Source of the DNA: Hahella sp. KA22
GTDB taxonomy: Bacteria; Pseudomonadota; Gammaproteobacteria; Pseudomonadales; Oleiphilaceae
Direction: 5' to 3'
Assembly (NCBI RefSeq): GCF_004135205.1
Contig: NZ_CP035490.1
Location: 6,665,001 to 6,729,000, forward strand
Length of the DNA stretch: 64,000 nucleotides
Part shown: positions 1 through 64,000 of the stretch, piece by piece
Position numbering within the stretch: the stretch's first letter is position 1
Layout: the number at the start of each line of letters is the position of its first letter
Made by a program: the position numbers and the translations under genes
Notes under the pieces: generated by a model
What the model saw: only the letters and a program-made list of their open reading frames with translations
The model's database searches: none
Told to the model about the DNA's origin: nothing

Positions 1-709
<709 letters not shown>

Positions 710-866
710 AAAGAGTGTGAATCATTAAGATTCTTAATCTTGCTCAAGTTAAAACTACTGTACTCTTGAGTGATTGCTCACCCATGAATTGTACGAGTCA
801 CTAACTTAAGACTTAATCTTTCCAGATCCGCCTCAGTTAGCGCCCACAACAAATTACTTGATTAAC

Positions 867-877
867 TTTTTAAAGAA
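867..877 (-). promoter_or_regulatory. boxA-like antitermination element in the rrn leader
   Basis: On the minus strand the leader reads TTCTTTAAAAA about 160 nt before the 16S 5' end. This resembles the rRNA boxA core (TGCTCTTTAACAA in E. coli), the NusB/NusE loading site. Assignment is by motif and position only. Confidence 0.5.
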
Positions 878-914
878 CTTTCTCTTCCGGAGACTCTCTC
901 CGACCGAGGCGCGC

Positions 915-942
915 ATTCTACACTTTCGTTTCTCAGTGTCAA
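915..942 (-). promoter_or_regulatory. rrn promoter P2
   Basis: Minus strand: -35 TTGACA (937-942), 16-nt spacer, -10 TAGAAT (915-920), followed by a GC-rich discriminator GCGCGCC. This is the downstream one of two promoters. A GC-rich discriminator is typical of stringently controlled rRNA promoters that respond to ppGpp and DksA; dksA itself lies at 19625. Confidence 0.8.
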
Positions 943-1021
943 CTCCTTTTTAGCGCCGCCGACTCTTTCGAACCAGCTCTTTCCCTCCCCTCCGACCGGC
1001 TTCCCCGTCGAAGTGGGGCGC

Positions 1022-1049
1022 ATTATACGCACCCACTAATTTCGCGCAA
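1022..1049 (-). promoter_or_regulatory. rrn promoter P1
   Basis: Minus strand: -35 TTGCGC (1044-1049), 16-nt spacer, perfect -10 TATAAT (1022-1027), discriminator GCGCCCC. It sits between the tyrS stop codon at 1062 and P2, about 107 nt upstream of P2, so the 16S operon has a tandem promoter pair. Confidence 0.8.
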
Positions 1050-1061
1050 GCACTATTTTCG

Positions 1062-2264
1062 TTATTTCACAAAAACCTGCGCTATCTTCTTCTTACCCGC
1101 CTGAATCACGTGCTCGCTTCCTCTTTGCACCATAAAGCTCGAGTCCACCAGCGCGCCATCCACAAACACTGCACCTCGACCCAGAACATCTTTCGCCGCT
1201 GCGCCATTCTTCACCAAGTCGGCTCTGCGAAGAATATAAGATATGGAAAACTCCGTCTGGTCATCGCTTTCTTCTATATGAACGGCAGGCACGTTCTCCG
1301 GGATCTCTCCCAGCTTAACTTGATTGCCCGCTGATTTATGCGCACTTTGCGCAGCCTCGCCACCATGAAAACGAGCAACAATCTCTTCAGCAAGCAGCCG
1401 CTTGATGTTTTGAGGGTTTTCTCCAGCGTTAACCTGCACTTTAAAATCTTCAATTTCCGCCATATCCCGAAAACTTAAGAGTTCGAAGTAGCGCCACATT
1501 AATTCGTCAGGGATAGACAGCAGCTTACTGAACATCTCTCCAGGCAGATCATTAACGCCGATATAGTTGCCCAGAGACTTCGACATTTTTTGCACACCGT
1601 CCAGACCTTCAAGGATCGGCATTGTCATGATTACCTGAGGCTCTTGGTCGTAATGCTTCTGCAGCATACGCCCCATCAACAAATTAAACTTCTGGTCAGT
1701 TCCACCCAGTTCAACGTCAGCGCGCAAAGCAACAGAGTCATACCCCTGCACTAACGGGTAGAGAAACTCATGGATAGAGATCGACTGCTCATTGTGGTAG
1801 CGCTTGTGAAAGTCGTCGCGCTCAAGCATACGCGCAACGGTATATTGACCCGCCAAACGAATCATGTCCGCCGCAGAGAGCTTATCCATCCATTCACTGT
1901 TAAAGCGAACTTCCGTTTTTTGCGGGTCCAAAATTTTGAACACCTGTTCTTTATATGTCTGAGCGTTTCGAGCCACATCGTCTTTCGTTAATGGAGGACG
2001 AGTGGCGCTCTTGCCAGTAGGATCTCCGATCATCCCCGTAAAGTCGCCAATCAGGAAAATGACCTGATGCCCCAGGTCCTGAAACTGACGCAACTTATTA
2101 ATAAGAACCGTATGCCCTAAATGTAAATCAGGCGCAGTCGGATCGAAGCCCGCTTTGATCCTGAGCGGCTCTCCCCTTTTTAACTTTTCGATCAATCCTT
2201 CTTCCTGAATAATTTCTTCCGCACCGCGCTTTATCAGCGCTAAAGACTCTTCTACAGATGGCAT
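1062..2264 (-). CDS. tyrS: Tyrosyl-tRNA synthetase
   Basis: Class I aminoacyl-tRNA synthetase that charges tRNA-Tyr with tyrosine in the cytoplasm. The 400-residue protein has the HIGH-type motif HLGH at residues 48-51 and a canonical KMSKS at 226-230. An S4 RNA-binding domain occupies roughly the last 65 residues ([10 protein letters not shown] onward). Length and the KMSKS form fit the TyrRS subfamily common in Pseudomonas rather than the longer E. coli enzyme. It lies just upstream of the rrn promoters on the same strand. The ATG at 2264 faces the divergent M23 peptidase gene across a 224-nt promoter region. Whether some transcripts read from tyrS into rrn cannot be judged here. Confidence 0.97.
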
Positions 2265-2488
2265 TACAGACGCCCTATTTGCAACTTGTTACGCTATTAA
2301 CACTTAGTAATCGATATTCATGACCCTTGTCACGAACGCAGCACCAGGCAACGGCTTTAATATGACCCGGGGGCGCGATAGTATAGCAGCATTTTTCGCC
2401 AGCCAAACTGTTTGATATATGCACAGTTTCCAAAAACGCTTATACTCTATAGTTAAAGTTTTTTACAAACATCTGGACTTAACCTTCG

Positions 2489-3913
2489 ATGTTAATTAAG
2501 AAAATATTACCCAAGTTCTCACGGATACATTTCCTGGCGGTCGCGGCTGCAGGATCTATGCTCGGATCAGCGCTCATTCTTAGCCCATCCGAGCAAACAG
2601 CGGCAGGCCGCATTACCTTAAACATTCCTTTAGATGGCCAGCCCTCAAGCCAAGCTGATTCCAGCAGTCCTATTGCGGACTTGCCCGAAACCACAGCCCC
2701 CACAAAGATTAAACCACTGGTTCCCTCAGCAGTAGAGCAAGTCACTGAGACACCCGCCCCAACTGCCGCAGCCGAACCAGAAATCGCCTGGAATGAGTTT
2801 GAGGTCAAGAACGGCGACAGCCTGTCCAGCTTATTTAAAAGAGCCGGAGCTTCCAGCGCCGAACTGGCGCAGATGGTGGACGATATTCCCGGTAAAGAAT
2901 GGACTCAGATTTTTCCTGGAGAAAAGCTGGATTTTGCATTCAACTCGGAAAACAAACTTAGCGCGCTGCGTATTCACCGTAGCCAGCTGGAAAACTGGCT
3001 GATAAACGCCAACGCTGACAATAAATTCGAGCTTGAGAAAGTCGTTCTCAAGCCAGATGTTCAGACCGCTTACGCTGAAGGCGTGATTAAATCGGCGCTG
3101 TTCATTGACGCTAAAAATGCCGGCCTTCCTGACAGCCTGATCATGGATTTGGCAAACATTTTTGGCTGGGATGTTGACTTCGTGCTGGACATTCGCAGTG
3201 GCGACTCGTTCAAGCTGGTTTATGAAGAGCTTTTCCTTGATGGCAAAAAGATCTCCAATGGCAATATCCTTGCCGCTGAGTTCACAAACCAAGGTGAAAC
3301 ATTCACTGCAGTGCGCTATGAAGACCAGGAAGGCAAAACGGGCTATTTCACCCCAGATGGGAAGAGCCTGAAAAAAGCATTTTTACGCACACCGATAGAT
3401 TTCGCTCGTATATCCTCCCACTTCAACTTGCAACGTAAACATCCTGTTCTGCATAAGTTCCGTGCACATAAAGGCACCGACTACGCAGCTGGGCGCGGCA
3501 CCCCTATAAAGGCGAGTGGAGACGGCAAGGTGATTTTCGCCGGCCGCAAGGGAGGTTACGGTAACGTAGTGATTCTGCAGCATGGTCAATCCATTACCAC
3601 TCTCTACGCTCATATGAAAGGATTTGCTCGCGGCATCAAAAACGGCAAGCGCATAAACCAAGGACAAGTTATTGGTTATGTAGGCAGCTCAGGTTTGGCG
3701 ACAGGACCCCACCTGCACTATGAGTTCCGCGTCAACGGCGTACACAAAAACCCGGTAACAGTGAAGTTCCCTCATGCGCAACCTGTCGCCAGCAATGAAA
3801 TGTCTCGCTTTAAAGAACAGGCCCAAACGGCACTGGCCCAAATGCAGGCCTACTCTGACAGTTATCAGGTCGCAAAACGAGACAGTCTAAGCTCCGACAA
3901 CGCGGACTTATGA
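2489..3913 (+). CDS. M23-family murein endopeptidase with OapA/LysM-like domain
   Basis: Predicted periplasmic, zinc-dependent peptidoglycan hydrolase (474 aa). An N-terminal signal anchor (about residues 12-32) is followed by a Pro/Ser/Thr-rich linker. Next comes a LysM/OapA-like glycan-binding segment around residues 105-190 and a C-terminal lysostaphin-type M23 domain. The zinc ligands of the family are visible: H327-x3-D331 and H408-L-H410. The architecture matches MepM/YebA-type DD-endopeptidases that open cross-links during cell growth. The gene overlaps anmK by 4 nt (ATGA), so it is translationally coupled to a murein recycling enzyme, which fits a shared wall-turnover role. The same gene pair lies next to tyrS in Pseudomonas. 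Confidence 0.93.
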   Translation: MLIKKILPKFSRIHFLAVAAAGSMLGSALILSPSEQTAAGRITLNIPLDGQPSSQADSSSPIADLPETTAPTKIKPLVPSAVEQVTETPAPTAAAEPEIAWNEFEVKNGDSLSSLFKRAGASSAELAQMVDDIPGKEWTQIFPGEKLDFAFNSENKLSALRIHRSQLENWLINANADNKFELEKVVLKPDVQTAYAEGVIKSALFIDAKNAGLPDSLIMDLANIFGWDVDFVLDIRSGDSFKLVYEELFLDGKKISNGNILAAEFTNQGETFTAVRYEDQEGKTGYFTPDGKSLKKAFLRTPIDFARISSHFNLQRKHPVLHKFRAHKGTDYAAGRGTPIKASGDGKVIFAGRKGGYGNVVILQHGQSITTLYAHMKGFARGIKNGKRINQGQVIGYVGSSGLATGPHLHYEFRVNGVHKNPVTVKFPHAQPVASNEMSRFKEQAQTALAQMQAYSDSYQVAKRDSLSSDNADL

Positions 3914-5016
3914 ACGATCAGGAAATATTCGCCGGACTCATGTCCGGCACCAGCCTGGATGGTGTTGATGCAGCCCTGGCGAAATTCCAGGGCGAAATTC
4001 CCGAAACCGTCGCAACCTCCTTTACGCCATTTCCTTCTGATCTGAAGTCTAAACTTCATAACCTTGCTGTCGCTGACAGCTGGCGTCCAGACGAATTATT
4101 CACAGCCGAAAGCCAGCTAACCTTGCTATACGCCGACGCAATAAACACCCTTCTTATCAGCTCCGACATCGATAGATGCCGCATTCGCGCAATCGGCTGC
4201 CACGGTCAAACCATCCGACATCGACCAGCAGCAAGTTGGCCATACACTTGCCAGCTCGCCAACCCCAGTCTACTGGCTGAGAAAACAGGAATCACCGTTG
4301 TTGCGGACTTTCGCCGCAGAGATATCGCAGCGGGCGGCGAAGGCGCGCCTCTGGCGCCAGCATTCCATCTGCATGCTTTACAGAATCGTTTTCCCAATTG
4401 CGCCGTCGTTAATATCGGCGGCATCGCTAACATCACTCAATGGTCGGAAGCAACCAACTCCGTTGTTGGTTTTGATTGTGGACCAGGCAACATGCTCATG
4501 GATGCCTGGTGTTCGCATGCCTTCCAACTGAATTGCGACCAAGGCGGACAAATAGCCAGGACGGGATCGATTAACCACGCATTACTGCAGGAAATGAAAA
4601 GGGAGCCTTTCTTCTCTCTCCCAGCTCCCAAGAGCACAGGTCGGGAGCTGTTTAATCATGACTGGCTGCAGACCAACCTGCAGAAGGCTCCATCTGTTAG
4701 CGATAGAGATATTCTGGCGACACTCACTGAACTGACCGCCCAAACCATCTGCGAAGCTCTAAACGTCCACACTCTCACTCACCTCTTTGTCTGCGGCGGC
4801 GGCGTGCATAATCTTTTTTTGATGGAAAGACTTCGTCATCATCTGCCCCACGTTTTGTTGCAGGGGACCGACAGCGCAGGCATCGATCCAGATTTCATGG
4901 AAGCAATGGCTTTCGCCTGGCTGGCGAAGCGAACATTAGATGGGTTGCCGGGCAATATCCCAGCGGTAACTCGCGCTCAAGGGAAGAGGATATTAGGGGC
5001 GATTTACCCCGCCTGA
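3910..5016 (+). CDS. anmK: Anhydro-N-acetylmuramic acid kinase
   Basis: Phosphorylates and hydrolyses 1,6-anhydro-MurNAc released by murein turnover, giving MurNAc-6-phosphate for recycling. The 368-aa length is normal for the family. The N-terminal ATP-binding motif MSGTSLDGVDA is at residues 11-21, with a central GHGQT-type segment (CHGQTIRH) and NIGGIANIT in the ASKHA-fold kinase core. The C-terminal CGGGVHN motif is also present. Translation starts inside the stop codon of the upstream M23 peptidase (ATGA). Convergent with the gene ending at 5040. Confidence 0.96.
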   Translation: MNDQEIFAGLMSGTSLDGVDAALAKFQGEIPETVATSFTPFPSDLKSKLHNLAVADSWRPDELFTAESQLTLLYADAINTLLISSDIDRCRIRAIGCHGQTIRHRPAASWPYTCQLANPSLLAEKTGITVVADFRRRDIAAGGEGAPLAPAFHLHALQNRFPNCAVVNIGGIANITQWSEATNSVVGFDCGPGNMLMDAWCSHAFQLNCDQGGQIARTGSINHALLQEMKREPFFSLPAPKSTGRELFNHDWLQTNLQKAPSVSDRDILATLTELTAQTICEALNVHTLTHLFVCGGGVHNLFLMERLRHHLPHVLLQGTDSAGIDPDFMEAMAFAWLAKRTLDGLPGNIPAVTRAQGKRILGAIYPA

Positions 5017-5039
5017 TAGCTTGTGGTGATTAGCCCAGA

Positions 5040-5501
5040 CTAGAAGTCCACGTAGCCTTTCTCTTTCAGCTTTTTTTCTTCCGCGGGACCATAAGGCACT
5101 ATTTCGACAAAGGGCGGCAATGCACTGCGATCAATATTGTGTATGCGCAAATAGGTGTTGCACACTCTCACGTCAATCACGCGAAAAGCATCTAATTGCG
5201 CGGCTTTGTCTACGATAGATTTGAACTCTGGGTAATTCATTTTGGCGAAATACTCGACTTCAGGTCCATGCAGGACAAAGGCGATGGGACTGCCAAGAGA
5301 GTAACCGTTCTCTCCCTCCAGCAGTTTGGAGGCCCGTTCAAACAACTCGGCAATTTCCTCTGGCGTATGAAGCTCGATCTTCGCCAGATAGTTCAGAGAA
5401 TCGGTTGCGATGGCGGGACTGGTTTCAGGCCTGTCCGCTGCATGTAGAGAGAAACAGAAAACAGTCAGCCACAGAAGTGTTAAATAGCGGCTGAACTGCA
5501 T
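5040..5501 (-). CDS. Secreted DsrE/DsrF-like protein of unknown function
   Basis: A 153-aa protein with a clear Sec signal peptide (hydrophobic stretch at about residues 7-20 ending in SLHA-AD). The mature part has the alternating alpha/beta pattern of the DsrE/F-like fold: a 'FVLHGPEV' strand-loop, then a helix, 'FRVIDVRVCNTYL', and a C-terminal VPYGPAE-type turn. This fold is common in small sulfur-relay-like proteins. The single Cys lies in the VCNTYL segment where related proteins often keep one. It follows erpA closely (12-nt gap) on the same strand. The specific function is unknown; the fold call is from pattern only. Confidence 0.75.
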   Translation of the reverse strand: MQFSRYLTLLWLTVFCFSLHAADRPETSPAIATDSLNYLAKIELHTPEEIAELFERASKLLEGENGYSLGSPIAFVLHGPEVEYFAKMNYPEFKSIVDKAAQLDAFRVIDVRVCNTYLRIHNIDRSALPPFVEIVPYGPAEEKKLKEKGYVDF

Positions 5502-5513
5502 ATATCTGATCCT

Positions 5514-5867
5514 TTATATAGAGAAGGAGCTGCCGCAGCCACAGGTGGTCGCAGCATTAGGATTCTTAATAACGAACTGCGCGCCTTCCAAACCTTCACG
5601 AAAATCAACTTCCGCACCGACAAGGTATTGGTAGCTAAGCGAGTCCACAACCAAACGCACGCCGTCTTTTTCGACAATCGTGTCGTCTTCATTTACGGCT
5701 TCATCAAAAGAGAAACCATACTGAAACCCTGAACAGCCACCTCCGGTAACAAAAACACGCAGGCTCAGCTCATCATTCCCCTCATCCTCAATCAGAGACT
5801 TCACCTTCGCAGCAGCGTTATCAGTGAAGATTATAGGGGTTGGTTCATATGTCTCAGCGACGCTCAT
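5514..5867 (-). CDS. erpA: Iron-sulfur cluster insertion protein ErpA
   Basis: A-type Fe-S carrier that delivers clusters to apo-proteins such as IspG. The 117-aa protein has the three invariant cysteines: C45 in GGGCSGF, and C109 and C111 in the C-terminal CGCGSSF. The final SFSI form is typical of ErpA rather than IscA or NfuA. An excellent Shine-Dalgarno (GGGAGGAAC) precedes the ATG at 5867. It lies downstream of the bactofilin gene, and the same erpA/anmK/M23/tyrS neighbourhood occurs in Pseudomonas. Confidence 0.96.
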
Positions 5868-5974
5868 AGTTCCTCCCGCCGCAACTTTTGTTGCAAGCGC
5901 TCTATACTCGGCAATTAAAAAAAGTAGGATACAACGTGAATTATCTATTTATCCTACTTAATCGGTCAACTATA

Positions 5975-6484
5975 TCAGTGACTCGCCAAGTTGATCAGCT
6001 CAGGTTGATCGCCAGTGCCGTCCTGAGTCTTACCTGCTTTTTTATCTTCTTTCGCCGCTTTCTTCTGTCCGGATTTATCCGTAGCCGTCACCGTGGCGGT
6101 TGAAACGCTTTCTTTGCTATGAACCAAATTACCGTTCACTTCCGCGCCCATCGCCATTTCGATCAGGTTGTAATAAACGTTGCCAGTGATAGAAGCTTTC
6201 GGCGCCAGCTCGATATGCTCCGAAGAGTAGACATCACCGTTCACTTTGCCGTTGATGATGATGTGCGGCGCAATGACGTCGCCATTCACTTCACCGACAT
6301 CGCTGACTCGCACAATGGCGTCTTCATCCGTCGTATCAGCCTTAATCTTGCCCAGTATTTTACCGTCAATGTGCAGACCGCCGGTAAACTGCAGATCGCC
6401 TTTGATTTCCGTGCTGCGTGAAATCAGCGTATCGAAGTGCCCGCCATTGACGTTTTTTGATTTGGTTTTCTTTTTCCCGAACAT
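5975..6484 (-). CDS. Bactofilin (polymer-forming cytoskeletal protein)
   Basis: A 169-aa protein with the bactofilin beta-helix core (about residues 17-120). The core is a repeated short pattern of hydrophobic strands and glycine/asparagine turns: IKGDLQFTGGLHIDG, GEVNGDV, GKVNGDV, SITGNVYY, EVNGNLV. Basic N-terminal and Lys/Thr-rich disordered C-terminal tails flank it. Bactofilins polymerise without nucleotide and scaffold wall-modifying enzymes or membrane sites. The start at 6484 is preferred because it follows the upstream stop by 2 nt and keeps a GGGGAG ribosome site. Nearby M23 peptidase genes are often functionally linked to bactofilins, so a role with the 2489 peptidase is possible but inferred. 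Confidence 0.92.
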   Translation of the reverse strand: MFGKKKTKSKNVNGGHFDTLISRSTEIKGDLQFTGGLHIDGKILGKIKADTTDEDAIVRVSDVGEVNGDVIAPHIIINGKVNGDVYSSEHIELAPKASITGNVYYNLIEMAMGAEVNGNLVHSKESVSTATVTATDKSGQKKAAKEDKKAGKTQDGTGDQPELINLASH

Positions 6485-6486
6485 TC

Positions 6487-7212
6487 TTACTCCCCGACCT
6501 TCCAATCGAAGGTTCTTTCTATTTTCGTTGCTTTTTTCCCGGTTGATTGCGCCACTACCTGAATCTGCTCAGGAACGAAGCCTTCCGGCAACTCCATTTC
6601 TCCAGTAAGATCCTGGAAATAACGAAATCTGAACTTAACCCCCAACTCCTCGGCTCCATCGACATCCCGCAACGGCAATATCTCTTTTTCGCCACCCTTG
6701 ACTCCGATCAGGTTCACCGCCACAACGCCTTGGATGTAGGTTTTGTTGTCAGCCACTTGCGTTAATACAAGTTTATACTGAAACCTTCGATTTTCCCGCG
6801 TAGGGCGAATTTCCATACGCTGAACCTGCAGACCGGTATCCTCATCGGAGGGAGCCATGATGGTCTTGTAAAAAGCAATATCCTCACGCAGTTGCAAGTT
6901 CGCGCTTTCCAAGTCACGAATGGTCTTCAGCACATCCGTGCTGGCGGCCTGATCAATCGCTTTGCCTCGCTCCAGGTTAGCCACCTGTTGCGCTAGCTCA
7001 GTGGCGCGCCTTTCCGCTATAACCAGCATCCGGGTGAGCTCTTGATTTTTTGAGCCCAGCTTTTCCTTTCTCAGGTCAGAGAAATACCATCCCATGGCGA
7101 TGCCGCCAGTAATGCTGATGATAATAGCCAGCCATGCCAGAGCCCGTTTTTTAAGCGTTTCTCCCGGGCGGTAAGGTACGACGACCAGTTTTTCGTTTGC
7201 ATTGGTAGACAT
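6487..7212 (-). CDS. Membrane-anchored coiled-coil protein, DUF6776-like
   Basis: A 241-aa protein with a short basic N-terminus and one transmembrane helix (about residues 25-45, ALAWLAIIISITGG...). A coiled coil follows (about 50-115, rich in Leu/Glu/Lys), then a globular, probably periplasmic, beta-rich domain. I recall similar proteins annotated as DUF6776 next to bactofilin and argC genes in gammaproteobacteria. It directly precedes the bactofilin gene with a 2-nt gap, so the two are almost certainly co-translated. A role as membrane partner or anchor for the bactofilin polymer is an inference. Confidence 0.8.
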   Translation of the reverse strand: MSTNANEKLVVVPYRPGETLKKRALAWLAIIISITGGIAMGWYFSDLRKEKLGSKNQELTRMLVIAERRATELAQQVANLERGKAIDQAASTDVLKTIRDLESANLQLREDIAFYKTIMAPSDEDTGLQVQRMEIRPTRENRRFQYKLVLTQVADNKTYIQGVVAVNLIGVKGGEKEILPLRDVDGAEELGVKFRFRYFQDLTGEMELPEGFVPEQIQVVAQSTGKKATKIERTFDWKVGE

Positions 7213-7315
7213 TGACGATTGATACCGATTCTGAAGTGTCCATAACCTTACGCGCCGTTTTAGTATTCTCTACTAACTCATTGTCGGCAAAGTTATTTTT
7301 TGTGAATTTAGGTAG

Positions 7316-7345
7316 CAAGCCAAACACCGTCACGCATTTGGCTTG
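7316..7345. repeat. Perfect inverted repeat between argC and the bactofilin operon
   Basis: CAAGCCAAA (7316-7324) and TTTGGCTTG (7337-7345) form a 9-bp perfect stem with a 12-nt loop, 35 nt downstream of the argC stop. No U-tract follows on the minus strand, so it may be a weak or factor-assisted terminator or an mRNA-stabilising hairpin. Confidence 0.4.
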
Positions 7346-7379
7346 AAATACGCCTTTTCAGCGGGCGCTCAGGACAGGA

Positions 7380-8411
7380 TCAAGGCAGCGCCGCGATGAG
7401 ATTCAATCCCGCTGTCTCTGGCAACCCCAGCATAATATTCATATTTTGTACGGCCTGACCTGCCGCGCCCTTCACTAGATTATCGATCACTGAGAGCACA
7501 ATCACCACGTTAGATTCAGGTTGCCGATGTAATGAGATGCGACACAGGTTAGAGCCTCTTACCGAACGCGTCTCTGGCAGGCTGCCAAACGGCATCACAT
7601 CGACAAAAGGTTCATTGGCGTAAAACGACTCAAACAGCGCCTGCAGATCGTCATTATCCTGCTTCAGCTCCGCATACAAAGTGGCTTCTATGCCCCGGAT
7701 CATTGGCACAAGGTGAGGCACAAACGTCAAACCGACCGGTTCGTTAGCCGCCAAACTGAGCCCCTGTTTAATTTCCGGTAGATGGCGATGTCCTGATGCG
7801 CCATAGGCCTTAAAACTCTCGCTGACTTCACACAGTAAGTTAGCGATTTTGCCTTGCCTTCCTGCGCCGCTCACGCCGGACTTGGCGTCTGCGATCAGAC
7901 GCTGTGTATCCACCAGACCTTTGCTTAACAGAGGCAAGAAACCTAACTGGACTGCTGTGGGATAACATCCTGGATTAGCGACGAGTCGAGCGGACTTGAT
8001 CGCCGACCGGTTCATCTCCGGTAAGCCGTAGACAGCTTCCGCCAGCGCTTCGGGCGCGGTATGAGGCAGCCCATACCAACGACTCCACAATTCCGCATCA
8101 CGGATGCGGAAGTCCGCCCCCAAATCCACCACCCGCGTTCCTTTAGCCAGCAATTGCGGAACCATTTCAAGGGCGACGCCATGGGGGGTGGCGAAATACA
8201 CCAGATCGCACTTTGACAGCTCTTCGACATCAGGGGCGCTAAAGCGTAAGTCTGTGAAACCGCGTAAATTGGGGAACATTTCCGCAACAGGAACGCCGGC
8301 GTCTCCTCGCGAGGTTACTACCGCCACTTCCGCCTTAGGATGAGCCGACAGTAACCTGATCAACTCAACGCCGGTATATCCAGTGCCGCCGACAATGCCA
8401 ATTTTAACCAC
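7380..8411 (-). CDS. argC: N-acetyl-gamma-glutamyl-phosphate reductase
   Basis: NADPH-dependent third step of arginine biosynthesis, from N-acetylglutamyl phosphate to the semialdehyde. The Rossmann motif [10 protein letters not shown] is right at the N-terminus and the active-site cysteine is in NPGCYPTA. The conserved SGVSGAGR and a C-terminal dimer segment follow. The start chosen is GTG at 8411 because a GGAGGT ribosome site lies 10 nt before it and it gives 343 aa, the family length. An earlier in-frame start at 8477 would add 22 residues that the family lacks. Monocistronic or leading the downstream bactofilin genes; a stable hairpin lies between. Confidence 0.95.
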
Positions 8412-8637
8412 GAGCTTACTGACCTCCGCTAAATGCCGAACCAATTTCCCCGCACAGCCGTGTGCCGCGCCGGACAATACTCTAATAAATTCGCTATACT
8501 AGCAGCTTTCCGACACCCGCGCAGAGTCAGCTTTCCTGAATTGCGGGCGGCGCTATTACATTCCACCCTCTGGCTATAAGCCATGGCTGCATCACCTGTC
8601 GAGCAAACTCAGCAACAAGTTTGAATGGGAGAGGTTT

Positions 8638-10443
8638 GTGCTCAAACCAAACGGGAAGAAGACGCAAAAACAACAGGTCTCCGCGCTGGCTCTCAAACTG
8701 GACTTGCTATTCCAGTCTTTCCGCCGCCGCGTCGCCAGCTATGAGGCGCTACCGCAACTGGCGCTGTTGGGTTTTCTATCCGGCTTGGCCACTGGCTTAG
8801 TCATCCTCTTGTTTCGAGCGGCCATTGAACTTCCTCTCGGTTACCTTTTACCCGGCGACAGCGCGGAGAACTTTGAGCAACTAACGCCGCTGATGCAGTT
8901 CTGCCTGCCAATCGTTGGCTCGCTCATTCTCGCCCTATGGTTGATGCGACTGGGTGTACAACAGCGCAAAGTCGGCGTCACTCACGTCATGGAGCGACTG
9001 GGATACCACCAGGGATATATTTCCCTGCGTAGCGGACTACTGCAGTTTTTCTGCGGCGTCGCCACTCTGGCCACGGGACAAAGCGCTGGTCGGGAAGGCC
9101 CCGCCGTGCATCTTGGCGCCACCAGTTCCAGCTTGTTGGGCCAATGGATGGGGCTCCCTAATAACAGTATCCGAATGCTGGTGGGCTGTGGCGCCGCTGC
9201 GGCCGTGTCCGCATCCTTTAACACCCCTATCGCTGGCGTCATCTTTGCGATGGAGGTCGTCATGCTGGAATACACTATTAATGGCTTTACGCCGATTATT
9301 CTGGCGGCGGTGACCGCCGCCGTCGTATCTCAACCTGTCTATGGCGATGATCCGGCCTTTATCGTCCCTAACTTCAGTCTGAACTCTCTGGTGGAACTGC
9401 CTTACATTGTGGCTGTCGCCATACTGATCGGCATGTGCTCGGCTCTGTTCGTCAAAATCATCAGCCAAACCACGGAAAAGGTGAAAACGCCTATTCTTTG
9501 GCGTTTATTAGCGGCAGGGCTCATGACTGGTCTGGCCGCATTGGCGCTACCTCAAGTCATGGGTATTGGTTACGACACCGTTAATGACGCCATCGCCGGC
9601 AACATTGGTTTCCTGCTGCTTCTGACCATCGCCCTGGCGAAGCTGCTTGTTACCGCAACGACCATCGGACTGGGCATGCCAAGCGGGATTATCGGCCCCA
9701 CCCTGTTTATCGGGGCGACCCTCGGAGGGGCGCTCGGAGTTCTGGCGAACATGCTGATGCCGACCCTGGCCTCAGAGCCTGGGTTTTACGCCGTGCTGGG
9801 TATGGGCGCCATGATGGGTTCCGTTCTACAAGCGCCGTTGGCCGCAATCATGGCGGTGATCGAGTTGACCCGAAACCCCAACGTCATTCTCCCTGCGATG
9901 TTGATCATCATCGTGTCCAGCTTGATCGCTTCCCACTACTTTCGACAGCGCTCGGTGTTTCTGACCATCCTGCAATTACAGGGGCTGGATTATCGTGCGG
10001 AGCCGCTAACTTTGGCTCTGCGTCGTGTAGCGGTGGGAGCCATCATGGAGAGAGGCATCAAGCGTTCACAGCAGAAGCTAGTATGGGGTGAGGCGAAAGA
10101 GCTGCTGCGCACAGAACCGCGCTGGATCATCATCGAGAGTGAAGGCGGCCCACGCGCCATTCTGCCTGCTGCGGATTTGGCCCGCTATCTGACGGAAGAA
10201 GAAGGCAAGCCCGAGTTTAACGCCGAAGAGGCGTCTCTGGACTTGCTCAGTATCCCCGCGCAGCGGCGAGATGTGGCGTCCCTGCATGTCCAGGCCACCC
10301 TGGAAGAAGCGCTGGATCGACTGAACGCCACTGGGGTGGAAGCCCTCTATGTCGAGCGTACAACCGCCCCACTGATCAAACCCATTATTGGTGTGATCAC
10401 CCGCGCGGACCTGGAATCTTACTACCAGTACAAAAGCAAATAA
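8638..10443 (+). CDS. ClC-type chloride channel/antiporter with CBS domains
   Basis: A 601-aa inner-membrane ClC protein. The selectivity-filter motifs are visible: GREGPAVHLGA (GxExP), and GMPSGIIGPTLFIGA (GxFxP-like). Ten or more hydrophobic segments lie between residues about 40 and 450, and the C-terminal cytosolic part (about 460-595) has a CBS pair. Translation starts at GTG 8638 behind GGGAGAGG. The residue in the GREGP position is the gating glutamate. Whether it is a channel or an H+/Cl- exchanger cannot be settled from this sequence alone. Divergent from argC; followed after 39 nt by hemJ. Confidence 0.93.
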   Translation: MLKPNGKKTQKQQVSALALKLDLLFQSFRRRVASYEALPQLALLGFLSGLATGLVILLFRAAIELPLGYLLPGDSAENFEQLTPLMQFCLPIVGSLILALWLMRLGVQQRKVGVTHVMERLGYHQGYISLRSGLLQFFCGVATLATGQSAGREGPAVHLGATSSSLLGQWMGLPNNSIRMLVGCGAAAAVSASFNTPIAGVIFAMEVVMLEYTINGFTPIILAAVTAAVVSQPVYGDDPAFIVPNFSLNSLVELPYIVAVAILIGMCSALFVKIISQTTEKVKTPILWRLLAAGLMTGLAALALPQVMGIGYDTVNDAIAGNIGFLLLLTIALAKLLVTATTIGLGMPSGIIGPTLFIGATLGGALGVLANMLMPTLASEPGFYAVLGMGAMMGSVLQAPLAAIMAVIELTRNPNVILPAMLIIIVSSLIASHYFRQRSVFLTILQLQGLDYRAEPLTLALRRVAVGAIMERGIKRSQQKLVWGEAKELLRTEPRWIIIESEGGPRAILPAADLARYLTEEEGKPEFNAEEASLDLLSIPAQRRDVASLHVQATLEEALDRLNATGVEALYVERTTAPLIKPIIGVITRADLESYYQYKSK

Positions 10444-10482
10444 GCATTTACTTATGCGATCAAGCAGAACAAGGAGCGCAGC

Positions 10483-10905
10483 ATGCTTTGGATAAAAGCC
10501 TTTCATATTATCGCCATGGTGTGCTGGTTCGCCGGCATTTTTTACCTGCCGCGCCTGTTCGTCTATCACGCCATGAGCGAGGATCAAATCAGCAAGGAGC
10601 GCTTCAAAATCATGGAGCGCAAGCTGTATCGCGGCATAGCTACCCCGTCCATGGTCATTACTGTAATCTTGGGTCTGTGGCTGCTGTCATATAATTTTTC
10701 GGGCTATCTCGCCATGGGCTGGATGCACGCCAAACTGACAATGGTCGTCGCCTTGATCGGCTACCACTTTTACTGTGGGCATCTGTTAAAAGTATTCAAA
10801 GAAGACCGTAACCAACGCAGCCATGTTTTTTATCGCTGGCTCAATGAAGCCCCTGTACTGGTGTTGGTCGGCGTGGTCATTATGGTGGTGGTGCGTCCTT
10901 TTTAA
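10483..10905 (+). CDS. hemJ: Protoporphyrinogen IX oxidase HemJ
   Basis: A 140-aa integral membrane protein of the HemJ/UPF0093 family, which converts protoporphyrinogen IX to protoporphyrin IX in many bacteria lacking HemG or HemY. Four hydrophobic helices are visible. Conserved family histidines occur in KAFHIIAMVCWFAG, in VYHAMS and in GYHFYCGHL. It lies 93 nt before hemL, so two haem/tetrapyrrole genes are adjacent. A GGAG ribosome site precedes ATG 10483. Confidence 0.92.
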   Translation: MLWIKAFHIIAMVCWFAGIFYLPRLFVYHAMSEDQISKERFKIMERKLYRGIATPSMVITVILGLWLLSYNFSGYLAMGWMHAKLTMVVALIGYHFYCGHLLKVFKEDRNQRSHVFYRWLNEAPVLVLVGVVIMVVVRPF

Positions 10906-10979
10906 GCGCAGGAATTCCGGTATTTGCATTCCCCATCCGGAGTTCCGACAATGCGCAACATAATTTGTCCTTTTTAAGC
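10895..10979. repeat. 13-bp direct repeat flanking a hairpin, hemJ-hemL intergenic
   Basis: GTCCTTTTTAAGC occurs at 10895-10907 (overlapping the hemJ stop) and again at 10967-10979. Between them a 10-bp stem, GGAATTCCGG (10911-10920) with CCGGAGTTCC (10937-10946, one G-U pair), can fold. The hairpin may act as an attenuator or processing site. The repeat suggests a local duplication or small insertion. Confidence 0.6.
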
Positions 10980-10998
10980 CATAGATACAGGAACAGGC

Positions 10999-12279
10999 AT
11001 GACTATCTCAGAAGAACTTTTCAGCCGAGCCCAGCAACATATCCCCGGCGGCGTTAATTCGCCGGTGCGGGCGTTTCGCGGTGTCGGCGGAGCCCCGGTA
11101 TTCTTCAGCAAAGGCGAAGGGGCGTATCTATACGATGAGGACGATAAGCGCTATATCGATTATGTCGGCTCCTGGGGTCCAATGATTCTGGGTCACGCCC
11201 ATCCTGACGTACGTCAGGCTTTGGAGCGCCAACTCGTCAATGGCCTGGGTTTCGGCGCTCCTACTCGCATCGAAATCGACATGGCGGAAAAAGTCTGCGA
11301 GCTGGTTCCCTCCATTGAGATGGTGCGGATGGTGAACTCCGGCACCGAGGCAACCATGAGCGCCATCCGTCTGGCGCGAGGGTTCACCGGAAGAGACAAG
11401 ATCGTTAAATTCGAAGGCTGTTATCATGGCCACGCTGACTCCCTACTAGTGAAAGCAGGCTCCGGCGCGCTGACCCTGGGCATACCCGACTCCCCCGGCG
11501 TTCCCGCCAGCGTGGCGGAACACACGCTTACTTTGACTTACAACGATGCGGTCATGGTCAGGGAAGTTTTCGCCCGCCACGGAGATGAAATCGCCGCGAT
11601 TATCGTTGAGCCTGTCGCCGGCAATATGAATTGCATCCCGCCCGAGCCCGGCTTTCTGGAAACACTGCGCACTGTCTGTGACGAGCATGGATCAATCTTG
11701 ATTTTCGATGAAGTCATGACCGGTTTCCGCGTCGCTCTGGGCGGAGCTCAGCAGGTTTATGGCGTCAAACCCGACTTGACCACGCTAGGCAAGGTAATCG
11801 GCGCCGGTCTGCCGGTTGGCGCATTCGGCGGTCGCCGTGACGTCATGTCGCACATCGCCCCATTGGGCCCGGTTTATCAGGCGGGAACGTTGTCCGGCAA
11901 TCCTCTGGCCATGGCTTGTGGCTTGACCATGCTGAACAAGATCAGTGAGCCAGGCTTTTACGACGCACTGACCGCAAAAACTGAAGCGCTGGCGAAAGGT
12001 TTACAAGAGCGCGCACAAGCAGCTGGCGTTCCCCTGACCATCAATCAGGTTGGCGGCATGTTCGGCTTCTTTTTCAGTGAAGAGAAGAAAGTTTCCCGCT
12101 TTGACCAAGTCACCCGCTGTGATCTGGAGCGTTTCCGCAAGTTCTACCACGGCATGCTGGATAAAGGCGTGTACCTGGCGCCATCCGCTTATGAGGCGGG
12201 ATTTGTCAGCGCAGCGCACTCCGACGAGGACATCCAAGCGACGCTGGATGCAGCCTCCAGCCTGTTCGCCTCAATGTAA
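10999..12279 (+). CDS. hemL: Glutamate-1-semialdehyde 2,1-aminomutase
   Basis: PLP-dependent enzyme converting glutamate-1-semialdehyde to 5-aminolevulinate, the entry point of C5-pathway tetrapyrrole synthesis. It has 426 aa, the normal length. The PLP-binding lysine is K265 in [10 protein letters not shown]. The class-III aminotransferase features [14 protein letters not shown] and FDEVMTGFR are intact. Located after hemJ, with a hairpin terminator just after its stop codon. Confidence 0.97.
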
Positions 12280-12286
12280 TGCTGAG

Positions 12287-12305
12287 CGGCGGGAATGTCC
12301 CGCCG
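12287..12305 (+). terminator. Terminator after hemL
   Basis: CGGCGGGA-ATG-TCCCGCCG, an 8-bp perfect GC-rich stem starting 8 nt after the hemL stop and followed by TTATCTTC. It also lies between two convergent genes. Confidence 0.75.
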
Positions 12306-12379
12306 TTATCTTCAAAGTCAGCCCTGACTTATGGGGAAGCCTTAACCGCTTCCCTTTTTCAGGCCCGATAAATTCCCGC

Positions 12380-12865
12380 TTACTTACCTTGCGCCTGACG
12401 CGCTTTATCCAGAGAGTACATAGCGGACTCCTTGAACGCTTTATCATCGCCCGCCAAAGACAACGCCTTCAGGCACAGTTGCTCAGATTTGGCGTAGCGT
12501 TGCTGCTCGTAGTGCAAGCGCGCCATCACCAGATAAACATCGCCAGCCTTCGGCGACATACGTTGCGCCCTCTCCACCATCAGCATCGCCTGGTCGTAGC
12601 GCCCTTCGCGAGCGGCAGTCTCAGCATTCGCCAGCATTTGGCGAGCCGCTGGTGTGGGCTCTACCCGGGAAATACGCACCGGGGGTGAAACCGGCCGCCC
12701 CGTGCGATCCGGTTGCTGCGGCGCAGCCGTTTCTGTCGCCGGCGTTGAAGGTTGCGTCGTCTCTGGACCCGTCTCCGTCGTCGCGCTGCGATAAGGGTTC
12801 ACCCCGCAACCGGTCATCACCGCCAAGATTCCCAACACACAAACTCTATTCAGCAATCGCATCAT
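12380..12865 (-). CDS. TPR lipoprotein, candidate PBP1B activator (LpoP-type)
   Basis: A 161-aa lipoprotein with signal sequence and lipobox VMTGC (Cys20). A Thr/Pro/Gln-rich linker follows (about residues 25-65) and then tetratricopeptide-like helices (about 70-155: AANAETAAREGRYDQAMLMVERAQ..., VYLVMARLHYEQQRYAKSEQLC). It starts 15 nt after the mrcB stop on the same strand. Pseudomonas encodes a TPR lipoprotein that activates PBP1b (LpoP). The position and make-up here match that idea, but the functional link is inferred from context. Confidence 0.85.
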   Translation of the reverse strand: MMRLLNRVCVLGILAVMTGCGVNPYRSATTETGPETTQPSTPATETAAPQQPDRTGRPVSPPVRISRVEPTPAARQMLANAETAAREGRYDQAMLMVERAQRMSPKAGDVYLVMARLHYEQQRYAKSEQLCLKALSLAGDDKAFKESAMYSLDKARQAQGK

Positions 12866-12880
12866 TATTATTCCCCGGTA

Positions 12881-15208
12881 TTAACCATCCCACCAGCTAC
12901 GCAGCCAACGCTGCAGTGCATTATCGCGTCCGACGCAGGCCACCTCTTCGACAGGCGCGCTACCGCGCTGGAAAGGCATGGCGACAGAGCCGTCACACCC
13001 TTCGTCCGACTTTTTACCCGTGGCGCTATCCACCCACACCCATTCCACCGTCTCCGGGGTTGTGGGTACGAAGGACACCTGAGGCAATCGCTGATACAGA
13101 TTCATCCAGACTTCCAAAGCGCCGGACGCCCCTGTCAGACGAGTCACGCTGTTATCGTCCTTACCCAGCCACACAGTCGTCTGGTATTGCCCATTAAAGC
13201 CGACAAACCAACTGTCGCGGTAGTCATCGGTCGTGCCTGTTTTACCCGCCACGGAATAGTCTTCCGGAAAGCGCTGATAGACGCGTCGGCCCGTGCCTTC
13301 ACGCATGACATCGAACATGGCGTATTGGAGCAAATAAGTCGACGCTGGATCAACAACCTGATGAGTATCAAAAGGATATCTTGTCAGCAATTCGCCATCG
13401 GGTTTCGTCACCGCGCGAATTGCCCGCAAAGGCGTATCAAATCCGGTGGAGGCCAGGTTTTGATACAAATGAGCGACCTGAAGCGGCGTCAAATTCAACG
13501 CCCCAAGCAGCACTGACGGATATGGCGCGGCATCCGTCTCCACGCCAAGTTTGCGTACTTGATCCAATACCGCCGGTACGCCCAGCTCCAGTCCCAAACG
13601 AACATTAGCCAGGTTTAGTGAGTGCGCCAACGCATGCTGCAAGGTCACCTCACCATGAGTTTGCTTGTCATAGTTCTGCGGAGCCCATACATCGCCATTC
13701 TCAAACTTGATCGAAAAGGCTTCGTCTTTGATCGGCGTCGCCAGTGTGTACTTATCCTTCTCCTGCAAAGCCGTCAGCGCGATGACAGGCTTGATCAAAG
13801 AGCCGATCTGCCGCTTCGCTTCAAGCGCCCGATTAAAACCGGCGAACTGCGCGTCTTTGCCGCCAACCAAAGCGACAACCTCACCACTGTCCAGCGCAGT
13901 GGACACCAAAGCGCCTTGCAAGCCTTGGTTGGCCTTATTACGCTCCAACCCTTTCACCGTTTTACTTAACGCCGATTCAGCTTGCGACTGGATCAGCGGA
14001 TCAAGGGTGGTGAAAATCCGCAGCCCTTCAGACTGTAAGTCCTCTTCACGATAATCTTTATCCAACTGTTGACGGACCAAATCCATGAAAGCCGGGTAGA
14101 GACTGTCGGAATATCGCGGCTGCGTCACCACACCCAGCGGGCGATTTTTAAAGCCAATGCTTTGCTCATTGGAGATCACCCCGCCGTCAGCCATCATCTG
14201 CAGCACCAAGTCGCGGCGCTTCTGCGCACGCTCGGGATGTTTGCGCGGGTTGTAATAAGAAGCGCCTTTGACGATCGCCACCAGCAGCGCGGATTTTTCC
14301 GGCGTCAAATCCTGCACCGGCACGCCAAAGTAGAACTGGCTGGCCATGCCAAAGCCGTGAATAGCGCGAGCGCCGGCCTGGCCCAGGAAGATCTCGTTAC
14401 AGTAGGCTTCCAGAATCTCGTCTTTCTCGTAGTGCCACTCCAGCAACACAGCCATAATGGCCTCGTTGAACTTGCGCCAAATCGTCTGATCGCTGGATAA
14501 GTAAAAGTTCTTCACCAACTGCTGCGTCAGCGTACTGCCGCCCTGTACGACGCGTCCAGCGCGAATATTCACCCAGGTCGCCCGCATTATAGATAGAGGC
14601 GATACGCCGAAGTGGGAGTAGAAGTTCTTATCCTCAACCGCCACCAGCGCCTTCTTTAAACTATCCGGAACCTCTTTAAGGCTAACCAGTAAACGGTCTT
14701 CATGCTGGGCGGGATAAATGCCGCCAATAACCACCGGCTCAAGTCTGGACCAGTTCGTATCCGTCCCACTGGCGCTTACCCGACTAACGCCCTGGCCATC
14801 AAAATCCAGACGAAACTTCTGAGCTTTCTGATCGCCATCGGGAAACTTAAACGAACGGCTGTATACTTCCAGCGCGCTGGAAGACATGGAATAAGTTCCC
14901 GGTTGCCCCGGACGATCCGTACGCCGGTATCCCAGGCTCTTCAGCTCTTCCTCAACCTGTCCTCGGGTGTAGTTCTGGCCAGGAAAGAACTCCATGGGGC
15001 GGGCGAACACCTGGGCGGGTAGCTGCCAGCGTTTACCTTCGAACTTTTCTCTTACGGTCGCATCCAGATAAATGGTCCAGATCACCAGTAATACGGAGAG
15101 GACCAAAGTCACTTTAAAAAGGATCGAAAGAATGCGTCTTTTTGGTGCTGTCTTTTTCTTGCCGGGCCGCTTATTTGCAGGCTTGCGGGCTGTTTTAGGT
15201 TTCGACAT
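12881..15208 (-). CDS. mrcB: Penicillin-binding protein 1B
   Basis: Bifunctional class A PBP (775 aa): glycan polymerisation plus transpeptidation of peptidoglycan at the inner membrane. A Lys-rich cytosolic tail precedes one transmembrane helix (about residues 27-47). A UB2H-type region is followed by the GT51 domain with VEDKNFYSHFG and the GGSTLTQQLVKN motif. The transpeptidase motifs SLIK (in QIGSLIKPV), SLN and KTGTT are all intact. The UB2H region is the site where outer-membrane lipoprotein activators dock, and the gene immediately downstream is a TPR lipoprotein. Confidence 0.97.
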   Translation of the reverse strand: MSKPKTARKPANKRPGKKKTAPKRRILSILFKVTLVLSVLLVIWTIYLDATVREKFEGKRWQLPAQVFARPMEFFPGQNYTRGQVEEELKSLGYRRTDRPGQPGTYSMSSSALEVYSRSFKFPDGDQKAQKFRLDFDGQGVSRVSASGTDTNWSRLEPVVIGGIYPAQHEDRLLVSLKEVPDSLKKALVAVEDKNFYSHFGVSPLSIMRATWVNIRAGRVVQGGSTLTQQLVKNFYLSSDQTIWRKFNEAIMAVLLEWHYEKDEILEAYCNEIFLGQAGARAIHGFGMASQFYFGVPVQDLTPEKSALLVAIVKGASYYNPRKHPERAQKRRDLVLQMMADGGVISNEQSIGFKNRPLGVVTQPRYSDSLYPAFMDLVRQQLDKDYREEDLQSEGLRIFTTLDPLIQSQAESALSKTVKGLERNKANQGLQGALVSTALDSGEVVALVGGKDAQFAGFNRALEAKRQIGSLIKPVIALTALQEKDKYTLATPIKDEAFSIKFENGDVWAPQNYDKQTHGEVTLQHALAHSLNLANVRLGLELGVPAVLDQVRKLGVETDAAPYPSVLLGALNLTPLQVAHLYQNLASTGFDTPLRAIRAVTKPDGELLTRYPFDTHQVVDPASTYLLQYAMFDVMREGTGRRVYQRFPEDYSVAGKTGTTDDYRDSWFVGFNGQYQTTVWLGKDDNSVTRLTGASGALEVWMNLYQRLPQVSFVPTTPETVEWVWVDSATGKKSDEGCDGSVAMPFQRGSAPVEEVACVGRDNALQRWLRSWWDG

Positions 15209-15397
15209 GGGAATGTAGATGGTTTAAGCTCTAGTCTGCTGGCGCGGCTGCCTTTTATTCTCGTTGAAACGCGTTGTTTCAGGACGTTAGATGTGCGCCA
15301 GATGATTGTTTTTCGGGCGGTCGCGGCGGTTATCATAACCAATTTCAGCAATCAGTGGCATGAAACCCTCGCAATATTAAATAAGAAGGAGCGACGC

Positions 15398-16972
15398 GTG
15401 AGCGAGAGCTTAATTAAAGCGCTGCAGGATCCGGCAGTCTATGGACATCCCGTCACACAGTTTCAACTCGTCGAAACTCATATTTCCTGGGTCATTCTGA
15501 CCGGGCCATACGCCTACAAAATCAAGAAACCCATGGATTTCGGCTTTCTTAATTTCACAGATCTGGAGCGCCGCCGTTTCTATTGCGAGGAAGAACTGCG
15601 ACTTAATCGCCGTCTTGCGCCGGAGATTTACCAAGGGCTGGTCAGAATTACCGGTTCGGAGGCGGAGCCCTCCATTGATGGCGATGGAGACGTGATCGAA
15701 TACGCCGTCAAAATGAAGCAGTTCAACCCTGAAGACCTGCTGAGCAAGCTACCCAATGACTCTGATAAGCTGCCCCGCTACCTGGACGCCCTCAGCCAGC
15801 AACTGGCGGACTTCCACATGCAAGAGTCCGCTGTCGCCGACGGCAGCTGCGAATTTGGCGACCCTGAGCAAGTATTCGCGCCGGTGCAGCAAAACTTCGA
15901 CCAAGTCCGCCCCATGTTGTCGGACCCTGCGGAGTTACGGCAACTGGAATATATCGAAGGCTGGGCGCAAAGCACCTACGAGCGCCTGCGTCCGTTTCTG
16001 CAGTCGCGTAAAGACAAGGGCTTCGTACGTGAATGTCATGGCGATGTGCATCTCGGCAACGTGACCCTGTTTGAGGATAAAGTCACTCTGTTTGACTGTA
16101 TTGAGTTTAACGAGGACTTTCGCTGGACGGATGTCTACAACGATCTCGCCTTCCTGATGATGGATCTGGAAGATCGGGGCATGAAACATCTGTCCTACCG
16201 GTTTTTGAATAAATACCTGGAAATTACTGGCGATTACGTCGGCGCTGAGTTGTTGCCTTTCTATAAGTCATACCGCGCCATGGTGCGATGTAAAGTGGCG
16301 CTGTTTACCCTCGGCGCCCCAGGGCTGAGCGAAGAAGCCAAAGCGGAACAGGTGCGTAAATATCGCAAGTACCTGGAGTTGGCGGAAAGCTATATGGATG
16401 TACCGACACGCTTTCTGCTCATTACCCACGGCGTCTCCGGCACGGGTAAATCCACCATCACCTCTCGATTACTGGAACGCTTAAGCGCCATTCGCCTGCG
16501 TTCGGACGTGGAGCGTAAGCGCCTGTTCGGCTTTTCTAATCTGGATAACACGGGCGCTTCCGGCAGCGATCAGGGCATCTATAACAAAGACGCCTCTATT
16601 AAAACCTACACCCATCTCGCCGACACCGCTCGCGCCCTATTGCACTGTGGAGCGGCTGTTATCATCGACGCGACCTTCCTTCGCTATGATCAACGCCAGC
16701 AGATGGAAAAAGTAGCGGAAGAAGAGGGCGTCCCGTTCGCTGTAGTGGACTGCCGCGTGCCCTTGGACGAAATTGAACGTCGTCTAAACCGCCGCAAGGA
16801 AAAGAACGATGATCCTGCGGAAGCGGATGTGGAAGTGATGCACAAACAGCTCACCCGGGATGAGCCATTCCAGGAGGATGAACTGCCTCACGTGCTTGTG
16901 GTCTCCACAGATAGCTCAGAGGACATCCATACTCTGACTGAAAAGTTAGTACAACGTCTTGGCGCAGCATAA
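15398..16972 (+). CDS. Fused APH-like kinase and P-loop (AAA/zeta-type) kinase
   Basis: About 524 aa. The N-terminal part (about residues 1-325) resembles aminoglycoside phosphotransferase-like small-molecule kinases. Its catalytic loop HGDVHLGN is followed by a metal-binding LFDCIEFN segment that matches the family's D-x-x-E-x-N form. The C-terminal part (from about 340) is a P-loop kinase with THGVSGTGKST as Walker A and a RLRSDVERKR segment. The start is taken as GTG 15398 because AAGAAGGAG lies just upstream; an earlier in-frame ATG (15293) lacks a ribosome site. The same two-domain protein is widespread in Pseudomonas. The substrate is unknown. Confidence 0.87.
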   Translation: MSESLIKALQDPAVYGHPVTQFQLVETHISWVILTGPYAYKIKKPMDFGFLNFTDLERRRFYCEEELRLNRRLAPEIYQGLVRITGSEAEPSIDGDGDVIEYAVKMKQFNPEDLLSKLPNDSDKLPRYLDALSQQLADFHMQESAVADGSCEFGDPEQVFAPVQQNFDQVRPMLSDPAELRQLEYIEGWAQSTYERLRPFLQSRKDKGFVRECHGDVHLGNVTLFEDKVTLFDCIEFNEDFRWTDVYNDLAFLMMDLEDRGMKHLSYRFLNKYLEITGDYVGAELLPFYKSYRAMVRCKVALFTLGAPGLSEEAKAEQVRKYRKYLELAESYMDVPTRFLLITHGVSGTGKSTITSRLLERLSAIRLRSDVERKRLFGFSNLDNTGASGSDQGIYNKDASIKTYTHLADTARALLHCGAAVIIDATFLRYDQRQQMEKVAEEEGVPFAVVDCRVPLDEIERRLNRRKEKNDDPAEADVEVMHKQLTRDEPFQEDELPHVLVVSTDSSEDIHTLTEKLVQRLGAA

Positions 16973-16980
16973 GCTGCGCC
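16961..16980 (+). terminator. Terminator overlapping the kinase-fusion stop codon
   Basis: GGCGCAGC-ATAA-GCTGCGCC is a perfect 8-bp stem with the TAA stop (16970-16972) in its loop. No strong U-tract follows. Confidence 0.6.
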
Positions 16981-17043
16981 GCTTCGCTCCTTATTCTTTG
17001 CAATTGCGTCGTTTTATCGTTCCGTTTTGTTACGGAACACTAC

Positions 17044-17072
17044 ATGACTTGACTTAAACCTCTGTCTATACT
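17044..17072 (+). promoter_or_regulatory. Candidate promoter for the pentapeptide-cNMP-Rieske cluster
   Basis: ATGACT (17044-17049), 17-nt spacer, TATACT (17067-17072). The -10 is good and the -35 partial. It lies about 100 nt before the 17171 start. Confidence 0.45.
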
Positions 17073-17170
17073 GCGATTATGCGTCGTTACAATAACGGCG
17101 CCCCGAATAGCGTTTACTCAGGGCGGCGTTATCCGCCCAATCGCAGAATTGTTTCCGGAGGTGCAGCTCA

Positions 17171-17512
17171 ATGGAACGGGTCAAGATAATAGATCACCCT
17201 CTTTATCAACTGCTTCGTTCTGAGAAGGTCGAGGAGTTCAATAAGCAGAAACAGTCATCCCCTGTTCCCAGCTTTGAGCTCTGTGACTTTCGTGGCCTGG
17301 ATTTACGCGGCCTTGATGCTTCAGGCCTGGACCTTAAAGGCGCGTACTTTCGTGGAGCGGATCTGCGTGGTATCGATTTCCGCAAAGCGGATCTGGAAGG
17401 CTCCAGTATCGCCAGCACCAAAATTTCTGGCTGTTATTTTCCTGAAGAGCTGTCTCCAGATGAGATTGTAATGTCAGTCACCCATGGCACGCGCCTACGC
17501 TACCGTCGTTGA
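17171..17512 (+). CDS. Small pentapeptide-repeat protein
   Basis: A 113-aa cytoplasmic protein whose centre (about residues 36-80) holds consecutive A(D/N)LxG-type pentapeptides (CDFRG, LDLRG, LDASG, LDLKG, AYFRG, ADLRG, IDFRK, ADLEG). They predict a short right-handed quadrilateral beta-helix. A helical N-terminal region and a short C-terminal tail flank it. The ATG at 17171 follows GGAGGTGCAGCTCA. It precedes a cyclic-nucleotide-binding protein by 15 nt, so the two are likely co-expressed. No enzymatic residues are evident. Function unknown; an adaptor role for its neighbour is inference. Confidence 0.85.
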   Translation: MERVKIIDHPLYQLLRSEKVEEFNKQKQSSPVPSFELCDFRGLDLRGLDASGLDLKGAYFRGADLRGIDFRKADLEGSSIASTKISGCYFPEELSPDEIVMSVTHGTRLRYRR

Positions 17513-17527
17513 ACCGGAACCGGACCT

Positions 17528-18319
17528 ATGTTTTTACTTGGTGAACACGTGGCCTCCGTCGAAGGCCTACTCGAATATGTAAACAGCTCCGCGCGCAGCC
17601 TGCAAAGATTGCTTCCTCCCAGCCCTAACCATATAGAGCTGTACCCCGGCACAGATCTGTTCAGGCGTATTCCCCGCGGCCATTTGTGCCTGGTGAGACG
17701 CGGCATGCTCTCGGCTGTCATGGATAACCGCGTGGCTTATATTCTTCAACCTGGAGATGTCGCCGGTATTGAAGGCGGCATTAAAGCGGCGACTGTCAGC
17801 TATGTGTGTGAAGATCCAGTAGAGCTGGATTGCTTTTCTCCCGTCGCTTTTCAGGAACTGATGAAAGAAAACCAGCAGCTCTCTAACACATGGCAAAGCT
17901 ATGTCGTCGGTCTGATGACCCTTTTCAGCCACTCCTACGGCGATATCAGTAAAGAACAACATCGCCCTCAGGCCGGGTTTACTCGCTACAAGCCGGGGGA
18001 TGTCATCATTCGCCAGGGTGAAGAAGCAGACAACGTCTACACCATGATGATGGGCGACGCGAAAGTCTTTATTGATGATCAGGAAGTCGGCGAGGTGCAC
18101 GAAGGGGAAATATTCGGCGCTATCGCCGCTTTGACCAACGCACCTCGCAACGCCACGGTGGTGGCGGGGAATTCATGCACGGTCATGGCTGTGCCCAAAT
18201 CCCAGTTTGTCAGTCTGATTCACGCCCATCCGGAAACCTGCTTCCATTTACTGGAAAATATGGCTCGGGCCATCAACGATCTGAACCGCCGCCTGACTGG
18301 CGACTCCGCTGCGCTTTAG
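17528..18319 (+). CDS. Cyclic-nucleotide-binding domain protein, CbpA-like
   Basis: A 263-aa protein with no DNA-binding HTH. Residues about 35-110 look like a degenerate cupin/cNMP fold and residues about 148-245 a second, better one (GFTRYKPGDVIIRQGEEADNVY...). The phosphate-binding cassette is at about 194-212 and keeps P206-R207 with A209-T210. However, the usual glutamate of FGE is replaced by Ala (F195-G196-A197), which may change ligand affinity. Pseudomonas aeruginosa has a polar, Vfr-regulated cAMP-binding protein (CbpA) of this type in a comparable neighbourhood. Ligand and localisation here are inferred. Confidence 0.82.
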   Translation: MFLLGEHVASVEGLLEYVNSSARSLQRLLPPSPNHIELYPGTDLFRRIPRGHLCLVRRGMLSAVMDNRVAYILQPGDVAGIEGGIKAATVSYVCEDPVELDCFSPVAFQELMKENQQLSNTWQSYVVGLMTLFSHSYGDISKEQHRPQAGFTRYKPGDVIIRQGEEADNVYTMMMGDAKVFIDDQEVGEVHEGEIFGAIAALTNAPRNATVVAGNSCTVMAVPKSQFVSLIHAHPETCFHLLENMARAINDLNRRLTGDSAAL

Positions 18320-18327
18320 CTTTATTC

Positions 18328-18675
18328 ATGGCATCACGAAAACTGCTGGGCGCAGTGCCGGCATGTGAGCTGGATCAATTAGAAAACAGCGCCAGCCGAG
18401 GCTTTCAATTAGCCGAACACAGCGTTTTTGTCGTCAAGCAACGAAACGCCCTTTTCGCCTACATAAATAGCTGCCCACATTTAGGCATAGAGCTCGAGTG
18501 GATGCCAGACCAGTTTCTCGATCAAGCCCGGCAATTTATTCACTGCGCTACACACGGCGCACTATTTCTGATCCATTCTGGAGAGTGCATCAGCGGCCCA
18601 TGCCAGGGGCAATCCCTTCAGCGGCTGGACATGGAGCGCGGTGACGATGAGTGGCGCTTTTACCTGCATCGCTGA
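18328..18675 (+). CDS. Rieske [2Fe-2S] domain protein
   Basis: A 115-aa small soluble protein with both Rieske ligand boxes: C49-P-H51-L-G and C73-x-x-H76-G. It resembles ferredoxin components of dioxygenases or NirD-like proteins, but no oxygenase or reductase gene is nearby. The start ATG 18328, 8 nt after the upstream stop, is preferred over a longer frame opening at 18175 that would overlap the cNMP gene. It is the last gene of the pentapeptide-cNMP-Rieske cluster and converges on sfsA. Confidence 0.88.
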   Translation: MASRKLLGAVPACELDQLENSASRGFQLAEHSVFVVKQRNALFAYINSCPHLGIELEWMPDQFLDQARQFIHCATHGALFLIHSGECISGPCQGQSLQRLDMERGDDEWRFYLHR

Positions 18676-18682
18676 CGCCGAA

Positions 18683-19408
18683 TTAAAACGCCTCTGGATC
18701 GAATGGAATCACCTCTAGTTTCCGGGAAAGCCTTATTTCCCCTGGCGTAATTTCTGATTTATACGCCAACACCTCCACTCCCGCCTCAATGGCTTCCGTC
18801 AGCAAAATCCCATAGCGGGCGTCGATGTGTGACGCGGGGCTCACCACAGTAATGCCGCTGTGGTTAACGCAGAAGACCAACGCAGCCCTCTTTCCATTTC
18901 GCACCACAGACATCAGCTCTTCCAGATGCTTTTGCCCGCGCGTGCTGACGGCGTCGGGAAAGTAGCCGCGCCCATTCAAGCAAAGAGTGACGTTTTTCAC
19001 TTCTACATAGCAGTCGGGAAGCTCGGAAGAACCAGAAAGCATCCAATCAGCCCGGCTGTTTTGATCGCCGAATTTCACTTCCGCCTTCTTCAAAGGATAT
19101 CCCTGTAATTCCTTGATCACACCGGCGTCAATGGCCTCGCCCACCAGCTGATTTGGGCGCGCCGTGTTCACGCATGCAAACTCTCCTTCTGGTGTCTCCA
19201 CCAACTCCCATGTATGCCGATATTTACGGGCGGGATTGCCGGAATCGCTGTAGTACACAAGACTCCCCGGCTCAGCGCACCCTGTCATCGCTCCGGTATT
19301 AGGGCAGTGAATGGTCAACTCGCCGCCATCGTGAAGCTGGATGTCCGCCAGAAACCTTTTGTATCGTTTCAGCAATCGTCCAGGGGTTGAAACTGTATCT
19401 ATTTTCAA
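18683..19408 (-). CDS. sfsA: DNA-binding protein/sugar fermentation stimulation protein SfsA
   Basis: A 241-aa SfsA family protein with an N-terminal OB-like region ([11 protein letters not shown], then [14 protein letters not shown]). The nuclease-like C-terminal core has [10 protein letters not shown] and VFCVNHSG. In E. coli it affects maltose metabolism and binds DNA non-specifically. The exact function is still unclear. It is found beside dksA in many gammaproteobacteria, as here (divergent, 216-nt intergenic). Confidence 0.93.
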
Positions 19409-19624
19409 AAAAATGACTCCTTGTTCGCACTGATAAACCCCGAAAATAGCAATCGCATTAAATTGGGCTACTTTGAAATAAATAAGGGTTGGCGATCAGT
19501 TCAGTTATCTGCTATGTTTCGCTCGCTTAAATCCTGACAAATCGCGAATATTAGCAAATATAAGTCCAGTGCGGGCGCGGGAGCCTACACTACTTTTGAG
19601 AAGTGACTAGACGAGGCAGAAGAT

Positions 19625-20065
19625 ATGCCAAATGAAAAAGCGGGTAGCGCTGGTAAATTCACGAATTTTACTCCGTATGAAATTGGTGAAAACGAAGAAT
19701 ACATGAGCCCTCCTCAGCTGGAGCATTTCAAACAGATCCTGCTGGACTGGAAACAAGAGCTCATGGAAGAAGTAGACCGCACCATGCATCATATGCAAGA
19801 AGACGCGGCCAACTACGCAGACCCCAGCGATAGAGCAACTCAGGAAGAAGAATTCAGCTTGGAACTACGTACTCGCGACAGAGAGCGTAAGCTGATCAAG
19901 AAAATTGACCAGACTATCGATCAGATTGATCGGGAAGATTACGGTTTTTGTGAATCCTGCGGCGTGGAAATCGGCATTCGCCGTTTGGAAGCCCGCCCAA
20001 CCGCCACACTGTGTATCGATTGCAAAACACTGGCGGAAATTCGGGAAAAGCAAACCGGCATCTAA
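19625..20065 (+). CDS. dksA: RNA polymerase-binding transcription factor DksA
   Basis: Secondary-channel regulator that with ppGpp represses rRNA and activates amino-acid promoters. The 146-aa protein has the coiled-coil tip motif D66-P-S-D69-R-A71 (DxxDxA). It also has a full four-cysteine zinc finger: C109, C112, C130, C133. The rrn promoters at 915-1049 with GC-rich discriminators are expected targets. Followed after 21 nt by gluQ, a conserved pairing. A second, much shorter DksA/TraR-type zinc finger protein is encoded by the prophage at 55627. Confidence 0.98.
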
Positions 20066-20086
20066 TCCGGCCTCGCCCGCGCCTCA

Positions 20087-20992
20087 ATGCTGGCAGTCTC
20101 TTCGGATATCTATCGAGGGCGCTTCGCGCCCTCTCCCACAGGCCCCCTTCACTTCGGCTCATTGGTCGGCGCGCTGGCCAGCTATCTTGATGCGCGCAGC
20201 AGACAAGGCGTCTGGCTCGTTCGCATTGAAGACATCGACCCTCTACGGGAAGTACCCGGCTCCGCTGACAGCATTTTGCGAACACTCGAGGCTCACGGCC
20301 TGCAGTGGGACGAAAACGTTGTCTATCAATCTCAACGCCTCTCTTCCTACACTGAACTACTCGCGCAATTGCTTGCGAGCGGCCACGCTTACCCTTGCCC
20401 ATGCAGTCGCAAAGAGCTGTCTGAGCGACACGGACGCCACTTGGACGCCTGTCGCTTACGCCAAACGAACCCGGACGCCGAATACGCCTATCGATTTGCC
20501 GTAACTGACGCAGAATACAGTTTTAATGACCTGATACAAGGCGTCGTTCCCTACCATCTGCATGGAGAACTGGATGATTTCGTCATTCGGCGTAAAGAAG
20601 GGTTTTTCTCCTACCAACTGGCGGTGGTATGCGATGACTTGGCGCAAAATATCAGCCACATCATTCGCGGCTCCGACTTGCTTAACTCCACGCCATTGCA
20701 GCACCAAATGTATAAAGCATTGAGCAAAGAGTCGCCGCAAGTCGGACATTTCCCGGTCGTCGTCGATGCTTACGGAGCCAAACTCAGTAAGCAGAACCTG
20801 GCCCCCGGACTGGATAACCGGCAAATCATGAGTAACCTCAGAGCGGCGGCAGCGGCGCTGTTGATCGATAACGCAGAGCTGGCGCAGGCTGAAACGCCTC
20901 AGGAACTTCTGCCACAACTAACGATAAACTGGTCCCGCGACAAGATCCATGGACTGCGCAGCGTTCCCCTGCCTGACATAACTGGCGCATAA
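20087..20992 (+). CDS. gluQ: Glutamyl-Q tRNA(Asp) synthetase
   Basis: GluRS paralogue lacking the anticodon-binding domain. It attaches glutamate to queuosine in tRNA-Asp. At 301 aa it has the normal truncated length. Motifs: FAPSPTGPLHFG (HIGH-like) near the N-terminus, a zinc site CPCS...C, and KLSKQN (KMSKS-like) around residue 230. Directly downstream of dksA and likely co-transcribed with it, as in E. coli and Pseudomonas. Confidence 0.95.
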   Translation: MLAVSSDIYRGRFAPSPTGPLHFGSLVGALASYLDARSRQGVWLVRIEDIDPLREVPGSADSILRTLEAHGLQWDENVVYQSQRLSSYTELLAQLLASGHAYPCPCSRKELSERHGRHLDACRLRQTNPDAEYAYRFAVTDAEYSFNDLIQGVVPYHLHGELDDFVIRRKEGFFSYQLAVVCDDLAQNISHIIRGSDLLNSTPLQHQMYKALSKESPQVGHFPVVVDAYGAKLSKQNLAPGLDNRQIMSNLRAAAAALLIDNAELAQAETPQELLPQLTINWSRDKIHGLRSVPLPDITGA

Positions 20993-21023
20993 GGCGCTTA
21001 AAACCTGTTACCCTGCTTTCACC

Positions 21024-21042
21024 CACTTATATTTAATAAGTG
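21024..21042. promoter_or_regulatory. Perfect palindrome upstream of cbrX-cbrA
   Basis: CACTTAT (21024-21030), ATTTA, ATAAGTG (21036-21042): 7-bp perfect arms with a 5-nt centre, between gluQ and cbrX. A TGTTAC half-site lies at 21006-21011. The element could be an operator or the gluQ terminator stem (no U-tract). Role unknown. Confidence 0.45.
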
Positions 21043-21105
21043 CGCGAAAACAAACAATTGGGAAGCCAAAAAGGTATTTTGCATGCTCCCGTTTCCTCCA
21101 GTAAC

Positions 21106-21324
21106 ATGGACAAACCTAGTCTTCCGGGTATTTTGGTAACGCGGTCTATGTATATTTATCGCTTGGTGTTTCTGCTGATTTTAGGCGTCTACATATTTTC
21201 ACCAGTGATCATGGACTGGTGGATCGCGCCAGGTAGCGCTTGGTACAGGCCTTACATTATCTGGTCTCTGCTGATCGTCGTCGCATACTGGTTAGAGCGA
21301 AAGCGGGGACCGAATGAATTTTAG
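21106..21324 (+). CDS. cbrX: Small membrane protein CbrX-like
   Basis: A small hydrophobic protein (72 aa from ATG 21106; 58 aa if ATG 21148 is used) with two predicted transmembrane helices (YRLVFLLILGVYIFSP, and PYIIWSLLIVVAYW) and a basic C-terminal end. It overlaps cbrA by 11 nt. Pseudomonas has a small open reading frame, cbrX, in exactly this position, whose translation is coupled to that of cbrA. Neither start has a strong ribosome site, so the start is uncertain. Size, topology and place all match. Confidence 0.75.
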   Translation: MDKPSLPGILVTRSMYIYRLVFLLILGVYIFSPVIMDWWIAPGSAWYRPYIIWSLLIVVAYWLERKRGPNEF

Positions 21325-24280
21325 CGCCTGGAGCCTGCTCGCCTACGGAGCCTTGTACCTCAGCGCATTGTTTGGCCTGGCTTATATCACCGAGCGCGGC
21401 TGGATACCTTTGCGTTGGGTTCGGCACCCCGCCACCTATGTTCTATCTCTCGGCGTCTACGCCAGCGCCTGGGCGTTTTACGGCTCCGTCGGCTTGGCTT
21501 ACGAATTCGGCTACGGCTTTCTAGCTTTCTACCTGGGTGTCTGTGGCGCCTTTCTCCTTGCGCCGGTGTTGTTGATTCCTGTTCTGCGGGTTACAAAATC
21601 CTATCAACTTTCTTCAGTGGCGGACTTATTCACCTTCCGCTACAGGAGTCAGGCTGCTGGCACCATCAGCACGCTCTTCATCAGTTTCGCTTCACTCGCG
21701 CTGCTGGCGCTGCAGTTCCAGGCGCTCGACAACTCTCTGCATGTCCTGGCTCCGTCTCAGGACACACGGATCGTCAGTGTGCTGTTCTGCGCCATGATTA
21801 TTTTCTTCGCCATCTTTTTCGGCGCCCGCGGGCAAACTCGCGCGGAAAGACACCCCAGCCTGATCGTGGCGATAGCGCTTGAAGGCGGACTCAAGCTGGT
21901 GATCATTCTGGCCCTGGCCATATTGATCGCCTATCAGGTGTTCGGCGGCTTCGGAGAAGTGAACAGCTGGCTGCAAGAGAACGCGCAACGCATCAGCGCC
22001 ATGGAGCGCCACTTAGAGGAAGGACCCTGGCGGGCGATGCTGCTGATATTCTTCGCATCCGCCCTGGTGATGCCGCACATGTTTCATGTCACCTTTACGG
22101 AAAACCTGAATCCCACCGCGCTTTACAAAGCAAGCTGGGGACTGCCGGTGTACCTGCTCCTGATGAGTCTGCCCATCCCAATTTTCATGTGGGCGGGCAT
22201 CAAGCTGTCCGTTCCCACAACGCCGGAGTTTTTTATTCTGGGCCTGGGTCAGGTGCTCAACGCCCCCTGGATCAGCATTGTCGCCTTTCTTGGCGGACTG
22301 ACCGCCGCCAGCGGTTTACTGATCGTGACCTGCCTGGCGCTGGCTTCAATGATGCTTAACCACGTTATTCTCCCTGTGTATCAGCCTTTGTCCCGCGGCA
22401 ATATTTATTCCTGGCTGACCTGGGTAAGACGCGGGTTAATCTTGTTTATCCTTGGCTCCGGCTACCTGTTCTCTCTATTCCTGGACAACCGCTTTTCTCT
22501 TTCCGAGCTGGGCATACTGGCTTTTTCCGCCGGCCTGCAATTGCTGCCGGGGGTGATGGCGGTCATCTATTGGCCCCTGGGAAATCGCAACGGGTTCATC
22601 AGTGGCTTATGCGCCGGCGTAAGCTTGTGGTTCGTCACCATGCCACTGCCCATCCTGTTTGGCGTAGACGTATTCTCGGTCAATCCATGGCGCGACAGCT
22701 ACAGCTTCAATCCTGACGACTGGCACTACTATGTGATGGCGTCGCTAACGCTGAATATTTTCATTTTCGTTATGGTCAGCCTGTTTACCGACGCCTCTCA
22801 AGCGGAAGCGCGTTCCGCCCAGGCCTGCTCCGTCGACACATTGATGCGGCCATCACGGCGCGAACTGGTCGCCACCAGCTCCGAGCAGTTTAAGGATTTT
22901 CTGACAGAGTCTCTGGGCCGCCAAGCTGCTGAGAGGGAAGTGAATCACGCTCTTGCGCAGTTGCAGTTGCACGAAGTCGAGTACCGCCCCTACGCGCTAC
23001 GCAGACTGCGCGATCAGATCGAAGCCAATTTGTCAGGATTGTTAGGCCCGGCTCTGGCGCAGGACATAGTCAAACAGAATCTCAGCTTCAAGCCCGCCAC
23101 CAGCGTTGCCCCCGCTCAGGACATTTACTTCGTTGAGAGCAAACTGGAGGAATACCATAACCGCCTCAGCGGACTTGCAGGCGAGCTGGATACGCTGCGC
23201 CGTTACCATCGGCAAACCCTGCAAAATCTGCCTATCGCCACCTGCTCTTTAGGCGCCGACCTTGAGGTGTTGATGTGGAATCACGCGATGGAACAGCTGA
23301 CGGGAATTCCCGCTCCACAGGTCATCGGTTCGCACATCAGCGCTATCGCCAAGCCCTGGTCCACGCTGCTATTCAGCTTCGCCAATGCGGAAGAGCGCCA
23401 TGTCTCCAAGAAACGCTTGGACATTAGCGGCGCGCCACACTGGTTCAATCTGCACAAAGCCGCGATTGAAAGCGATGGCGCATCCGGCGCAGGGCAAGTG
23501 TTGCTTTTAGAAGATTATACGGAGACCCAGTTATTGGAAGACGAGCTGGTTCATAGTGAACGCCTTGCTTCCGTGGGACGTCTTGCAGCGGGGGTCGCCC
23601 ACGAAATTGGCAACCCGGTAACAGGCATCGCCTGTCTTGCCCAAAACCTCAAACTAATGACCAGCAACGAAGAAGTGCTGGAGACAGCGGGACATATTCT
23701 TGTGCAGACCCAGCGGGTCTCTAGAATTTTACAAACCCTGATGAATTTCGCGCGCTCCGGCAATTACACGCAATCCGCCCAGCATGGGCCGACGGAGTTA
23801 AAACGTTGCGTCGACGAAGCGATACACTTACTCTCCTTATCCACTAAAGAGCCACAGGTGCTCTACGTCAACGAAGTGGACGAAACGGTAAAGGTAATGG
23901 GCGACGGACAACGCCTGGTGCAGGTGTTCGTCAACTTGCTCAGCAACGCCCGCGACGCTTCGGAGGCTTCAGCCAATATCTGGGTGAGAGCGACGCTGCA
24001 ACAATATTCCATCCACGTTGAAGTGGAGGATGAAGGCAGCGGCATCAGCGGCGACCAGATAGATCACCTGTTCGAGCCCTTCTATACCACCAAAGGCCCC
24101 GATAAGGGCACTGGTTTGGGGCTGTCTCTGGTGTACAGCATTATAGAAGAGCACTACGGCCACATTCGGATAGAAAGTCCGGCTGATAAAGAATCCGGCA
24201 AAGGAACCCGGGTCATTATCGAACTACCGGCTTATCAGTCCGACTCAGAAAGTATCTCTGCAGAGTTAACGGAAACTTAA
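21314..24280 (+). CDS. cbrA: Sensor histidine kinase CbrA with SSS-transporter domain
   Basis: A 988-aa hybrid of a sodium/solute symporter (SLC5-like) module and a sensor kinase. About 13 hydrophobic helices span residues 1-490. A linker follows, then a PAS domain (about 640-740, LGADLEVLMWNHAMEQLTGI). The HisKA box has H763 in AAGVAHEIGNP, and the HATPase domain has the N, G1 (DEGSGI) and G2 (GTGLGLSLV) boxes. Pseudomonas CbrA has this architecture and nearly this length. It controls carbon-nitrogen balance and histidine, proline and arginine use with CbrB. Translationally coupled to cbrX upstream; 3-nt gap to cbrB. Confidence 0.96.
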   Translation: MNFSAWSLLAYGALYLSALFGLAYITERGWIPLRWVRHPATYVLSLGVYASAWAFYGSVGLAYEFGYGFLAFYLGVCGAFLLAPVLLIPVLRVTKSYQLSSVADLFTFRYRSQAAGTISTLFISFASLALLALQFQALDNSLHVLAPSQDTRIVSVLFCAMIIFFAIFFGARGQTRAERHPSLIVAIALEGGLKLVIILALAILIAYQVFGGFGEVNSWLQENAQRISAMERHLEEGPWRAMLLIFFASALVMPHMFHVTFTENLNPTALYKASWGLPVYLLLMSLPIPIFMWAGIKLSVPTTPEFFILGLGQVLNAPWISIVAFLGGLTAASGLLIVTCLALASMMLNHVILPVYQPLSRGNIYSWLTWVRRGLILFILGSGYLFSLFLDNRFSLSELGILAFSAGLQLLPGVMAVIYWPLGNRNGFISGLCAGVSLWFVTMPLPILFGVDVFSVNPWRDSYSFNPDDWHYYVMASLTLNIFIFVMVSLFTDASQAEARSAQACSVDTLMRPSRRELVATSSEQFKDFLTESLGRQAAEREVNHALAQLQLHEVEYRPYALRRLRDQIEANLSGLLGPALAQDIVKQNLSFKPATSVAPAQDIYFVESKLEEYHNRLSGLAGELDTLRRYHRQTLQNLPIATCSLGADLEVLMWNHAMEQLTGIPAPQVIGSHISAIAKPWSTLLFSFANAEERHVSKKRLDISGAPHWFNLHKAAIESDGASGAGQVLLLEDYTETQLLEDELVHSERLASVGRLAAGVAHEIGNPVTGIACLAQNLKLMTSNEEVLETAGHILVQTQRVSRILQTLMNFARSGNYTQSAQHGPTELKRCVDEAIHLLSLSTKEPQVLYVNEVDETVKVMGDGQRLVQVFVNLLSNARDASEASANIWVRATLQQYSIHVEVEDEGSGISGDQIDHLFEPFYTTKGPDKGTGLGLSLVYSIIEEHYGHIRIESPADKESGKGTRVIIELPAYQSDSESISAELTET

Positions 24281-24283
24281 GCT

Positions 24284-25672
24284 ATGGCTTTAATCTTGAT
24301 TGTAGAAGACGAGAGCATTATCCGCTCCGCCCTGACGCGACTCTTACAGCACAACGGTTACGCCGTCGCCGAAGCGGACTCCGTTGATCGCGCCCTGGAA
24401 GTTGCGGAGCAAAGCAAGCCGGATTTGATCATTTCCGATCTGCGTCTTCCCGGTCGACCCGGCACCGATCTGATTCAGGCGACCGAGACTCCCGTCCTGA
24501 TCATGACCAGTTACGCCAGCCTGCGCTCCGCCGTGGATTCCATGAAACTCGGCGCGGTGGACTATATCGCCAAGCCTTTCGATCACGACGAGATGCTGGC
24601 GTCGATCAAATCCATCCTGGACCGGCGCCCCGCCAAGCCCTCGCCTCCCAAACTTGAAGCGGAAAATTCTTCAGCGCGCACGGACATCAATGACCTGATG
24701 TTCGGTGAATGCACAGAAATGCTGAAGCTGTTCGATTTGATCGGTAAAGTCTCCCCGACCGACACCACCGTCCTGATTCAAGGCGAGTCAGGTACGGGTA
24801 AAGAGCTGGCCGCACGCGCTCTGCATATGTTGAGCCGACGCAGGGAAGGCGCCCTCATCTGCGTCAACTGCGCAGCGATTCCAGAAACACTGATTGAGTC
24901 CGAGCTATTCGGCCATGAAAAAGGCGCGTTTACGGGCGCTGTGGGCGCGCGTAGCGGCCTGATAGAGGCGGCTGATGGCGGCACCTTATTTCTCGACGAA
25001 ATAGGCGAACTGCCACTGGAAGCCCAGGCGCGTTTGTTACGGGTGCTCCAAGAAGGCGAGATTCGTCGGGTCGGCTCCACCCAGTCCAAACGCGTGGACG
25101 TACGCCTCATCGCCGCAACGCACCGTAACCTCAAGGCCATGACGAAAGTGGGCGAGTTTCGGGAGGACTTGTTTTACCGACTCAACGTCATGCAGCTCCG
25201 CATCCCCCCATTGCGCGACCGGGAAGATGATGTCATCGGCCTGGCTAAAATGCTGCTGACTAAAATGGGCGAGCGTATGGATAAGCCCAACCTCAAGTTC
25301 GATAAGGACGCCCTCACCCTTATTCGCCGCTATCAGTGGCCAGGCAACGTGCGAGAGATGGAGAACGCCGTCGAGCGCGCTGTCATCCTCTCGGACAGCG
25401 ACCATATTGGCAAAGACCTGCTGGCGATTGATCTGGAAGGTGAGCTGGATATCCCCGAAGGTATGCTGAGTATGGATAACCCCGCCAACTCCAAAGGCGC
25501 GGATAAAGGCACCGATCTGTCATTAGAGGACTATTTCCAGCACTTTGTACTGGAAAACCAGGACACCATGAGCGAAACCGAGTTGGCCCGAAAATTGGGC
25601 ATCAGCCGCAAGAGTTTGTGGGAGCGTCGACAGCGTTTGGGCATACCGCGCACCAAAAAAAGCGCTAAGTAA
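24284..25672 (+). CDS. cbrB: NtrC-family response regulator CbrB
   Basis: A 462-aa sigma54 activator. The receiver domain has phospho-acceptor D52 (IISDLRLPG) and K in YIAKPFD. The AAA+ domain has Walker A GESGTGKE and the sigma54-contact loop GAFTGA at residues 214-219. A C-terminal Fis-type HTH follows (SETELARKLGISRKSLWERRQRLG). Cognate regulator of CbrA by adjacency. The intergenic region downstream carries half-sites and a sigma54 promoter for the crcZ-like RNA, the known CbrB target in Pseudomonas. Confidence 0.97.
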   Translation: MALILIVEDESIIRSALTRLLQHNGYAVAEADSVDRALEVAEQSKPDLIISDLRLPGRPGTDLIQATETPVLIMTSYASLRSAVDSMKLGAVDYIAKPFDHDEMLASIKSILDRRPAKPSPPKLEAENSSARTDINDLMFGECTEMLKLFDLIGKVSPTDTTVLIQGESGTGKELAARALHMLSRRREGALICVNCAAIPETLIESELFGHEKGAFTGAVGARSGLIEAADGGTLFLDEIGELPLEAQARLLRVLQEGEIRRVGSTQSKRVDVRLIAATHRNLKAMTKVGEFREDLFYRLNVMQLRIPPLRDREDDVIGLAKMLLTKMGERMDKPNLKFDKDALTLIRRYQWPGNVREMENAVERAVILSDSDHIGKDLLAIDLEGELDIPEGMLSMDNPANSKGADKGTDLSLEDYFQHFVLENQDTMSETELARKLGISRKSLWERRQRLGIPRTKKSAK

Positions 25673-25685
25673 CACTTTTTCCAGC

Positions 25686-25706
25686 CAGCCCGGCTCATCC
25701 GGGCTG
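25686..25706 (+). terminator. Terminator-like hairpin after cbrB
   Basis: CAGCCCGG-CTCAT-CCGGGCTG, an 8-bp perfect stem 13 nt after the cbrB stop. No U-tract follows, so it may be partly leaky or act as a 3' stabiliser. Confidence 0.65.
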
Positions 25707-25910
25707 CAATTCCCCCACACTTTCTTTTCTCACGCCCCAAATCGCCCATCTTTGATCAACATTTAGTCGAAATCGCGCATTTATTGCTCACAACCTTAAA
25801 TTATTGCGCTAAGCCGACTTGCATATTCACTAATGTGGACCATAATTTTGATTAAAAAACAGCCTAAATGCGCCTCGCGCCCCTCTTTGTGACACCAACT
25901 GCGGTTGAGT

Positions 25911-25969
25911 TGTTACCCAGCGTTACTTTGGGGAACACCAGGATGCCCTTTCAGTGGGCATTGGTAACA
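25911..25969 (+). promoter_or_regulatory. Candidate CbrB upstream activating sequences
   Basis: TGTTAC at 25911-25916, CGTTAC at 25921-25926, GGAACA at 25932-25937 and GTAACA at 25964-25969. Between the last two a small hairpin can form (ATGCCC 25943-25948 with GGGCAT 25956-25961). They lie about 105-160 nt before the predicted start of the small RNA, the usual distance for enhancer sites of NtrC-type activators. TGTTAC/GTAACA half-sites are, as I recall, the element described for CbrB in Pseudomonas. The AT-rich stretch from about 26020 to 26046 could bend or bind IHF. Confidence 0.6.
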
Positions 25970-26046
25970 CTCAGGTAAGCAAAAACACGTATGACTTTTG
26001 AACACTTGCAGCTACATTGCTGTTTTATAATGTTTTTTTAATTTTA

Positions 26047-26062
26047 TGGCACGCCCCATGCT
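26047..26062 (+). promoter_or_regulatory. Sigma54 (-24/-12) promoter of the crcZ-like RNA
   Basis: TGGCACG-CCCC-ATGCT. The GG at 26048-26049 and the GC at 26060-26061 are exactly 10 nt apart, as the sigma54 holoenzyme requires. The -24 half is a full match to TGGCACG. Transcription is expected about 11-12 nt after the GC, near 26072. Confidence 0.88.
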
Positions 26063-26071
26063 CTCTTACAG

Positions 26072-26450
26072 TGCAAAATAAAAATAAAAATGCACCGAAC
26101 TGCACAAATAAAAATAAAAAAGCAGAGTGAACAAAAAGAACAACCCAGAACAAAAATAAAAATACGGGTGGCGAACTGATTGTTTTGGATGCCGAGCTTT
26201 TTAGTGGTATTTCAAGGTATGGGTAGGGTGTCTAGTATTAAAAAGAACCACGACAGTGGACATTCTAGACATAAACAACACTATCCAAATCCCTATTATC
26301 ACTCAAAGTATTCAAAGCGTTCCGTTTGTAACTAATACTCTAGGCTCTAATTGTGGAGCGACCAATCGTTTGGGACCAAGACAAAAATAAAAACAAAAAA
26401 TCGTCTAACCTTCTTCTCAGTGGGGGAAAGCAACATTGCTTTCCCCTTAG
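26072..26450 (+). ncRNA. crcZ: CrcZ-type small RNA (Hfq/Crc-sequestering)
   Basis: About 380 nt, between a sigma54 promoter and a strong hairpin terminator, with no credible coding frame on this strand. It holds six A-rich tracts of the AAnAAnAA type that Hfq/Crc bind: about 26075-26090, 26105-26121, 26129-26143, 26149-26164, 26269-26281 and 26381-26400. The core CAAAAATAAAAA recurs several times. The first, second and fourth lie in loops of short hairpins. Pseudomonas CrcZ has about the same length, lies between cbrB and pcnB as here, is driven by CbrB and sigma54, and titrates Hfq/Crc to relieve carbon catabolite repression. Sequence identity to CrcZ was not tested. The name rests on position, promoter and motif content. 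Confidence 0.85.
26422..26447 (+). terminator. Intrinsic terminator of the crcZ-like RNA
   Basis: GGGGAAAGCA (26423-26432), loop ACAT, TGCTTTCCCC (26437-26446): a 10-bp perfect stem extended by one G-U pair, followed by a T-rich stretch (TTAGTTATTCT). Because of its symmetry it could also end leftward transcripts. Confidence 0.85.
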
Positions 26451-26660
26451 TTATTCTCCCCTCTTCTCATTTTTTCCTTAAATTTCCGTCTTTTGTCGAC
26501 TAATGCCTCATCAAAGCTATGCTTAAAGCATATTGGGTCTGTGCACCTTTCAGCCGCATTCCACCACGTATGAGGCACGGCTTTTGCTGTCGCAATATCC
26601 GTTACAAAAGAGTACACTCCGGCCCTCGAAATCATTGGTATTGATAGACACAAGATCGTC

Positions 26661-28034
26661 ATGCTGAAAAAGTTAATGGGCCTGATAAAACCGGGACGCA
26701 AAGAAGCCGGCGCAAAACCTTTGAAACTGCGAATCATCCCCCGCGACAGCCATACAGTCTCACGCAAGCAGATCAGCCCTGCGGCGTTGAAAGTTCTCTA
26801 CCGCCTGAACAGCGCCAACTATGACGCCTTTCTAGTCGGCGGCGGCGTCCGCGATTTATTACTGGGCGAACAGCCCAAAGACTTCGACGTCGCCACAAGC
26901 GCAACCCCAGAGCAAGTGCGCGAGCAGTTCAACAACTGCCGTCTGATCGGGCGTCGTTTCCGCCTCGCTCATGTGCGCTTCGGTCGTGAGATCATCGAAG
27001 TCGCCACGTTTCGCGCCGGCCATCAAAATGCTGGCGAAGACGATGGCGACGCGGTCACCAGCGACTCAGGCCAGATATTGCGCGACAATGTCTACGGTAA
27101 TCAGGAAGAAGACGCGCTACGCCGCGACTTCACCGTTAACGCGCTCTATTACTGCGTCAGAGATTTCAGTATTTATGACTACGCTGGCGGAATCGAAGAC
27201 ATTGAGCACCAGGTTCTGCGGCTGATCGGCGATCCTGAAACCCGTTATCGGGAAGACCCCGTACGCATGCTGCGCGCAGCCCGATTCGCGGCAAAACTGG
27301 ATTTTTCCATCGAAGAACGCACCGCCAGTCCTATTCTGGAACTGGGGCCTTTGCTTCTCAACATTCCCTCCGCGCGTTTGTTTGAAGAAGTACTGAAGCT
27401 GTTCTTATCCGGCAAAGCCGTACGCACATTCGAAATTTTGCGCCAGTTCGACTTATTCAAGTTTCTGTTTCCAGAAACCGACCGCCTGTTGGAAGCTGAG
27501 CACCCATACGCGGAAAAACTGATCCTGCAGGCGCTGCGCAATACAGATAAGCGAATCGCCCAGGACAAACCAGTAACTCCTGCGTTCTTGTACGCAGCCA
27601 TGTTGTGGTCGCCAATGCAAAGGCTGCAGCAGCGTTATCTGGACGATGGCTTGCCTCCCATGCAGGCGATGCATAAGGCTATCGACAAAGTACTGGCGCA
27701 GCAGGTCAAACACACTGCCTTGCCCAAGCGTTTTAGCCAGCCCATGCGCGAAATCTGGGAATTGCAGCTCCGTCTGCCCCGCAAACAAAGCAAGCGTCTG
27801 CAAGGCTTAGTGGAGCATCCACGCTTCCGCGCCGCCTATGACTTCCTGGTCTTACGCGAACAAAGCGGTGAAGACCTGCAGGGACTTGGCGAGTGGTGGA
27901 CGCGCTACCAGGAAGCCGATGACCAGGGGCGCAGCAAATTGCAGCAGCAAGGCCCTAAACGGGACGGCTCCGGCGGACGCAGACGTCCGCGCAGACGCCC
28001 GCGCCGCACTAACAACAGTGCGCCATCGCAATGA
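26661..28034 (+). CDS. pcnB: Poly(A) polymerase I
   Basis: Adds 3' poly(A) tails that target RNAs for decay. A 457-aa class II nucleotidyltransferase. The head motif GGGVRDLLLG followed by DFDV (metal-binding Asp pair) is at about residues 57-78. RNA-binding and neck regions follow, then a long Arg-rich basic C-terminal tail (RRRPRRRPRR type). The ATG at 26661 has only a weak ribosome site. pcnB-folK-panB-panC follows the Pseudomonas order. The stop overlaps the folK start (ATGA). Confidence 0.95.
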   Translation: MLKKLMGLIKPGRKEAGAKPLKLRIIPRDSHTVSRKQISPAALKVLYRLNSANYDAFLVGGGVRDLLLGEQPKDFDVATSATPEQVREQFNNCRLIGRRFRLAHVRFGREIIEVATFRAGHQNAGEDDGDAVTSDSGQILRDNVYGNQEEDALRRDFTVNALYYCVRDFSIYDYAGGIEDIEHQVLRLIGDPETRYREDPVRMLRAARFAAKLDFSIEERTASPILELGPLLLNIPSARLFEEVLKLFLSGKAVRTFEILRQFDLFKFLFPETDRLLEAEHPYAEKLILQALRNTDKRIAQDKPVTPAFLYAAMLWSPMQRLQQRYLDDGLPPMQAMHKAIDKVLAQQVKHTALPKRFSQPMREIWELQLRLPRKQSKRLQGLVEHPRFRAAYDFLVLREQSGEDLQGLGEWWTRYQEADDQGRSKLQQQGPKRDGSGGRRRPRRRPRRTNNSAPSQ

Positions 28035-28513
28035 CAAACTGCTATGTCGGCCTGGGTAGCAACCTAAGCCAGCCTGAGCAACAGCTGCGCCAAGCGCTAA
28101 GCGCATTGGAAGATATACCCGGAGTCCAGTTGTTGCAGGCGTCCAGCCTGTATCGCAGCGCGCCGCTCGGCGCGCCTGACCAGCCCTGGTATGTCAACGC
28201 TGTCGCACAGCTGGAAACCAGCCTGTCCTCCCTCGACCTGTTGCGAGAGCTGCAAACAATCGAAAACAACCAAGGGCGCGTACGCCAGGGCGAACGCTGG
28301 ACTCCCAGAACCCTGGATCTGGATTTGCTGTTATTTGGAGAACAGACCATCAACAGCGAAGAATTGATCGTACCTCACTACGCCATGCATGAGCGTAATT
28401 TCGTTATTTTCCCCCTGGCTGAAATTGCGCCAAACTGCGTTATTCCGGGCATTGGACTGATCTCCGCCCTGCTTGCGACATTGCCGCAGGAAGGCATTGA
28501 GCGTATTCAGTAG
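28031..28513 (+). CDS. folK: 2-amino-4-hydroxy-6-hydroxymethyldihydropteridine pyrophosphokinase (canonical)
   Basis: HPPK of folate synthesis: transfers pyrophosphate from ATP to 6-hydroxymethyl-dihydropterin. 160 aa, with the signature RWTPRTLDLDLLLFG and the N-terminal YVGLGSNL. Translationally coupled to pcnB. A second, more divergent FolK-like gene lies at 31966 beside folB. Confidence 0.95.
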   Translation: MTNCYVGLGSNLSQPEQQLRQALSALEDIPGVQLLQASSLYRSAPLGAPDQPWYVNAVAQLETSLSSLDLLRELQTIENNQGRVRQGERWTPRTLDLDLLLFGEQTINSEELIVPHYAMHERNFVIFPLAEIAPNCVIPGIGLISALLATLPQEGIERIQ

Positions 28514-28600
28514 AGCGAAACGTCGACCCAACGCATCCGGGGCTTTATTCACACCAGGTTTCCATTTAGTCTATTGCCTCCAACAGTACAGGATGATTGC

Positions 28601-29395
28601 ATGTCCATCACTCTGAGCACCCTCCTGGACCTCAAGAAGAAATCCGAAAAGTTCGCGGTAATGACCGCCTATGACGCCACCTTCGCCTACGAAATGGATC
28701 AGGCTGGCGTTGAGGTGATATTGGTCGGCGATTCGCTCGGTATGGTTTTACAGGGTCACGACAGTACGGTTCCAGTTCGCCTGGAAGACATGGTTTACCA
28801 CACGGCGTCAGTCAAACGCGGCGCGCGCAACGCGTTCATCATCGCCGACATGCCTTTTATGAGTTACGGCACGCCGGAACAAGCGATGGCCGGCGCCAAG
28901 CAGCTCATGCAAGCGGGCGCGCATATGGTAAAACTGGAAGGTGGAGCCTGGCTTTGTGACGCCATTGCTCATCTTTCCCGCCAGGGCGTCCCGGTATGCG
29001 CTCATTTGGGACTAACACCGCAATCCGTCAACAAATTCGGCGGGTATAAAGTGCAAGGCAAAGAAGCAAGTCAGGCGCAGGTGATGCTGGACGACGCCAA
29101 GGCATTAGAACAAGCCGGCGCGGACATATTATTGCTGGAGTGCGTGCCCACCAAGCTCGCCAAGCAATTGACGGAAGAAGTCAGCGCGCCAGTCGTCGGT
29201 ATTGGCGCTGGGCCTTACACTGACGGACAAGTGTTGGTTATGCACGATCTTTTAGGAATCGGCGCAGGTAAGAAACCGAAGTTCGTCAAAAACTTCCTTA
29301 CCGGTTCCGATTCTATTCAAGCAGCGTTTAAAGGTTATGTGGAGGCCGTCAAAAGCGGCGCATTTCCGGCGGAGGAGCACAGCTTCAACATATGA
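28601..29395 (+). CDS. panB: 3-methyl-2-oxobutanoate hydroxymethyltransferase
   Basis: First committed step of pantothenate synthesis (ketopantoate from alpha-ketoisovalerate and methylene-THF). 264 aa from ATG 28601, the E. coli length. An upstream in-frame TTG (28574) is not needed. Motifs: [34 protein letters not shown], and the active-site Glu in LLLECVP. Overlaps panC by ATGA. Confidence 0.96.
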
Positions 29396-30243
29396 TCACC
29401 ATCCACAGGGTTAAAGATCTGCGCGCCGCAATCCGGCAGCAGCGTACGCAAGGGAAACGCATTGGACTGGTGCCCACCATGGGCAACCTGCATGCAGGGC
29501 ATGTCAGCCTTGTCAAACAAGCCAAGGAATTGTGCGACTATGTGGTGACGTCCATTTTCGTTAACCCGCTGCAATTCGGGGCAAACGAGGATCTGGACAA
29601 GTATCCGAGAACCCTGGACGCAGATAAAGAAAAGCTGGTCGCCGCCGGCAACCACCTTTTATTCACCCCGGAGGTCAGTCAGCTGTACCCTGAGGGAATA
29701 GAGCGTCACACTAAGGTCATCACGCCAGCGCTGAGCGAGCTTCATTGCGGCGCCAGCCGGCCCGGACACTTTACCGGCGTGACGACCGTCGTATCCATGC
29801 TATTCAATATGGTGCAGCCTGATGTCGCCATATTTGGTGAAAAAGACTTTCAGCAATTGGCGGTCATTCGCAAAATGACCCGCGATCTGTATCTCCCCAT
29901 TGTCATTGAGAGCGGTTCCACCCTCAGGGAAACGGACGGTCTGGCGATGAGTTCCCGCAATGGCTACCTTTCCGCCGAACAACGCCAAACGGCGCCATTG
30001 CTGTACAAGCTCCTGCAGGAAAGTGCGGAGCAGATTGAAAATGGCGACAAGGACTTCGCCGCAATAAGCGCAGAAGCCAACAATAAACTGACAAAAGCCG
30101 GCTTCGTTCCTGACTACTTCAATATTGTGAACAGCGACACTTTGTCTCCGGCGGTCGCCAGTGACAGCGATATCACGATACTTGCAGCGGCCTATCTGGG
30201 AACGACAAGGCTTATCGACAACATCAGCGTACACCTAGGTTGA
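29392..30243 (+). CDS. panC: Pantothenate synthetase
   Basis: ATP-dependent condensation of pantoate and beta-alanine. 283 aa. The HIGH-type motif is in [10 protein letters not shown] (about residues 28-37), and SSRN at the KMSKS-equivalent position (MSSRNGYL). Starts within the panB stop. No panD is in the window, so beta-alanine supply lies elsewhere. Confidence 0.97.
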
Positions 30244-30276
30244 TACCCTTCATCAATCCCAAGGAAATTCAAAACA

Positions 30277-31950
30277 ATGCAAGACACGCCTCAAACGCTT
30301 AACGATAAGGCTAGAGAAAGCTGGCGGGCGTTGCAGCAACATGCTGCAAACACCGCCAACGACCATATTCTGGATTACTTTCACCGCGATCCCGCCAGAG
30401 TCCAAAGTTACTCTCTCACCGCTGCGGGACTCACTCTGGACTACTCCAAAAACAGAGCAAACTCCGCTACGTTGGAAAAGCTGGTAAAACTGGCTGAAGA
30501 CGCAGGGATGAAAAAGTCCATCGACGCCATGTTCGCTGGCGAGCCGATCAACCATACAGAAGGTCGCGCGGTACTTCATACCGCACTGCGCAGCAGTTCA
30601 GCTACGCCCGTGCTGGTGGATGGTCAGGATATCAAACCTGAAATTCGCAGTGCCCTGGCGCAAATGGAGCAATTCGTTAGCAAGGTTCACCGTGGCGAAT
30701 GGTTAGGTTACAGCGGCAAGCCGATCAATGATGTCGTCAGTATCGGCATCGGTGGTTCTTATCTGGGGCCTCGTGTTGCTGTAGAAGCACTGCGCCCTTA
30801 CTGGCAGGAAAATATCCGCTGCCACTTCGTCTCCAATGTGGACGGCTCTGACATTGCCTACACCCTGGAGAACCTGAACCCAGAGACAACCTTGTTCATA
30901 GTCCAGTCCAAGTCTTTCACGACTCAGGAGACACTGGCGAACTCCATGACGGCTCGCGAATGGTATTTGCGCGAAGGCGGCTCTGAAGCGGGACTGAGCA
31001 AGCATTTTGTCGCAGTTTCCAGCAACGTGCAGCGCGCCCGCGATTTCGGTATCGATGCGGAAAATGTATTCCCGATGTGGGACTGGGTGGGTGGACGCTA
31101 CTCTTTGTGGTCCGCTATTGGCTTGCCCATTGCGCTGCAGGTGGGCATGAAAGCCTTCAGAGAGTTGCTCGCCGGCGCAGAAGCCATGGATCAGCACTTC
31201 AAAACAGCGCCGCTTGAACAGAATATGCCAGTATTGATGGGCATGCTGGGCATCTGGTATCACAATTTCCTGGGCGCGGACAGCTACGTTATCCTGCCCT
31301 ATGACCAGACGCTTGAGAATCTGCCTGCGCACCTGCAGCAAGTTGATATGGAAAGCAACGGCAAGGGCGTCAACCGCGCAGGCGTTGGCGTCGACTACGC
31401 CACAGGCCCTATTATCTGGGGCGGCGCCGGTACTAATGGCCAGCATGCCTATCACCAGTTACTACACCAAGGCACACGCTGGACCCCAGCGGACTTCATA
31501 CTGCCGCTGAAATCCCACAAGCCCGCCGGGCGTCATCACGCCATGCTTGCCTCCAACTGCTTTGCGCAAAGTCAGGCTTTGATGTGCGGCAAGTCTCTGG
31601 AAAAGGCCCGCCAGGAGCTGCTCGATGGCGGCATGTCATCAGAGCGAGCAGAGGAACTGGCGCCTCATAAAGTGATTCCCGGCAACCGTCCCAGCAACAC
31701 GCTGGTGATGGACGAAATCAACCCGCATACACTCGGCGCGCTGATCGCCCTGTATGAGCAGAAAGTTTTCGTGCAGGGAGTTATCTGGAACTTAAATTCT
31801 TTTGATCAGTGGGGCGTAGAGCTGGGCAAACAACTCAGCGACAGCATATTGCCCATGCTGCTGGACACAGGTGCGTCGACGGATGCGCTAGATCCGTCCA
31901 GCGCGGCGCTGGTGGAGAAATTCCGCAAAGCCAACGGCTCCGGGAGCTAA
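30277..31950 (+). CDS. pgi: Glucose-6-phosphate isomerase
   Basis: Interconverts glucose-6-P and fructose-6-P. 557 aa. Signatures include the sugar-phosphate isomerase motifs SIGIGGSYLGP and DWVGGRYSLWSAIG. The catalytic-base region is in ESNGKGV, with the C-terminal LGALIALYEQ helix. A GGAA ribosome site precedes ATG 30277. Follows panC by 33 nt, as in Pseudomonas. Confidence 0.97.
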   Translation: MQDTPQTLNDKARESWRALQQHAANTANDHILDYFHRDPARVQSYSLTAAGLTLDYSKNRANSATLEKLVKLAEDAGMKKSIDAMFAGEPINHTEGRAVLHTALRSSSATPVLVDGQDIKPEIRSALAQMEQFVSKVHRGEWLGYSGKPINDVVSIGIGGSYLGPRVAVEALRPYWQENIRCHFVSNVDGSDIAYTLENLNPETTLFIVQSKSFTTQETLANSMTAREWYLREGGSEAGLSKHFVAVSSNVQRARDFGIDAENVFPMWDWVGGRYSLWSAIGLPIALQVGMKAFRELLAGAEAMDQHFKTAPLEQNMPVLMGMLGIWYHNFLGADSYVILPYDQTLENLPAHLQQVDMESNGKGVNRAGVGVDYATGPIIWGGAGTNGQHAYHQLLHQGTRWTPADFILPLKSHKPAGRHHAMLASNCFAQSQALMCGKSLEKARQELLDGGMSSERAEELAPHKVIPGNRPSNTLVMDEINPHTLGALIALYEQKVFVQGVIWNLNSFDQWGVELGKQLSDSILPMLLDTGASTDALDPSSAALVEKFRKANGSGS

Positions 31951-31965
31951 CTCTCCCGGATTCCG

Positions 31966-32466
31966 CTAGAAAGTCTGATCGCGCCAACTAAAGGCGACTC
32001 TGTGAAGTTGCTGGGCGCGATCGTACTTTTCCCACAACTCCGCGTAGGAGACGTTCAAGGCAGGGTGACGCTCATTGGGTTCAAGTTCAGCCAAGGGCAG
32101 CAAAACATACGCATTCTCGGTTATTTCACCCCGCGGAAGCGCAATCCCCTCCACTTCCCCCACAACATCCCCATAGGTAAGGATATCGATATCCAGCGTG
32201 CGCCCAGAGTGCTTGGACTCCAACCCCGTACGCCCACTGCTCGCTTCAATCTGCTTCAAGGTGCGCTGCACTGCGCCAACCGACTCATCAGTGTGAAACG
32301 CCGCCACCAAGTTGATGAAGGCGTCGCCGGCGAACCCAATCGCTTCCGACTCATACACCGGCGATAAACGCAGATCCTGAAAATGCGCATCCAACGCGTC
32401 TAGCGCCAGAGCAATATTCTTATCCGGGTCGATATTGCTGCCAATACCAACAACCACCTTAACCAC
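31966..32466 (-). CDS. Second FolK-like pyrophosphokinase, folB-linked
   Basis: HPPK-family protein of 166 aa. N-terminal VVVGIGSNIDPDKNIALAL and GRTLDIDILTYGD match the fold and the metal-binding DIDI pair. However, the canonical RW-x-PRTLDLD context is altered to ...SKHSGRTLDID, and the substrate loop differs from the 28031 FolK. The start is GTG 32466, chosen because GAGGAG lies 9 nt before it. It overlaps the folB 3' end by 8 nt. Pseudomonas also has a folB-linked paralogue here. Whether it is an active HPPK or has another pterin role is uncertain. Confidence 0.85.
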   Translation of the reverse strand: MVKVVVGIGSNIDPDKNIALALDALDAHFQDLRLSPVYESEAIGFAGDAFINLVAAFHTDESVGAVQRTLKQIEASSGRTGLESKHSGRTLDIDILTYGDVVGEVEGIALPRGEITENAYVLLPLAELEPNERHPALNVSYAELWEKYDRAQQLHRVAFSWRDQTF

Positions 32467-32821
32467 TCTTGCGAGCTCCTCTTTCAATTCTTACTCCCAC
32501 GCTACGCGCTTCCGCGACAGCGCCAGGCTTTCGGATCGTCAGACGCAACCAGGGCGCGCCAAACTCTTTCTGCAGCAATTCAGCAAACCGCTCCGCCAAA
32601 GTTTCAATGAGTTGGAAACGACTGGCGGCCGCATATTCACGCAAACGCTCGCTGACGGCTGCATAGTTCAAGGTGAGATCAAGGTTATCCTCACGCGCAG
32701 CGCCAGAAATATCGCAACCCAGCTCGATATCAACAAAAAGCCGTTGTTGATATCCCTTCTCAAATTCGTAAACACCGATTATGGCGTCTACCTGCAAACC
32801 TTCAATAAGTACTGTATCCAT
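32459..32821 (-). CDS. folB: Dihydroneopterin aldolase
   Basis: DHNA to 6-hydroxymethyl-dihydropterin, the step just before FolK. About 120 aa from ATG 32821 (MDTVLIEGLQVDAIIGVYEFEK, the usual N-terminus; an upstream ATG at 32833 adds 4 residues). The catalytic Lys/Tyr region and the C-terminal LRLTIRKPGAV are intact. Overlaps the second folK, giving a two-gene folate operon. Divergent from plsY. Confidence 0.95.
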   Translation of the reverse strand: MDTVLIEGLQVDAIIGVYEFEKGYQQRLFVDIELGCDISGAAREDNLDLTLNYAAVSERLREYAAASRFQLIETLAERFAELLQKEFGAPWLRLTIRKPGAVAEARSVGVRIERGARKSG

Positions 32822-32954
32822 GACACCTAACATACGCCCGTCGTTTATACGCTGGGAAAGAAGCGCTCCCTAGCGACCAAAGGGGTGTAGACAAGCAACC
32901 TCTATTATGGCTCATAATCTACGCAGTCTGATCTATTTTAAGCCGCAGGGGCCC

Positions 32955-33539
32955 ATGGAGCATCCTTTTCAACTTCTCATGGCGACATCCATCGCCTACC
33001 TGCTCGGCTCCATCATGGGGGCCTACTGGGTATGCCGTTACTTCCAGCTCCCCGACCCCACCGAAGCGGGCTCCGGCAATCCTGGCGCGACCAATATTTA
33101 CCGCCTCGGCGGCCCCATTCCCGCCACGCTCACTTTATTCTGGGACGCCGCCAAAGGCGCCGCCGCCGTTTGTATTGCAGCCATGCTGGGACTGTCGCCC
33201 TATGAGCAAGGCGTCACCGCCGTAGCGGCGATTGTCGGCCATATGCTACCGGCTTTTCATCACTTCAAGGGAGGTAAAGGCGTCGCCACCGTGTTGGGAG
33301 CGGGACTGGCGCTGGCCTGGCAAACCACTCTTGCTTTGACGCTGGTATGGACGGCCGTCGTATATTGGAAACGGATCTCGTCCCTTGCCTCTCTGACTGC
33401 GGCAGTTATGGCGCCCTGGGTGGCATGGCGACTTAATCCAGAGCATCTCGCCCTATTCCTCATATTGTCGCTGTTCATCCTGATTCGACACAGAGAGAAC
33501 ATCATCAATCTAGCTAAAGGCAAAGAGCGCTCGCTTTAG
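32955..33539 (+). CDS. plsY: Glycerol-3-phosphate acyltransferase PlsY
   Basis: Acyl-phosphate:G3P acyltransferase of phospholipid synthesis, inner membrane. 194 aa from ATG 32955, behind GCAGGGG; a start at 32907 adds 16 unlikely residues. Loop motifs GSGNPGATNIYRLGG and HHFKGGKGVATVLG are canonical, and about five transmembrane helices are visible. Divergent from folB and convergent with tsaD, the classic ygiH-folB-tsaD locus. Confidence 0.95.
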   Translation: MEHPFQLLMATSIAYLLGSIMGAYWVCRYFQLPDPTEAGSGNPGATNIYRLGGPIPATLTLFWDAAKGAAAVCIAAMLGLSPYEQGVTAVAAIVGHMLPAFHHFKGGKGVATVLGAGLALAWQTTLALTLVWTAVVYWKRISSLASLTAAVMAPWVAWRLNPEHLALFLILSLFILIRHRENIINLAKGKERSL

Positions 33540-33551
33540 TCTCCTGCCGCC

Positions 33552-34583
33552 TTAGCTTCTAATTGAAGGCAATTCCACTAAAGGCCAGCGGGGCGTGGCG
33601 ACAACGCTAAGATCTCCTCGTTGTCCGGCAGCCAGACGCTGATAACCAGCGTAAGCGATCATCGCACCGTTATCCGTACAAAATTCAGGCCGGGCATAAT
33701 ACACCTGCGCTTTTTCGCCCTTGACCATTTGCTGCAGTTTTTCCCGCAGGCGACGATTCGCGCTTACGCCGCCAGCCATGATCAATCGTTTCAACCCTGT
33801 TTGCTTGAGCGCCCTGCGACACTTGATCACCATAGTCTCCACCACGGCCTCCTGAAAGCAGGCGGCGACATCTGCGCGTAAACTATCGTCTGCGCCACCA
33901 CTGGCTTCCGCCTCCTGAAGAGTATTCAGCGTAAACGTCTTAAGTCCGCTGAAACTGAAGTCCAACCCAGGGCGATCCGTCATCGGACGAGGAAATTTAA
34001 ACCGCTGAAGATTCCCCTGCTCCGCCAGCTTAGCGACTTGAGGGCCACCGGGGTAATCCAGACCAAGCATCTTGGCCACTTTATCGAAAGCTTCCCCAGC
34101 AGCATCGTCCACGGATTCCCCTAGCAACTCATATTCGCCAACGCCATCGACTCGCACCAACTGCGTATGACCACCCGATACCAAAAGAGCGACAAAAGGA
34201 AATTCCGGCGGATTTTCTTCCAACATGGGCGCCAGCAAGTGCCCTTCCATATGATGAACGCCAATAGTGGGGATATTCAAAGCGTAAGCCAGCGCCGAGG
34301 CGATGGCGCCTCCCACCATTAATGCGCCAACCAAACCTGGGCCCGCCGTATAAGCAATAGCGTCCACATCACTTTTGCCGACGCCCCCCTGACTTAGCAC
34401 CTCTTCAATCAAAGGAATGACTTTTCGCACATGATCGCGAGAGGCCAGCTCGGGAACGACGCCGCCATAATCCGCATGCAACTTGATCTGACTGTACAAC
34501 GTATGAGCCAACAGTCCACGCTCTCCGTCATACAACGCAATTCCGGTCTCGTCGCAGGATGTTTCTATGCCCAGTACTAACAT
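33552..34583 (-). CDS. tsaD: tRNA N6-threonylcarbamoyladenosine transferase TsaD
   Basis: Transfers threonylcarbamoyl to A37 of ANN-decoding tRNAs with TsaB and TsaE. 343 aa from ATG 34583 ([14 protein letters not shown], the standard N-terminus; the frame opens further upstream at 34628). Metal-binding HxxxH in HHMEGH, and the ASKHA phosphate loops ([22 protein letters not shown]). Its substrates include tRNA-Ile, such as the one at 39818. Divergent from rpsU. Confidence 0.96.
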
Positions 34584-34932
34584 GTTGCGTTCCGCCATCA
34601 TCAAATCGCCGCACAGGTCGGCCACCATACTAATCGGGGGGGCTCTTGATTCTCGTCTACGTCAGGACAGTACAATAAAAGCCAGCTAAGCGCCCAAACG
34701 TCTGAGAGCAGCGACCAGCAAGGCCGCTCGCCCAAGCCGGGCATCTTATAGCCATCGTGGCAACTATTCCATTCCAAATCGCTTTTAAATTGAGCGCCGC
34801 TCGCACAGATTTGTTAGAATTTATACAGGCCAACACCTTTACAAGAGCAGCCTAACGGGATTACAATGCGCGCCCTATTTGTGTTGACACAATTTTAACC
34901 AATTCGGTTTTTACAGATCATAGAGAGGGGAT
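34584..34932. promoter_or_regulatory. tsaD-rpsU divergent intergenic region
   Basis: 349 nt without a gene. It should carry the promoters for tsaD and for the rpsU-yqeY-dnaG-rpoD operon. A TTGACA box is at 34884-34889 but no good -10 lies at the right distance. TAGAAT and TTATAC boxes occur around 34815-34828. GAGAGGGG just before 34933 is the rpsU ribosome site. No RNA gene or repeat was recognised. Confidence 0.5.
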
Positions 34933-35148
34933 ATGCCTTCCGTAAAAATTAAAGAGAACGAGCCATTTGACGTTGCCCTGCGCCGCTTTAAGCGTTCATG
35001 CGAAAAGGCAGGAATCCTTTCAGAAGTACGTCGTCGCGAGTTCTACGAGAAGCCGACTTCAGAAAGAAAGCGCAAGTTGGCTGCAGCTGTAAAACGTCAC
35101 GCGAAGAAAGTTCAGCGCGAACAAAGACGTTTCGAGCGCCTGTACTAA
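34933..35148 (+). CDS. rpsU: 30S ribosomal protein S21
   Basis: 71 aa, highly basic, with the typical N-terminus [26 protein letters not shown] and Arg/Lys-rich C-terminus. First gene of the macromolecular synthesis operon, preceded by a strong GAGAGGGG ribosome site. S21 supports start-codon recognition in the 30S subunit. Confidence 0.98.
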
Positions 35149-35167
35149 TCGAATTACGCCCGCGTTG

Positions 35168-35196
35168 ACCTGGTCTTAATACTGTTGAGACCGGGT
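35168..35196 (+). repeat. Hairpin between rpsU and yqeY
   Basis: ACCTGGTCT (35168-35176) pairs with AGACCGGGT (35188-35196), one G-U pair, 11-nt loop. In E. coli an attenuator and a processing site between rpsU and dnaG set their unequal expression. This hairpin, 19 nt after the rpsU stop, could do the same. No U-tract. Confidence 0.5.
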
Positions 35197-35284
35197 TGTT
35201 GGCGTTAATACGACTTTTACAAGTCTCGCATTTTCCAGTTCTAGTACGCTTATATATCCAAATACGGACAGAGACAATTCGATC

Positions 35285-35728
35285 ATGTCATTGAAAGACA
35301 GTTTAACTGAAGCCATGAAATCGGCCATGCGCAGCAAGGAAAAAGACCGCCTTGGAGCCATTCGTTTGATTCTGGCGGACATTAAACGAATCGAAGTGGA
35401 CGAGCGCATTGAAGTTGATGATGCTCGTGTTCTCGAAGTACTGGATAAGATGGCGAAACAACGCAAAGACTCCATCTCTCAATTTTCCGCCGCTGGCCGG
35501 GATGATCTGGTCGCTAAAGAACAGCTTGAGCTGGACGTAATTCAGGGCTTTCTACCTGAAGCGCTCAGCGAAGAAGAACTTGATCAACTTATCCAGACTG
35601 CGGTAAGCGAATCAGGCGCGGAGTCGATACGCGATATGGGCAAGGTAATGGCGGTCCTGAAACCACAAGTTCAGGGACGTGCGGACATGGCGGTCATCGG
35701 ACAAAAAGTTAAAAAAGCTTTGTCCTGA
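35285..35728 (+). CDS. GatB/YqeY domain protein
   Basis: 147-aa cytoplasmic protein of the YqeY family. A helical N-terminal half and a C-terminal tRNA-binding-like domain similar to the tail of GatB (IRDMGKVMAVLKPQVQGRADMAVIGQKVKKAL). It sits between rpsU and dnaG as in Pseudomonas. Proposed tRNA-related role; not established. Confidence 0.9.
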   Translation: MSLKDSLTEAMKSAMRSKEKDRLGAIRLILADIKRIEVDERIEVDDARVLEVLDKMAKQRKDSISQFSAAGRDDLVAKEQLELDVIQGFLPEALSEEELDQLIQTAVSESGAESIRDMGKVMAVLKPQVQGRADMAVIGQKVKKALS

Positions 35729-35859
35729 TCCCTTCTGCGACTATCTTAATCACCCAAACGCTTCTCTATATTACGGCGACCTGTTTCAGGACTTCGCCAG
35801 GTCAGAGTGGTTGCAGGCGTTGCCCTGCAACTAGACTTTCTACTTGATAGATTAAAGTC

Positions 35860-37662
35860 ATGGCCGGTCTGATCCCTCAAGTATTTGTCGATGATTTACT
35901 TTCAAGGGTTGATCTTGCCAGCCTCATCGCTGAGCGGGTGAATCTCAAGAAATCCGGCGCAACCTATCAGGGTCGCTGCCCGTTTCACGACGAAAAGTCT
36001 CCTTCATTTCACGTATACAACGAAAACCACCCTGCGCATTACCACTGCTATGGCTGTGGCGCTCACGGCGACGCCATCAACTTCATCAAAGAAACCGAAC
36101 ATCTTTCCTTTAATGAAGCCGTTGAGCAATTGGCGAAACGTTGCGGCGTGGAAGTCCCTCGCGATAGAGCGGCGGAGCAAAAAGTCAGTCAAAACAAATC
36201 ACTGTATGATGCCTCCTCACATGCAGATGCAGCATTTCGTCAGGCGCTGGGAAGCCATCCGCAACGCGGAGTCGCTCAGGAGTACCTGAAACGTCGAAAT
36301 ATTTCTCCCGAAATGGCTGACTTATACGGCATAGGCTTCGCACCAGCGCAACGCCAGTTTCTTAGTGGCTCCAGCGACCGCAGTCTGGTCAAAGCGCTCA
36401 GCACGCTGCGTTTGGTAATAGAAAAGGAACAGGATCGTTTCGATATGTTCCAAAACCGCCTTATGTTTCCCATCCGGGATACCCGGGGCAGAACCATCGC
36501 TTTCGGTGGTCGTACACTTGGCAATGACCGCAGCAAATACATCAACAGCCCCGAATCTCCTATATTTCACAAGAGCAACGTGCTGTATGGGCTGTGGGAA
36601 GCGCGCAAGCAATCACGCAAGCTTGAACAGCTGATTGTGGTCGAAGGCTATCTTGACGTTATTTCTCTGGCCCAGTTTGGTGTGGTTAATGCTGTCGCCG
36701 CCATGGGAACCGCCACCAACGAGGACAACTTAAGTCACCTGCTTAACACCAGTCAGGATATTGTCTTCTGCTTCGATGGCGACAAAGCCGGTTTGGCGGC
36801 TGCCGACAAGGCGCTTAATAACTTGCTCCCCATGTTTCAGGATGGCTACAAGGTCAGCTTCTTGATTCTTCCGGAAGGTGAGGACCCAGACACATTTGTC
36901 AGGAACGAAGGCGCGGATGCATTCCGCGAGCGCGTCGCCAATGCTACGCCCCTTTCGGAGTATTTTTTCCAGGCCATGAGCAGGGGTCTGGACCTGTCCG
37001 TTGCGGAAAACAAAGGCATACTATCCACCCAGGCCCGCACAGCGCTAAAAGTCATTAATGCGCCAGTCCTAAAGGATGCTCTTTACCAGCGCCTGAATGA
37101 ACTGACGCGCTCTTCCCGCTGGGGAGACCGGCAAGGCAAAAATGGCGGGGAGTGGAAGAAAGGCGACTGGAAAGGCAAAAAAGGCTATTCGTTTCAGAAC
37201 CGAGACGAGCCTCGTGAAGAACCCATCCCGGTGCCCAATCGTATTGCCGCCCGCGCCTGTCTTGGCTTGTACGTCAATCCATCCTGGGCGAAGGAAATCT
37301 CAAATACTCTGAATTATGAGATTACTCAGGACGATGAAAGGGCGTTGACTTACTTTCTGGAGTGGCTGCTTAAGGAAAATATCGAGACAGCGGAAGACCT
37401 ACTTTACCGGTTAGCGGTTGATCCACACCAACAAAGACGTTTCAAAAACCTGTTCAATTCCTTGGAGCATATTTTCGGTGCGGAAGAAATTGAAGCGGGA
37501 GCTCAGGAAAGTTTATTAGTGCTCAAAAGAAAATATTTCGACAGGTCTTTTGACAAAATTCATCAGGATCTTTCAAGAGACCCTAAAAACAAGGAGTTAC
37601 ACGAAAAATTCAGAACAATGTCGAGCGAAAAGATGGCGATGATCGCCACACCGAAATCTTAA
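35860..37662 (+). CDS. dnaG: DNA primase
   Basis: Synthesises RNA primers at the replication fork. 600 aa. The N-terminal CHC2 zinc ribbon has C40, H43, C63 and C66. The TOPRIM core has VVEGYLDV and FDGDKAG. The C-terminal DnaB-binding domain spans about 450-600. A Gly/Lys-rich linker at about 420-445 (GKNGGEWKKGDWKGKKG) is a little longer than in E. coli. Middle gene of the operon with rpsU and rpoD. Confidence 0.97.
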   Translation: MAGLIPQVFVDDLLSRVDLASLIAERVNLKKSGATYQGRCPFHDEKSPSFHVYNENHPAHYHCYGCGAHGDAINFIKETEHLSFNEAVEQLAKRCGVEVPRDRAAEQKVSQNKSLYDASSHADAAFRQALGSHPQRGVAQEYLKRRNISPEMADLYGIGFAPAQRQFLSGSSDRSLVKALSTLRLVIEKEQDRFDMFQNRLMFPIRDTRGRTIAFGGRTLGNDRSKYINSPESPIFHKSNVLYGLWEARKQSRKLEQLIVVEGYLDVISLAQFGVVNAVAAMGTATNEDNLSHLLNTSQDIVFCFDGDKAGLAAADKALNNLLPMFQDGYKVSFLILPEGEDPDTFVRNEGADAFRERVANATPLSEYFFQAMSRGLDLSVAENKGILSTQARTALKVINAPVLKDALYQRLNELTRSSRWGDRQGKNGGEWKKGDWKGKKGYSFQNRDEPREEPIPVPNRIAARACLGLYVNPSWAKEISNTLNYEITQDDERALTYFLEWLLKENIETAEDLLYRLAVDPHQQRRFKNLFNSLEHIFGAEEIEAGAQESLLVLKRKYFDRSFDKIHQDLSRDPKNKELHEKFRTMSSEKMAMIATPKS

Positions 37663-37785
37663 TCTTGTGTGGACTTGAAATTTTTTAAGTCGTCTCCACA
37701 TAGGGTTTCTAGCGCGCAAACAGTATACAGGCTATAATAGCTGTTTGTTTTTCTCCCATTAAGCCACCGAATTCGTAGGGTGACT

Positions 37786-39708
37786 ATGTCAGGCAATTCC
37801 CGAAAATCTCGATTGAAAGAACTCATCGCCCGCGGCAAAGAACAAGGTTACCTAACATACGCAGAAGTTAATGACCATCTGCCAGAGGATATAGCAGATC
37901 CGGATCAGGTGGAAGACATTATACGCATGATTAACGACATGGGTATCATGGTCTGCGAAGAAGCTCCAGATGCGGATACCTTGTTGATCACCGATGGTGA
38001 TTCCACTGATGAGTCTGTAGCAGCGGAAGCTGCGGCGGCGCTTGCCTCTGTCGAAAACGATGTAGGTCGCACTACTGACCCGGTGCGTATGTACATGCGT
38101 GAGATGGGTACGGTTGAGCTGCTGACTCGTGAGGGTGAGATCCAGATCGCCAAGCGCATCGAAGAAGGTTTGCGCGATGTTATGGCCACGCTGGTTTACT
38201 ATCCTGGCACGGTTTCCAACATTCTTGCCGCTTTTGACGCCACACAAGGCGAAGATGGCGGTCGCGTCTCCGACGTCATCACCGGGTTCCTTGACCCTGT
38301 TGAAGATGGCGTCATTCCTGAAGCTAACGATGAAATAGAGTCCGATGACGTCGACGAAGACGAGGATGAGGACGAAGAAGCAGAAGAAAGCTCAGGCAAG
38401 AAGGACGACGCTAAAGCCAAAAAAGACCTCGACGAGGACGAGGACGAAGAAAGCGAGGGCGACGACAGCAGCGATAGCGACGACGACAATGACAGTGGCC
38501 CCGACCCTGAAATTGCGCGCGGCCGTTTTGCTGAATTGCGCGAAGCCTTTAACACGCTGAACGCCGCCATTGACAAGCATGGCCGCGCCAGCCGTGAAGC
38601 ACAGGAATGCTTTGAAGAGGTCAGTCGTATTTTTGCTCCCTTCAAACTGGCGCAAAAGCAGTTCGACGAAATTATCAATACGATCCGCATTACTAACGAC
38701 AGTGTCCGTAAGTACGAACGCGAGATCCTGAATATCTGTACCCGCGACTGCAAAATGCCGCGTAAGAACTTCATCAAGATGTTCCCCGGCAATGAGACCA
38801 ACCTTGAGTGGGTCAAGGGTCTGGCTGCAAGAAGCGAGGAATGGGCTAAAACAGCGCAAACCAAGGAAGAGGAAATCACTCGCCTGCAGCGTCGCATCGT
38901 CAGCATTCAGAATGATGTTGATCTGCCTGTTGCAGACATCAAGGAAATCCACCGTCGTATCTCCATTGGCGAAGCAAAAGCACGTCGCGCCAAGAAAGAA
39001 ATGGTGGAAGCCAACTTGCGTCTGGTTATCTCCATCGCCAAAAAGTACACCAACCGTGGTCTGCAGTTCCTGGACCTGATTCAGGAAGGCAACATTGGCT
39101 TGATGAAAGCGGTAGACAAGTTTGAATACCGCCGCGGATACAAGTTCTCCACTTATGCGACCTGGTGGATTCGTCAGGCGATCACGCGCTCTATCGCTGA
39201 TCAGGCCCGTACTATCCGTATTCCTGTGCACATGATTGAGACCATCAATAAGCTGAACCGCATTTCCCGTCACATGCTGCAGGAAATGGGCCGCGAAGCG
39301 ACGCCGGAAGAACTGGCGAAGAAGATGGATATGCCGGAAGACAAAGTGCGCAAGGTCCTGAAAATCGCCAAAGAGCCCATCTCCATGGAGACGCCGATCG
39401 GTGACGACGAAGATTCGCATTTGGGCGATTTCATCGAAGATTCTCACGCAGAGTCTCCGATTGATTCAGCGACCACTGAAGGCCTGAAAGAATCTACTCG
39501 CCGCGTACTGGCTGGTTTGACCGCAAGAGAAGCCAAAGTACTGCGTATGCGTTTCGGTATTGAGATGAATACGGACCACACTCTGGAAGAAGTCGGCAAG
39601 CAGTTCGACGTCACCCGTGAGCGTATCCGTCAGATCGAAGCCAAAGCCCTGCGCAAACTGAGACACCCCAGCCGCTCTGACCATCTGCGTAGCTTCATCG
39701 ACGATTAA
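37786..39708 (+). CDS. rpoD: RNA polymerase sigma factor RpoD (sigma70)
   Basis: Primary sigma factor, 640 aa from ATG 37786 behind GTAGGG (an in-frame GTG two codons earlier is less likely). Region 1.1 at the N-terminus and region 1.2 around residue 95 ([11 protein letters not shown]). A long acidic Asp/Glu/Ser stretch in the non-conserved region (about 185-245) is followed by regions 2 ([27 protein letters not shown]), 3 and 4 ([18 protein letters not shown]). The acidic stretch resembles but is richer than that of E. coli. Last gene of the operon; a strong terminator follows. Confidence 0.98.
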
Positions 39709-39728
39709 TCGAAAGCTAGCAAAATACT

Positions 39729-39763
39729 GGCGCCAACTATAACTGAAAGGTATAATTGGCGCC
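39729..39763 (+). terminator. Terminator after rpoD
   Basis: GGCGCCAA-C-TATA (39729-39741) pairs with TATA-A-TTGGCGCC (39751-39763), with a single internal mismatch and a 9-nt loop. A pyrimidine-rich tail follows (CTCTCTTCCCC). Separates rpoD from the tRNA. Confidence 0.8.
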
Positions 39764-39817
39764 CTCTCTTCCCCGGACATCTAAATTCGGGACTTCTGAG
39801 AAATCAGAAACAATGTA

Positions 39818-39894
<77 letters not shown>

Positions 39895-40053
39895 ATTTTT
39901 CCCTTTAAAAACAGCACATTACAAAGCAATTTCTTGCTGGTGGTGGCGTAATTTCGTGCTGTTTTCGCCTAAGTGTCAACAAAGTGTCAACGCGGAAAAA
40001 AATTGAATTCTCACTAGCGACCAAAAGCAGCGGTTAAATTGGTGATTATCTTG

Positions 40054-40082
40054 AAAGCCTGCTTTCACAAGCGGGCTTTTTT
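40054..40082 (+). terminator. Intrinsic terminator downstream of tRNA-Ile2
   Basis: AAAGCCTGCTT (40054-40064), loop TCAC, AAGCGGGCTTT (40069-40079), one G-U pair, followed by T residues to 40082. A textbook rho-independent terminator on the plus strand. Confidence 0.85.
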
Positions 40083-40475
40083 ATGCCCTCTATGCCTTAA
40101 TCCAGCCCCTTACTTCCCTACTATTACTATTGCCGTAAGCATCTACCTAATTGTTCCCAGCACTAACCACAGGTTCCCATAAAGTCCTTGGCAGGTTAGC
40201 GCAAGTGCGTCAATAACATTATTGAAAACAACGGGCTAAAGTTTGCAGGAAGCAAGAATTGAAACTTTGCTGGTATAGGTCGCTTCGGCCTACACGAACG
40301 CTTCTGAATTAAAGTAACAATTTGAAAAGTTTAGAAGTTTCAAATCAGTGCAGATATAGACACCATCAAACTTTTCCTTGAAAAGGCTCTCTGGAAAGAT
40401 TTTTGCTAATTCTAAAGTGTAAAGGGCAAGGTAAAGACCAGTCGCAAAATGCGATCAATGCAGGAGGAGATGGAA

Positions 40476-40501
40476 ATAGGAAGCAGAGGGATACCTCCTA
40501 T
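40476..40501 (-). terminator. Hairpin downstream of the serine protease gene
   Basis: ATAGGAAG (40476-40483) and CCTCCTAT (40494-40501) form an 8-bp stem (one G-U) on the minus strand, about 60 nt after the stop at 40564. No U-tract; tentative. Confidence 0.35.
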
Positions 40502-40563
40502 CTAAATATCAAAAGGCACGCTCAAACTAATCAAAGAATACGTCATGAGCAGTAGCTTTTGAA

Positions 40564-41589
40564 TTACTCATCCCCAGTTGCTTTATACGCCCTTTTTCGC
40601 TTTGAATTCCCCGAGCCATTTCCCGATTTACTTGATTGACTAACATCTGGCTCATGGTCTTCGCTTTTGTTCCTTGCGCTTGCATTAGCTTCCGAGCTTT
40701 TGCTCTTGAGTCGCTGGTCATTAGTATTTCCACCTTCATAACAGGCCTCCTGTGCCGATATATTAGTCATTATAGCCTCACGGATGTTATGTACGCACGG
40801 CGAGTTTCCAAAGGGATACTGGTAAGCTGTAATAACTTCGCGGGCCCAATTATATATACTTAGCGTAGCACCTTCAGGCGCTACTACTTGATTGAACAAC
40901 TCCCCAGCCTCTTTTCTATCGATTACAAAGCCATGGGAAGGATAGGTGCTGACAAGTCTAACAAGGGCATTAGGTTTCAGGGAGTCGGCCATTTTACCTA
41001 GTCTTTCACCATAGTCATACGCTATTTGCATCGCCCTTTGGTGAGACCCCAAAGTTAGAGGGTCAATTCTGGCTGCAATTGGAGCCACAAAGCCATCAGC
41101 CAAGCTTATAGCAAGCTCTGCGGCTGTTTTTGTACGAATTCGGCTCCCTGTCCGTATGTCGAATAGGTAAGTGCGAAACGATTCTAATACTTGGTTTTGT
41201 AGAGCATTTATAGCTTGAATAATATCCAGCCCTGACATGTTCTCAAACATCTCATCAGGCTTAGATAGCTGAATATCTAAAGGGCCAAGCTCACCTCTAT
41301 CGCCAAAAATGAGCCTCTGCGCGCCGATACAGAGAAGTGTTCCAGCGGATTTACAAATATCAGGAATCAAGACTTCAACGGTTGAAAAGTGGTGATGTGT
41401 AGCCCGAGCAATTCGATACGCTGCATCGGGATCTCCACCATAAGTTACGAGAACGAGGCAAACCTTATCTTTCTTATTTTCGGCTTTTTCATAAGCTTCA
41501 GAAATCTTGTTGTACCCTTCTCTAGCGATGTCTCCGTAGTACATGAACACTTCGCCATCATAGTTTTCCGGCCCACTTTCTACAACCAT
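40564..41589 (-). CDS. SDH-type Clp-fold serine proteinase homologue
   Basis: 341 aa, AT-rich codon use unlike the flanking phage genes. The N-terminal 250 residues match the serine dehydrogenase proteinase (SDH)/ClpP-crotonase fold. A strand VCLVLVTYGGDPDAAYRIAR (oxyanion-type GGD) is followed by the probable nucleophile Ser in DICKSAGTLLCIGA and the LGPLDIQL segment with a nearby Lys. The C-terminal ~60 residues are Ser/Lys/Asn-rich and disordered. No signal peptide is obvious, so probably cytosolic. GGAGGGAGGTC precedes the ATG at 41589. Some island-borne SDH-like proteins are of unknown function. A defence or stress role is speculation. Confidence 0.82.
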   Translation of the reverse strand: MVVESGPENYDGEVFMYYGDIAREGYNKISEAYEKAENKKDKVCLVLVTYGGDPDAAYRIARATHHHFSTVEVLIPDICKSAGTLLCIGAQRLIFGDRGELGPLDIQLSKPDEMFENMSGLDIIQAINALQNQVLESFRTYLFDIRTGSRIRTKTAAELAISLADGFVAPIAARIDPLTLGSHQRAMQIAYDYGERLGKMADSLKPNALVRLVSTYPSHGFVIDRKEAGELFNQVVAPEGATLSIYNWAREVITAYQYPFGNSPCVHNIREAIMTNISAQEACYEGGNTNDQRLKSKSSEANASARNKSEDHEPDVSQSSKSGNGSGNSKRKRAYKATGDE

Positions 41590-42225
41590 TCCAGTGACCT
41601 CCCTCCTGTGATGAACCTCTCATCTCCCAGTGAATCAGCTTTGCCAGCTACCTGGATAGGCCCTAGCAAGGAGCGCCCAGCCTGCCTGAAAAGCCTTGTT
41701 AAAATATAAGCGTAGACTACTAACGAAAATTCTCAAAAACGCAGATGTTCTAGGGGTAACTAGATGTGTCACACTCAGCTTTCGAGTGCAGAGACCTTCC
41801 ATTGGTTTCAAACTACGAACTTCTCAGCCCTCTGACACCTCGCTACTAATATGGAGTTCCAGCTAGGGCCTGTTTCAATAATTACTAACTCTTGGTCTGT
41901 GCGTAGGCGTGGGGAGGAGTGAGTTTCATTTAATAGCTCTTTGAAAGCCTATCAAGCGAAACAGCTTTCTTAAGGCTCCACTTGAAGATTCCCCATTACA
42001 CCATCTCTATGGGCATTCAGAGTTATTTTTGCTTTTAACACATAGGCAGGTATCTACGGCTCGATGGCTATTAGTCTGAACAGCCAGACTTTGCTCTCAA
42101 TATAGATATATTTTAGGTTAATAATTGACTTGTTAGATTGTAACTACTAGCCTAGGTTACAGATCTGACCTGAAGCTAGACTTCACAGTAGGATCTACCG
42201 GGCTCGGAAACGAGCCCTTACCTTT
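41590..42225. other. Gene-free AT-rich region between protease and DUF3800 genes
   Basis: 636 nt without a credible frame. It contains an inverted repeat TGTAAC (42139-42144) with GTTACA (42156-42161) around CTAGCCTAG, and several AT-rich promoter-like boxes. Expected to hold the protease promoter on the minus strand. Otherwise nothing recognised; it may be decayed mobile DNA. Confidence 0.5.
42200..42217 (-). terminator. Hairpin after the DUF3800 gene
   Basis: GGGCTCG-GAAA-CGAGCCC, a 7-bp perfect stem ending 8 nt beyond the DUF3800 stop. The loop reads TTTC on the minus strand. No U-tract but strong and well placed. Confidence 0.6.
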
Positions 42226-42987
42226 CTATCTCTCAACAATTCCCTCTGGATGCTTATTGCAGGCTACGGTGCAGAGCGCCGACCCAAGGCGACTGAAATA
42301 GTTTTTAGCCCCCTTCTTTTTTACATACTTACAAGCGTCGTAGCGTTGCTTTAGGAAGTAAGCATTTACATCGGCCAACTGAATAAAGTAAGAGTGTGCT
42401 GAGTCTCTATGAACAGAGTCCTCTACTAGGGTTGAGATTGGAATAGCAAAGGCTCCAGTTCCAAACGCTTTTGGCACTGGGTTGTATCGACGCATACGAC
42501 GACTAAGTGCCCGCAATTTGACCTCTTCAGTACGATCCACAACCAGTAGTCCATAGTCTGTAGAGTTTTTAGGGCCAGGAAAGTTCTTTTTTGACAATGT
42601 GTTATGGAACCTTTGAATAAGAGTAGTCCAGGCTATTCCAAATATGTCTTCATCCGCTCTTCTTTTTGATTTATCAACCAAAACGTTGATGATGCTTACA
42701 CCGTTGAGGCCTGCCTGGAAATCAATGGTGTCGCGCAATATTCTTAATCTCACTGACTTTGGAATTCGGGAAAGATTGCCAGGCTTGTGCATGAATTCCG
42801 CTGCGTGTATTTCTTCACGCAGCTTCAGTCCATATTGACTTCTGAGCCTCCCTCTGAAATTTATAATATTCTCTAGGGTATCATGCCAACTCAGCTCATG
42901 AATTACGAAGCCACTGAGACAAAAATAGCGGCAAGGACTCCCGCTCATTCCGACATCACCACTTTCATCTGCATATAGAAAATACAT
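42226..42987 (-). CDS. DUF3800 domain protein
   Basis: 253 aa with the DUF3800 hallmarks: N-terminal YADESGD, HAAEF (residues ~61-65), a conserved Asp near VVDRTEE, and the C-terminal QLADVNAYFLKQR. The acidic residues resemble an RNase H-like metal site. DUF3800 proteins are common in mobile elements and defence islands, but no activity is established that I can cite. AT-rich. A terminator-like hairpin follows. A short upstream frame overlaps its start by 43 nt. Confidence 0.88.
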   Translation of the reverse strand: MYFLYADESGDVGMSGSPCRYFCLSGFVIHELSWHDTLENIINFRGRLRSQYGLKLREEIHAAEFMHKPGNLSRIPKSVRLRILRDTIDFQAGLNGVSIINVLVDKSKRRADEDIFGIAWTTLIQRFHNTLSKKNFPGPKNSTDYGLLVVDRTEEVKLRALSRRMRRYNPVPKAFGTGAFAIPISTLVEDSVHRDSAHSYFIQLADVNAYFLKQRYDACKYVKKKGAKNYFSRLGSALCTVACNKHPEGIVER

Positions 42988-43184
42988 TTCAGAAGTCCCT
43001 TCCTCTCATTAGCGTTGAGAAAATTTTTGAATGGCAATAGCTTAAACCACACATTCACTGATACGCCCTTGAAATCTACTGCACCAAAATACCTAGAACT
43101 CTTTTCTTTCACCATAAAAGAATATAGCAGACCTTGAAGCTCTTGGTTCGGGCCAACTAATCCTCTTAGGTCTCGGCAAGTCAT
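42945..43184 (-). CDS. Possible small protein upstream of DUF3800 (uncertain)
   Basis: A 79-codon frame overlapping the first 43 nt of the DUF3800 gene, in the same direction. It is mixed hydrophobic/basic with no recognised domain. Neither its first ATG nor the next (43115) has a clear ribosome site. It could be a coupled leader peptide, a remnant, or chance. Confidence 0.25.
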   Translation of the reverse strand: MTCRDLRGLVGPNQELQGLLYSFMVKEKSSRYFGAVDFKGVSVNVWFKLLPFKNFLNANERKGLLKCIFYMQMKVVMSE

Positions 43185-43241
43185 GTCAGAAGATGGCTGA
43201 ATTATCAGTCTTGAGTTGTAGAGGAGGACGGCGAGGCTAAC

Positions 43242-43260
43242 AGCGGGCCATAAGCCCGCT
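43242..43260 (-). terminator. Terminator-like hairpin after the toxin-antitoxin operon
   Basis: AGCGGGC-CATAA-GCCCGCT, 7-bp perfect stem, 10 nt beyond the stop of the GNAT gene. No U-tract on either side. Confidence 0.6.
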
Positions 43261-43270
43261 TAATAAGCGA

Positions 43271-43813
43271 TTAGATTTGAAGCATATCTTTCACAGTAGT
43301 CATGCGGATATAGAGAGACTTAAGATTTCCAAAATCTCTTTCCATTTCTTGAAATCCATACCTCTTAAAAAAGCTATCGCTCTGCTTAGTTAATGGATCA
43401 ACGATGACAGCTACACCTAAACCAGAGTTGCTAACAATTCTATATGCTTCTCCCAAGGCCAAAAGTAGGACTGCTGCCCCAATACGATCTTTAGTATTCT
43501 GATATTGACTGTCAACTCCGAGCCAAGCTAAACGAATTGCGGGAAGAGGGAACCTCGGAAATTTCTTCATTTCTTCATCACTTGGCGTTTCTTCCCTTCT
43601 AATTTCAGAGTAAGTGAGTGTGAAGAATCCTACTATAGGCTGTAGGCCAGCCGTTTGCTCCTCTTTAACAAGTACATACGTTTGACTGGCCTGTTGAATT
43701 TGAAGTTTATTAGCTGATTTGCGTAAAAAGTTGTTGACCTCGTCGTTCCCGCAATCAAAGCCTGTTCGTTCATGACGTGATCTATTCAGCTGTTCTAATA
43801 CTAATTTCACCAT
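43271..43813 (-). CDS. GNAT acetyltransferase toxin, TacT-like
   Basis: About 180 aa. The GNAT core carries the ~GVDSQYQNTKDRIGAAVLLLALGEAYRI acetyl-CoA loop (R/Q-x-x-G-like) and the C-terminal FFKRYGFQEM with the conserved Tyr. The N-terminal GFDCGNDEVNNFLRKSA is typical of tRNA-acetylating TacT/AtaT-type toxins. TacT-family toxins acetylate charged tRNAs and block translation. Start taken at ATG 43813; a start two codons earlier is possible. It overlaps the antitoxin gene by 32 nt, the usual coupled order antitoxin-toxin. Confidence 0.9.
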   Translation of the reverse strand: MVKLVLEQLNRSRHERTGFDCGNDEVNNFLRKSANKLQIQQASQTYVLVKEEQTAGLQPIVGFFTLTYSEIRREETPSDEEMKKFPRFPLPAIRLAWLGVDSQYQNTKDRIGAAVLLLALGEAYRIVSNSGLGVAVIVDPLTKQSDSFFKRYGFQEMERDFGNLKSLYIRMTTVKDMLQI

Positions 43814-44081
43814 TTTCAACCTGTTTATTGAGGCGTCGTTTAGCTGCTACAAGTGCATCATTTGGTGGTACTGTTTGCTGGCACGCTGCCCAAAAATCAT
43901 CAAATGCTCTATTGCTCAGCTTCAGAGACTCTACTTCTTCAATAGTTCGCAGAGACTTTTCACGGATTGCCTGTATAACAAACTCGGATAGGCTCTTTGA
44001 ACCTGATAAGGCCGAGGCCCTAGACGCAAGCTTCTTAATTTCAGGATCTAAACGTAGATCCATGCGTGATAGTGATTGCAT
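43782..44081 (-). CDS. DUF1778 ribbon-helix-helix antitoxin, TacA-like
   Basis: 99 aa. The N-terminal RHH DNA-binding motif (RMDLRLDPEIKKLASRASALSG, then SLSEFVIQAI) is followed by a C-terminal toxin-neutralising tail (LSNRAFDDFWAACQQTVPPNDALVAA). The start at 44081 has GAGGAG 8 nt upstream. It should bind the toxin and repress its own promoter. Two strong palindromes lie in that promoter (see 44198-44246). Confidence 0.92.
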   Translation of the reverse strand: MQSLSRMDLRLDPEIKKLASRASALSGSKSLSEFVIQAIREKSLRTIEEVESLKLSNRAFDDFWAACQQTVPPNDALVAAKRRLNKQVENGEISIRTAE

Positions 44082-44197
44082 TCGCTTCTCCTCATCCTAG
44101 TTTTGCTCACCCTTCTGTGGGGGTCAGTTAATAGTTGTACGCCCTACGAATTAAAGCATTAGCGGGCTGAGTGATGCCTGTTAGCCAACACCCATTA

Positions 44198-44246
44198 TGT
44201 ACGGACATTTACCGTACAATTTAGCGGTTATCTGATAACCAGTCAA
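44198..44246 (-). promoter_or_regulatory. Toxin-antitoxin promoter with two operator palindromes
   Basis: Minus strand: -35 TTGACT (44241-44246), exactly 17-nt spacer, -10 TAAATT (44218-44223). The spacer starts with a perfect palindrome GGTTATC-T-GATAACC (44226-44240). A second inverted repeat TGTACGG-N7-CCGTACA (44198-44218) covers the start-site region. Both are well placed for autorepression by the RHH antitoxin. Confidence 0.75.
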
Positions 44247-44322
44247 CAGATTATTGACAACTATCTGTGCACAAAGCGAAGCATAAATGATCTTCGCTGA
44301 GAACGGCTTAGTACAGAACTAG

Positions 44323-45411
44323 TCACATAAGCCTTGATATTTGCCCCTTCAAAGTTTCTGCGCGGCTCGCTTGGCTGCTATGGCTCCCACTGCTTGATGG
44401 CGTCCCGCTTCCTCCGTCTCCGTGGGTGTGGCTCGCCGTCGTAGCCGCCAACTCTTGAACCACCCCAATTAGATCCGCAATCACCTGCAACACATCCACG
44501 CCCCCGCCGCCTATGGCGATAGTCGGCGCTTGGATGGTCACGGCGGCGCTGGCTTTTAATTCAATAACTTGCGCTTGAATCTTCCTAGCTGCGCTGGCGA
44601 TATCCGTATGGCTTCCCTGAACGTTTATGGTTTTGTTGGAGCTGGTCTGCGTGTCGTTACCGCTGATCGTTGCTGAACGCGAGCCGCACACGGTGGTTTG
44701 GTCGTCGCCTTGGATCGACGCTTTCCGGTCCCGGGCGACGGCCTGATTAAGGTCGGCGGCGGTGGTCAGGTTCAGGTTATCCGCCGCCGACAGGTTGACA
44801 TGGCCTCCGCTCAGCAGCTTTAACGCGCCCAAGGCTTCCACCGTCTTCACGCCGCCCACCTGTTCCACGCTGTGTTCGCTGACTTCGATCTGGCTGTCCT
44901 GGTAGCGCTCCTGATTGTTCAGGGCGTCCACGCGCCGGCGGGCGCTGGTGTCGGTTATGTTTCCGTGCGTCTCCCGTAGCCAGTCGCCTTTCGCGCTCAC
45001 ACACTGGCGCACGGCTTCGGATTGCTGCCAAATCAGGTCACCCGGTTGAATGCCTGGCGCGCCTAAACCCTGTCCCAACACCGTGCGGATAAAGGGCTGG
45101 TCCGGTAAGCCATAAGCGAACGCCACCTCTACGATGGTCCCGGGTTCCGGGAAACCATATTGGCCGCGCTCGATGCCGCCATAAGACGCTGGCAGCGGCA
45201 CGCAGCGATAAAGTGGTAACTCCGGGGCTTCCTCGCCCTGGGGCGTCAGCACGCGCACGTCTACGGCGTAGCGAGGGCGGAAGCGGTCGCAGAGTTCCGG
45301 CTTTTGCAGTGGGTCGCTGATCGCCACCACCTTGGCCAGGCGCGGCAAGTGCAAATTGCCGCTCAATTCCGGGAACATCTGCAGTACTATTTTTTTAATC
45401 TCTTCGTCCAC
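44323..45411 (-). CDS. Baseplate spike protein (GpV/gp45-like)
   Basis: About 362 aa. An N-terminal OB-fold (about residues 5-120) is followed by a long beta-helical, repetitive region (TVEALGALKLLSGGHVNLSAADNLNLTTAADL...) that forms the trimeric membrane-piercing needle. A C-terminal HTH segment (SHTHGDGGS) may coordinate iron at the tip, as in P2 GpV and Mu gp45. Start GTG 45411 (TGGAG upstream) is preferred; the frame opens at 45456. Overlaps the upstream hub gene by 25 nt. Last structural gene of the leftward operon. Confidence 0.85.
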   Translation of the reverse strand: MDEEIKKIVLQMFPELSGNLHLPRLAKVVAISDPLQKPELCDRFRPRYAVDVRVLTPQGEEAPELPLYRCVPLPASYGGIERGQYGFPEPGTIVEVAFAYGLPDQPFIRTVLGQGLGAPGIQPGDLIWQQSEAVRQCVSAKGDWLRETHGNITDTSARRRVDALNNQERYQDSQIEVSEHSVEQVGGVKTVEALGALKLLSGGHVNLSAADNLNLTTAADLNQAVARDRKASIQGDDQTTVCGSRSATISGNDTQTSSNKTINVQGSHTDIASAARKIQAQVIELKASAAVTIQAPTIAIGGGGVDVLQVIADLIGVVQELAATTASHTHGDGGSGTPSSSGSHSSQASRAETLKGQISRLM

Positions 45412-46100
45412 GGCGCAGCGCTCCAGGTCAGATTCATATGGTTGTCGGCCAGGCACACCTGGGTGACGTAATGGGTTTGGTTCAGCCAGACACCCGGGCG
45501 GAGTTTCGGCGTCGCCGGCAGGCGGGCGCGGTTAGCCACGCCGAAGCCGTTTAGTAAATGGGTTGGGATCTCTACGGGTCGGGTCGCCCAGTAGCTATGC
45601 GCCCAGCTTCCTACATAGACCGCGCCGTCGCCTTGTTGTTGCCAGATCATCCGCGGGATGGCGTAGACCTCCGCCAAAGCGTCCATGCAGTGGTATCCGC
45701 CGCCCCAGGAGTAAAACGCCGGCGCTTTGGTGGTCGCGTAAGACTCCGGCGGCGTGACGAAGGTTAGCCCTGTGTCCTGGCTGATCGCCGCCAGGGTTTC
45801 ATTTAGCGAGACATGGCGCAGATTGAGCGCTAAGCGCCGGTTTAACGTGGCGGTCAACTCTCTGCAAAATAGCCGCTGTTGTTGGTTATCCAGGGGCGTG
45901 CAGCTTTCCACGTAACCGATAAAAAAGCGCTGTAAGGCGTTGGGGTCATAGCCCAGGGCGAACTGGACCACGCCCGACAAGGGCACGTCCGCCTGCACGG
46001 TAAACACCGCCCGCCCAGGACTGAACAACGCCAGACGCACGTCTTCAGAGACCAATTTAAGCGGCGTTCCGCCCACGCATAGGGATTTATGCAGCTTCAT
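45387..46100 (-). CDS. Baseplate hub/late control gene D-like protein
   Basis: 237 aa, with the compact beta-rich composition of gp27/GpD hub proteins (SPGRAVFTVQADVPLSG..., HVSLNETLAAISQDTGLTF, YSWGGGYHCMDALAEVYAIPRMIWQQ). It precedes the spike gene, the usual hub-spike order. Shorter than P2 GpD. Family call is by position and general pattern. Overlaps the upstream gene by ATGA. Confidence 0.7.
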   Translation of the reverse strand: MKLHKSLCVGGTPLKLVSEDVRLALFSPGRAVFTVQADVPLSGVVQFALGYDPNALQRFFIGYVESCTPLDNQQQRLFCRELTATLNRRLALNLRHVSLNETLAAISQDTGLTFVTPPESYATTKAPAFYSWGGGYHCMDALAEVYAIPRMIWQQQGDGAVYVGSWAHSYWATRPVEIPTHLLNGFGVANRARLPATPKLRPGVWLNQTHYVTQVCLADNHMNLTWSAAPWTKRLKK

Positions 46101-46618
46101 GCCAGCGCCTTGTCCACCTTGCTCAGAAAGGTTTCAAAGCCGGTCAGGGTTTCCCCTGCGGCGGGCGCGTCTTCCTGGGCCGCGATGGTTTCCCCGGTGG
46201 CCTGCTGGGCTTCCACCTGGCTCAGGTCGCGGCGCTGTTCGGTTTTCTCGGCCACGCTCAGGTATTCCGCCAGGGTGAAGCTGACGCGCCAGGCCTGGCT
46301 GGGGGACAGATCCTTGCACACGAACGCCCCGGTGAATTGCACCTGGCGCACGTTCATCGCTCGCGCAGTATCTTCGACAATGTCGTAAACGCGTAGCTTG
46401 CCGGCGCCGTCCTCCGCTTCCGCCACTTTCACCAAGTCGGTTAAGTCGCTGGCGTGCTTCTTCAGGATCAACAGGGACACGGTCAGCGTTTTCGGCTTGA
46501 TGCCCTTATTGGCGCGATCCGTGCCGCTGGTCTGGCCGCCCAGGTCCTCCGTCTCGATGCGCAGATTGCCCGTCACCGTTAATTCGGTCCCGGGAACGGT
46601 AAAGTCGTTCAATCTCAT
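46097..46618 (-). CDS. Phage baseplate-associated protein, function unknown
   Basis: 173 aa. N-terminal beta-rich half (FTVPGTELTVTGNLRIETEDLGGQTSGTD) with a K-P-K-T-L-T-V strand, and an Ala/Glu-rich tail. It lies between the 46615 gene and the hub gene with ATGA overlaps on both sides. By position it resembles tail-tube-hub adaptors. Not recognised with confidence. Confidence 0.6.
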   Translation of the reverse strand: MRLNDFTVPGTELTVTGNLRIETEDLGGQTSGTDRANKGIKPKTLTVSLLILKKHASDLTDLVKVAEAEDGAGKLRVYDIVEDTARAMNVRQVQFTGAFVCKDLSPSQAWRVSFTLAEYLSVAEKTEQRRDLSQVEAQQATGETIAAQEDAPAAGETLTGFETFLSKVDKALA

Positions 46619-47514
46619 AATCCGAAAGTCTCTTTTAAAAAGGTCAGCCGGCCCGCGTCAGCGACAAACAACGCCCCCGCCGTCAGCACGTATTCATGCC
46701 CGGGCGCGCCTGCTTGTAACTGCGCCGCCACGGCTGACGCATCGCCCTCGGCGTAAAGCGCATAACCCGCCTGTCCGGTCAGCTGGCTTTTTAACTGGTC
46801 GTAGTGGCTTTGCAGCTGTTGCAGGTGTTGGCGCTTTCGTTCAATGACGGCCTGTAACTCCGCTATCGGGCTTGGCGTTTCCGCTGCGTAGCCTTGCGCC
46901 GTCGCCAGCTGCGCCCCGACCGCGCGCCCGTGCTGCGCCAGGCGCGGGATTTGTAGGCCATCGCGAGCCACCCAAGGCGGTGTCAGAGGGGCATCCGGTA
47001 GCAACCATTTTTCCTGCTCCAGGGTGGCCAGCTGCGCTGCCCGCCGCTGCGCCAGTTGCAGCTCCGGCGCGGGGAATACCGCGTTGAAAGCCGCCAGGCG
47101 TTCGGCGAAGCCCGCCAGATCCCGCGCCACGATCAACAGGGCGACCGCGTCCAGCTGGCCCAGGGGCCGGCCTGCGTCCTGGGCGTCGGTCAGTTTGGCC
47201 GCCAGGCGCGCCGCCGCATTGGGTGCGGACAAATAGCGATACAACCCGCTGCCATCGGCCACGCCTTCCTGAAACGGATGCACGCATAGGATCTGGCCTT
47301 CGTAGTGCATAAGCGCCTGGTAAGCCTCCCGCGCCGCTGCGGCTTCGCTGGCCTGCGTCGCCAGGGGATTTGGTGAGTACGCGAGCGACACGCCTTGCAC
47401 CCGTGCGCTGGCATCGGCCAGGGACGCGTCCGCGCCCGTCAGGATCGGCGCCGCCAGGGCGACGGCTTGCGCCTCCGTCGTTGACGCGTTGAACGCCGTC
47501 AGTCGCCAGCTCAT
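46615..47514 (-). CDS. Phage structural protein with coiled coil, function unknown
   Basis: 299 aa from ATG 47514, which overlaps the upstream stop as ATGA (the frame is open to 47598). Ala-rich helical protein (about residues 1-140), then a middle region, then a coiled coil (about 205-240, VIERKRQHLQQLQSHYDQLKSQL), then a small beta domain. Located between the fibre-assembly and baseplate genes. I do not recognise a family with certainty. Confidence 0.65.
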   Translation of the reverse strand: MSWRLTAFNASTTEAQAVALAAPILTGADASLADASARVQGVSLAYSPNPLATQASEAAAAREAYQALMHYEGQILCVHPFQEGVADGSGLYRYLSAPNAAARLAAKLTDAQDAGRPLGQLDAVALLIVARDLAGFAERLAAFNAVFPAPELQLAQRRAAQLATLEQEKWLLPDAPLTPPWVARDGLQIPRLAQHGRAVGAQLATAQGYAAETPSPIAELQAVIERKRQHLQQLQSHYDQLKSQLTGQAGYALYAEGDASAVAAQLQAGAPGHEYVLTAGALFVADAGRLTFLKETFGL

Positions 47515-47867
47515 AACGCCTCGGGCCGAAGATTCGGCGCGCTGGGCCGGGGTCCATTCGGAAAATCCGCCTGCTGGGGATAGTCGCGCAGGGCGCAACG
47601 ATACGCCCGCCAGCGCTGCGCCTGGCCGTCGCTGTTCTGGTCCTCCACTTTGAATAGTTCTATGTCCGCGCGCTTCAATTCCAGGTCACGCCAGGCGCGT
47701 TCCGCGCGTTGCTTGTCGGCCAACGCCGCCGCGCTGCGGTCAAACGGGCTCAGCGTCGCGGCGCCGGCTTCCACCTCCGCCAGGATCTGGGTTTTAAAGT
47801 GCGCCGGGTACGTGGTGCAGTCACACACAAACTCACCAAATTGGTTTTCTAGATAGCGTTTCGTCAT
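47511..47867 (-). CDS. Tail fibre assembly-type protein
   Basis: 118 aa. The C-terminal half fits tail-fibre assembly chaperones (AWRDLELKRADIELFKVEDQN...QRWRAYRCALRDYPQQADFPNG), a pattern of W-x-x-Y-R-x-x-L-R-D followed by FP. It follows the fibre gene directly (13-nt gap) as such chaperones do. GGAG ribosome site. Confidence 0.78.
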   Translation of the reverse strand: MTKRYLENQFGEFVCDCTTYPAHFKTQILAEVEAGAATLSPFDRSAAALADKQRAERAWRDLELKRADIELFKVEDQNSDGQAQRWRAYRCALRDYPQQADFPNGPRPSAPNLRPEAL

Positions 47868-47880
47868 CGTGTCTTACTCC

Positions 47881-49770
47881 TTAAAAGCGGGCGTCCAAAA
47901 TGGCTCTGCCTTGCCTGACCGCCGTGTGTCCGCTGCCGTTGGGTTCCAGGGTGAGATAACAGTTTTTATCGGTGACCCCTTCCGCTCTGACGAAATTGCC
48001 GCCCGTGATATGGAGGTCCAACAGACTGACCGCCGGCGGCACGCGCATAGTGGGATACCATAGACTCCCCACCGTGAAGCGCTCCTGGTCAGTGGTCCAT
48101 CCTTGCAAGTAGGGAATCGTCACCGCGCGGTAATAGCGTTGGCATTGCGCCAGGGCTTCATGCAATGAGATCGGTTCAAATTCGCTGGACGTTTCGCCCA
48201 GCTCCAACTGCATCGCATGCAGGCGCAGCTGGTTGTTGGCCTTGGCCGCAAATCCATAATGGCTGTCGTCCTCGATATGCACGGACACGCTAATCCCGAC
48301 GCCGGTTCGCTCTGTGCTTAAGTGGTGGTCCGCAAACTCAAAGGCGACTTCCACCTCTTGAAAGGGAAAGGTGGCGCCGCCGGTGACGGCCAACGCCTTC
48401 CAACCCAGCAGCAGGCTGGTGTCGTGGTTATGCACCGCCACGCCCAGTTTGCCGGTGTAATTGGCGCAGAAGCGCACTTTAAACACCGCTTTGATGTTGC
48501 TGGTTTTGCCCAGGCGGGTGATCGGTTGCAAGGTGGACGCCTCGACGTACTGCACCACGCTCACCAGCGAATTACGAGTGGACGCGGCGGTGCAGGTCAA
48601 CGCCATGCCTTGCTTGTTATCCAGCAAATGCGCGTTCAGCTCGCCGTTGAACTTATTGGCGCGATGCAACCGCCAGCCATCGGCCAGATACGTTAAGTGG
48701 GTGGGGCTCACCACGGCGGGGCCGGTTTGCCACACGGAACAATAGGGATTGATCAACAAGTTTTTGCGCCCGGAAATCAGCGTCGTGAACTGGTCCTTGC
48801 GCAGGTAATTCGGATGCGGGTCCGCCTGGGCCATATGCGCGCCCATAAAGCCCTGCGCCACTTGCGCCGCGACTTTCTTCCCTCTGTCCGTGTCCAGGTA
48901 TTGCGCGTGCGGATCGGCGTCCGCCTGGTGCGCGGTCAACGCCGACTTGGCCACCTCGCTGGCGACGCTACGCCCCTGGCCATCGGTCAGGTATTGCGGG
49001 TGCGGGTCAGAGTTGGCCTTATGCGCTTTCAGGGCGTCCTTGATCGCAGTGACCGCCAGCGGACGGCGATCTGTAATAACGCCATCTATGGCGATATCCG
49101 CCAGCTTCGCCACATAGTGACGCACGCCGTTAACGTCGGGGCCGCCTTCGGCCTGGTCCGCGACAATCACCTGCAAGCGCGCCTCCACGCCGCTCACGTC
49201 TCCCACCAGCGCCGCGTCCACCCAAATACTGGCGGGCCACGCGGTGACCGTGACGGCTAAGGGCTCGGTCAGCTCGATACGCACGCCGCCCACATAGCCG
49301 ACGCCGGGCTGCAATGCGAAGCGCCCACCCGCGCGCACCACTTTAAACCCGTCTTGAATGAAGGTGGCGGCGCCGTAAAAATCCTGATTGCTCAAACGCT
49401 CGCGCTCGTCGATGCCCAGCAGGCGCGCGGTGAAATCAATCTGCCAGGTGTCGGCGCTGACGGTGATATCCGTCAGCGACTGCGCGCCGTTGAACTCCAG
49501 CATAAAGTTGCGGGTGATCGCGTTGCCGGTGACGCCGCCCTGGGTTTTGCGCTTCTGTTGCAGCGGCACATGGGCGATGGCCACCACCGCGTTATCGTCA
49601 GAAGAGGACACCAGACCGATCCAGTTAAATTCAAAGTCGCCCCGGTCAATAGGGGCGACGGGGTCCAGTCCCGGCACGTTGGCCAGCACAAAACCGTCAA
49701 TGGTCAGCGGCGCGCCCGCCGCTTGTTTCTGGGCGATCAAACGTTCCCCGGCGAGGGTGATCACAGGCAT
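47881..49770 (-). CDS. Tail fibre protein with collar-type N-terminus
   Basis: 629 aa. The N-terminal ~150 residues match the phage tail-collar fibre domain (MPVITLAGERLIAQKQAAGAP...). Three spaced AHxA-x-(D)PHxxYL repeats occur around residues 250-320. A large beta-rich receptor-binding part ends with the common EFEPISLHEALAQCQRYYRA segment and a short tip. It determines host range. The repeats likely form the trimeric shaft. Fibre assembly chaperone follows at 47511. Confidence 0.9.
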   Translation of the reverse strand: MPVITLAGERLIAQKQAAGAPLTIDGFVLANVPGLDPVAPIDRGDFEFNWIGLVSSSDDNAVVAIAHVPLQQKRKTQGGVTGNAITRNFMLEFNGAQSLTDITVSADTWQIDFTARLLGIDERERLSNQDFYGAATFIQDGFKVVRAGGRFALQPGVGYVGGVRIELTEPLAVTVTAWPASIWVDAALVGDVSGVEARLQVIVADQAEGGPDVNGVRHYVAKLADIAIDGVITDRRPLAVTAIKDALKAHKANSDPHPQYLTDGQGRSVASEVAKSALTAHQADADPHAQYLDTDRGKKVAAQVAQGFMGAHMAQADPHPNYLRKDQFTTLISGRKNLLINPYCSVWQTGPAVVSPTHLTYLADGWRLHRANKFNGELNAHLLDNKQGMALTCTAASTRNSLVSVVQYVEASTLQPITRLGKTSNIKAVFKVRFCANYTGKLGVAVHNHDTSLLLGWKALAVTGGATFPFQEVEVAFEFADHHLSTERTGVGISVSVHIEDDSHYGFAAKANNQLRLHAMQLELGETSSEFEPISLHEALAQCQRYYRAVTIPYLQGWTTDQERFTVGSLWYPTMRVPPAVSLLDLHITGGNFVRAEGVTDKNCYLTLEPNGSGHTAVRQGRAILDARF

Positions 49771-49783
49771 GGTAAAAACTCCT

Positions 49784-50380
49784 TTAAAGTCGTGCGACTA
49801 ACTGTTGTGAATCGTGGTTAGGCTCCGCCAGGCGTAAGGTCAGGCGCAGGCTGTTCGGCAAGGTCGCCGTCAGGGTTTGCTGGTCCCAGTCAAATTCCCC
49901 CACGCGCACGCCGACCGTGACAGGCGTAATCAAGGCGAACTCATAGCGGCGACAGGTGCGCCCGTACATTTGCAGGATGATGCGCAATAGCTCCGGGTTG
50001 TCGCTTAACTGGTTATCCGACAGACGCAAGATGATCACGTCCCAGTCCCGCCCCGGGGCGCGTTCCTCCATCTCCACATAACCCACCCCCAAGCGCAGCA
50101 TGATGCGCTTGAAGCCAGCGATGCTGCCGGCGTCCACCGCGTTGGCGTAGGCGTACTTCACCCGCAGCCGGTAGAGTCGTTCCGGCTCGCCGGCGAAGCG
50201 CGCGATATTGCGCTGCCAGGCCAGCAGGTTGAGCACGCCCAGGGCGCAGGTCTCCGCGTCGATCTGACGCAGCGGCCAGCGCAACCAGTGTTCCACCCGC
50301 TCCCAATAGCGACGGGCGGCGCGGGCCAGTTTGGCCAGCTGCTCCCCGCCCAGCCAAAACGGCAATTTAATCTCGATCAT
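49784..50380 (-). CDS. Tail protein I-like baseplate wedge protein
   Basis: 198 aa. N-terminal helical part with the W-x-R-D-I-A-like LLAWQRNIARFAGEPERLYRLRVKYAYANAVDAGSIAGFKRI, the hallmark of P2 GpI wedge proteins, and a C-terminal beta part. Starts within the baseplate J stop (ATGA). Between J and fibre as in P2. Confidence 0.85.
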   Translation of the reverse strand: MIEIKLPFWLGGEQLAKLARAARRYWERVEHWLRWPLRQIDAETCALGVLNLLAWQRNIARFAGEPERLYRLRVKYAYANAVDAGSIAGFKRIMLRLGVGYVEMEERAPGRDWDVIILRLSDNQLSDNPELLRIILQMYGRTCRRYEFALITPVTVGVRVGEFDWDQQTLTATLPNSLRLTLRLAEPNHDSQQLVARL

Positions 50381-51546
50381 GGCAAGGTCACCGTCAGCGA
50401 TTTCAGCCGGGGAATGTCCATCCCGCTGGTGATATCGCGGGTTTTAAAATCAATGGATAACAGCGCCGGAAACGCCGTGTGTAATTCCTGCGCCAGGCGA
50501 CTGAAGGAAAACCGGCTAAACGGAAAGGTCCGCGTCGGCTGGTAGTCCTGATTCTCCCGAAACGCCGCCCGAATAAACTGCGTCACCGCCTGCCTTAGCT
50601 GCTCCCGCGCGTCCGCATCCAGGGCGCTGTCCGCCCACAGATCGGCGCTGACGTCGTGCGGGGTTTCCGGCATGGCGAACACCTGCAGGTCATCGCCGTG
50701 GCCGTGGTTGCCTTCGTCGGAGATCCGCGCCTGGATGCGCGCCAAAAAGGCCGCGTCCGGCGTCCCGGTTTCAAACAAGATAAAGGCGTTGGCCGTGCCG
50801 GGGCCGCGCGGCGCCTCATGTTCAAAAAACACGTTATCCACGCTGACGCCGTCGAAACGGGCGATAATCGCCGTATACACCGCGTCGGTGTGCCACTGGT
50901 TCACCGCGCTGAACTGGTTACGCACTCGCAGACGTAGCGCGTCGTCCGTCTCGCGATCCGCGCCGGGCTGCAACAGCCAGTTATCCAGGTTGGTCACCGT
51001 CACCCCCGGGATGGGGCTCGGCGTCACGGCGTAATAGCCCGCCGCCAGGTTGTAACCGCTGCCCGTGTCCGCCGCTTCCACCTCCACCCGCAAGTGGGCT
51101 TCGCCGTCTTTAAAGCGTTGCGCCCGGGTGGTCTGTAGACGATAGATGCGCCCGTTAATACTCGCGCTCTGAATGACGGTTCCCGCCGCGATTTCCAGCT
51201 CTCCGGACAAATCGCCCCGGGTGAACTGCACGCGTCCGCGCGCCTTAGCCGCCTGCTTGCGCTCTACCGCCACGCCCCAGGCCAGCAGATCCAGGGCGGA
51301 GCCGCTGGCCGTCTTCACGAACATTTGCGGCAGGACGCCGGTCATCAGCAGATCCACCAGCCAGAGCACGGGCTTGGTCACCAGCGCCGACACGATGCGC
51401 CACCAGGGCGAATACTCGCTGTTGTTGCTGAACGCCACGCCCTGGGCGGCGACTTCGTTTTCCCAGACGGTTTTTAACTCCGCCTCGGTGGTCGGAATGC
51501 CGGCCTCTTTGACCAGGCGCGCAAAGTCCGCGTGGTGATCGTTCAT
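50377..51546 (-). CDS. Baseplate J family protein
   Basis: 389 aa, GpJ/gp47-like wedge component of the baseplate. Family pattern GSALDLLAWGVAVERKQAAKARG and a central beta domain with GVTVTNLDNWLLQPGADRETDDALRLRVRNQF (the ETD-x-x-LR-x-R motif). The helical end is DARE... Overlaps DUF2590 by ATGA. Confidence 0.92.
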   Translation of the reverse strand: MNDHHADFARLVKEAGIPTTEAELKTVWENEVAAQGVAFSNNSEYSPWWRIVSALVTKPVLWLVDLLMTGVLPQMFVKTASGSALDLLAWGVAVERKQAAKARGRVQFTRGDLSGELEIAAGTVIQSASINGRIYRLQTTRAQRFKDGEAHLRVEVEAADTGSGYNLAAGYYAVTPSPIPGVTVTNLDNWLLQPGADRETDDALRLRVRNQFSAVNQWHTDAVYTAIIARFDGVSVDNVFFEHEAPRGPGTANAFILFETGTPDAAFLARIQARISDEGNHGHGDDLQVFAMPETPHDVSADLWADSALDADAREQLRQAVTQFIRAAFRENQDYQPTRTFPFSRFSFSRLAQELHTAFPALLSIDFKTRDITSGMDIPRLKSLTVTLP

Positions 51547-51860
51547 AGGTAAAACTCGATGTGTCCGTATTTCAGGGTTTTGGCGGTGATATACACCGTT
51601 TCCAGATCCGTGCGCGTAACCTTGGCCGTGCCAGGCGTAATGCGGGCGTCGTTCTCCACCCGGGTTTCGATGCGGCTCAGGTTCAGCGCCACTTTTTCCG
51701 GGTTGCGTTCGCCGATCAGCTCCACCAGCAGACCGCTGTCGCGGATCATGTGTTTAATATCCTGGGCGATAGAGGCGCGCCCGCTGATCTCCTGCGGCAC
51801 GCCGATAGCGTCCAGGCTGATATCGTTGTTAACGATGTGCAGGTCGATAAAGTCCGCCAC
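51543..51860 (-). CDS. DUF2590 baseplate protein (GpW/gp25 position)
   Basis: 105 aa, gp25-like size and position: between tape measure and baseplate J. Sequence ISLDAIGVPQEISGRASIAQDIKHMIRDSGLLVELIGERNPEKVALNLSRIETRVENDARI fits DUF2590. Start is GTG 51860, preceded by GGGG. Only 3 nt separate it from the tape measure stop. Confidence 0.85.
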   Translation of the reverse strand: MADFIDLHIVNNDISLDAIGVPQEISGRASIAQDIKHMIRDSGLLVELIGERNPEKVALNLSRIETRVENDARITPGTAKVTRTDLETVYITAKTLKYGHIEFYL

Positions 51861-51863
51861 GAT

Positions 51864-53888
51864 TTACCCCGCCGCCATGCTCAGTTCGTCCGCCAGCATG
51901 AAACCGTTCACCGGTCCCGTGGCGTTCACCTCCAGTTTCTCCACGGTCACGCCCCGGTTATTAGTCGTATTGGCGTTGCTGACTTGCTGCAGAAAGCCCC
52001 CGGGCGGCGTCTGGTTCACCCGGCCTTCGTCCAGGGCCGGCGCAAAGCGCTGGATGCTTTCGCGCTCCTGGCGCACTTTTTCCGATAGCTGGATCTCGCC
52101 GCCGTCGCCGAGGTCGATCCCGGGAATGGCGTTGATTTTGTCTATCAACCAATCCACCCCGGCGCCGATCACCGCGAACGGGTCCAGCTGCGCCAGCCAG
52201 TCAGTAAACTGCGCCCACCAGTCGGGGATCTTTCCAAACGAATTAATCACCCATCCCGCCAGATCCGCCGCCGCCAACAGCGGCGCGAATACCACGCTTA
52301 AAAAGGCGTTGTCCTCGATCAGGCTGCGTAAGCCGGTCCACTTTTCCACGATCCAGCCCAGGGCGGCGGACGCCGCCGCGCTGACCTCATCCCAATAGAT
52401 CACCAGGGCGGCCAGCGCCGCGATCAGCGCCACCACGCCCAACACGATCCAGGTAATGGGGTTGGCCAGCAGCGCGGTGGAAAACGCCCAGGTCGCCGCC
52501 GCGCCGGTCAGCAGGGCCGCGCGCATGGCGGTAAAGGCGCCCGCCGCCAGGTAGGTGCCGATCTGCAACAGGAACAGCGCCGCGCGTCCGGCGCTGACCG
52601 CCAGCGACCAGGCGCGCATGGCTCCCGCTCCCAGCAAAAGCACCGCATGCCAGCCCGCCAGGACCAGCTGGGCGACGCCGGCGGCCAGGGCGAAGGCGGA
52701 GGCCGCCGCCACCAACCCGATCACGGTTAACGTGGCGATCGCCACCAAACGGGTCAGGTTCGGAAACAATCGGGTCCAGCGCGTCAGGGTCTCCGCGCCG
52801 GCGGTCAACCGCTCTAACAGCGGTTGCAGCAAAGGCAGGAACGCCCGCCCCAGGCTGACCTTGGCCGCGTTGACGCCCGCCGCCCAGCGCTGCCAGGGAT
52901 CTATCATGGCCTCGGCCATGGTCCGCGCTTTGTCCATGCCGGTCTGCGCCCCCAGCTGGTCAATAGCGCCGGCCAGTCCTTGCGTGTTCTGCATCAGCAG
53001 CTTGACCAGGCCCACCGCTTCCGTGGAGCCGAAGGCCTGTTTCAACAGGTCCGCCTTGGCCACCGTGTCGATGTCGCCGAACTTGCCTTGAATGCGGGTC
53101 AGGATCTCCACCATGGGCAATAAGCGGCCTTGGCTATCCGTGAACGCCAGACCCAGGGCTTTCTGGGCGTTGCCGACGCCGGCTAAGAACGCCTTGTATT
53201 TGGTGCCGGCCTCGGTCCCGCTCATGGTCGCCTGCAGCGAGCCGAGCACGGCCATTTGCTCCGCCATGGCCACGCCCTGGCTTTGCGCTTCCGCGCCCAG
53301 GTTGCTAAAGGCCGCCGCCATTTCCGCCCCCGTGGTTTTGAACATCTGCACCGCGCTGGCGGTTTGGCCGGCCAGGCGTTGCACCCATTGCGCCTTGCCC
53401 ATCTGCTCCGCCGTACGTTGGAACACGCCGTACATGGTCCCCATGTAATTGGTGATCGTGGCGCTGTCGGATTTGGTGGCCTTGGCCAGCACGCCGCCGG
53501 CCTCGGTAAAGGCCGCGAGCTCGCGACCGCTTAGCCCGGCAATCGCGCTTTGAATGTCGTAGCTGGAGCGCACAAAGTCGTCGGCGGCCTCGCCGTAGCG
53601 AATGGAAAAGCGCAGCGCGGTTTCCTCCAGGGTGCGCAAGGCTTCGTTGGCGACGCCCAGGCTTTTGACTTCCCCCAAGGCGCGGTCCATCTCGATGGCC
53701 GGCCCCAGCATGCTTTCCAGGGCGACGCCCGCGCCCAGCAAACCCGTCGCGCCGGCGGCCATCTGCACAAAGCCCCGGGTGGCGTGCTGGGTCAGCTTGT
53801 CCAGGCTGTGCTGGATCTTGCCCGCGACGCCGCTCGCCCGGTCGATCAGCGACACGCTGAACATCAGTTTTTCGAGTTTGTTGCTCAT
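51864..53888 (-). CDS. Tape measure protein
   Basis: 674 aa, TP901-type tail length regulator. N-terminal helical region, Ala/Gly-rich middle with the YGEAADDFVRSSYDIQSAIAGLSG motif, then a hydrophobic stretch of several membrane-like helices (about residues 385-515) expected to insert into the host membrane during DNA entry. Starts 7 nt after the end of the chaperone -1 frame (53895), the classic E/E'-T order. Confidence 0.93.
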   Translation of the reverse strand: MSNKLEKLMFSVSLIDRASGVAGKIQHSLDKLTQHATRGFVQMAAGATGLLGAGVALESMLGPAIEMDRALGEVKSLGVANEALRTLEETALRFSIRYGEAADDFVRSSYDIQSAIAGLSGRELAAFTEAGGVLAKATKSDSATITNYMGTMYGVFQRTAEQMGKAQWVQRLAGQTASAVQMFKTTGAEMAAAFSNLGAEAQSQGVAMAEQMAVLGSLQATMSGTEAGTKYKAFLAGVGNAQKALGLAFTDSQGRLLPMVEILTRIQGKFGDIDTVAKADLLKQAFGSTEAVGLVKLLMQNTQGLAGAIDQLGAQTGMDKARTMAEAMIDPWQRWAAGVNAAKVSLGRAFLPLLQPLLERLTAGAETLTRWTRLFPNLTRLVAIATLTVIGLVAAASAFALAAGVAQLVLAGWHAVLLLGAGAMRAWSLAVSAGRAALFLLQIGTYLAAGAFTAMRAALLTGAAATWAFSTALLANPITWIVLGVVALIAALAALVIYWDEVSAAASAALGWIVEKWTGLRSLIEDNAFLSVVFAPLLAAADLAGWVINSFGKIPDWWAQFTDWLAQLDPFAVIGAGVDWLIDKINAIPGIDLGDGGEIQLSEKVRQERESIQRFAPALDEGRVNQTPPGGFLQQVSNANTTNNRGVTVEKLEVNATGPVNGFMLADELSMAAG

Positions 53889-53894
53889 GGGGTC

Positions 53895-54355
53895 TTACCC
53901 TTTTAAGGCTTTGGCGATGCCGTTCGCGATGGCGATTTCCTGGCGTTTCCAAAAGTCGGTTTCCAGAAACAGGGCGAACCCTAAAACCTGTTCGTCCTGG
54001 TCCTGTCCCGGCAGCCACTTGGCGGCGTAGGCGCGCAACTGGTCGTAACCGTTGGCGGCGATCTGGTCCGCTATGCGCTGCGCTTTTTTGCCACGATGCC
54101 CAGATCCGGGGTGTACTCCTCCAGCACGGCGCCGGCTAGCTGCACCTCCGCGCCGGGCATGTCGCGGATCAGTTTCACCAGGGCGTCGCGCTGCTCCTGG
54201 GCGATGGTCCCGACCAAAAAGTTATGGCTGGGGGCGATCTTGTTGTTAGGCGTCACCGCGTTGACGTACTTGTTGTACGCCTCGCGGGTCACGTTAAAAC
54301 TGAAGTCCTGGCCGGCTGCCGTAACGTCAATCAGTTGGGTGGTTGGGTTGCTCAT
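53895..54355 (-). CDS. Tail assembly chaperone, -1 frameshift product (E+E' type)
   Basis: The zero-frame chaperone (54071-54355) contains the slippery heptamer A AAA AAG at 54083-54089, in frame as X XXY YYZ. A -1 slip there avoids the TAG at 54071-54073 and reads about 62 more residues (beginning AQRIADQIAANGYDQLRAYA) to a TAA at 53895-53897, just before the tape measure ATG. The extension looks genuine (helical, no other gene there). The whole product is about 153 aa. P2 makes GpE and GpE+E' the same way, with T TTT TTG. Confidence 0.85.
54071..54355 (-). CDS. Tail assembly chaperone, short form (E type)
   Basis: 94 aa. Pattern DVTAAGQDFSFNVTREAYNKYVNAVTPNNKIAPSHNFLVGTI..., a phage tail assembly chaperone family. 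Coats the tape measure during tail assembly. GGAG 9 nt before ATG. Overlaps the holin 3' end by 29 nt. Its end carries the frameshift site described separately. Confidence 0.9.
   Translation of the reverse strand: MSNPTTQLIDVTAAGQDFSFNVTREAYNKYVNAVTPNNKIAPSHNFLVGTIAQEQRDALVKLIRDMPGAEVQLAGAVLEEYTPDLGIVAKKRSA
54083..54089 (-). promoter_or_regulatory. Programmed -1 frameshift site
   Basis: A AAA AAG, the same heptamer as E. coli dnaX, 10 nt before the zero-frame stop. It is in the correct phase, and the -1 frame stays open for 62 codons. Confidence 0.85.
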
Positions 54356-54557
54356 CTTGGTTAACTCCGTTGCGTTGTTGGCTGGCCTGCTCGCGGGCCA
54401 GGTCTAAATGCTTTTGTTTGTAATACCAGTTCATCACAAAGGTGGCGGCGGCGATCAGCAGCCCGCCCAAGGCGACCACCTGGCTCAGGCTCAAACCGAA
54501 TAAGGTCGCCACGGCGGAGCTGGCGTAAGCCGCCGCTGACGCGGCTTTGTCGTGCAT
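54327..54557 (-). CDS. Small holin-like protein (class II)
   Basis: 76 aa. Two short hydrophobic segments (about residues 6-25 and 29-46, LSLSQVVALGGLLIAAATFVMNWYY) and a charged C-terminal tail with HLDLAREQ. This is the make-up of a class II holin. GGGGGTG ribosome site. Sits beside a second, larger membrane protein of the 3TM holin type. Confidence 0.75.
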   Translation of the reverse strand: MHDKAASAAAYASSAVATLFGLSLSQVVALGGLLIAAATFVMNWYYKQKHLDLAREQASQQRNGVNQDEQPNHPTD

Positions 54558-54560
54558 GGG

Positions 54561-55040
54561 TCACCCCCTTTTACGGGCTTTCATAAAGTGCAGGATGCGG
54601 GGCGCGGCGTTGGCCAGCGCGCGCTCGCCAAACAGGAATCCCAACACCAGCACGTTGATGGTGATCAGCGCGGTTTGTTGCTGTTCGTCCAGGGTCCAGG
54701 CGCTAAACCACATCCAGTCCAGATACAGGGTGGCGAAGCCCCACACCGGGCGCTGACAGCCCCGCAGAAACAACATCAGCGGTCCCAGGATGGGCAGCCG
54801 CAGCAGGTCTTTGGCGCTGCCCTCCAGTTCCTTGATGCGTTCGGTTAACTGCTTTTCCGCCGCCTGGCGCGCTTGCTCCGCCTGCTGTTTGCGTTCCAGC
54901 TCCAGCTTGTCCAGCGCCAGCTGCACATTGGCGCGCTGCGCCTCGCTCATGTCCGGCGGGAAATAGTCTTTGACGACTTGGTAAGCTCTGTCCGCCAGGC
55001 CGCCGGTCACCACGTCCACCACTTTGCTTAACAGGCTCAT
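54561..55040 (-). CDS. 3TM holin-type protein
   Basis: 159 aa from ATG 55040, which overlaps the endolysin-candidate stop (ATGA); the frame is open to 55112. A charged amphipathic N-terminal helix and a long coiled coil (about 30-75, rich in Gln/Glu/Ala) precede a hydrophobic C-terminal region with two or three helices (LMLFLRGCQRPVWGFATLYLDWMWF, TALITINVLVLGFLFG). Similar to the holin/3TM family in P2-like phages. With the 54327 gene it gives two membrane lysis proteins. Confidence 0.75.
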   Translation of the reverse strand: MSLLSKVVDVVTGGLADRAYQVVKDYFPPDMSEAQRANVQLALDKLELERKQQAEQARQAAEKQLTERIKELEGSAKDLLRLPILGPLMLFLRGCQRPVWGFATLYLDWMWFSAWTLDEQQQTALITINVLVLGFLFGERALANAAPRILHFMKARKRG

Positions 55041-55630
55041 CGGTTCACCTCGGTTTCGTTCAACAGGGTGTAAGTGAAACGGGGTCCATACAGCCCCGCC
55101 GCCTTGCGACATAAGGCCATCAGCACATCAAAGTCGGCGCTGTCCGCAATGACCTGACAGCCCGCTGACCAGCGATCAACCCGAAGGCTTTGGCCCGCTT
55201 CCGTGGCGCGGTGGCAATTGATGCCGAATAGCCCCGTTTCGGTTTCTCCCTGGGCGTCCAGCTGGGCGTTGCGGTCCTTATCCCGAAACACAGTAATCGG
55301 CCCGCGCTGCACCAGGGCTTCATACTTGCCTTGATGTTTGCCCAGCGCCCACACGCCTGCGTATTGGCCCGGCGCGACGATGGCGGTCCCTTTTTCGTTG
55401 GCCAGGTGTTCGCGCCAATAAACGCCGGGGTCCGTGGTCGCCGGGAAACTAAAGCAGTGGGTTTTCCCTTGGATCTGAAACGCCACACAGAGCAAATCGT
55501 TAAAGGTGTTGGCGTGGCGATCCTGGGCGCGCACGCCCACCAGGTTCAGGTTGTAATCGCCACTTTCAAAAAAACGGTGGCCCTGGTTACGCACCGCCGC
55601 GCGCAGTTGTTCATAGTTGATAGCGATCAT
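55037..55630 (-). CDS. L,D-transpeptidase-like protein in the endolysin position
   Basis: 197 aa from ATG 55630, overlapping the upstream stop (ATGA). It lies in the lysis cassette directly before the holin genes, where P2-like phages have their lysozyme. No lysozyme E-x8-D-type motif is seen. Instead the C-terminal half has H-x14-S-A-G-C (NCHRATEAG...WSAGCQV), matching the YkuD spacing HX14-17[ST]xGC, with the usual His before GC replaced by Ala. Likely a cysteine peptidoglycan-acting enzyme. No signal peptide is seen, so it would need the holins. Confidence 0.7.
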   Translation of the reverse strand: MIAINYEQLRAAVRNQGHRFFESGDYNLNLVGVRAQDRHANTFNDLLCVAFQIQGKTHCFSFPATTDPGVYWREHLANEKGTAIVAPGQYAGVWALGKHQGKYEALVQRGPITVFRDKDRNAQLDAQGETETGLFGINCHRATEAGQSLRVDRWSAGCQVIADSADFDVLMALCRKAAGLYGPRFTYTLLNETEVNR

Positions 55631-55863
55631 CCACGCCCCCTTTGGCGTATTTGCCGTTGCGCATGTTGGTAGTAGTCTTCGCATTCCACGCAGCGGGAGA
55701 CCCCGCCGAGTTGCTGACGTAGCAGCGGAATGGCGTCCTCGCAGTCGATGCAGACGGCGCGGCTGGGTTGGCCCAGGGTGGAGCCGGCCAGCTGCCGGGC
55801 TAACGCCTGCGCGTTAAGCTTTTCTTGCAACTCGGCGGCTTGGTCTAAGATGTCCCTTGCCAT
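55627..55863 (-). CDS. Phage TraR/DksA-type zinc finger protein
   Basis: 78 aa. A short helical N-terminus followed by a C4 finger (CIDCEDAIP...CVEC, spacing C-x2-C-x17-C-x2-C). It is the size of F-plasmid TraR rather than DksA. TraR-like proteins bind RNA polymerase's secondary channel and mimic DksA plus ppGpp. The host dksA is also in this window (19625). Role in phage lysis or late control is inference. Confidence 0.85.
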   Translation of the reverse strand: MARDILDQAAELQEKLNAQALARQLAGSTLGQPSRAVCIDCEDAIPLLRQQLGGVSRCVECEDYYQHAQRQIRQRGRG

Positions 55864-55866
55864 GAC

Positions 55867-56322
55867 TTACACCAGCTTTTCCGTTTCCGACGCGTCCACA
55901 TAGGGCACGCCGTTAATGCGCACAAAGTCGGGGTCCGTCACGTCGTAGGCCAGTTTGTGGGTCAGCTGTTCGCCGCCGCTGGCTTTGGCGTTGAGAAGAT
56001 CCGAAATTCTTAACTTGCAGCCGAACGCCTCGATGCGCAGTTCCCCGCCGCTGGTGGCGCCGTTAAACACCTGGTCGAACGGCTCCAGGGCGCGGAAACT
56101 GCCGGCGGCCTTGGCCGCGTCTAAAATGGTTTGCAGGTTGGTGGTGTCCACTGTGATATCGCCGGACGCGCTGACTTCGCCGTCTACGTAGCCGTTAGGA
56201 ATGCCGCGCGTTTTGGTCACCGCCGTGGCGTCCTCAATGCTCAAAGTGACTTCCTCCACATGCACCAGCATGTCGCCGATCATCACGTCGATGTCTTTGC
56301 CGGAGAGGCGCTTTTGACTCAT
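55867..56322 (-). CDS. Tail tube protein, DUF2597
   Basis: 151 aa, beta-rich (VEEVTLSIEDATAVTKTRGIPNGYVDGEVSASGDITVDT...), with the pattern of DUF2597 tail-tube proteins of HP1/K139-type phages. Encoded right after the sheath gene as tube proteins are. GGAGG ribosome site. Confidence 0.88.
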   Translation of the reverse strand: MSQKRLSGKDIDVMIGDMLVHVEEVTLSIEDATAVTKTRGIPNGYVDGEVSASGDITVDTTNLQTILDAAKAAGSFRALEPFDQVFNGATSGGELRIEAFGCKLRISDLLNAKASGGEQLTHKLAYDVTDPDFVRINGVPYVDASETEKLV

Positions 56323-56337
56323 GGTTGTTCCTCCGTG

Positions 56338-57441
56338 TTAATGGGACAGATCCAAAATGATGTTGGCGGTAATGTCCTTCGGGCAGTTGTAGGGCTGTAC
56401 TTTCAAGTACACCTCCACCCGGGTTTTGGTTGGCCACACGATTTCGATGCTGTCGTCCTTGGGGCTTTTGATCTCCCCCGGAAAATGTTCGCCCGCAAAA
56501 ACGACGCTTTTGCTCATCTCGCGCAGCGGGCGCATGAAATAGGTTTTATTGGCGGCGATGCTCACGGGCGTGGAATTCAGCGAACGATTCGCCACCCGCG
56601 CAATGGCCAGAATGCGAATGGCGCGCGCGGCCTTGTCCACGACGCGCAGGTTTTCAATCACCTGGTAATCGCCCGCCGGCACGTCCAGCAGGTTGCAGTC
56701 GCCCCAGTAGGTGCCTGGGTAATCCGGGTATCGCTGCACGCAGGACAGGCGGTTGGCGTCCAGGGTCGCCAGGGTGGCGTCCGGCAGCTCTACGCCGTCG
56801 CGATCCACGGGGGCGTCCCCCAGACCCAACACGGAGCCGGTGGCGACGCGCATCGGGCTATCGGCGATACTCACCGCCCGGTTACACAGACGCCCCACCA
56901 GCACGCCTAAGTCGTTGCCGTGCAGTTGGGGAATCACCGCCACGCGAGGACAGGCCGCGCCGTGGGTAATCGCCGCCTGGGCCGCCTCGTAATCGCTCCA
57001 GCTTTGCGTCTCCGCATCAATCCCGGCGCTGGCCGTCAGCACGATGACGCGCCGGCCTATGGTGGTGCGGATCAACTCCGCTTTGGTCTGCATCGCCTCG
57101 ATGGCGGCGGCGTCCGCCGCCGGCGAACACAGCGCCACCAGTTCCGGCGATACGGTCAACATGGCCTGATCCAGGGCGGCTTCCCAGGGATCGCCGCTGT
57201 TGATCGGGGCCGCGTAGGCCTGCCAGTTCTCGCCGCCATTGGCCTTGGCCGCCGCGACGTTGGTTTTTAGAGCGCTGTCGTCCGCGCCCAGGCTCTCGTC
57301 CAGGTTGCTTTGGGTGTTCAGCGACAGCACCCGTCCCAGGTTCTTAGCGCCTACGCCGATAAACAGCGCCTTGCGCTCCACCTCGGGGAAGTTTCCCTGC
57401 GAGAGGTTCAAGTTATTGATGGTGACCTTGCCTTGCGCCAT
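56338..57441 (-). CDS. Contractile tail sheath protein, DUF2586
   Basis: 367 aa. The N-terminus (MAQGKVTINNLNLSQGNFPEVERKALFIGVG) and the conserved central region match DUF2586 sheath proteins. The C-terminal handshake strand region (KVQPYNCPKDITANIILDLS) is typical of contractile sheath proteins. Forms the outer contractile cylinder with the DUF2597 tube. Confidence 0.9.
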   Translation of the reverse strand: MAQGKVTINNLNLSQGNFPEVERKALFIGVGAKNLGRVLSLNTQSNLDESLGADDSALKTNVAAAKANGGENWQAYAAPINSGDPWEAALDQAMLTVSPELVALCSPAADAAAIEAMQTKAELIRTTIGRRVIVLTASAGIDAETQSWSDYEAAQAAITHGAACPRVAVIPQLHGNDLGVLVGRLCNRAVSIADSPMRVATGSVLGLGDAPVDRDGVELPDATLATLDANRLSCVQRYPDYPGTYWGDCNLLDVPAGDYQVIENLRVVDKAARAIRILAIARVANRSLNSTPVSIAANKTYFMRPLREMSKSVVFAGEHFPGEIKSPKDDSIEIVWPTKTRVEVYLKVQPYNCPKDITANIILDLSH

Positions 57442-57443
57442 GG

Positions 57444-58097
57444 TTAACCCTTCGTTGCCTGCTTGAATGTCTGTTCAAAAATGCGATCAATGAACGCGTC
57501 AATGTCGTGCTGCGTCGCCCCTAAAAAGCTGCGCGCCGGCAGGGGAATCAGCCAGCGCCCCTGGCGCGGCTTGTCGGTCAGCGCGCGCAGCACGGCGCCG
57601 GCCTGGCCGAAAGTCAGGTGTTGCGTGACCCACTTCAGCGTGGGCCGTTTGCGTCCGCGTCCCTGGCCGCGCGGGATCGTGAATCCGGCTTCGCGCAATT
57701 GCCTGGCCTGGCCCCGGGTGGCCGGGGCGGCGTAGTCGGGTTGGCCGTGGCGCTGTTGCATGCGGGCGCGGGTCATCACTTCCGTGACGCCCTCTTGCTG
57801 CATGCGTGCGATACGTCCGACCAGGGCGTTTTTAAAGGTGATCGTCACCCGGTCCACGCCGGCGAACACCGCCAGGCGTTTGCTCAATCCGCGCAGCATT
57901 TTTTTATTGCCCTGTTTGCGCGCTTCCCAGGGCTGACCGTCCATGCCGGTCTGGCTGCGCAGGCGCTTGCGCGACTGGGTGCGCACCTGGCGCCCGATCT
58001 GTCCCAGAATCCGCTTGCGCTTGGCCGCCGGCAGTTTCAAAAGGGCCAGCTGGCGCTGTAGTTTCAGATGGCCGCCGACCTCAATTTTTACGGACAT
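57444..58097 (-). CDS. Virion morphogenesis/tail completion protein GpS-like
   Basis: 217 aa from ATG 58097 (the frame opens at 58106). Very basic (Arg/Lys/Gln-rich), with the GpS-type segment RVRTQSRKRLRSQTGMDGQPWEARKQGNKKMLRGL. Expected to join tail to head or terminate the tail tube. Overlaps the GpR-like gene by 17 nt; 2 nt before the sheath gene. Confidence 0.87.
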   Translation of the reverse strand: MSVKIEVGGHLKLQRQLALLKLPAAKRKRILGQIGRQVRTQSRKRLRSQTGMDGQPWEARKQGNKKMLRGLSKRLAVFAGVDRVTITFKNALVGRIARMQQEGVTEVMTRARMQQRHGQPDYAAPATRGQARQLREAGFTIPRGQGRGRKRPTLKWVTQHLTFGQAGAVLRALTDKPRQGRWLIPLPARSFLGATQHDIDAFIDRIFEQTFKQATKG

Positions 58098-58569
58098 AGG
58101 GCGCATCCGTGGGCAAAGCTTTATCGTCGCCCACGCCGACCGCGTCGGGCTCGTACACCGGGACCGACTCCACCCGCCAGCGCGCGCCGTTAAACTGGAT
58201 CGCGCCGGCGTCGTCGCGCACCAGGTCGAGGTTTTCGTAAAAGCCGATGCGGATTTCTATGTCGGCGGTGTCGTCGCCGTTTACGTCCACGTCGATATCG
58301 GGGTGGCCCAGGCCGTCCCGCTCCCGTTCCGGGTCGTGATCCATCAACCAGGTGACCACGTGGGCGATCAGCAGTTGCGGCGGGCCGCAGTAGCGTTCCA
58401 CCACCAGCACGGCGTCATATTTCAGACGACACACCCGCACGCCTGCGCCCAGGCGTTTGTCCGCCGCCTCCAGGGCGCCGTTTTCCATCCAGCTGTCCCA
58501 CTGCTCCGCCGGCGCCAGATCCTGGGCCAGGAGAAAGCGGGTCAGGTCGCGCAGCTTCGCCAGGGCCAT
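58081..58569 (-). CDS. Tail completion protein GpR-like
   Basis: 162 aa, acidic, with the RDLTRFLLAQ start and the WRVESVPVYEPDAV end seen in P2 GpR-type proteins. Start ATG 58569 shares its first base with the end of the head completion gene. Paired with GpS as in P2. Confidence 0.8.
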   Translation of the reverse strand: MALAKLRDLTRFLLAQDLAPAEQWDSWMENGALEAADKRLGAGVRVCRLKYDAVLVVERYCGPPQLLIAHVVTWLMDHDPERERDGLGHPDIDVDVNGDDTADIEIRIGFYENLDLVRDDAGAIQFNGARWRVESVPVYEPDAVGVGDDKALPTDAPYVRKN

Positions 58570-59033
58570 TACAGCAACTCCGCCGTAATGCCCGTGGCCG
58601 CGCCCAGCAGGCGACGCAGGGCGCGCACGCTGTCGCTTAGCAATTGCTGCTCGGTGTCGTCCGATTCTTTGGCCAGGTTCTCCGCCTGCGCCCGTCGGTT
58701 CATGGTGGCGAAGGCGTTCAGCAACGACGCTTTGGCGCGACAGGACACGGCGCGCAGGTAGTACAGGACCAGCACGTTGCGCCCGTCCAACTGCTCCGCG
58801 CCGACCGCGTCCAAGGTTTTAAAGCCGCCGCCCAGCCATTCCGCCTTGCGCATCGCCAGGCTGAAATTAATGTCCAGCATGGCCTGGCGCACATGGGCCG
58901 CGACCATGTCCCCGTGGTACTCCGCCGGTATGCGGTAAACCCGTTGGAACGCCGCCAGGGACAGGTCCGGGAAAAAGCCGTCATTGGCGAGCGTCGCCTC
59001 TATCACGGCGTTGCTTTTACCGCTGAAACTCAT
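58569..59033 (-). CDS. Head completion/stabilisation protein GpL-like
   Basis: 154 aa from ATG 59033 (GGAGG 8 nt upstream; the frame opens at 59048). Helical pattern with the DINFSLAMRKAEWLGGGFKTLDAV and LVLYYLRAVSCRAKASLL segments typical of P2 GpL. Closes the portal ring for tail attachment. Downstream of a hairpin that separates it from the terminase small subunit. Confidence 0.88.
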   Translation of the reverse strand: MSFSGKSNAVIEATLANDGFFPDLSLAAFQRVYRIPAEYHGDMVAAHVRQAMLDINFSLAMRKAEWLGGGFKTLDAVGAEQLDGRNVLVLYYLRAVSCRAKASLLNAFATMNRRAQAENLAKESDDTEQQLLSDSVRALRRLLGAATGITAELL

Positions 59034-59103
59034 GGTCGCAGCCTCCAAATAAGAAGGCGGCGCGCACTGGGTTCCGCTGACGCGGCGCGAGGCCGGCAGC
59101 GCC

Positions 59104-59121
59104 CCCAGGCGCCCGCCTGGG
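59104..59121 (-). repeat. GC-rich hairpin between small terminase and head completion genes
   Basis: CCCAGGCG-CC-CGCCTGGG (59104-59121), an 8-bp perfect stem 12 nt after the GpM stop. No U-tract. It may moderate expression between the capsid and tail parts of the operon. Confidence 0.45.
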
Positions 59122-59132
59122 TGGGTAGTCGG

Positions 59133-59834
59133 TTAGGCCAGTCCTAGCTTGGCCTGTAGTTTGGCGATGCGGGTTTTACAGCCCGCCGCCGGGTTGGCTG
59201 CCTGCGCCTGCTCGAAGTAGGTAAGCGCCGCGTTCAGGTCGCCGTTTTGCTCCGCGTTCAGCCCGCATTGGCGGTACAGCTTGCCGGCGACAATGTCGTT
59301 AGCCGTCGGCCAGGCCTGCGAGGTTAAACGCGCCGCCGCGTCGTCCAGGTAGGGGCTGGCGCTGTCGCCGGCCTTGAACTGACGCTCCGCCCAGTCGTGG
59401 ACCTCTTCCAGCACATAGGTCGGCAGATCCCGTTTAAAGTGGCCGGGCATGCATTGCTGTTGCTCGATGGCGAGCCCCGCCCAACTCAGGGCGCTTTCGA
59501 TGTCGCCCACGTCGAACAGCCAGATGACGCAGAACACCAATACTTCGTTGGGGTAGCGCTGGCCGCTATCCCGGTACGCCTGCAAAAAATCCATGAACTG
59601 GGGCAGTACGCGCGCCTTTAACGCCACCTTGTCGGGGATGCTGTCCAGCTCGGCCAGCTGCTCCCGGCATTGCGTCAGCGCCGCCAGCGCCACCTGGTAA
59701 TCGCCCCGCACCCGGGGAGACAGGGCGCTATTCATTACTGGCGAATTGCGCGCTACCTCCGCCGCCGTTAAGGCGTCGCTAGCGGCCTGCCTGGCGAGAC
59801 GGCGCTGTTTGTGTTGAACGGTCAGCAACGGCAT
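59133..59834 (-). CDS. Terminase small subunit GpM-like (endonuclease)
   Basis: 233 aa, mostly helical, with LPQFMDFLQAYRDSGQRYPNEVLVFCVIWLFDVGDI, the conserved core of GpM-type P2 terminase endonuclease subunits. It pairs with the ATPase subunit at 61876. The C-terminal AALTYFEQAQAANPAAG resembles a TPR-like helix pair. 3 nt after the capsid gene. Confidence 0.9.
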   Translation of the reverse strand: MPLLTVQHKQRRLARQAASDALTAAEVARNSPVMNSALSPRVRGDYQVALAALTQCREQLAELDSIPDKVALKARVLPQFMDFLQAYRDSGQRYPNEVLVFCVIWLFDVGDIESALSWAGLAIEQQQCMPGHFKRDLPTYVLEEVHDWAERQFKAGDSASPYLDDAAARLTSQAWPTANDIVAGKLYRQCGLNAEQNGDLNAALTYFEQAQAANPAAGCKTRIAKLQAKLGLA

Positions 59835-59837
59835 GGG

Positions 59838-60875
59838 TTAAGCCCAGTCGCCGGCGCCCGTGGGCAACTTCACGTTGGCGAACTCAAAGCCGGCGGCCTT
59901 GGTTTCGTCCTCGATCACATAGCCTTCGTTCAGGCTGTTGAAGTCTTCCACGCGGTTGCGTTTCGGGTTGTCGATCACCTGACGGCGCAGGCTGTCGGCC
60001 TGGTAGTAAAGGCTCAGGTTATCCAGGCTGGTGATCAGCAGGCCTCGGGCCGGGAAAAAGGGCGCGGTGATCGCAGGTAAACCGCCATAGGTGCGGATAA
60101 TGGCCTGATTCTCCAGGCGCTCTTTTTCCGTTGGCTTGTGACCTTGCGCCGCGTACAGCTGCGCTTTGTCCTCCGCCAGCAGATCCCGCCCCATGATCAC
60201 CACCAGGTCGCCGCCGTCGCGATGCAGTTCGTCCACCATCTGTAAGCAGGCGTGAACGGCGGCGTCCAGGTTGGCGAAGTCGCCGCCCTCGCCAATGCGG
60301 ATCTGGCCGGCGGTCGCGCCTTCGACGAACCACTGCGAACCGGATTTAAATTCTCGTAGTTGCTGCAACCAGCCTTTGTTCACATCCTCGCCGTTGGGGT
60401 GGTCGCCAGGCTTAGTGGCGGGCAAGGCGCAACTGGTGCCCAGCCAGCCCACACGGAGCTTGGAAAGACTGATCGCCTTGCGCACCCATCCGCCGTAACG
60501 GGCTTGGAAGTCGGGAAACTTGGCCCAGGAATCGATGGTTTTGTATTTAATGTGGGTGTCGTATTCCACCGGGTGCAGCTCATAGCCTTTACTGCCCAGG
60601 GCCAGCACGTCGCTGGTCTGGCGGTCGGCGCTGTCAGTGTCGGTGCGTTTGGGCACAAAGCCGGTCACGCTGCCGATCACCTTTTCCCCTTTCAGCTCGT
60701 CCACCGCCACCACGTTAATCAGCTGCAAGAACTCCGAACTTTCGGTGATCTTGTCCTGCAACTCCTGGGCGATAGTGGGCTCTACATTGAACTGCTCCGC
60801 GACGGAGCCTACGCCATAGGTGGCCGCCATGGCGGCGCACATGTCATTGAATAGTTGTTTCGTTTTAAAGTTCAT
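59838..60875 (-). CDS. Major capsid protein GpN-like
   Basis: 345 aa, the P2 GpN family length. MNFKTKQLFNDMCAAMAATYGVGSV start, FVPKRTDTDSADRQTSDVLAL, and VVIMGRDLLAEDKAQLY in the HK97-like core. N-terminal scaffold-linked segment is likely removed during maturation by GpO. Third in the capsid block. Confidence 0.94.
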   Translation of the reverse strand: MNFKTKQLFNDMCAAMAATYGVGSVAEQFNVEPTIAQELQDKITESSEFLQLINVVAVDELKGEKVIGSVTGFVPKRTDTDSADRQTSDVLALGSKGYELHPVEYDTHIKYKTIDSWAKFPDFQARYGGWVRKAISLSKLRVGWLGTSCALPATKPGDHPNGEDVNKGWLQQLREFKSGSQWFVEGATAGQIRIGEGGDFANLDAAVHACLQMVDELHRDGGDLVVIMGRDLLAEDKAQLYAAQGHKPTEKERLENQAIIRTYGGLPAITAPFFPARGLLITSLDNLSLYYQADSLRRQVIDNPKRNRVEDFNSLNEGYVIEDETKAAGFEFANVKLPTGAGDWA

Positions 60876-60900
60876 TCGGTCCGCTCGTAGGTGGTTGGAG

Positions 60901-61716
60901 TTACAGCACGCGCGGCGCGGCGTCGCCGACGCCTTCCGGGGTCAGGGTGCCGGGCGCTTCTTCCAGGGCGGCGCTGAACTCGGCCTTTAAACTGTCGTGC
61001 GCGGTCTTTAGGTCGGCGAATTCGGCTTTGATGTCCGCCAGGGCTTGCGCCAGGTCGGGGGTTTCCGGTTCTTTCTGGGCTGCGTCGTCGTTGGCGTTTA
61101 GCTTGTCCGCGAGGCTGGCGAAGCCGTCCGCCAAGGCGCGGTTAAGCTGGTTGAATTGGTCTTCCGTCATGGCGTGCTCTTGCTCGTTGGGTTCGTGGCT
61201 GGGTTCCGCTCGCGCAAACTTGCCCATGAGCCGGGAAAACAGGCTGGTCGGGTTGTCCACGCGCAGCGGCGCTAGTTCAATCGGGGCGGTAAACAGGTTG
61301 TCCGGGTGTTGCGCCCGGGCGTTAAAGCGCAGTTCCGAGGTGCCGAGGCTGGCCGGCGAGTCAGTCACTGCCAGGCCTGCTAAGTAGGCTTTGCCGGTTC
61401 CCGCGAAATTCGGCTGGATCTCGATAGAGGTAAACAGCTTTTGTCCGCTGGTGTTCATCAAAATCAGTTGGTCCGAGGGGGCGATTTTGGCGAACAAACA
61501 TTCCCGGCCTTTGTCGTCCTGTTCGTGCTTCACCGCCACCACCTGGCCGAGGTTGCCAAAAATGCGGATGTGCTCGTACCAGATGTTGGCCGTGTATTCG
61601 GCGGGGTCGTAGTTAGCGGCCATGTCGATAATGTCCTGGGCGGCGATGTTGCGCCCGTCGATCGTGGGTCCGCTGGTGGCCACTTTGACAAAATCAGTAT
61701 GCAGGGTCCGGGGCAT
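60901..61716 (-). CDS. Capsid scaffold/protease GpO-like
   Basis: 271 aa. The N-terminal ~150 residues carry the serine protease of the P2 GpO family (His in YEHIRIFG, Ser near FTSIEIQPNFAG, then TDSPASLG). The C-terminal half (about 180-260) is a helical scaffold (LNANDDAAQ..., LADIKAEFADLKTAHDSLKAEFSAALEE). Guides capsid assembly, then cleaves itself and the capsid protein. First gene of the leftward operon. Confidence 0.92.
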   Translation of the reverse strand: MPRTLHTDFVKVATSGPTIDGRNIAAQDIIDMAANYDPAEYTANIWYEHIRIFGNLGQVVAVKHEQDDKGRECLFAKIAPSDQLILMNTSGQKLFTSIEIQPNFAGTGKAYLAGLAVTDSPASLGTSELRFNARAQHPDNLFTAPIELAPLRVDNPTSLFSRLMGKFARAEPSHEPNEQEHAMTEDQFNQLNRALADGFASLADKLNANDDAAQKEPETPDLAQALADIKAEFADLKTAHDSLKAEFSAALEEAPGTLTPEGVGDAAPRVL

Positions 61717-61875
61717 GGGTTCGGGTCCGTCAGTCGTTGCGATGACGCCAAGATAGGCATTCCGACCGAACCCGGCAAAGGCTTTGAATGCGCGTTTTTC
61801 CTTGTCGTTTTTAGTAGGAATAACAAGGAGTTAAACCAGGATTAACGCCGCCAAAAAGCCCTTAAACTGGGCCGC
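61717..61875. promoter_or_regulatory. Divergent late promoter region between GpO and GpP genes
   Basis: 159 nt between divergent late operons. It contains a hyphenated inverted repeat CTTGT (61801-61805) with ACAAG (61823-61827), 17 nt apart. P2-type late promoters need an Ogr-type activator site (TGT-N12-ACA). The spacing seen here is longer, so this assignment is tentative. Confidence 0.5.
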
Positions 61876-63621
61876 ATGTCATCACGTTACCCCCCTGAAA
61901 TTATCGAAGCGGCGAAGGGCCTTTTTCTTCGCCATATCACGCCGGCGGAAATCCAGCAGCAGCTGGGGATTAATAACGTCCGCGTTATTTACCAGTGGAT
62001 TGAGCGGCACAACTGGAAAGACATGTTGCAGCACGAAACCGTCGAGCAGGCCACCGCCCGGCGTATGGTGTTGTTGGTGGAGAAGCCCAGCAAAACCGCC
62101 GCCGACTTCCAGGAACTGGACCGCCTTAGCAACCTGCTGGATAAGCTGGCCGGCATTGATTTAAAGAAAGCCAAAACCGCGAGGGAGAAAGCGCAGGCGG
62201 AACACGGCGACGCCAGCGGCAACCGTAAGAAGAAAAAGCGCGGCGTTAAAAATGACGTCAGCGCGATTACCCCGGAGCGTCTGGAGACGATCCGCAAGGA
62301 ACTGTTTTACGACTACCAGCACCGCTGGCACGACAACAAAAACCAGCGCACACGCTTTATTCTGAAGTCGCGCCAGATCGGCGCCACCTATTACTTTGCC
62401 TGGGAGGCCTTCCAGGACGCCATCACGTCCGGCGATAACCAGATCTTTCTATCCGCCAGCCGTTCCCAGGCGGACATATTTAAAGCCTACATCCTCAAGT
62501 TCGCGCGGGAGTATTTCGACACGGAATTGAAAGGCGTGGACGTGATCCCGCTCAGCAACGGCGCGGAGTTGCGCTTCGTGTCCACCAATGGCCGCACCGC
62601 CCAGGGTTACCACGGTCATTTATACATTGATGAAGTGTTCTGGATTCCCGACTTTGACCGGCTCAACAAGTTGGCCAGCGGCATGGCGGCGCATAAGAAA
62701 TGGCGCAAAACGTACTTTTCCACGCCATCGGTGAAAAGCCACGGCGCGTACACCTTGTGGAGCGGCGAGCGCTACAACGAGAGCCGCCGGCATAAGGTCG
62801 AGTTTGATCTGTCGCGGGTGGCGTTACGGGAGGGCCAGCTGGGACCGGATAAGGTCTGGCGGAATGTGGTGACGGTAGAGGATGCGGCGGATCAGGGCTG
62901 CGACCTGTTCGACATCGACGAGCTGAAACAGGAATACACGGAGGCGGAATTCAACAACCTGTTTATGTGCGCGTTCATGGAAGCGGGCTTGTCCGTGTTC
63001 AAGCTGGACGACTTGCTAAGCTGCGCCGTATGCAGCGGCGAGGTCTGGTCCGACTTCAAGCCCAGGCAGCCGCGCCCGTTTGCAAACTATCCCGTGTGGT
63101 TGGGCTACGATCCGGCGCGCACGGGGGATCGCTCCACCGTGGTGGTGGTGGCGCCGCCGATGCATCCCGCTGGTAAGTTCCGCGTGCTGGAAAAGATCCA
63201 GTTAAAAGGCGCGTTCAGCTATCAGGCGAACCGCATCAAGGATCTGTTAGGACGCTACAACGTGCAGTTTGTCGGCATCGACTGCACCGGCCCGGGCCTC
63301 GGCGTATTCGAACAGGTGAAATCCTTTTACCCTCGCGCCACGCCCATTCACTACAGCCTGAACGCCAAAACCGCCCTGGTGTTGAAAGCCATGGACGTGA
63401 TCGAAAACGCCCGCATTGAGTGGGACGCGGAGCACACGGACATTCCCCAGGCGTTCCTGCAGGTGAAGCAGACCACCACCGGCAACGACCTGGTCACCTA
63501 TGTGGCCGACCGCAGCAGCAAAACCGGCCACGCCGACGTGGCCTGGTCAATCATGCATGCACTTAGCAATGAACCCTTGGACCGTAAGCAGCGCCGTGGC
63601 TCCATCGCCATGGCCGGATAG
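61876..63621 (+). CDS. Terminase large subunit/ATPase GpP-like
   Basis: 581 aa. An N-terminal HTH (PPEIIEAAKGLFLRHITPAEIQQQLGINNVRVIYQWIERHNW, Terminase_5 type) is followed by the ATPase with a SRQIGATYY Walker-like loop and YIDEVFW Walker B. The C-terminal part has a nuclease-like YDPARTGDRSTVVVVAP segment. Packages DNA at cos sites with GpM. Divergent from the capsid block, as P is in P2. Confidence 0.95.
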   Translation: MSSRYPPEIIEAAKGLFLRHITPAEIQQQLGINNVRVIYQWIERHNWKDMLQHETVEQATARRMVLLVEKPSKTAADFQELDRLSNLLDKLAGIDLKKAKTAREKAQAEHGDASGNRKKKKRGVKNDVSAITPERLETIRKELFYDYQHRWHDNKNQRTRFILKSRQIGATYYFAWEAFQDAITSGDNQIFLSASRSQADIFKAYILKFAREYFDTELKGVDVIPLSNGAELRFVSTNGRTAQGYHGHLYIDEVFWIPDFDRLNKLASGMAAHKKWRKTYFSTPSVKSHGAYTLWSGERYNESRRHKVEFDLSRVALREGQLGPDKVWRNVVTVEDAADQGCDLFDIDELKQEYTEAEFNNLFMCAFMEAGLSVFKLDDLLSCAVCSGEVWSDFKPRQPRPFANYPVWLGYDPARTGDRSTVVVVAPPMHPAGKFRVLEKIQLKGAFSYQANRIKDLLGRYNVQFVGIDCTGPGLGVFEQVKSFYPRATPIHYSLNAKTALVLKAMDVIENARIEWDAEHTDIPQAFLQVKQTTTGNDLVTYVADRSSKTGHADVAWSIMHALSNEPLDRKQRRGSIAMAG

Positions 63622-63635
63622 AAGAGCATCCCCCT

Positions 63636-64000
63636 ATGAGCAAGCAAACTTCCCCGACAGCATTTAGCTTTGGCGCGCCCGAGGCCGTGTTAGACACGAC
63701 GCTGACCTCTTACCTGGGCGTGTTTCTGAATCCCCATGGCGACTATTACGCGCCGCCGGTCAGTCTCACCGGGCTGGCCAAACTGCTACGCGCCAACGCC
63801 CATCACGGGACTATTCCCTACTTTAAGCGCAACATGCTGCGCAAGTTTTACGTGCCGTCGCCCGTGCTCAGCGCCACCGATCTGGAGAGCGCCGGCTTCG
63901 ATTACCTGGTGTTTGGCATGTGCTACTTTCAGAAGCTCTTTAACCGCCTGGGTCAGATCGTCCGCCTGCAACACATTCCCGCGTTGAACATGCGGCGCAT
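63636..64000 (+). CDS. Portal protein GpQ-like (truncated by window edge)
   Basis: ATG 63636, 14 nt after the terminase stop. The frame stays open to the window end (about 121 codons). The sequence GVFLNPHGDYYAPPVSLTGLAKLLRANAHHGTIPYFKRNMLRKFYVPS matches the N-terminal part of P2 GpQ portal proteins (PBSX-type). The C-terminal two thirds lie outside. P-Q order fits the P2 layout. Confidence 0.92.
   Translation, partial: MSKQTSPTAFSFGAPEAVLDTTLTSYLGVFLNPHGDYYAPPVSLTGLAKLLRANAHHGTIPYFKRNMLRKFYVPSPVLSATDLESAGFDYLVFGMCYFQKLFNRLGQIVRLQHIPALNMRR

Follow-up and report, generated by a model that had tools for sequence, protein, structure and literature searches.

CrcZ of Pseudomonas aeruginosa PAO1 is an RNA of 407 nt with six A-rich stretches (PMC4063720), and an mfold structure of it has been published (legend in PMC6890931). 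For P. putida, three CbrB subsites with the sequences TGTTAC and GTAACA are described at crcZ (PMC6296734), and cbrX, of 58 aa, overlaps cbrA by 17 nt (PMC8871633). Pseudomonas genomes carry CrcY and CrcX as further copies of the same RNA type (PMC8871633), and CrcZ and CrcY of Azotobacter vinelandii, also one of the Pseudomonadaceae, likewise belong to a CbrAB and Hfq-Crc setting (PMC5429807, PMC6292655). A 2022 review gives the cbrA-cbrB-crcZ arrangement as known from Pseudomonas and Azotobacter only and regards the system as "unique" to Pseudomonadaceae (PMC8871633), and a 2018 study describes CbrAB as exclusive to that family (PMC6296734). Our literature search, outside which most subscription journals lay, found no report of CrcZ with Marinobacter or with Cellvibrio. 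In papers matching CbrA and CbrB together with Hahella, the word Hahella was absent from the texts searched; Marinobacter appears solely in the reference list in the accessible text of PMC12004949, a match for Crc, Hfq and catabolite repression, and PMC12510878 names CrcZ solely in its reference list. As judged by sequence, CbrAB-CrcZ is not unique to the Pseudomonadaceae. The mechanism is known; what is new is its range, a widely kept helix in the RNA and changed contacts in Crc.

We analysed a window of 64 kb (the whole stretch of DNA, 64,000 nt), in which all features described here lie on the + strand. The gene order is cbrX-cbrA-cbrB-RNA-pcnB, with the RNA just 3′ of cbrB and 5′ of pcnB. 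An ORF of 58 aa (21148..21324) is cbrX-like in its size and its 11-nt overlap with the cbrA start, a likeness of size and overlap and not of sequence. The following cbrA (21314..24280) encodes a 988-aa sensor kinase with a transporter-type N-terminal domain; residues 1‒594 match PDB 10ed ('histidine kinase', E 1.7e-198), and Pfam assigns PAS, HisKA and HATPase_c domains. CbrB (24284..25672, 462 aa) is a sigma54-dependent response regulator with Response_reg and Sigma54_activat domains (Pfam), and the downstream neighbour pcnB (26661..28034) encodes a poly(A) polymerase (TIGR01942, 540.6 bits). In a tree of 43 rows with named CbrB loci, CbrB of the window stands beside that of Hahella sp. CCB-MM4 (100/100 support, 79% identity), which places the genome, unlike Azotobacter, outside the Pseudomonadaceae and bears out the view of the first-pass annotation that it is not a Pseudomonas. 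We consider that the RNA is very probably a CrcZ ortholog, a CbrAB/sigma54-induced decoy of Hfq/Crc, with its expression and action extrapolated from Pseudomonas.

At the gathering score, an Rfam scan of the window returned neither CrcZ nor any sRNA in 26047‒26450. With an E-value threshold, Rfam CrcZ (RF01675) was the best family match and covered its full length at 26108‒26475, so the covariance-model search proposed in the first-pass annotation came out in favor of CrcZ, though the score of 38.8 bits lies below the curated cut-off of 95 bits and the RNA is not filed as a curated member. This match is the sole one to RF01675 in the genome (6.96 Mb, E 2.6e-8), giving a single copy, in contrast to Pseudomonas with its CrcY and CrcX. 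In the order sample, the window's family has 13 further genomes, which score 33‒55 bits, also under 95. An alignment with 18 relatives, including seven Pseudomonadaceae, shows conserved blocks outside the tracts. Like Pseudomonas CrcZ, the window RNA lies between cbrB and pcnB and has a sigma54 promoter, CbrB subsites, ARN tracts, a central helix and a 3′ hairpin. Unlike it, the window RNA falls below the Rfam cut-off, has five tracts of four or more triplets, which are rich in AAU and AAA, and differs in its inner core and tract spacing.

The sigma54 (-24/-12) promoter TGGCACGCCCCATGCT at 26047..26062 was located by a motif scan and occupies the same position in relatives. It is the single exact match to TGGCACGNNNNNTGCW in the 64-kb window, in agreement with the promoter that had been read between cbrB and pcnB. 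The site alone is within chance, because three sites were found against 3.65 expected when one mismatch was allowed; a second sigma54-like site at 26573, with one mismatch, was judged to be a chance match. Upstream of the promoter lie a forward CbrB subsite TGTTAC (25911..25916), an exact match to the P. putida subsite sequence (PMC6296734), and a reverse subsite GTAACA (25964..25969), which starts 83 bp before the sigma54 site. These two exact subsites compare with three at P. putida crcZ, the third of which has no exact match upstream of the window promoter. The RNA gene appears to have its own sigma54 promoter and its own upstream CbrB subsites.

The predicted transcript spans 26072..26450, with putative ends, and is supported by the RF01675 match and a fold z of -3.29; its start near 26072 is placed by the promoter spacing. 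The longest stop-free run in 26047‒26450 on either strand is 61 codons. A terminator scan located a 3′ hairpin (26422..26447) with a good stem of 11 pairs and a poor U tail. The hairpin described in the first-pass annotation therefore exists, but "strong terminator" overstates it, because the U tail is weak and the mechanical scan found two terminators against 1.5 expected, not above chance.

The CA-type tracts are the striking part of 26047‒26450. The pattern AANAANAANAANAA has six matches in the 64 kb, searched on both strands, all of them in this region and on the + strand, against 0.12 expected; none of 100 shuffles reached six. If four ARN triplets are taken as the minimum for a tract, the region has five (mean 0.7 and maximum 4 in 1000 mononucleotide shuffles): 26077..26091, 26107..26121, 26130..26144 and 26149..26163 with five triplets each, and 26383..26400 with six. 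Their mean unpaired values are 0.93, 0.98, 0.65, 0.99 and 0.99, so that four of the five are at least 93% unpaired and the third is just 65% unpaired. Of the six A-rich tracts counted earlier, five hold by this criterion, while the sixth, near 26239, is shorter and weaker and falls below four triplets.

The gene set, promoter, tracts and homology are present in the window, and transcription and its induction, the binding of Hfq/Crc and the relief of repression would proceed as in Pseudomonas. On poor carbon sources, CbrA would activate CbrB, which would bind the upstream TGTTAC/GTAACA subsites and switch on sigma54-dependent synthesis of a noncoding RNA about 380 nt long. Through its mostly unpaired ARN tracts, this RNA would then bind Hfq on the distal face, jointly with Crc, and titrate both, which would free mRNAs carrying similar tracts at the ribosome-binding site for translation.

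The layout recurs in relatives of Marinobacter, Hahella, Halomonas and Cellvibrio. A scan with the CbrB C-terminus gave 499 confirmed loci, of which the best 80, all named, were taken further. In 76 of these best 80, cbrB is followed by a sigma54 site and two or more CA clusters; among them, 32 of the 34 loci that are non-Pseudomonadaceae by title have both site and clusters, the two exceptions being a Thalassocella MAG and a Cellvibrionaceae MAG. Among 78 promoters, from 77 loci and from the window, 76 have both CbrB subsites in the 190 nt upstream, where Markov-resampled sequence predicts 0.39; the count includes one locus, L059, for which a spurious upstream promoter match had been taken. 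The Cellvibrionaceae MAG (L029, 549‒1100) has CbrB subsites and the sigma54 promoter with no CA cluster after it, which may reflect a crcZ that lacks tracts or a collapse in the assembly. In the Thalassocella MAG (L063), the 700 nt after cbrB contain neither a sigma54 site nor a CA array. Crc-like proteins are present in both genomes (L209 and L212, respectively).

Across the order, which we take to be the Pseudomonadales in GTDB's sense, Rfam CrcZ matched 59 of 293 genomes at E ≤ 0.001, and 42 of them, in six family codes, at E < 1e-6. The other 234 genomes gave no match; they may lack the RNA, or it may have been missed by a Pseudomonas-trained model with strict filters. Among 30 Rfam loci from the order search, promoter and tracts were found in all 30, and within the available flanks pcnB was present in 29 and cbrB in 26. 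Thus, the crcZ layout that had been noticed outside Pseudomonas is matched by Rfam and recurs in several families. Over the class, three of 276 genomes matched at E ≤ 0.001, namely the window's own, a genome of the same order with a 307-bit CrcZ, and a 24-bit match elsewhere.

The two best-conserved blocks of the RNA pair with each other as the strands of a long helix (26171..26192 and 26308..26329), identified by alignment, fold and covariation. The minimum-energy fold of the window RNA (z -3.29) recovers this core helix unaided. It has 20 of 22 possible pairs in the window, 19‒20 in the Marinobacter group, 15‒17 in Pseudomonadaceae and 19 in three Halomonadaceae. Both strands were found by regex in 65 of the 78 promoter-bearing sequences; the 13 without one or both strands, which were dropped, include four named Pseudomonas and one contig cut short. 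For a column covariation test, 31 of the 65 sequences were aligned. In this alignment, the share of cells that pair is 81.7% (77.6 on average after shuffling), and seven pairs are changed on both sides. The covariation score of 0.209, which none of 500 shuffles reached, compares with a mean of 0.147 for the shuffles and at most 0.099 for slid registers. Further pair types in the helix were not above shuffles (19 vs 20.3). The column test gave separation where strand swapping between loci did not; swaps did not separate families, with a mean of 17.2 pairs for own strands, 16.7 across families and 16.4 within families. The inner part of the helix is apparently already in the Rfam RF01675 structure line. 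Because of this line and the published mfold structure, our claim is conservation of the helix and not its discovery: a central helix that covaries is common to the window RNA and Pseudomonas CrcZ. In three Cellvibrio loci (L006, L033 and L021), a long run of CA tracts stands downstream of cbrB and the helix was not found by regex. L006 and L033 have a different 3′ part in common with the Cellvibrionaceae MAG L029.

The helix raises the possibility of a dual-function RNA, in which decoy tracts are joined to a structured core domain with a partner of its own, either a protein or a base-paired RNA. The covarying helix in the Hahella, Marinobacter, Pseudomonas and Halomonadaceae copies and the near-invariant letters outside the tracts speak for such a domain, but regex did not find the helix in the six promoter-bearing Cellvibrionaceae sequences and the one of Saccharospirillum, and it may merely space the tracts apart or protect the RNA. 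The partner is hypothetical, and we regard a second function as rather unlikely. The most likely role of the CrcZ ortholog is that of a CbrAB-induced decoy for Hfq/Crc.

This role involves both proteins, and the first-pass annotation had held that a genome lacking a Crc/Hfq pair would count against its reading; a genome search found both. Hfq has one match, in which 63 of the first 70 residues are identical to those of P. aeruginosa, with Phe25 in place of Tyr25. Of two exonuclease-III-like proteins, the first is xthA (444 bits to PRK11756), and the second, of 257 aa (L085:1486‒2259), has P. aeruginosa Crc as its best match (E 3.6e-72, 42.3% identity). The ORFs adjoining crc are presumably pyrE and rph. 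The basic patch of Crc for RNA contact is kept at all six positions (K77, K135, R138, K139, R140 and R141). Four other residues differ from P. aeruginosa: E193 is Lys, R230 is Ser, R90 is Met and Y91 is Asn. In P. aeruginosa, these residues matter for Crc-Crc or Crc-Hfq contacts; E193R abolishes repression, R230E restores it in the E193R protein, and R90E/Y91F lowers it (PMC9890229). The changes at these four positions and Phe25 of Hfq suggest that the repression assemblies may differ. In Crc of Hahella CCB-MM4 (L208), the residues that align with 193 and 230 are Arg and Gly.

The altered contact residues (PMC9890229) and the direct binding of Hfq by P. aeruginosa CrcZ (PMC4063720) would also suit an RNA that sequesters Hfq alone, with Crc no partner in this lineage or working differently. 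We judge this to be improbable, with the six RNA-contact residues all retained and Crc found in all 14 family genomes of the order sample, own included, at 62‒67% identity in the other 13. Across the order, a Crc search matched 253 of 293 genomes at 1e-10, from which we draw no distribution because the score alone mixes Crc with exonuclease paralogs. That 26047‒26450 is a mere A-rich untranslated region or relic seems scarcely credible, since promoter, subsites, tracts, helix and synteny are conserved jointly in several families, even though the U tail is weak and the transcript is a predicted one.

Returning to the CrcZ ortholog as an Hfq/Crc decoy, the RNA and its partner genes occur in a Hahella-like genome and several relatives, and the food-choice system therefore looks older and wider than described. 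The RNA-decoy choice of carbon source becomes testable in many more bacteria, among them Hahella, Marinobacter, Halomonas and Cellvibrio relatives, and the divergent copies reveal which parts of the RNA and of Crc are fixed. As a tentative extension, doubtful when taken as a whole, the order would have an old CrcZ predating the Pseudomonas split, the helix would be a second functional part (a scaffold or separate binding site), and the Hahella line would have remodelled the Crc-Crc interfaces of the repression complex while the RNA-contact patch stayed as it was.

Candidate targets were sought in 864 kb of the genome's own sequence (the window and 40 stretches) with 752 starts from simple start calls. 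Of these starts, 13 have the motif AANAANAANAA in the 35 nt before them (antisense, one), the highest count among 84 composition-matched patterns (next 6, median 2). In G059, a genome in which Crc has no match at 1e-10, the motif precedes 8 of 315 starts, none antisense, and again leads the 84 patterns (next 7). In G107, whose 334-bit CrcZ led us to class it with the Pseudomonadaceae, the four-triplet motif preceded 0 of 314 starts, and the test is therefore insensitive there. A three-triplet motif ranked first of 15 in the own genome and in G107 and fifth, tied, in G059. The strict five-triplet CA motif formed eight clusters outside crcZ in the own-genome sample, too few to test. The test has no discriminating power, and the case for CA motifs at the starts of some catabolic genes as Hfq/Crc targets is weak, because the genome without a Crc match shows such motifs too.

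Pfam was run on nine of the 13 motif-bearing genes and on a ctaA-like gene. The motif-bearing genes include those for cytochrome oxidase subunits, an alpha-amylase, an amino-acid permease, endonuclease I and two AraC-type regulators, as well as genes without an evident catabolic role, e.g. for a Yip1-domain protein. A five-triplet tract lies upstream of the ctaA-like gene. CA tracts precede ctaA-, coxB- and cox3-like genes (L164:1850‒1890 and L145:14253‒18041), and the cytochrome oxidase cluster may therefore be under Hfq/Crc control.
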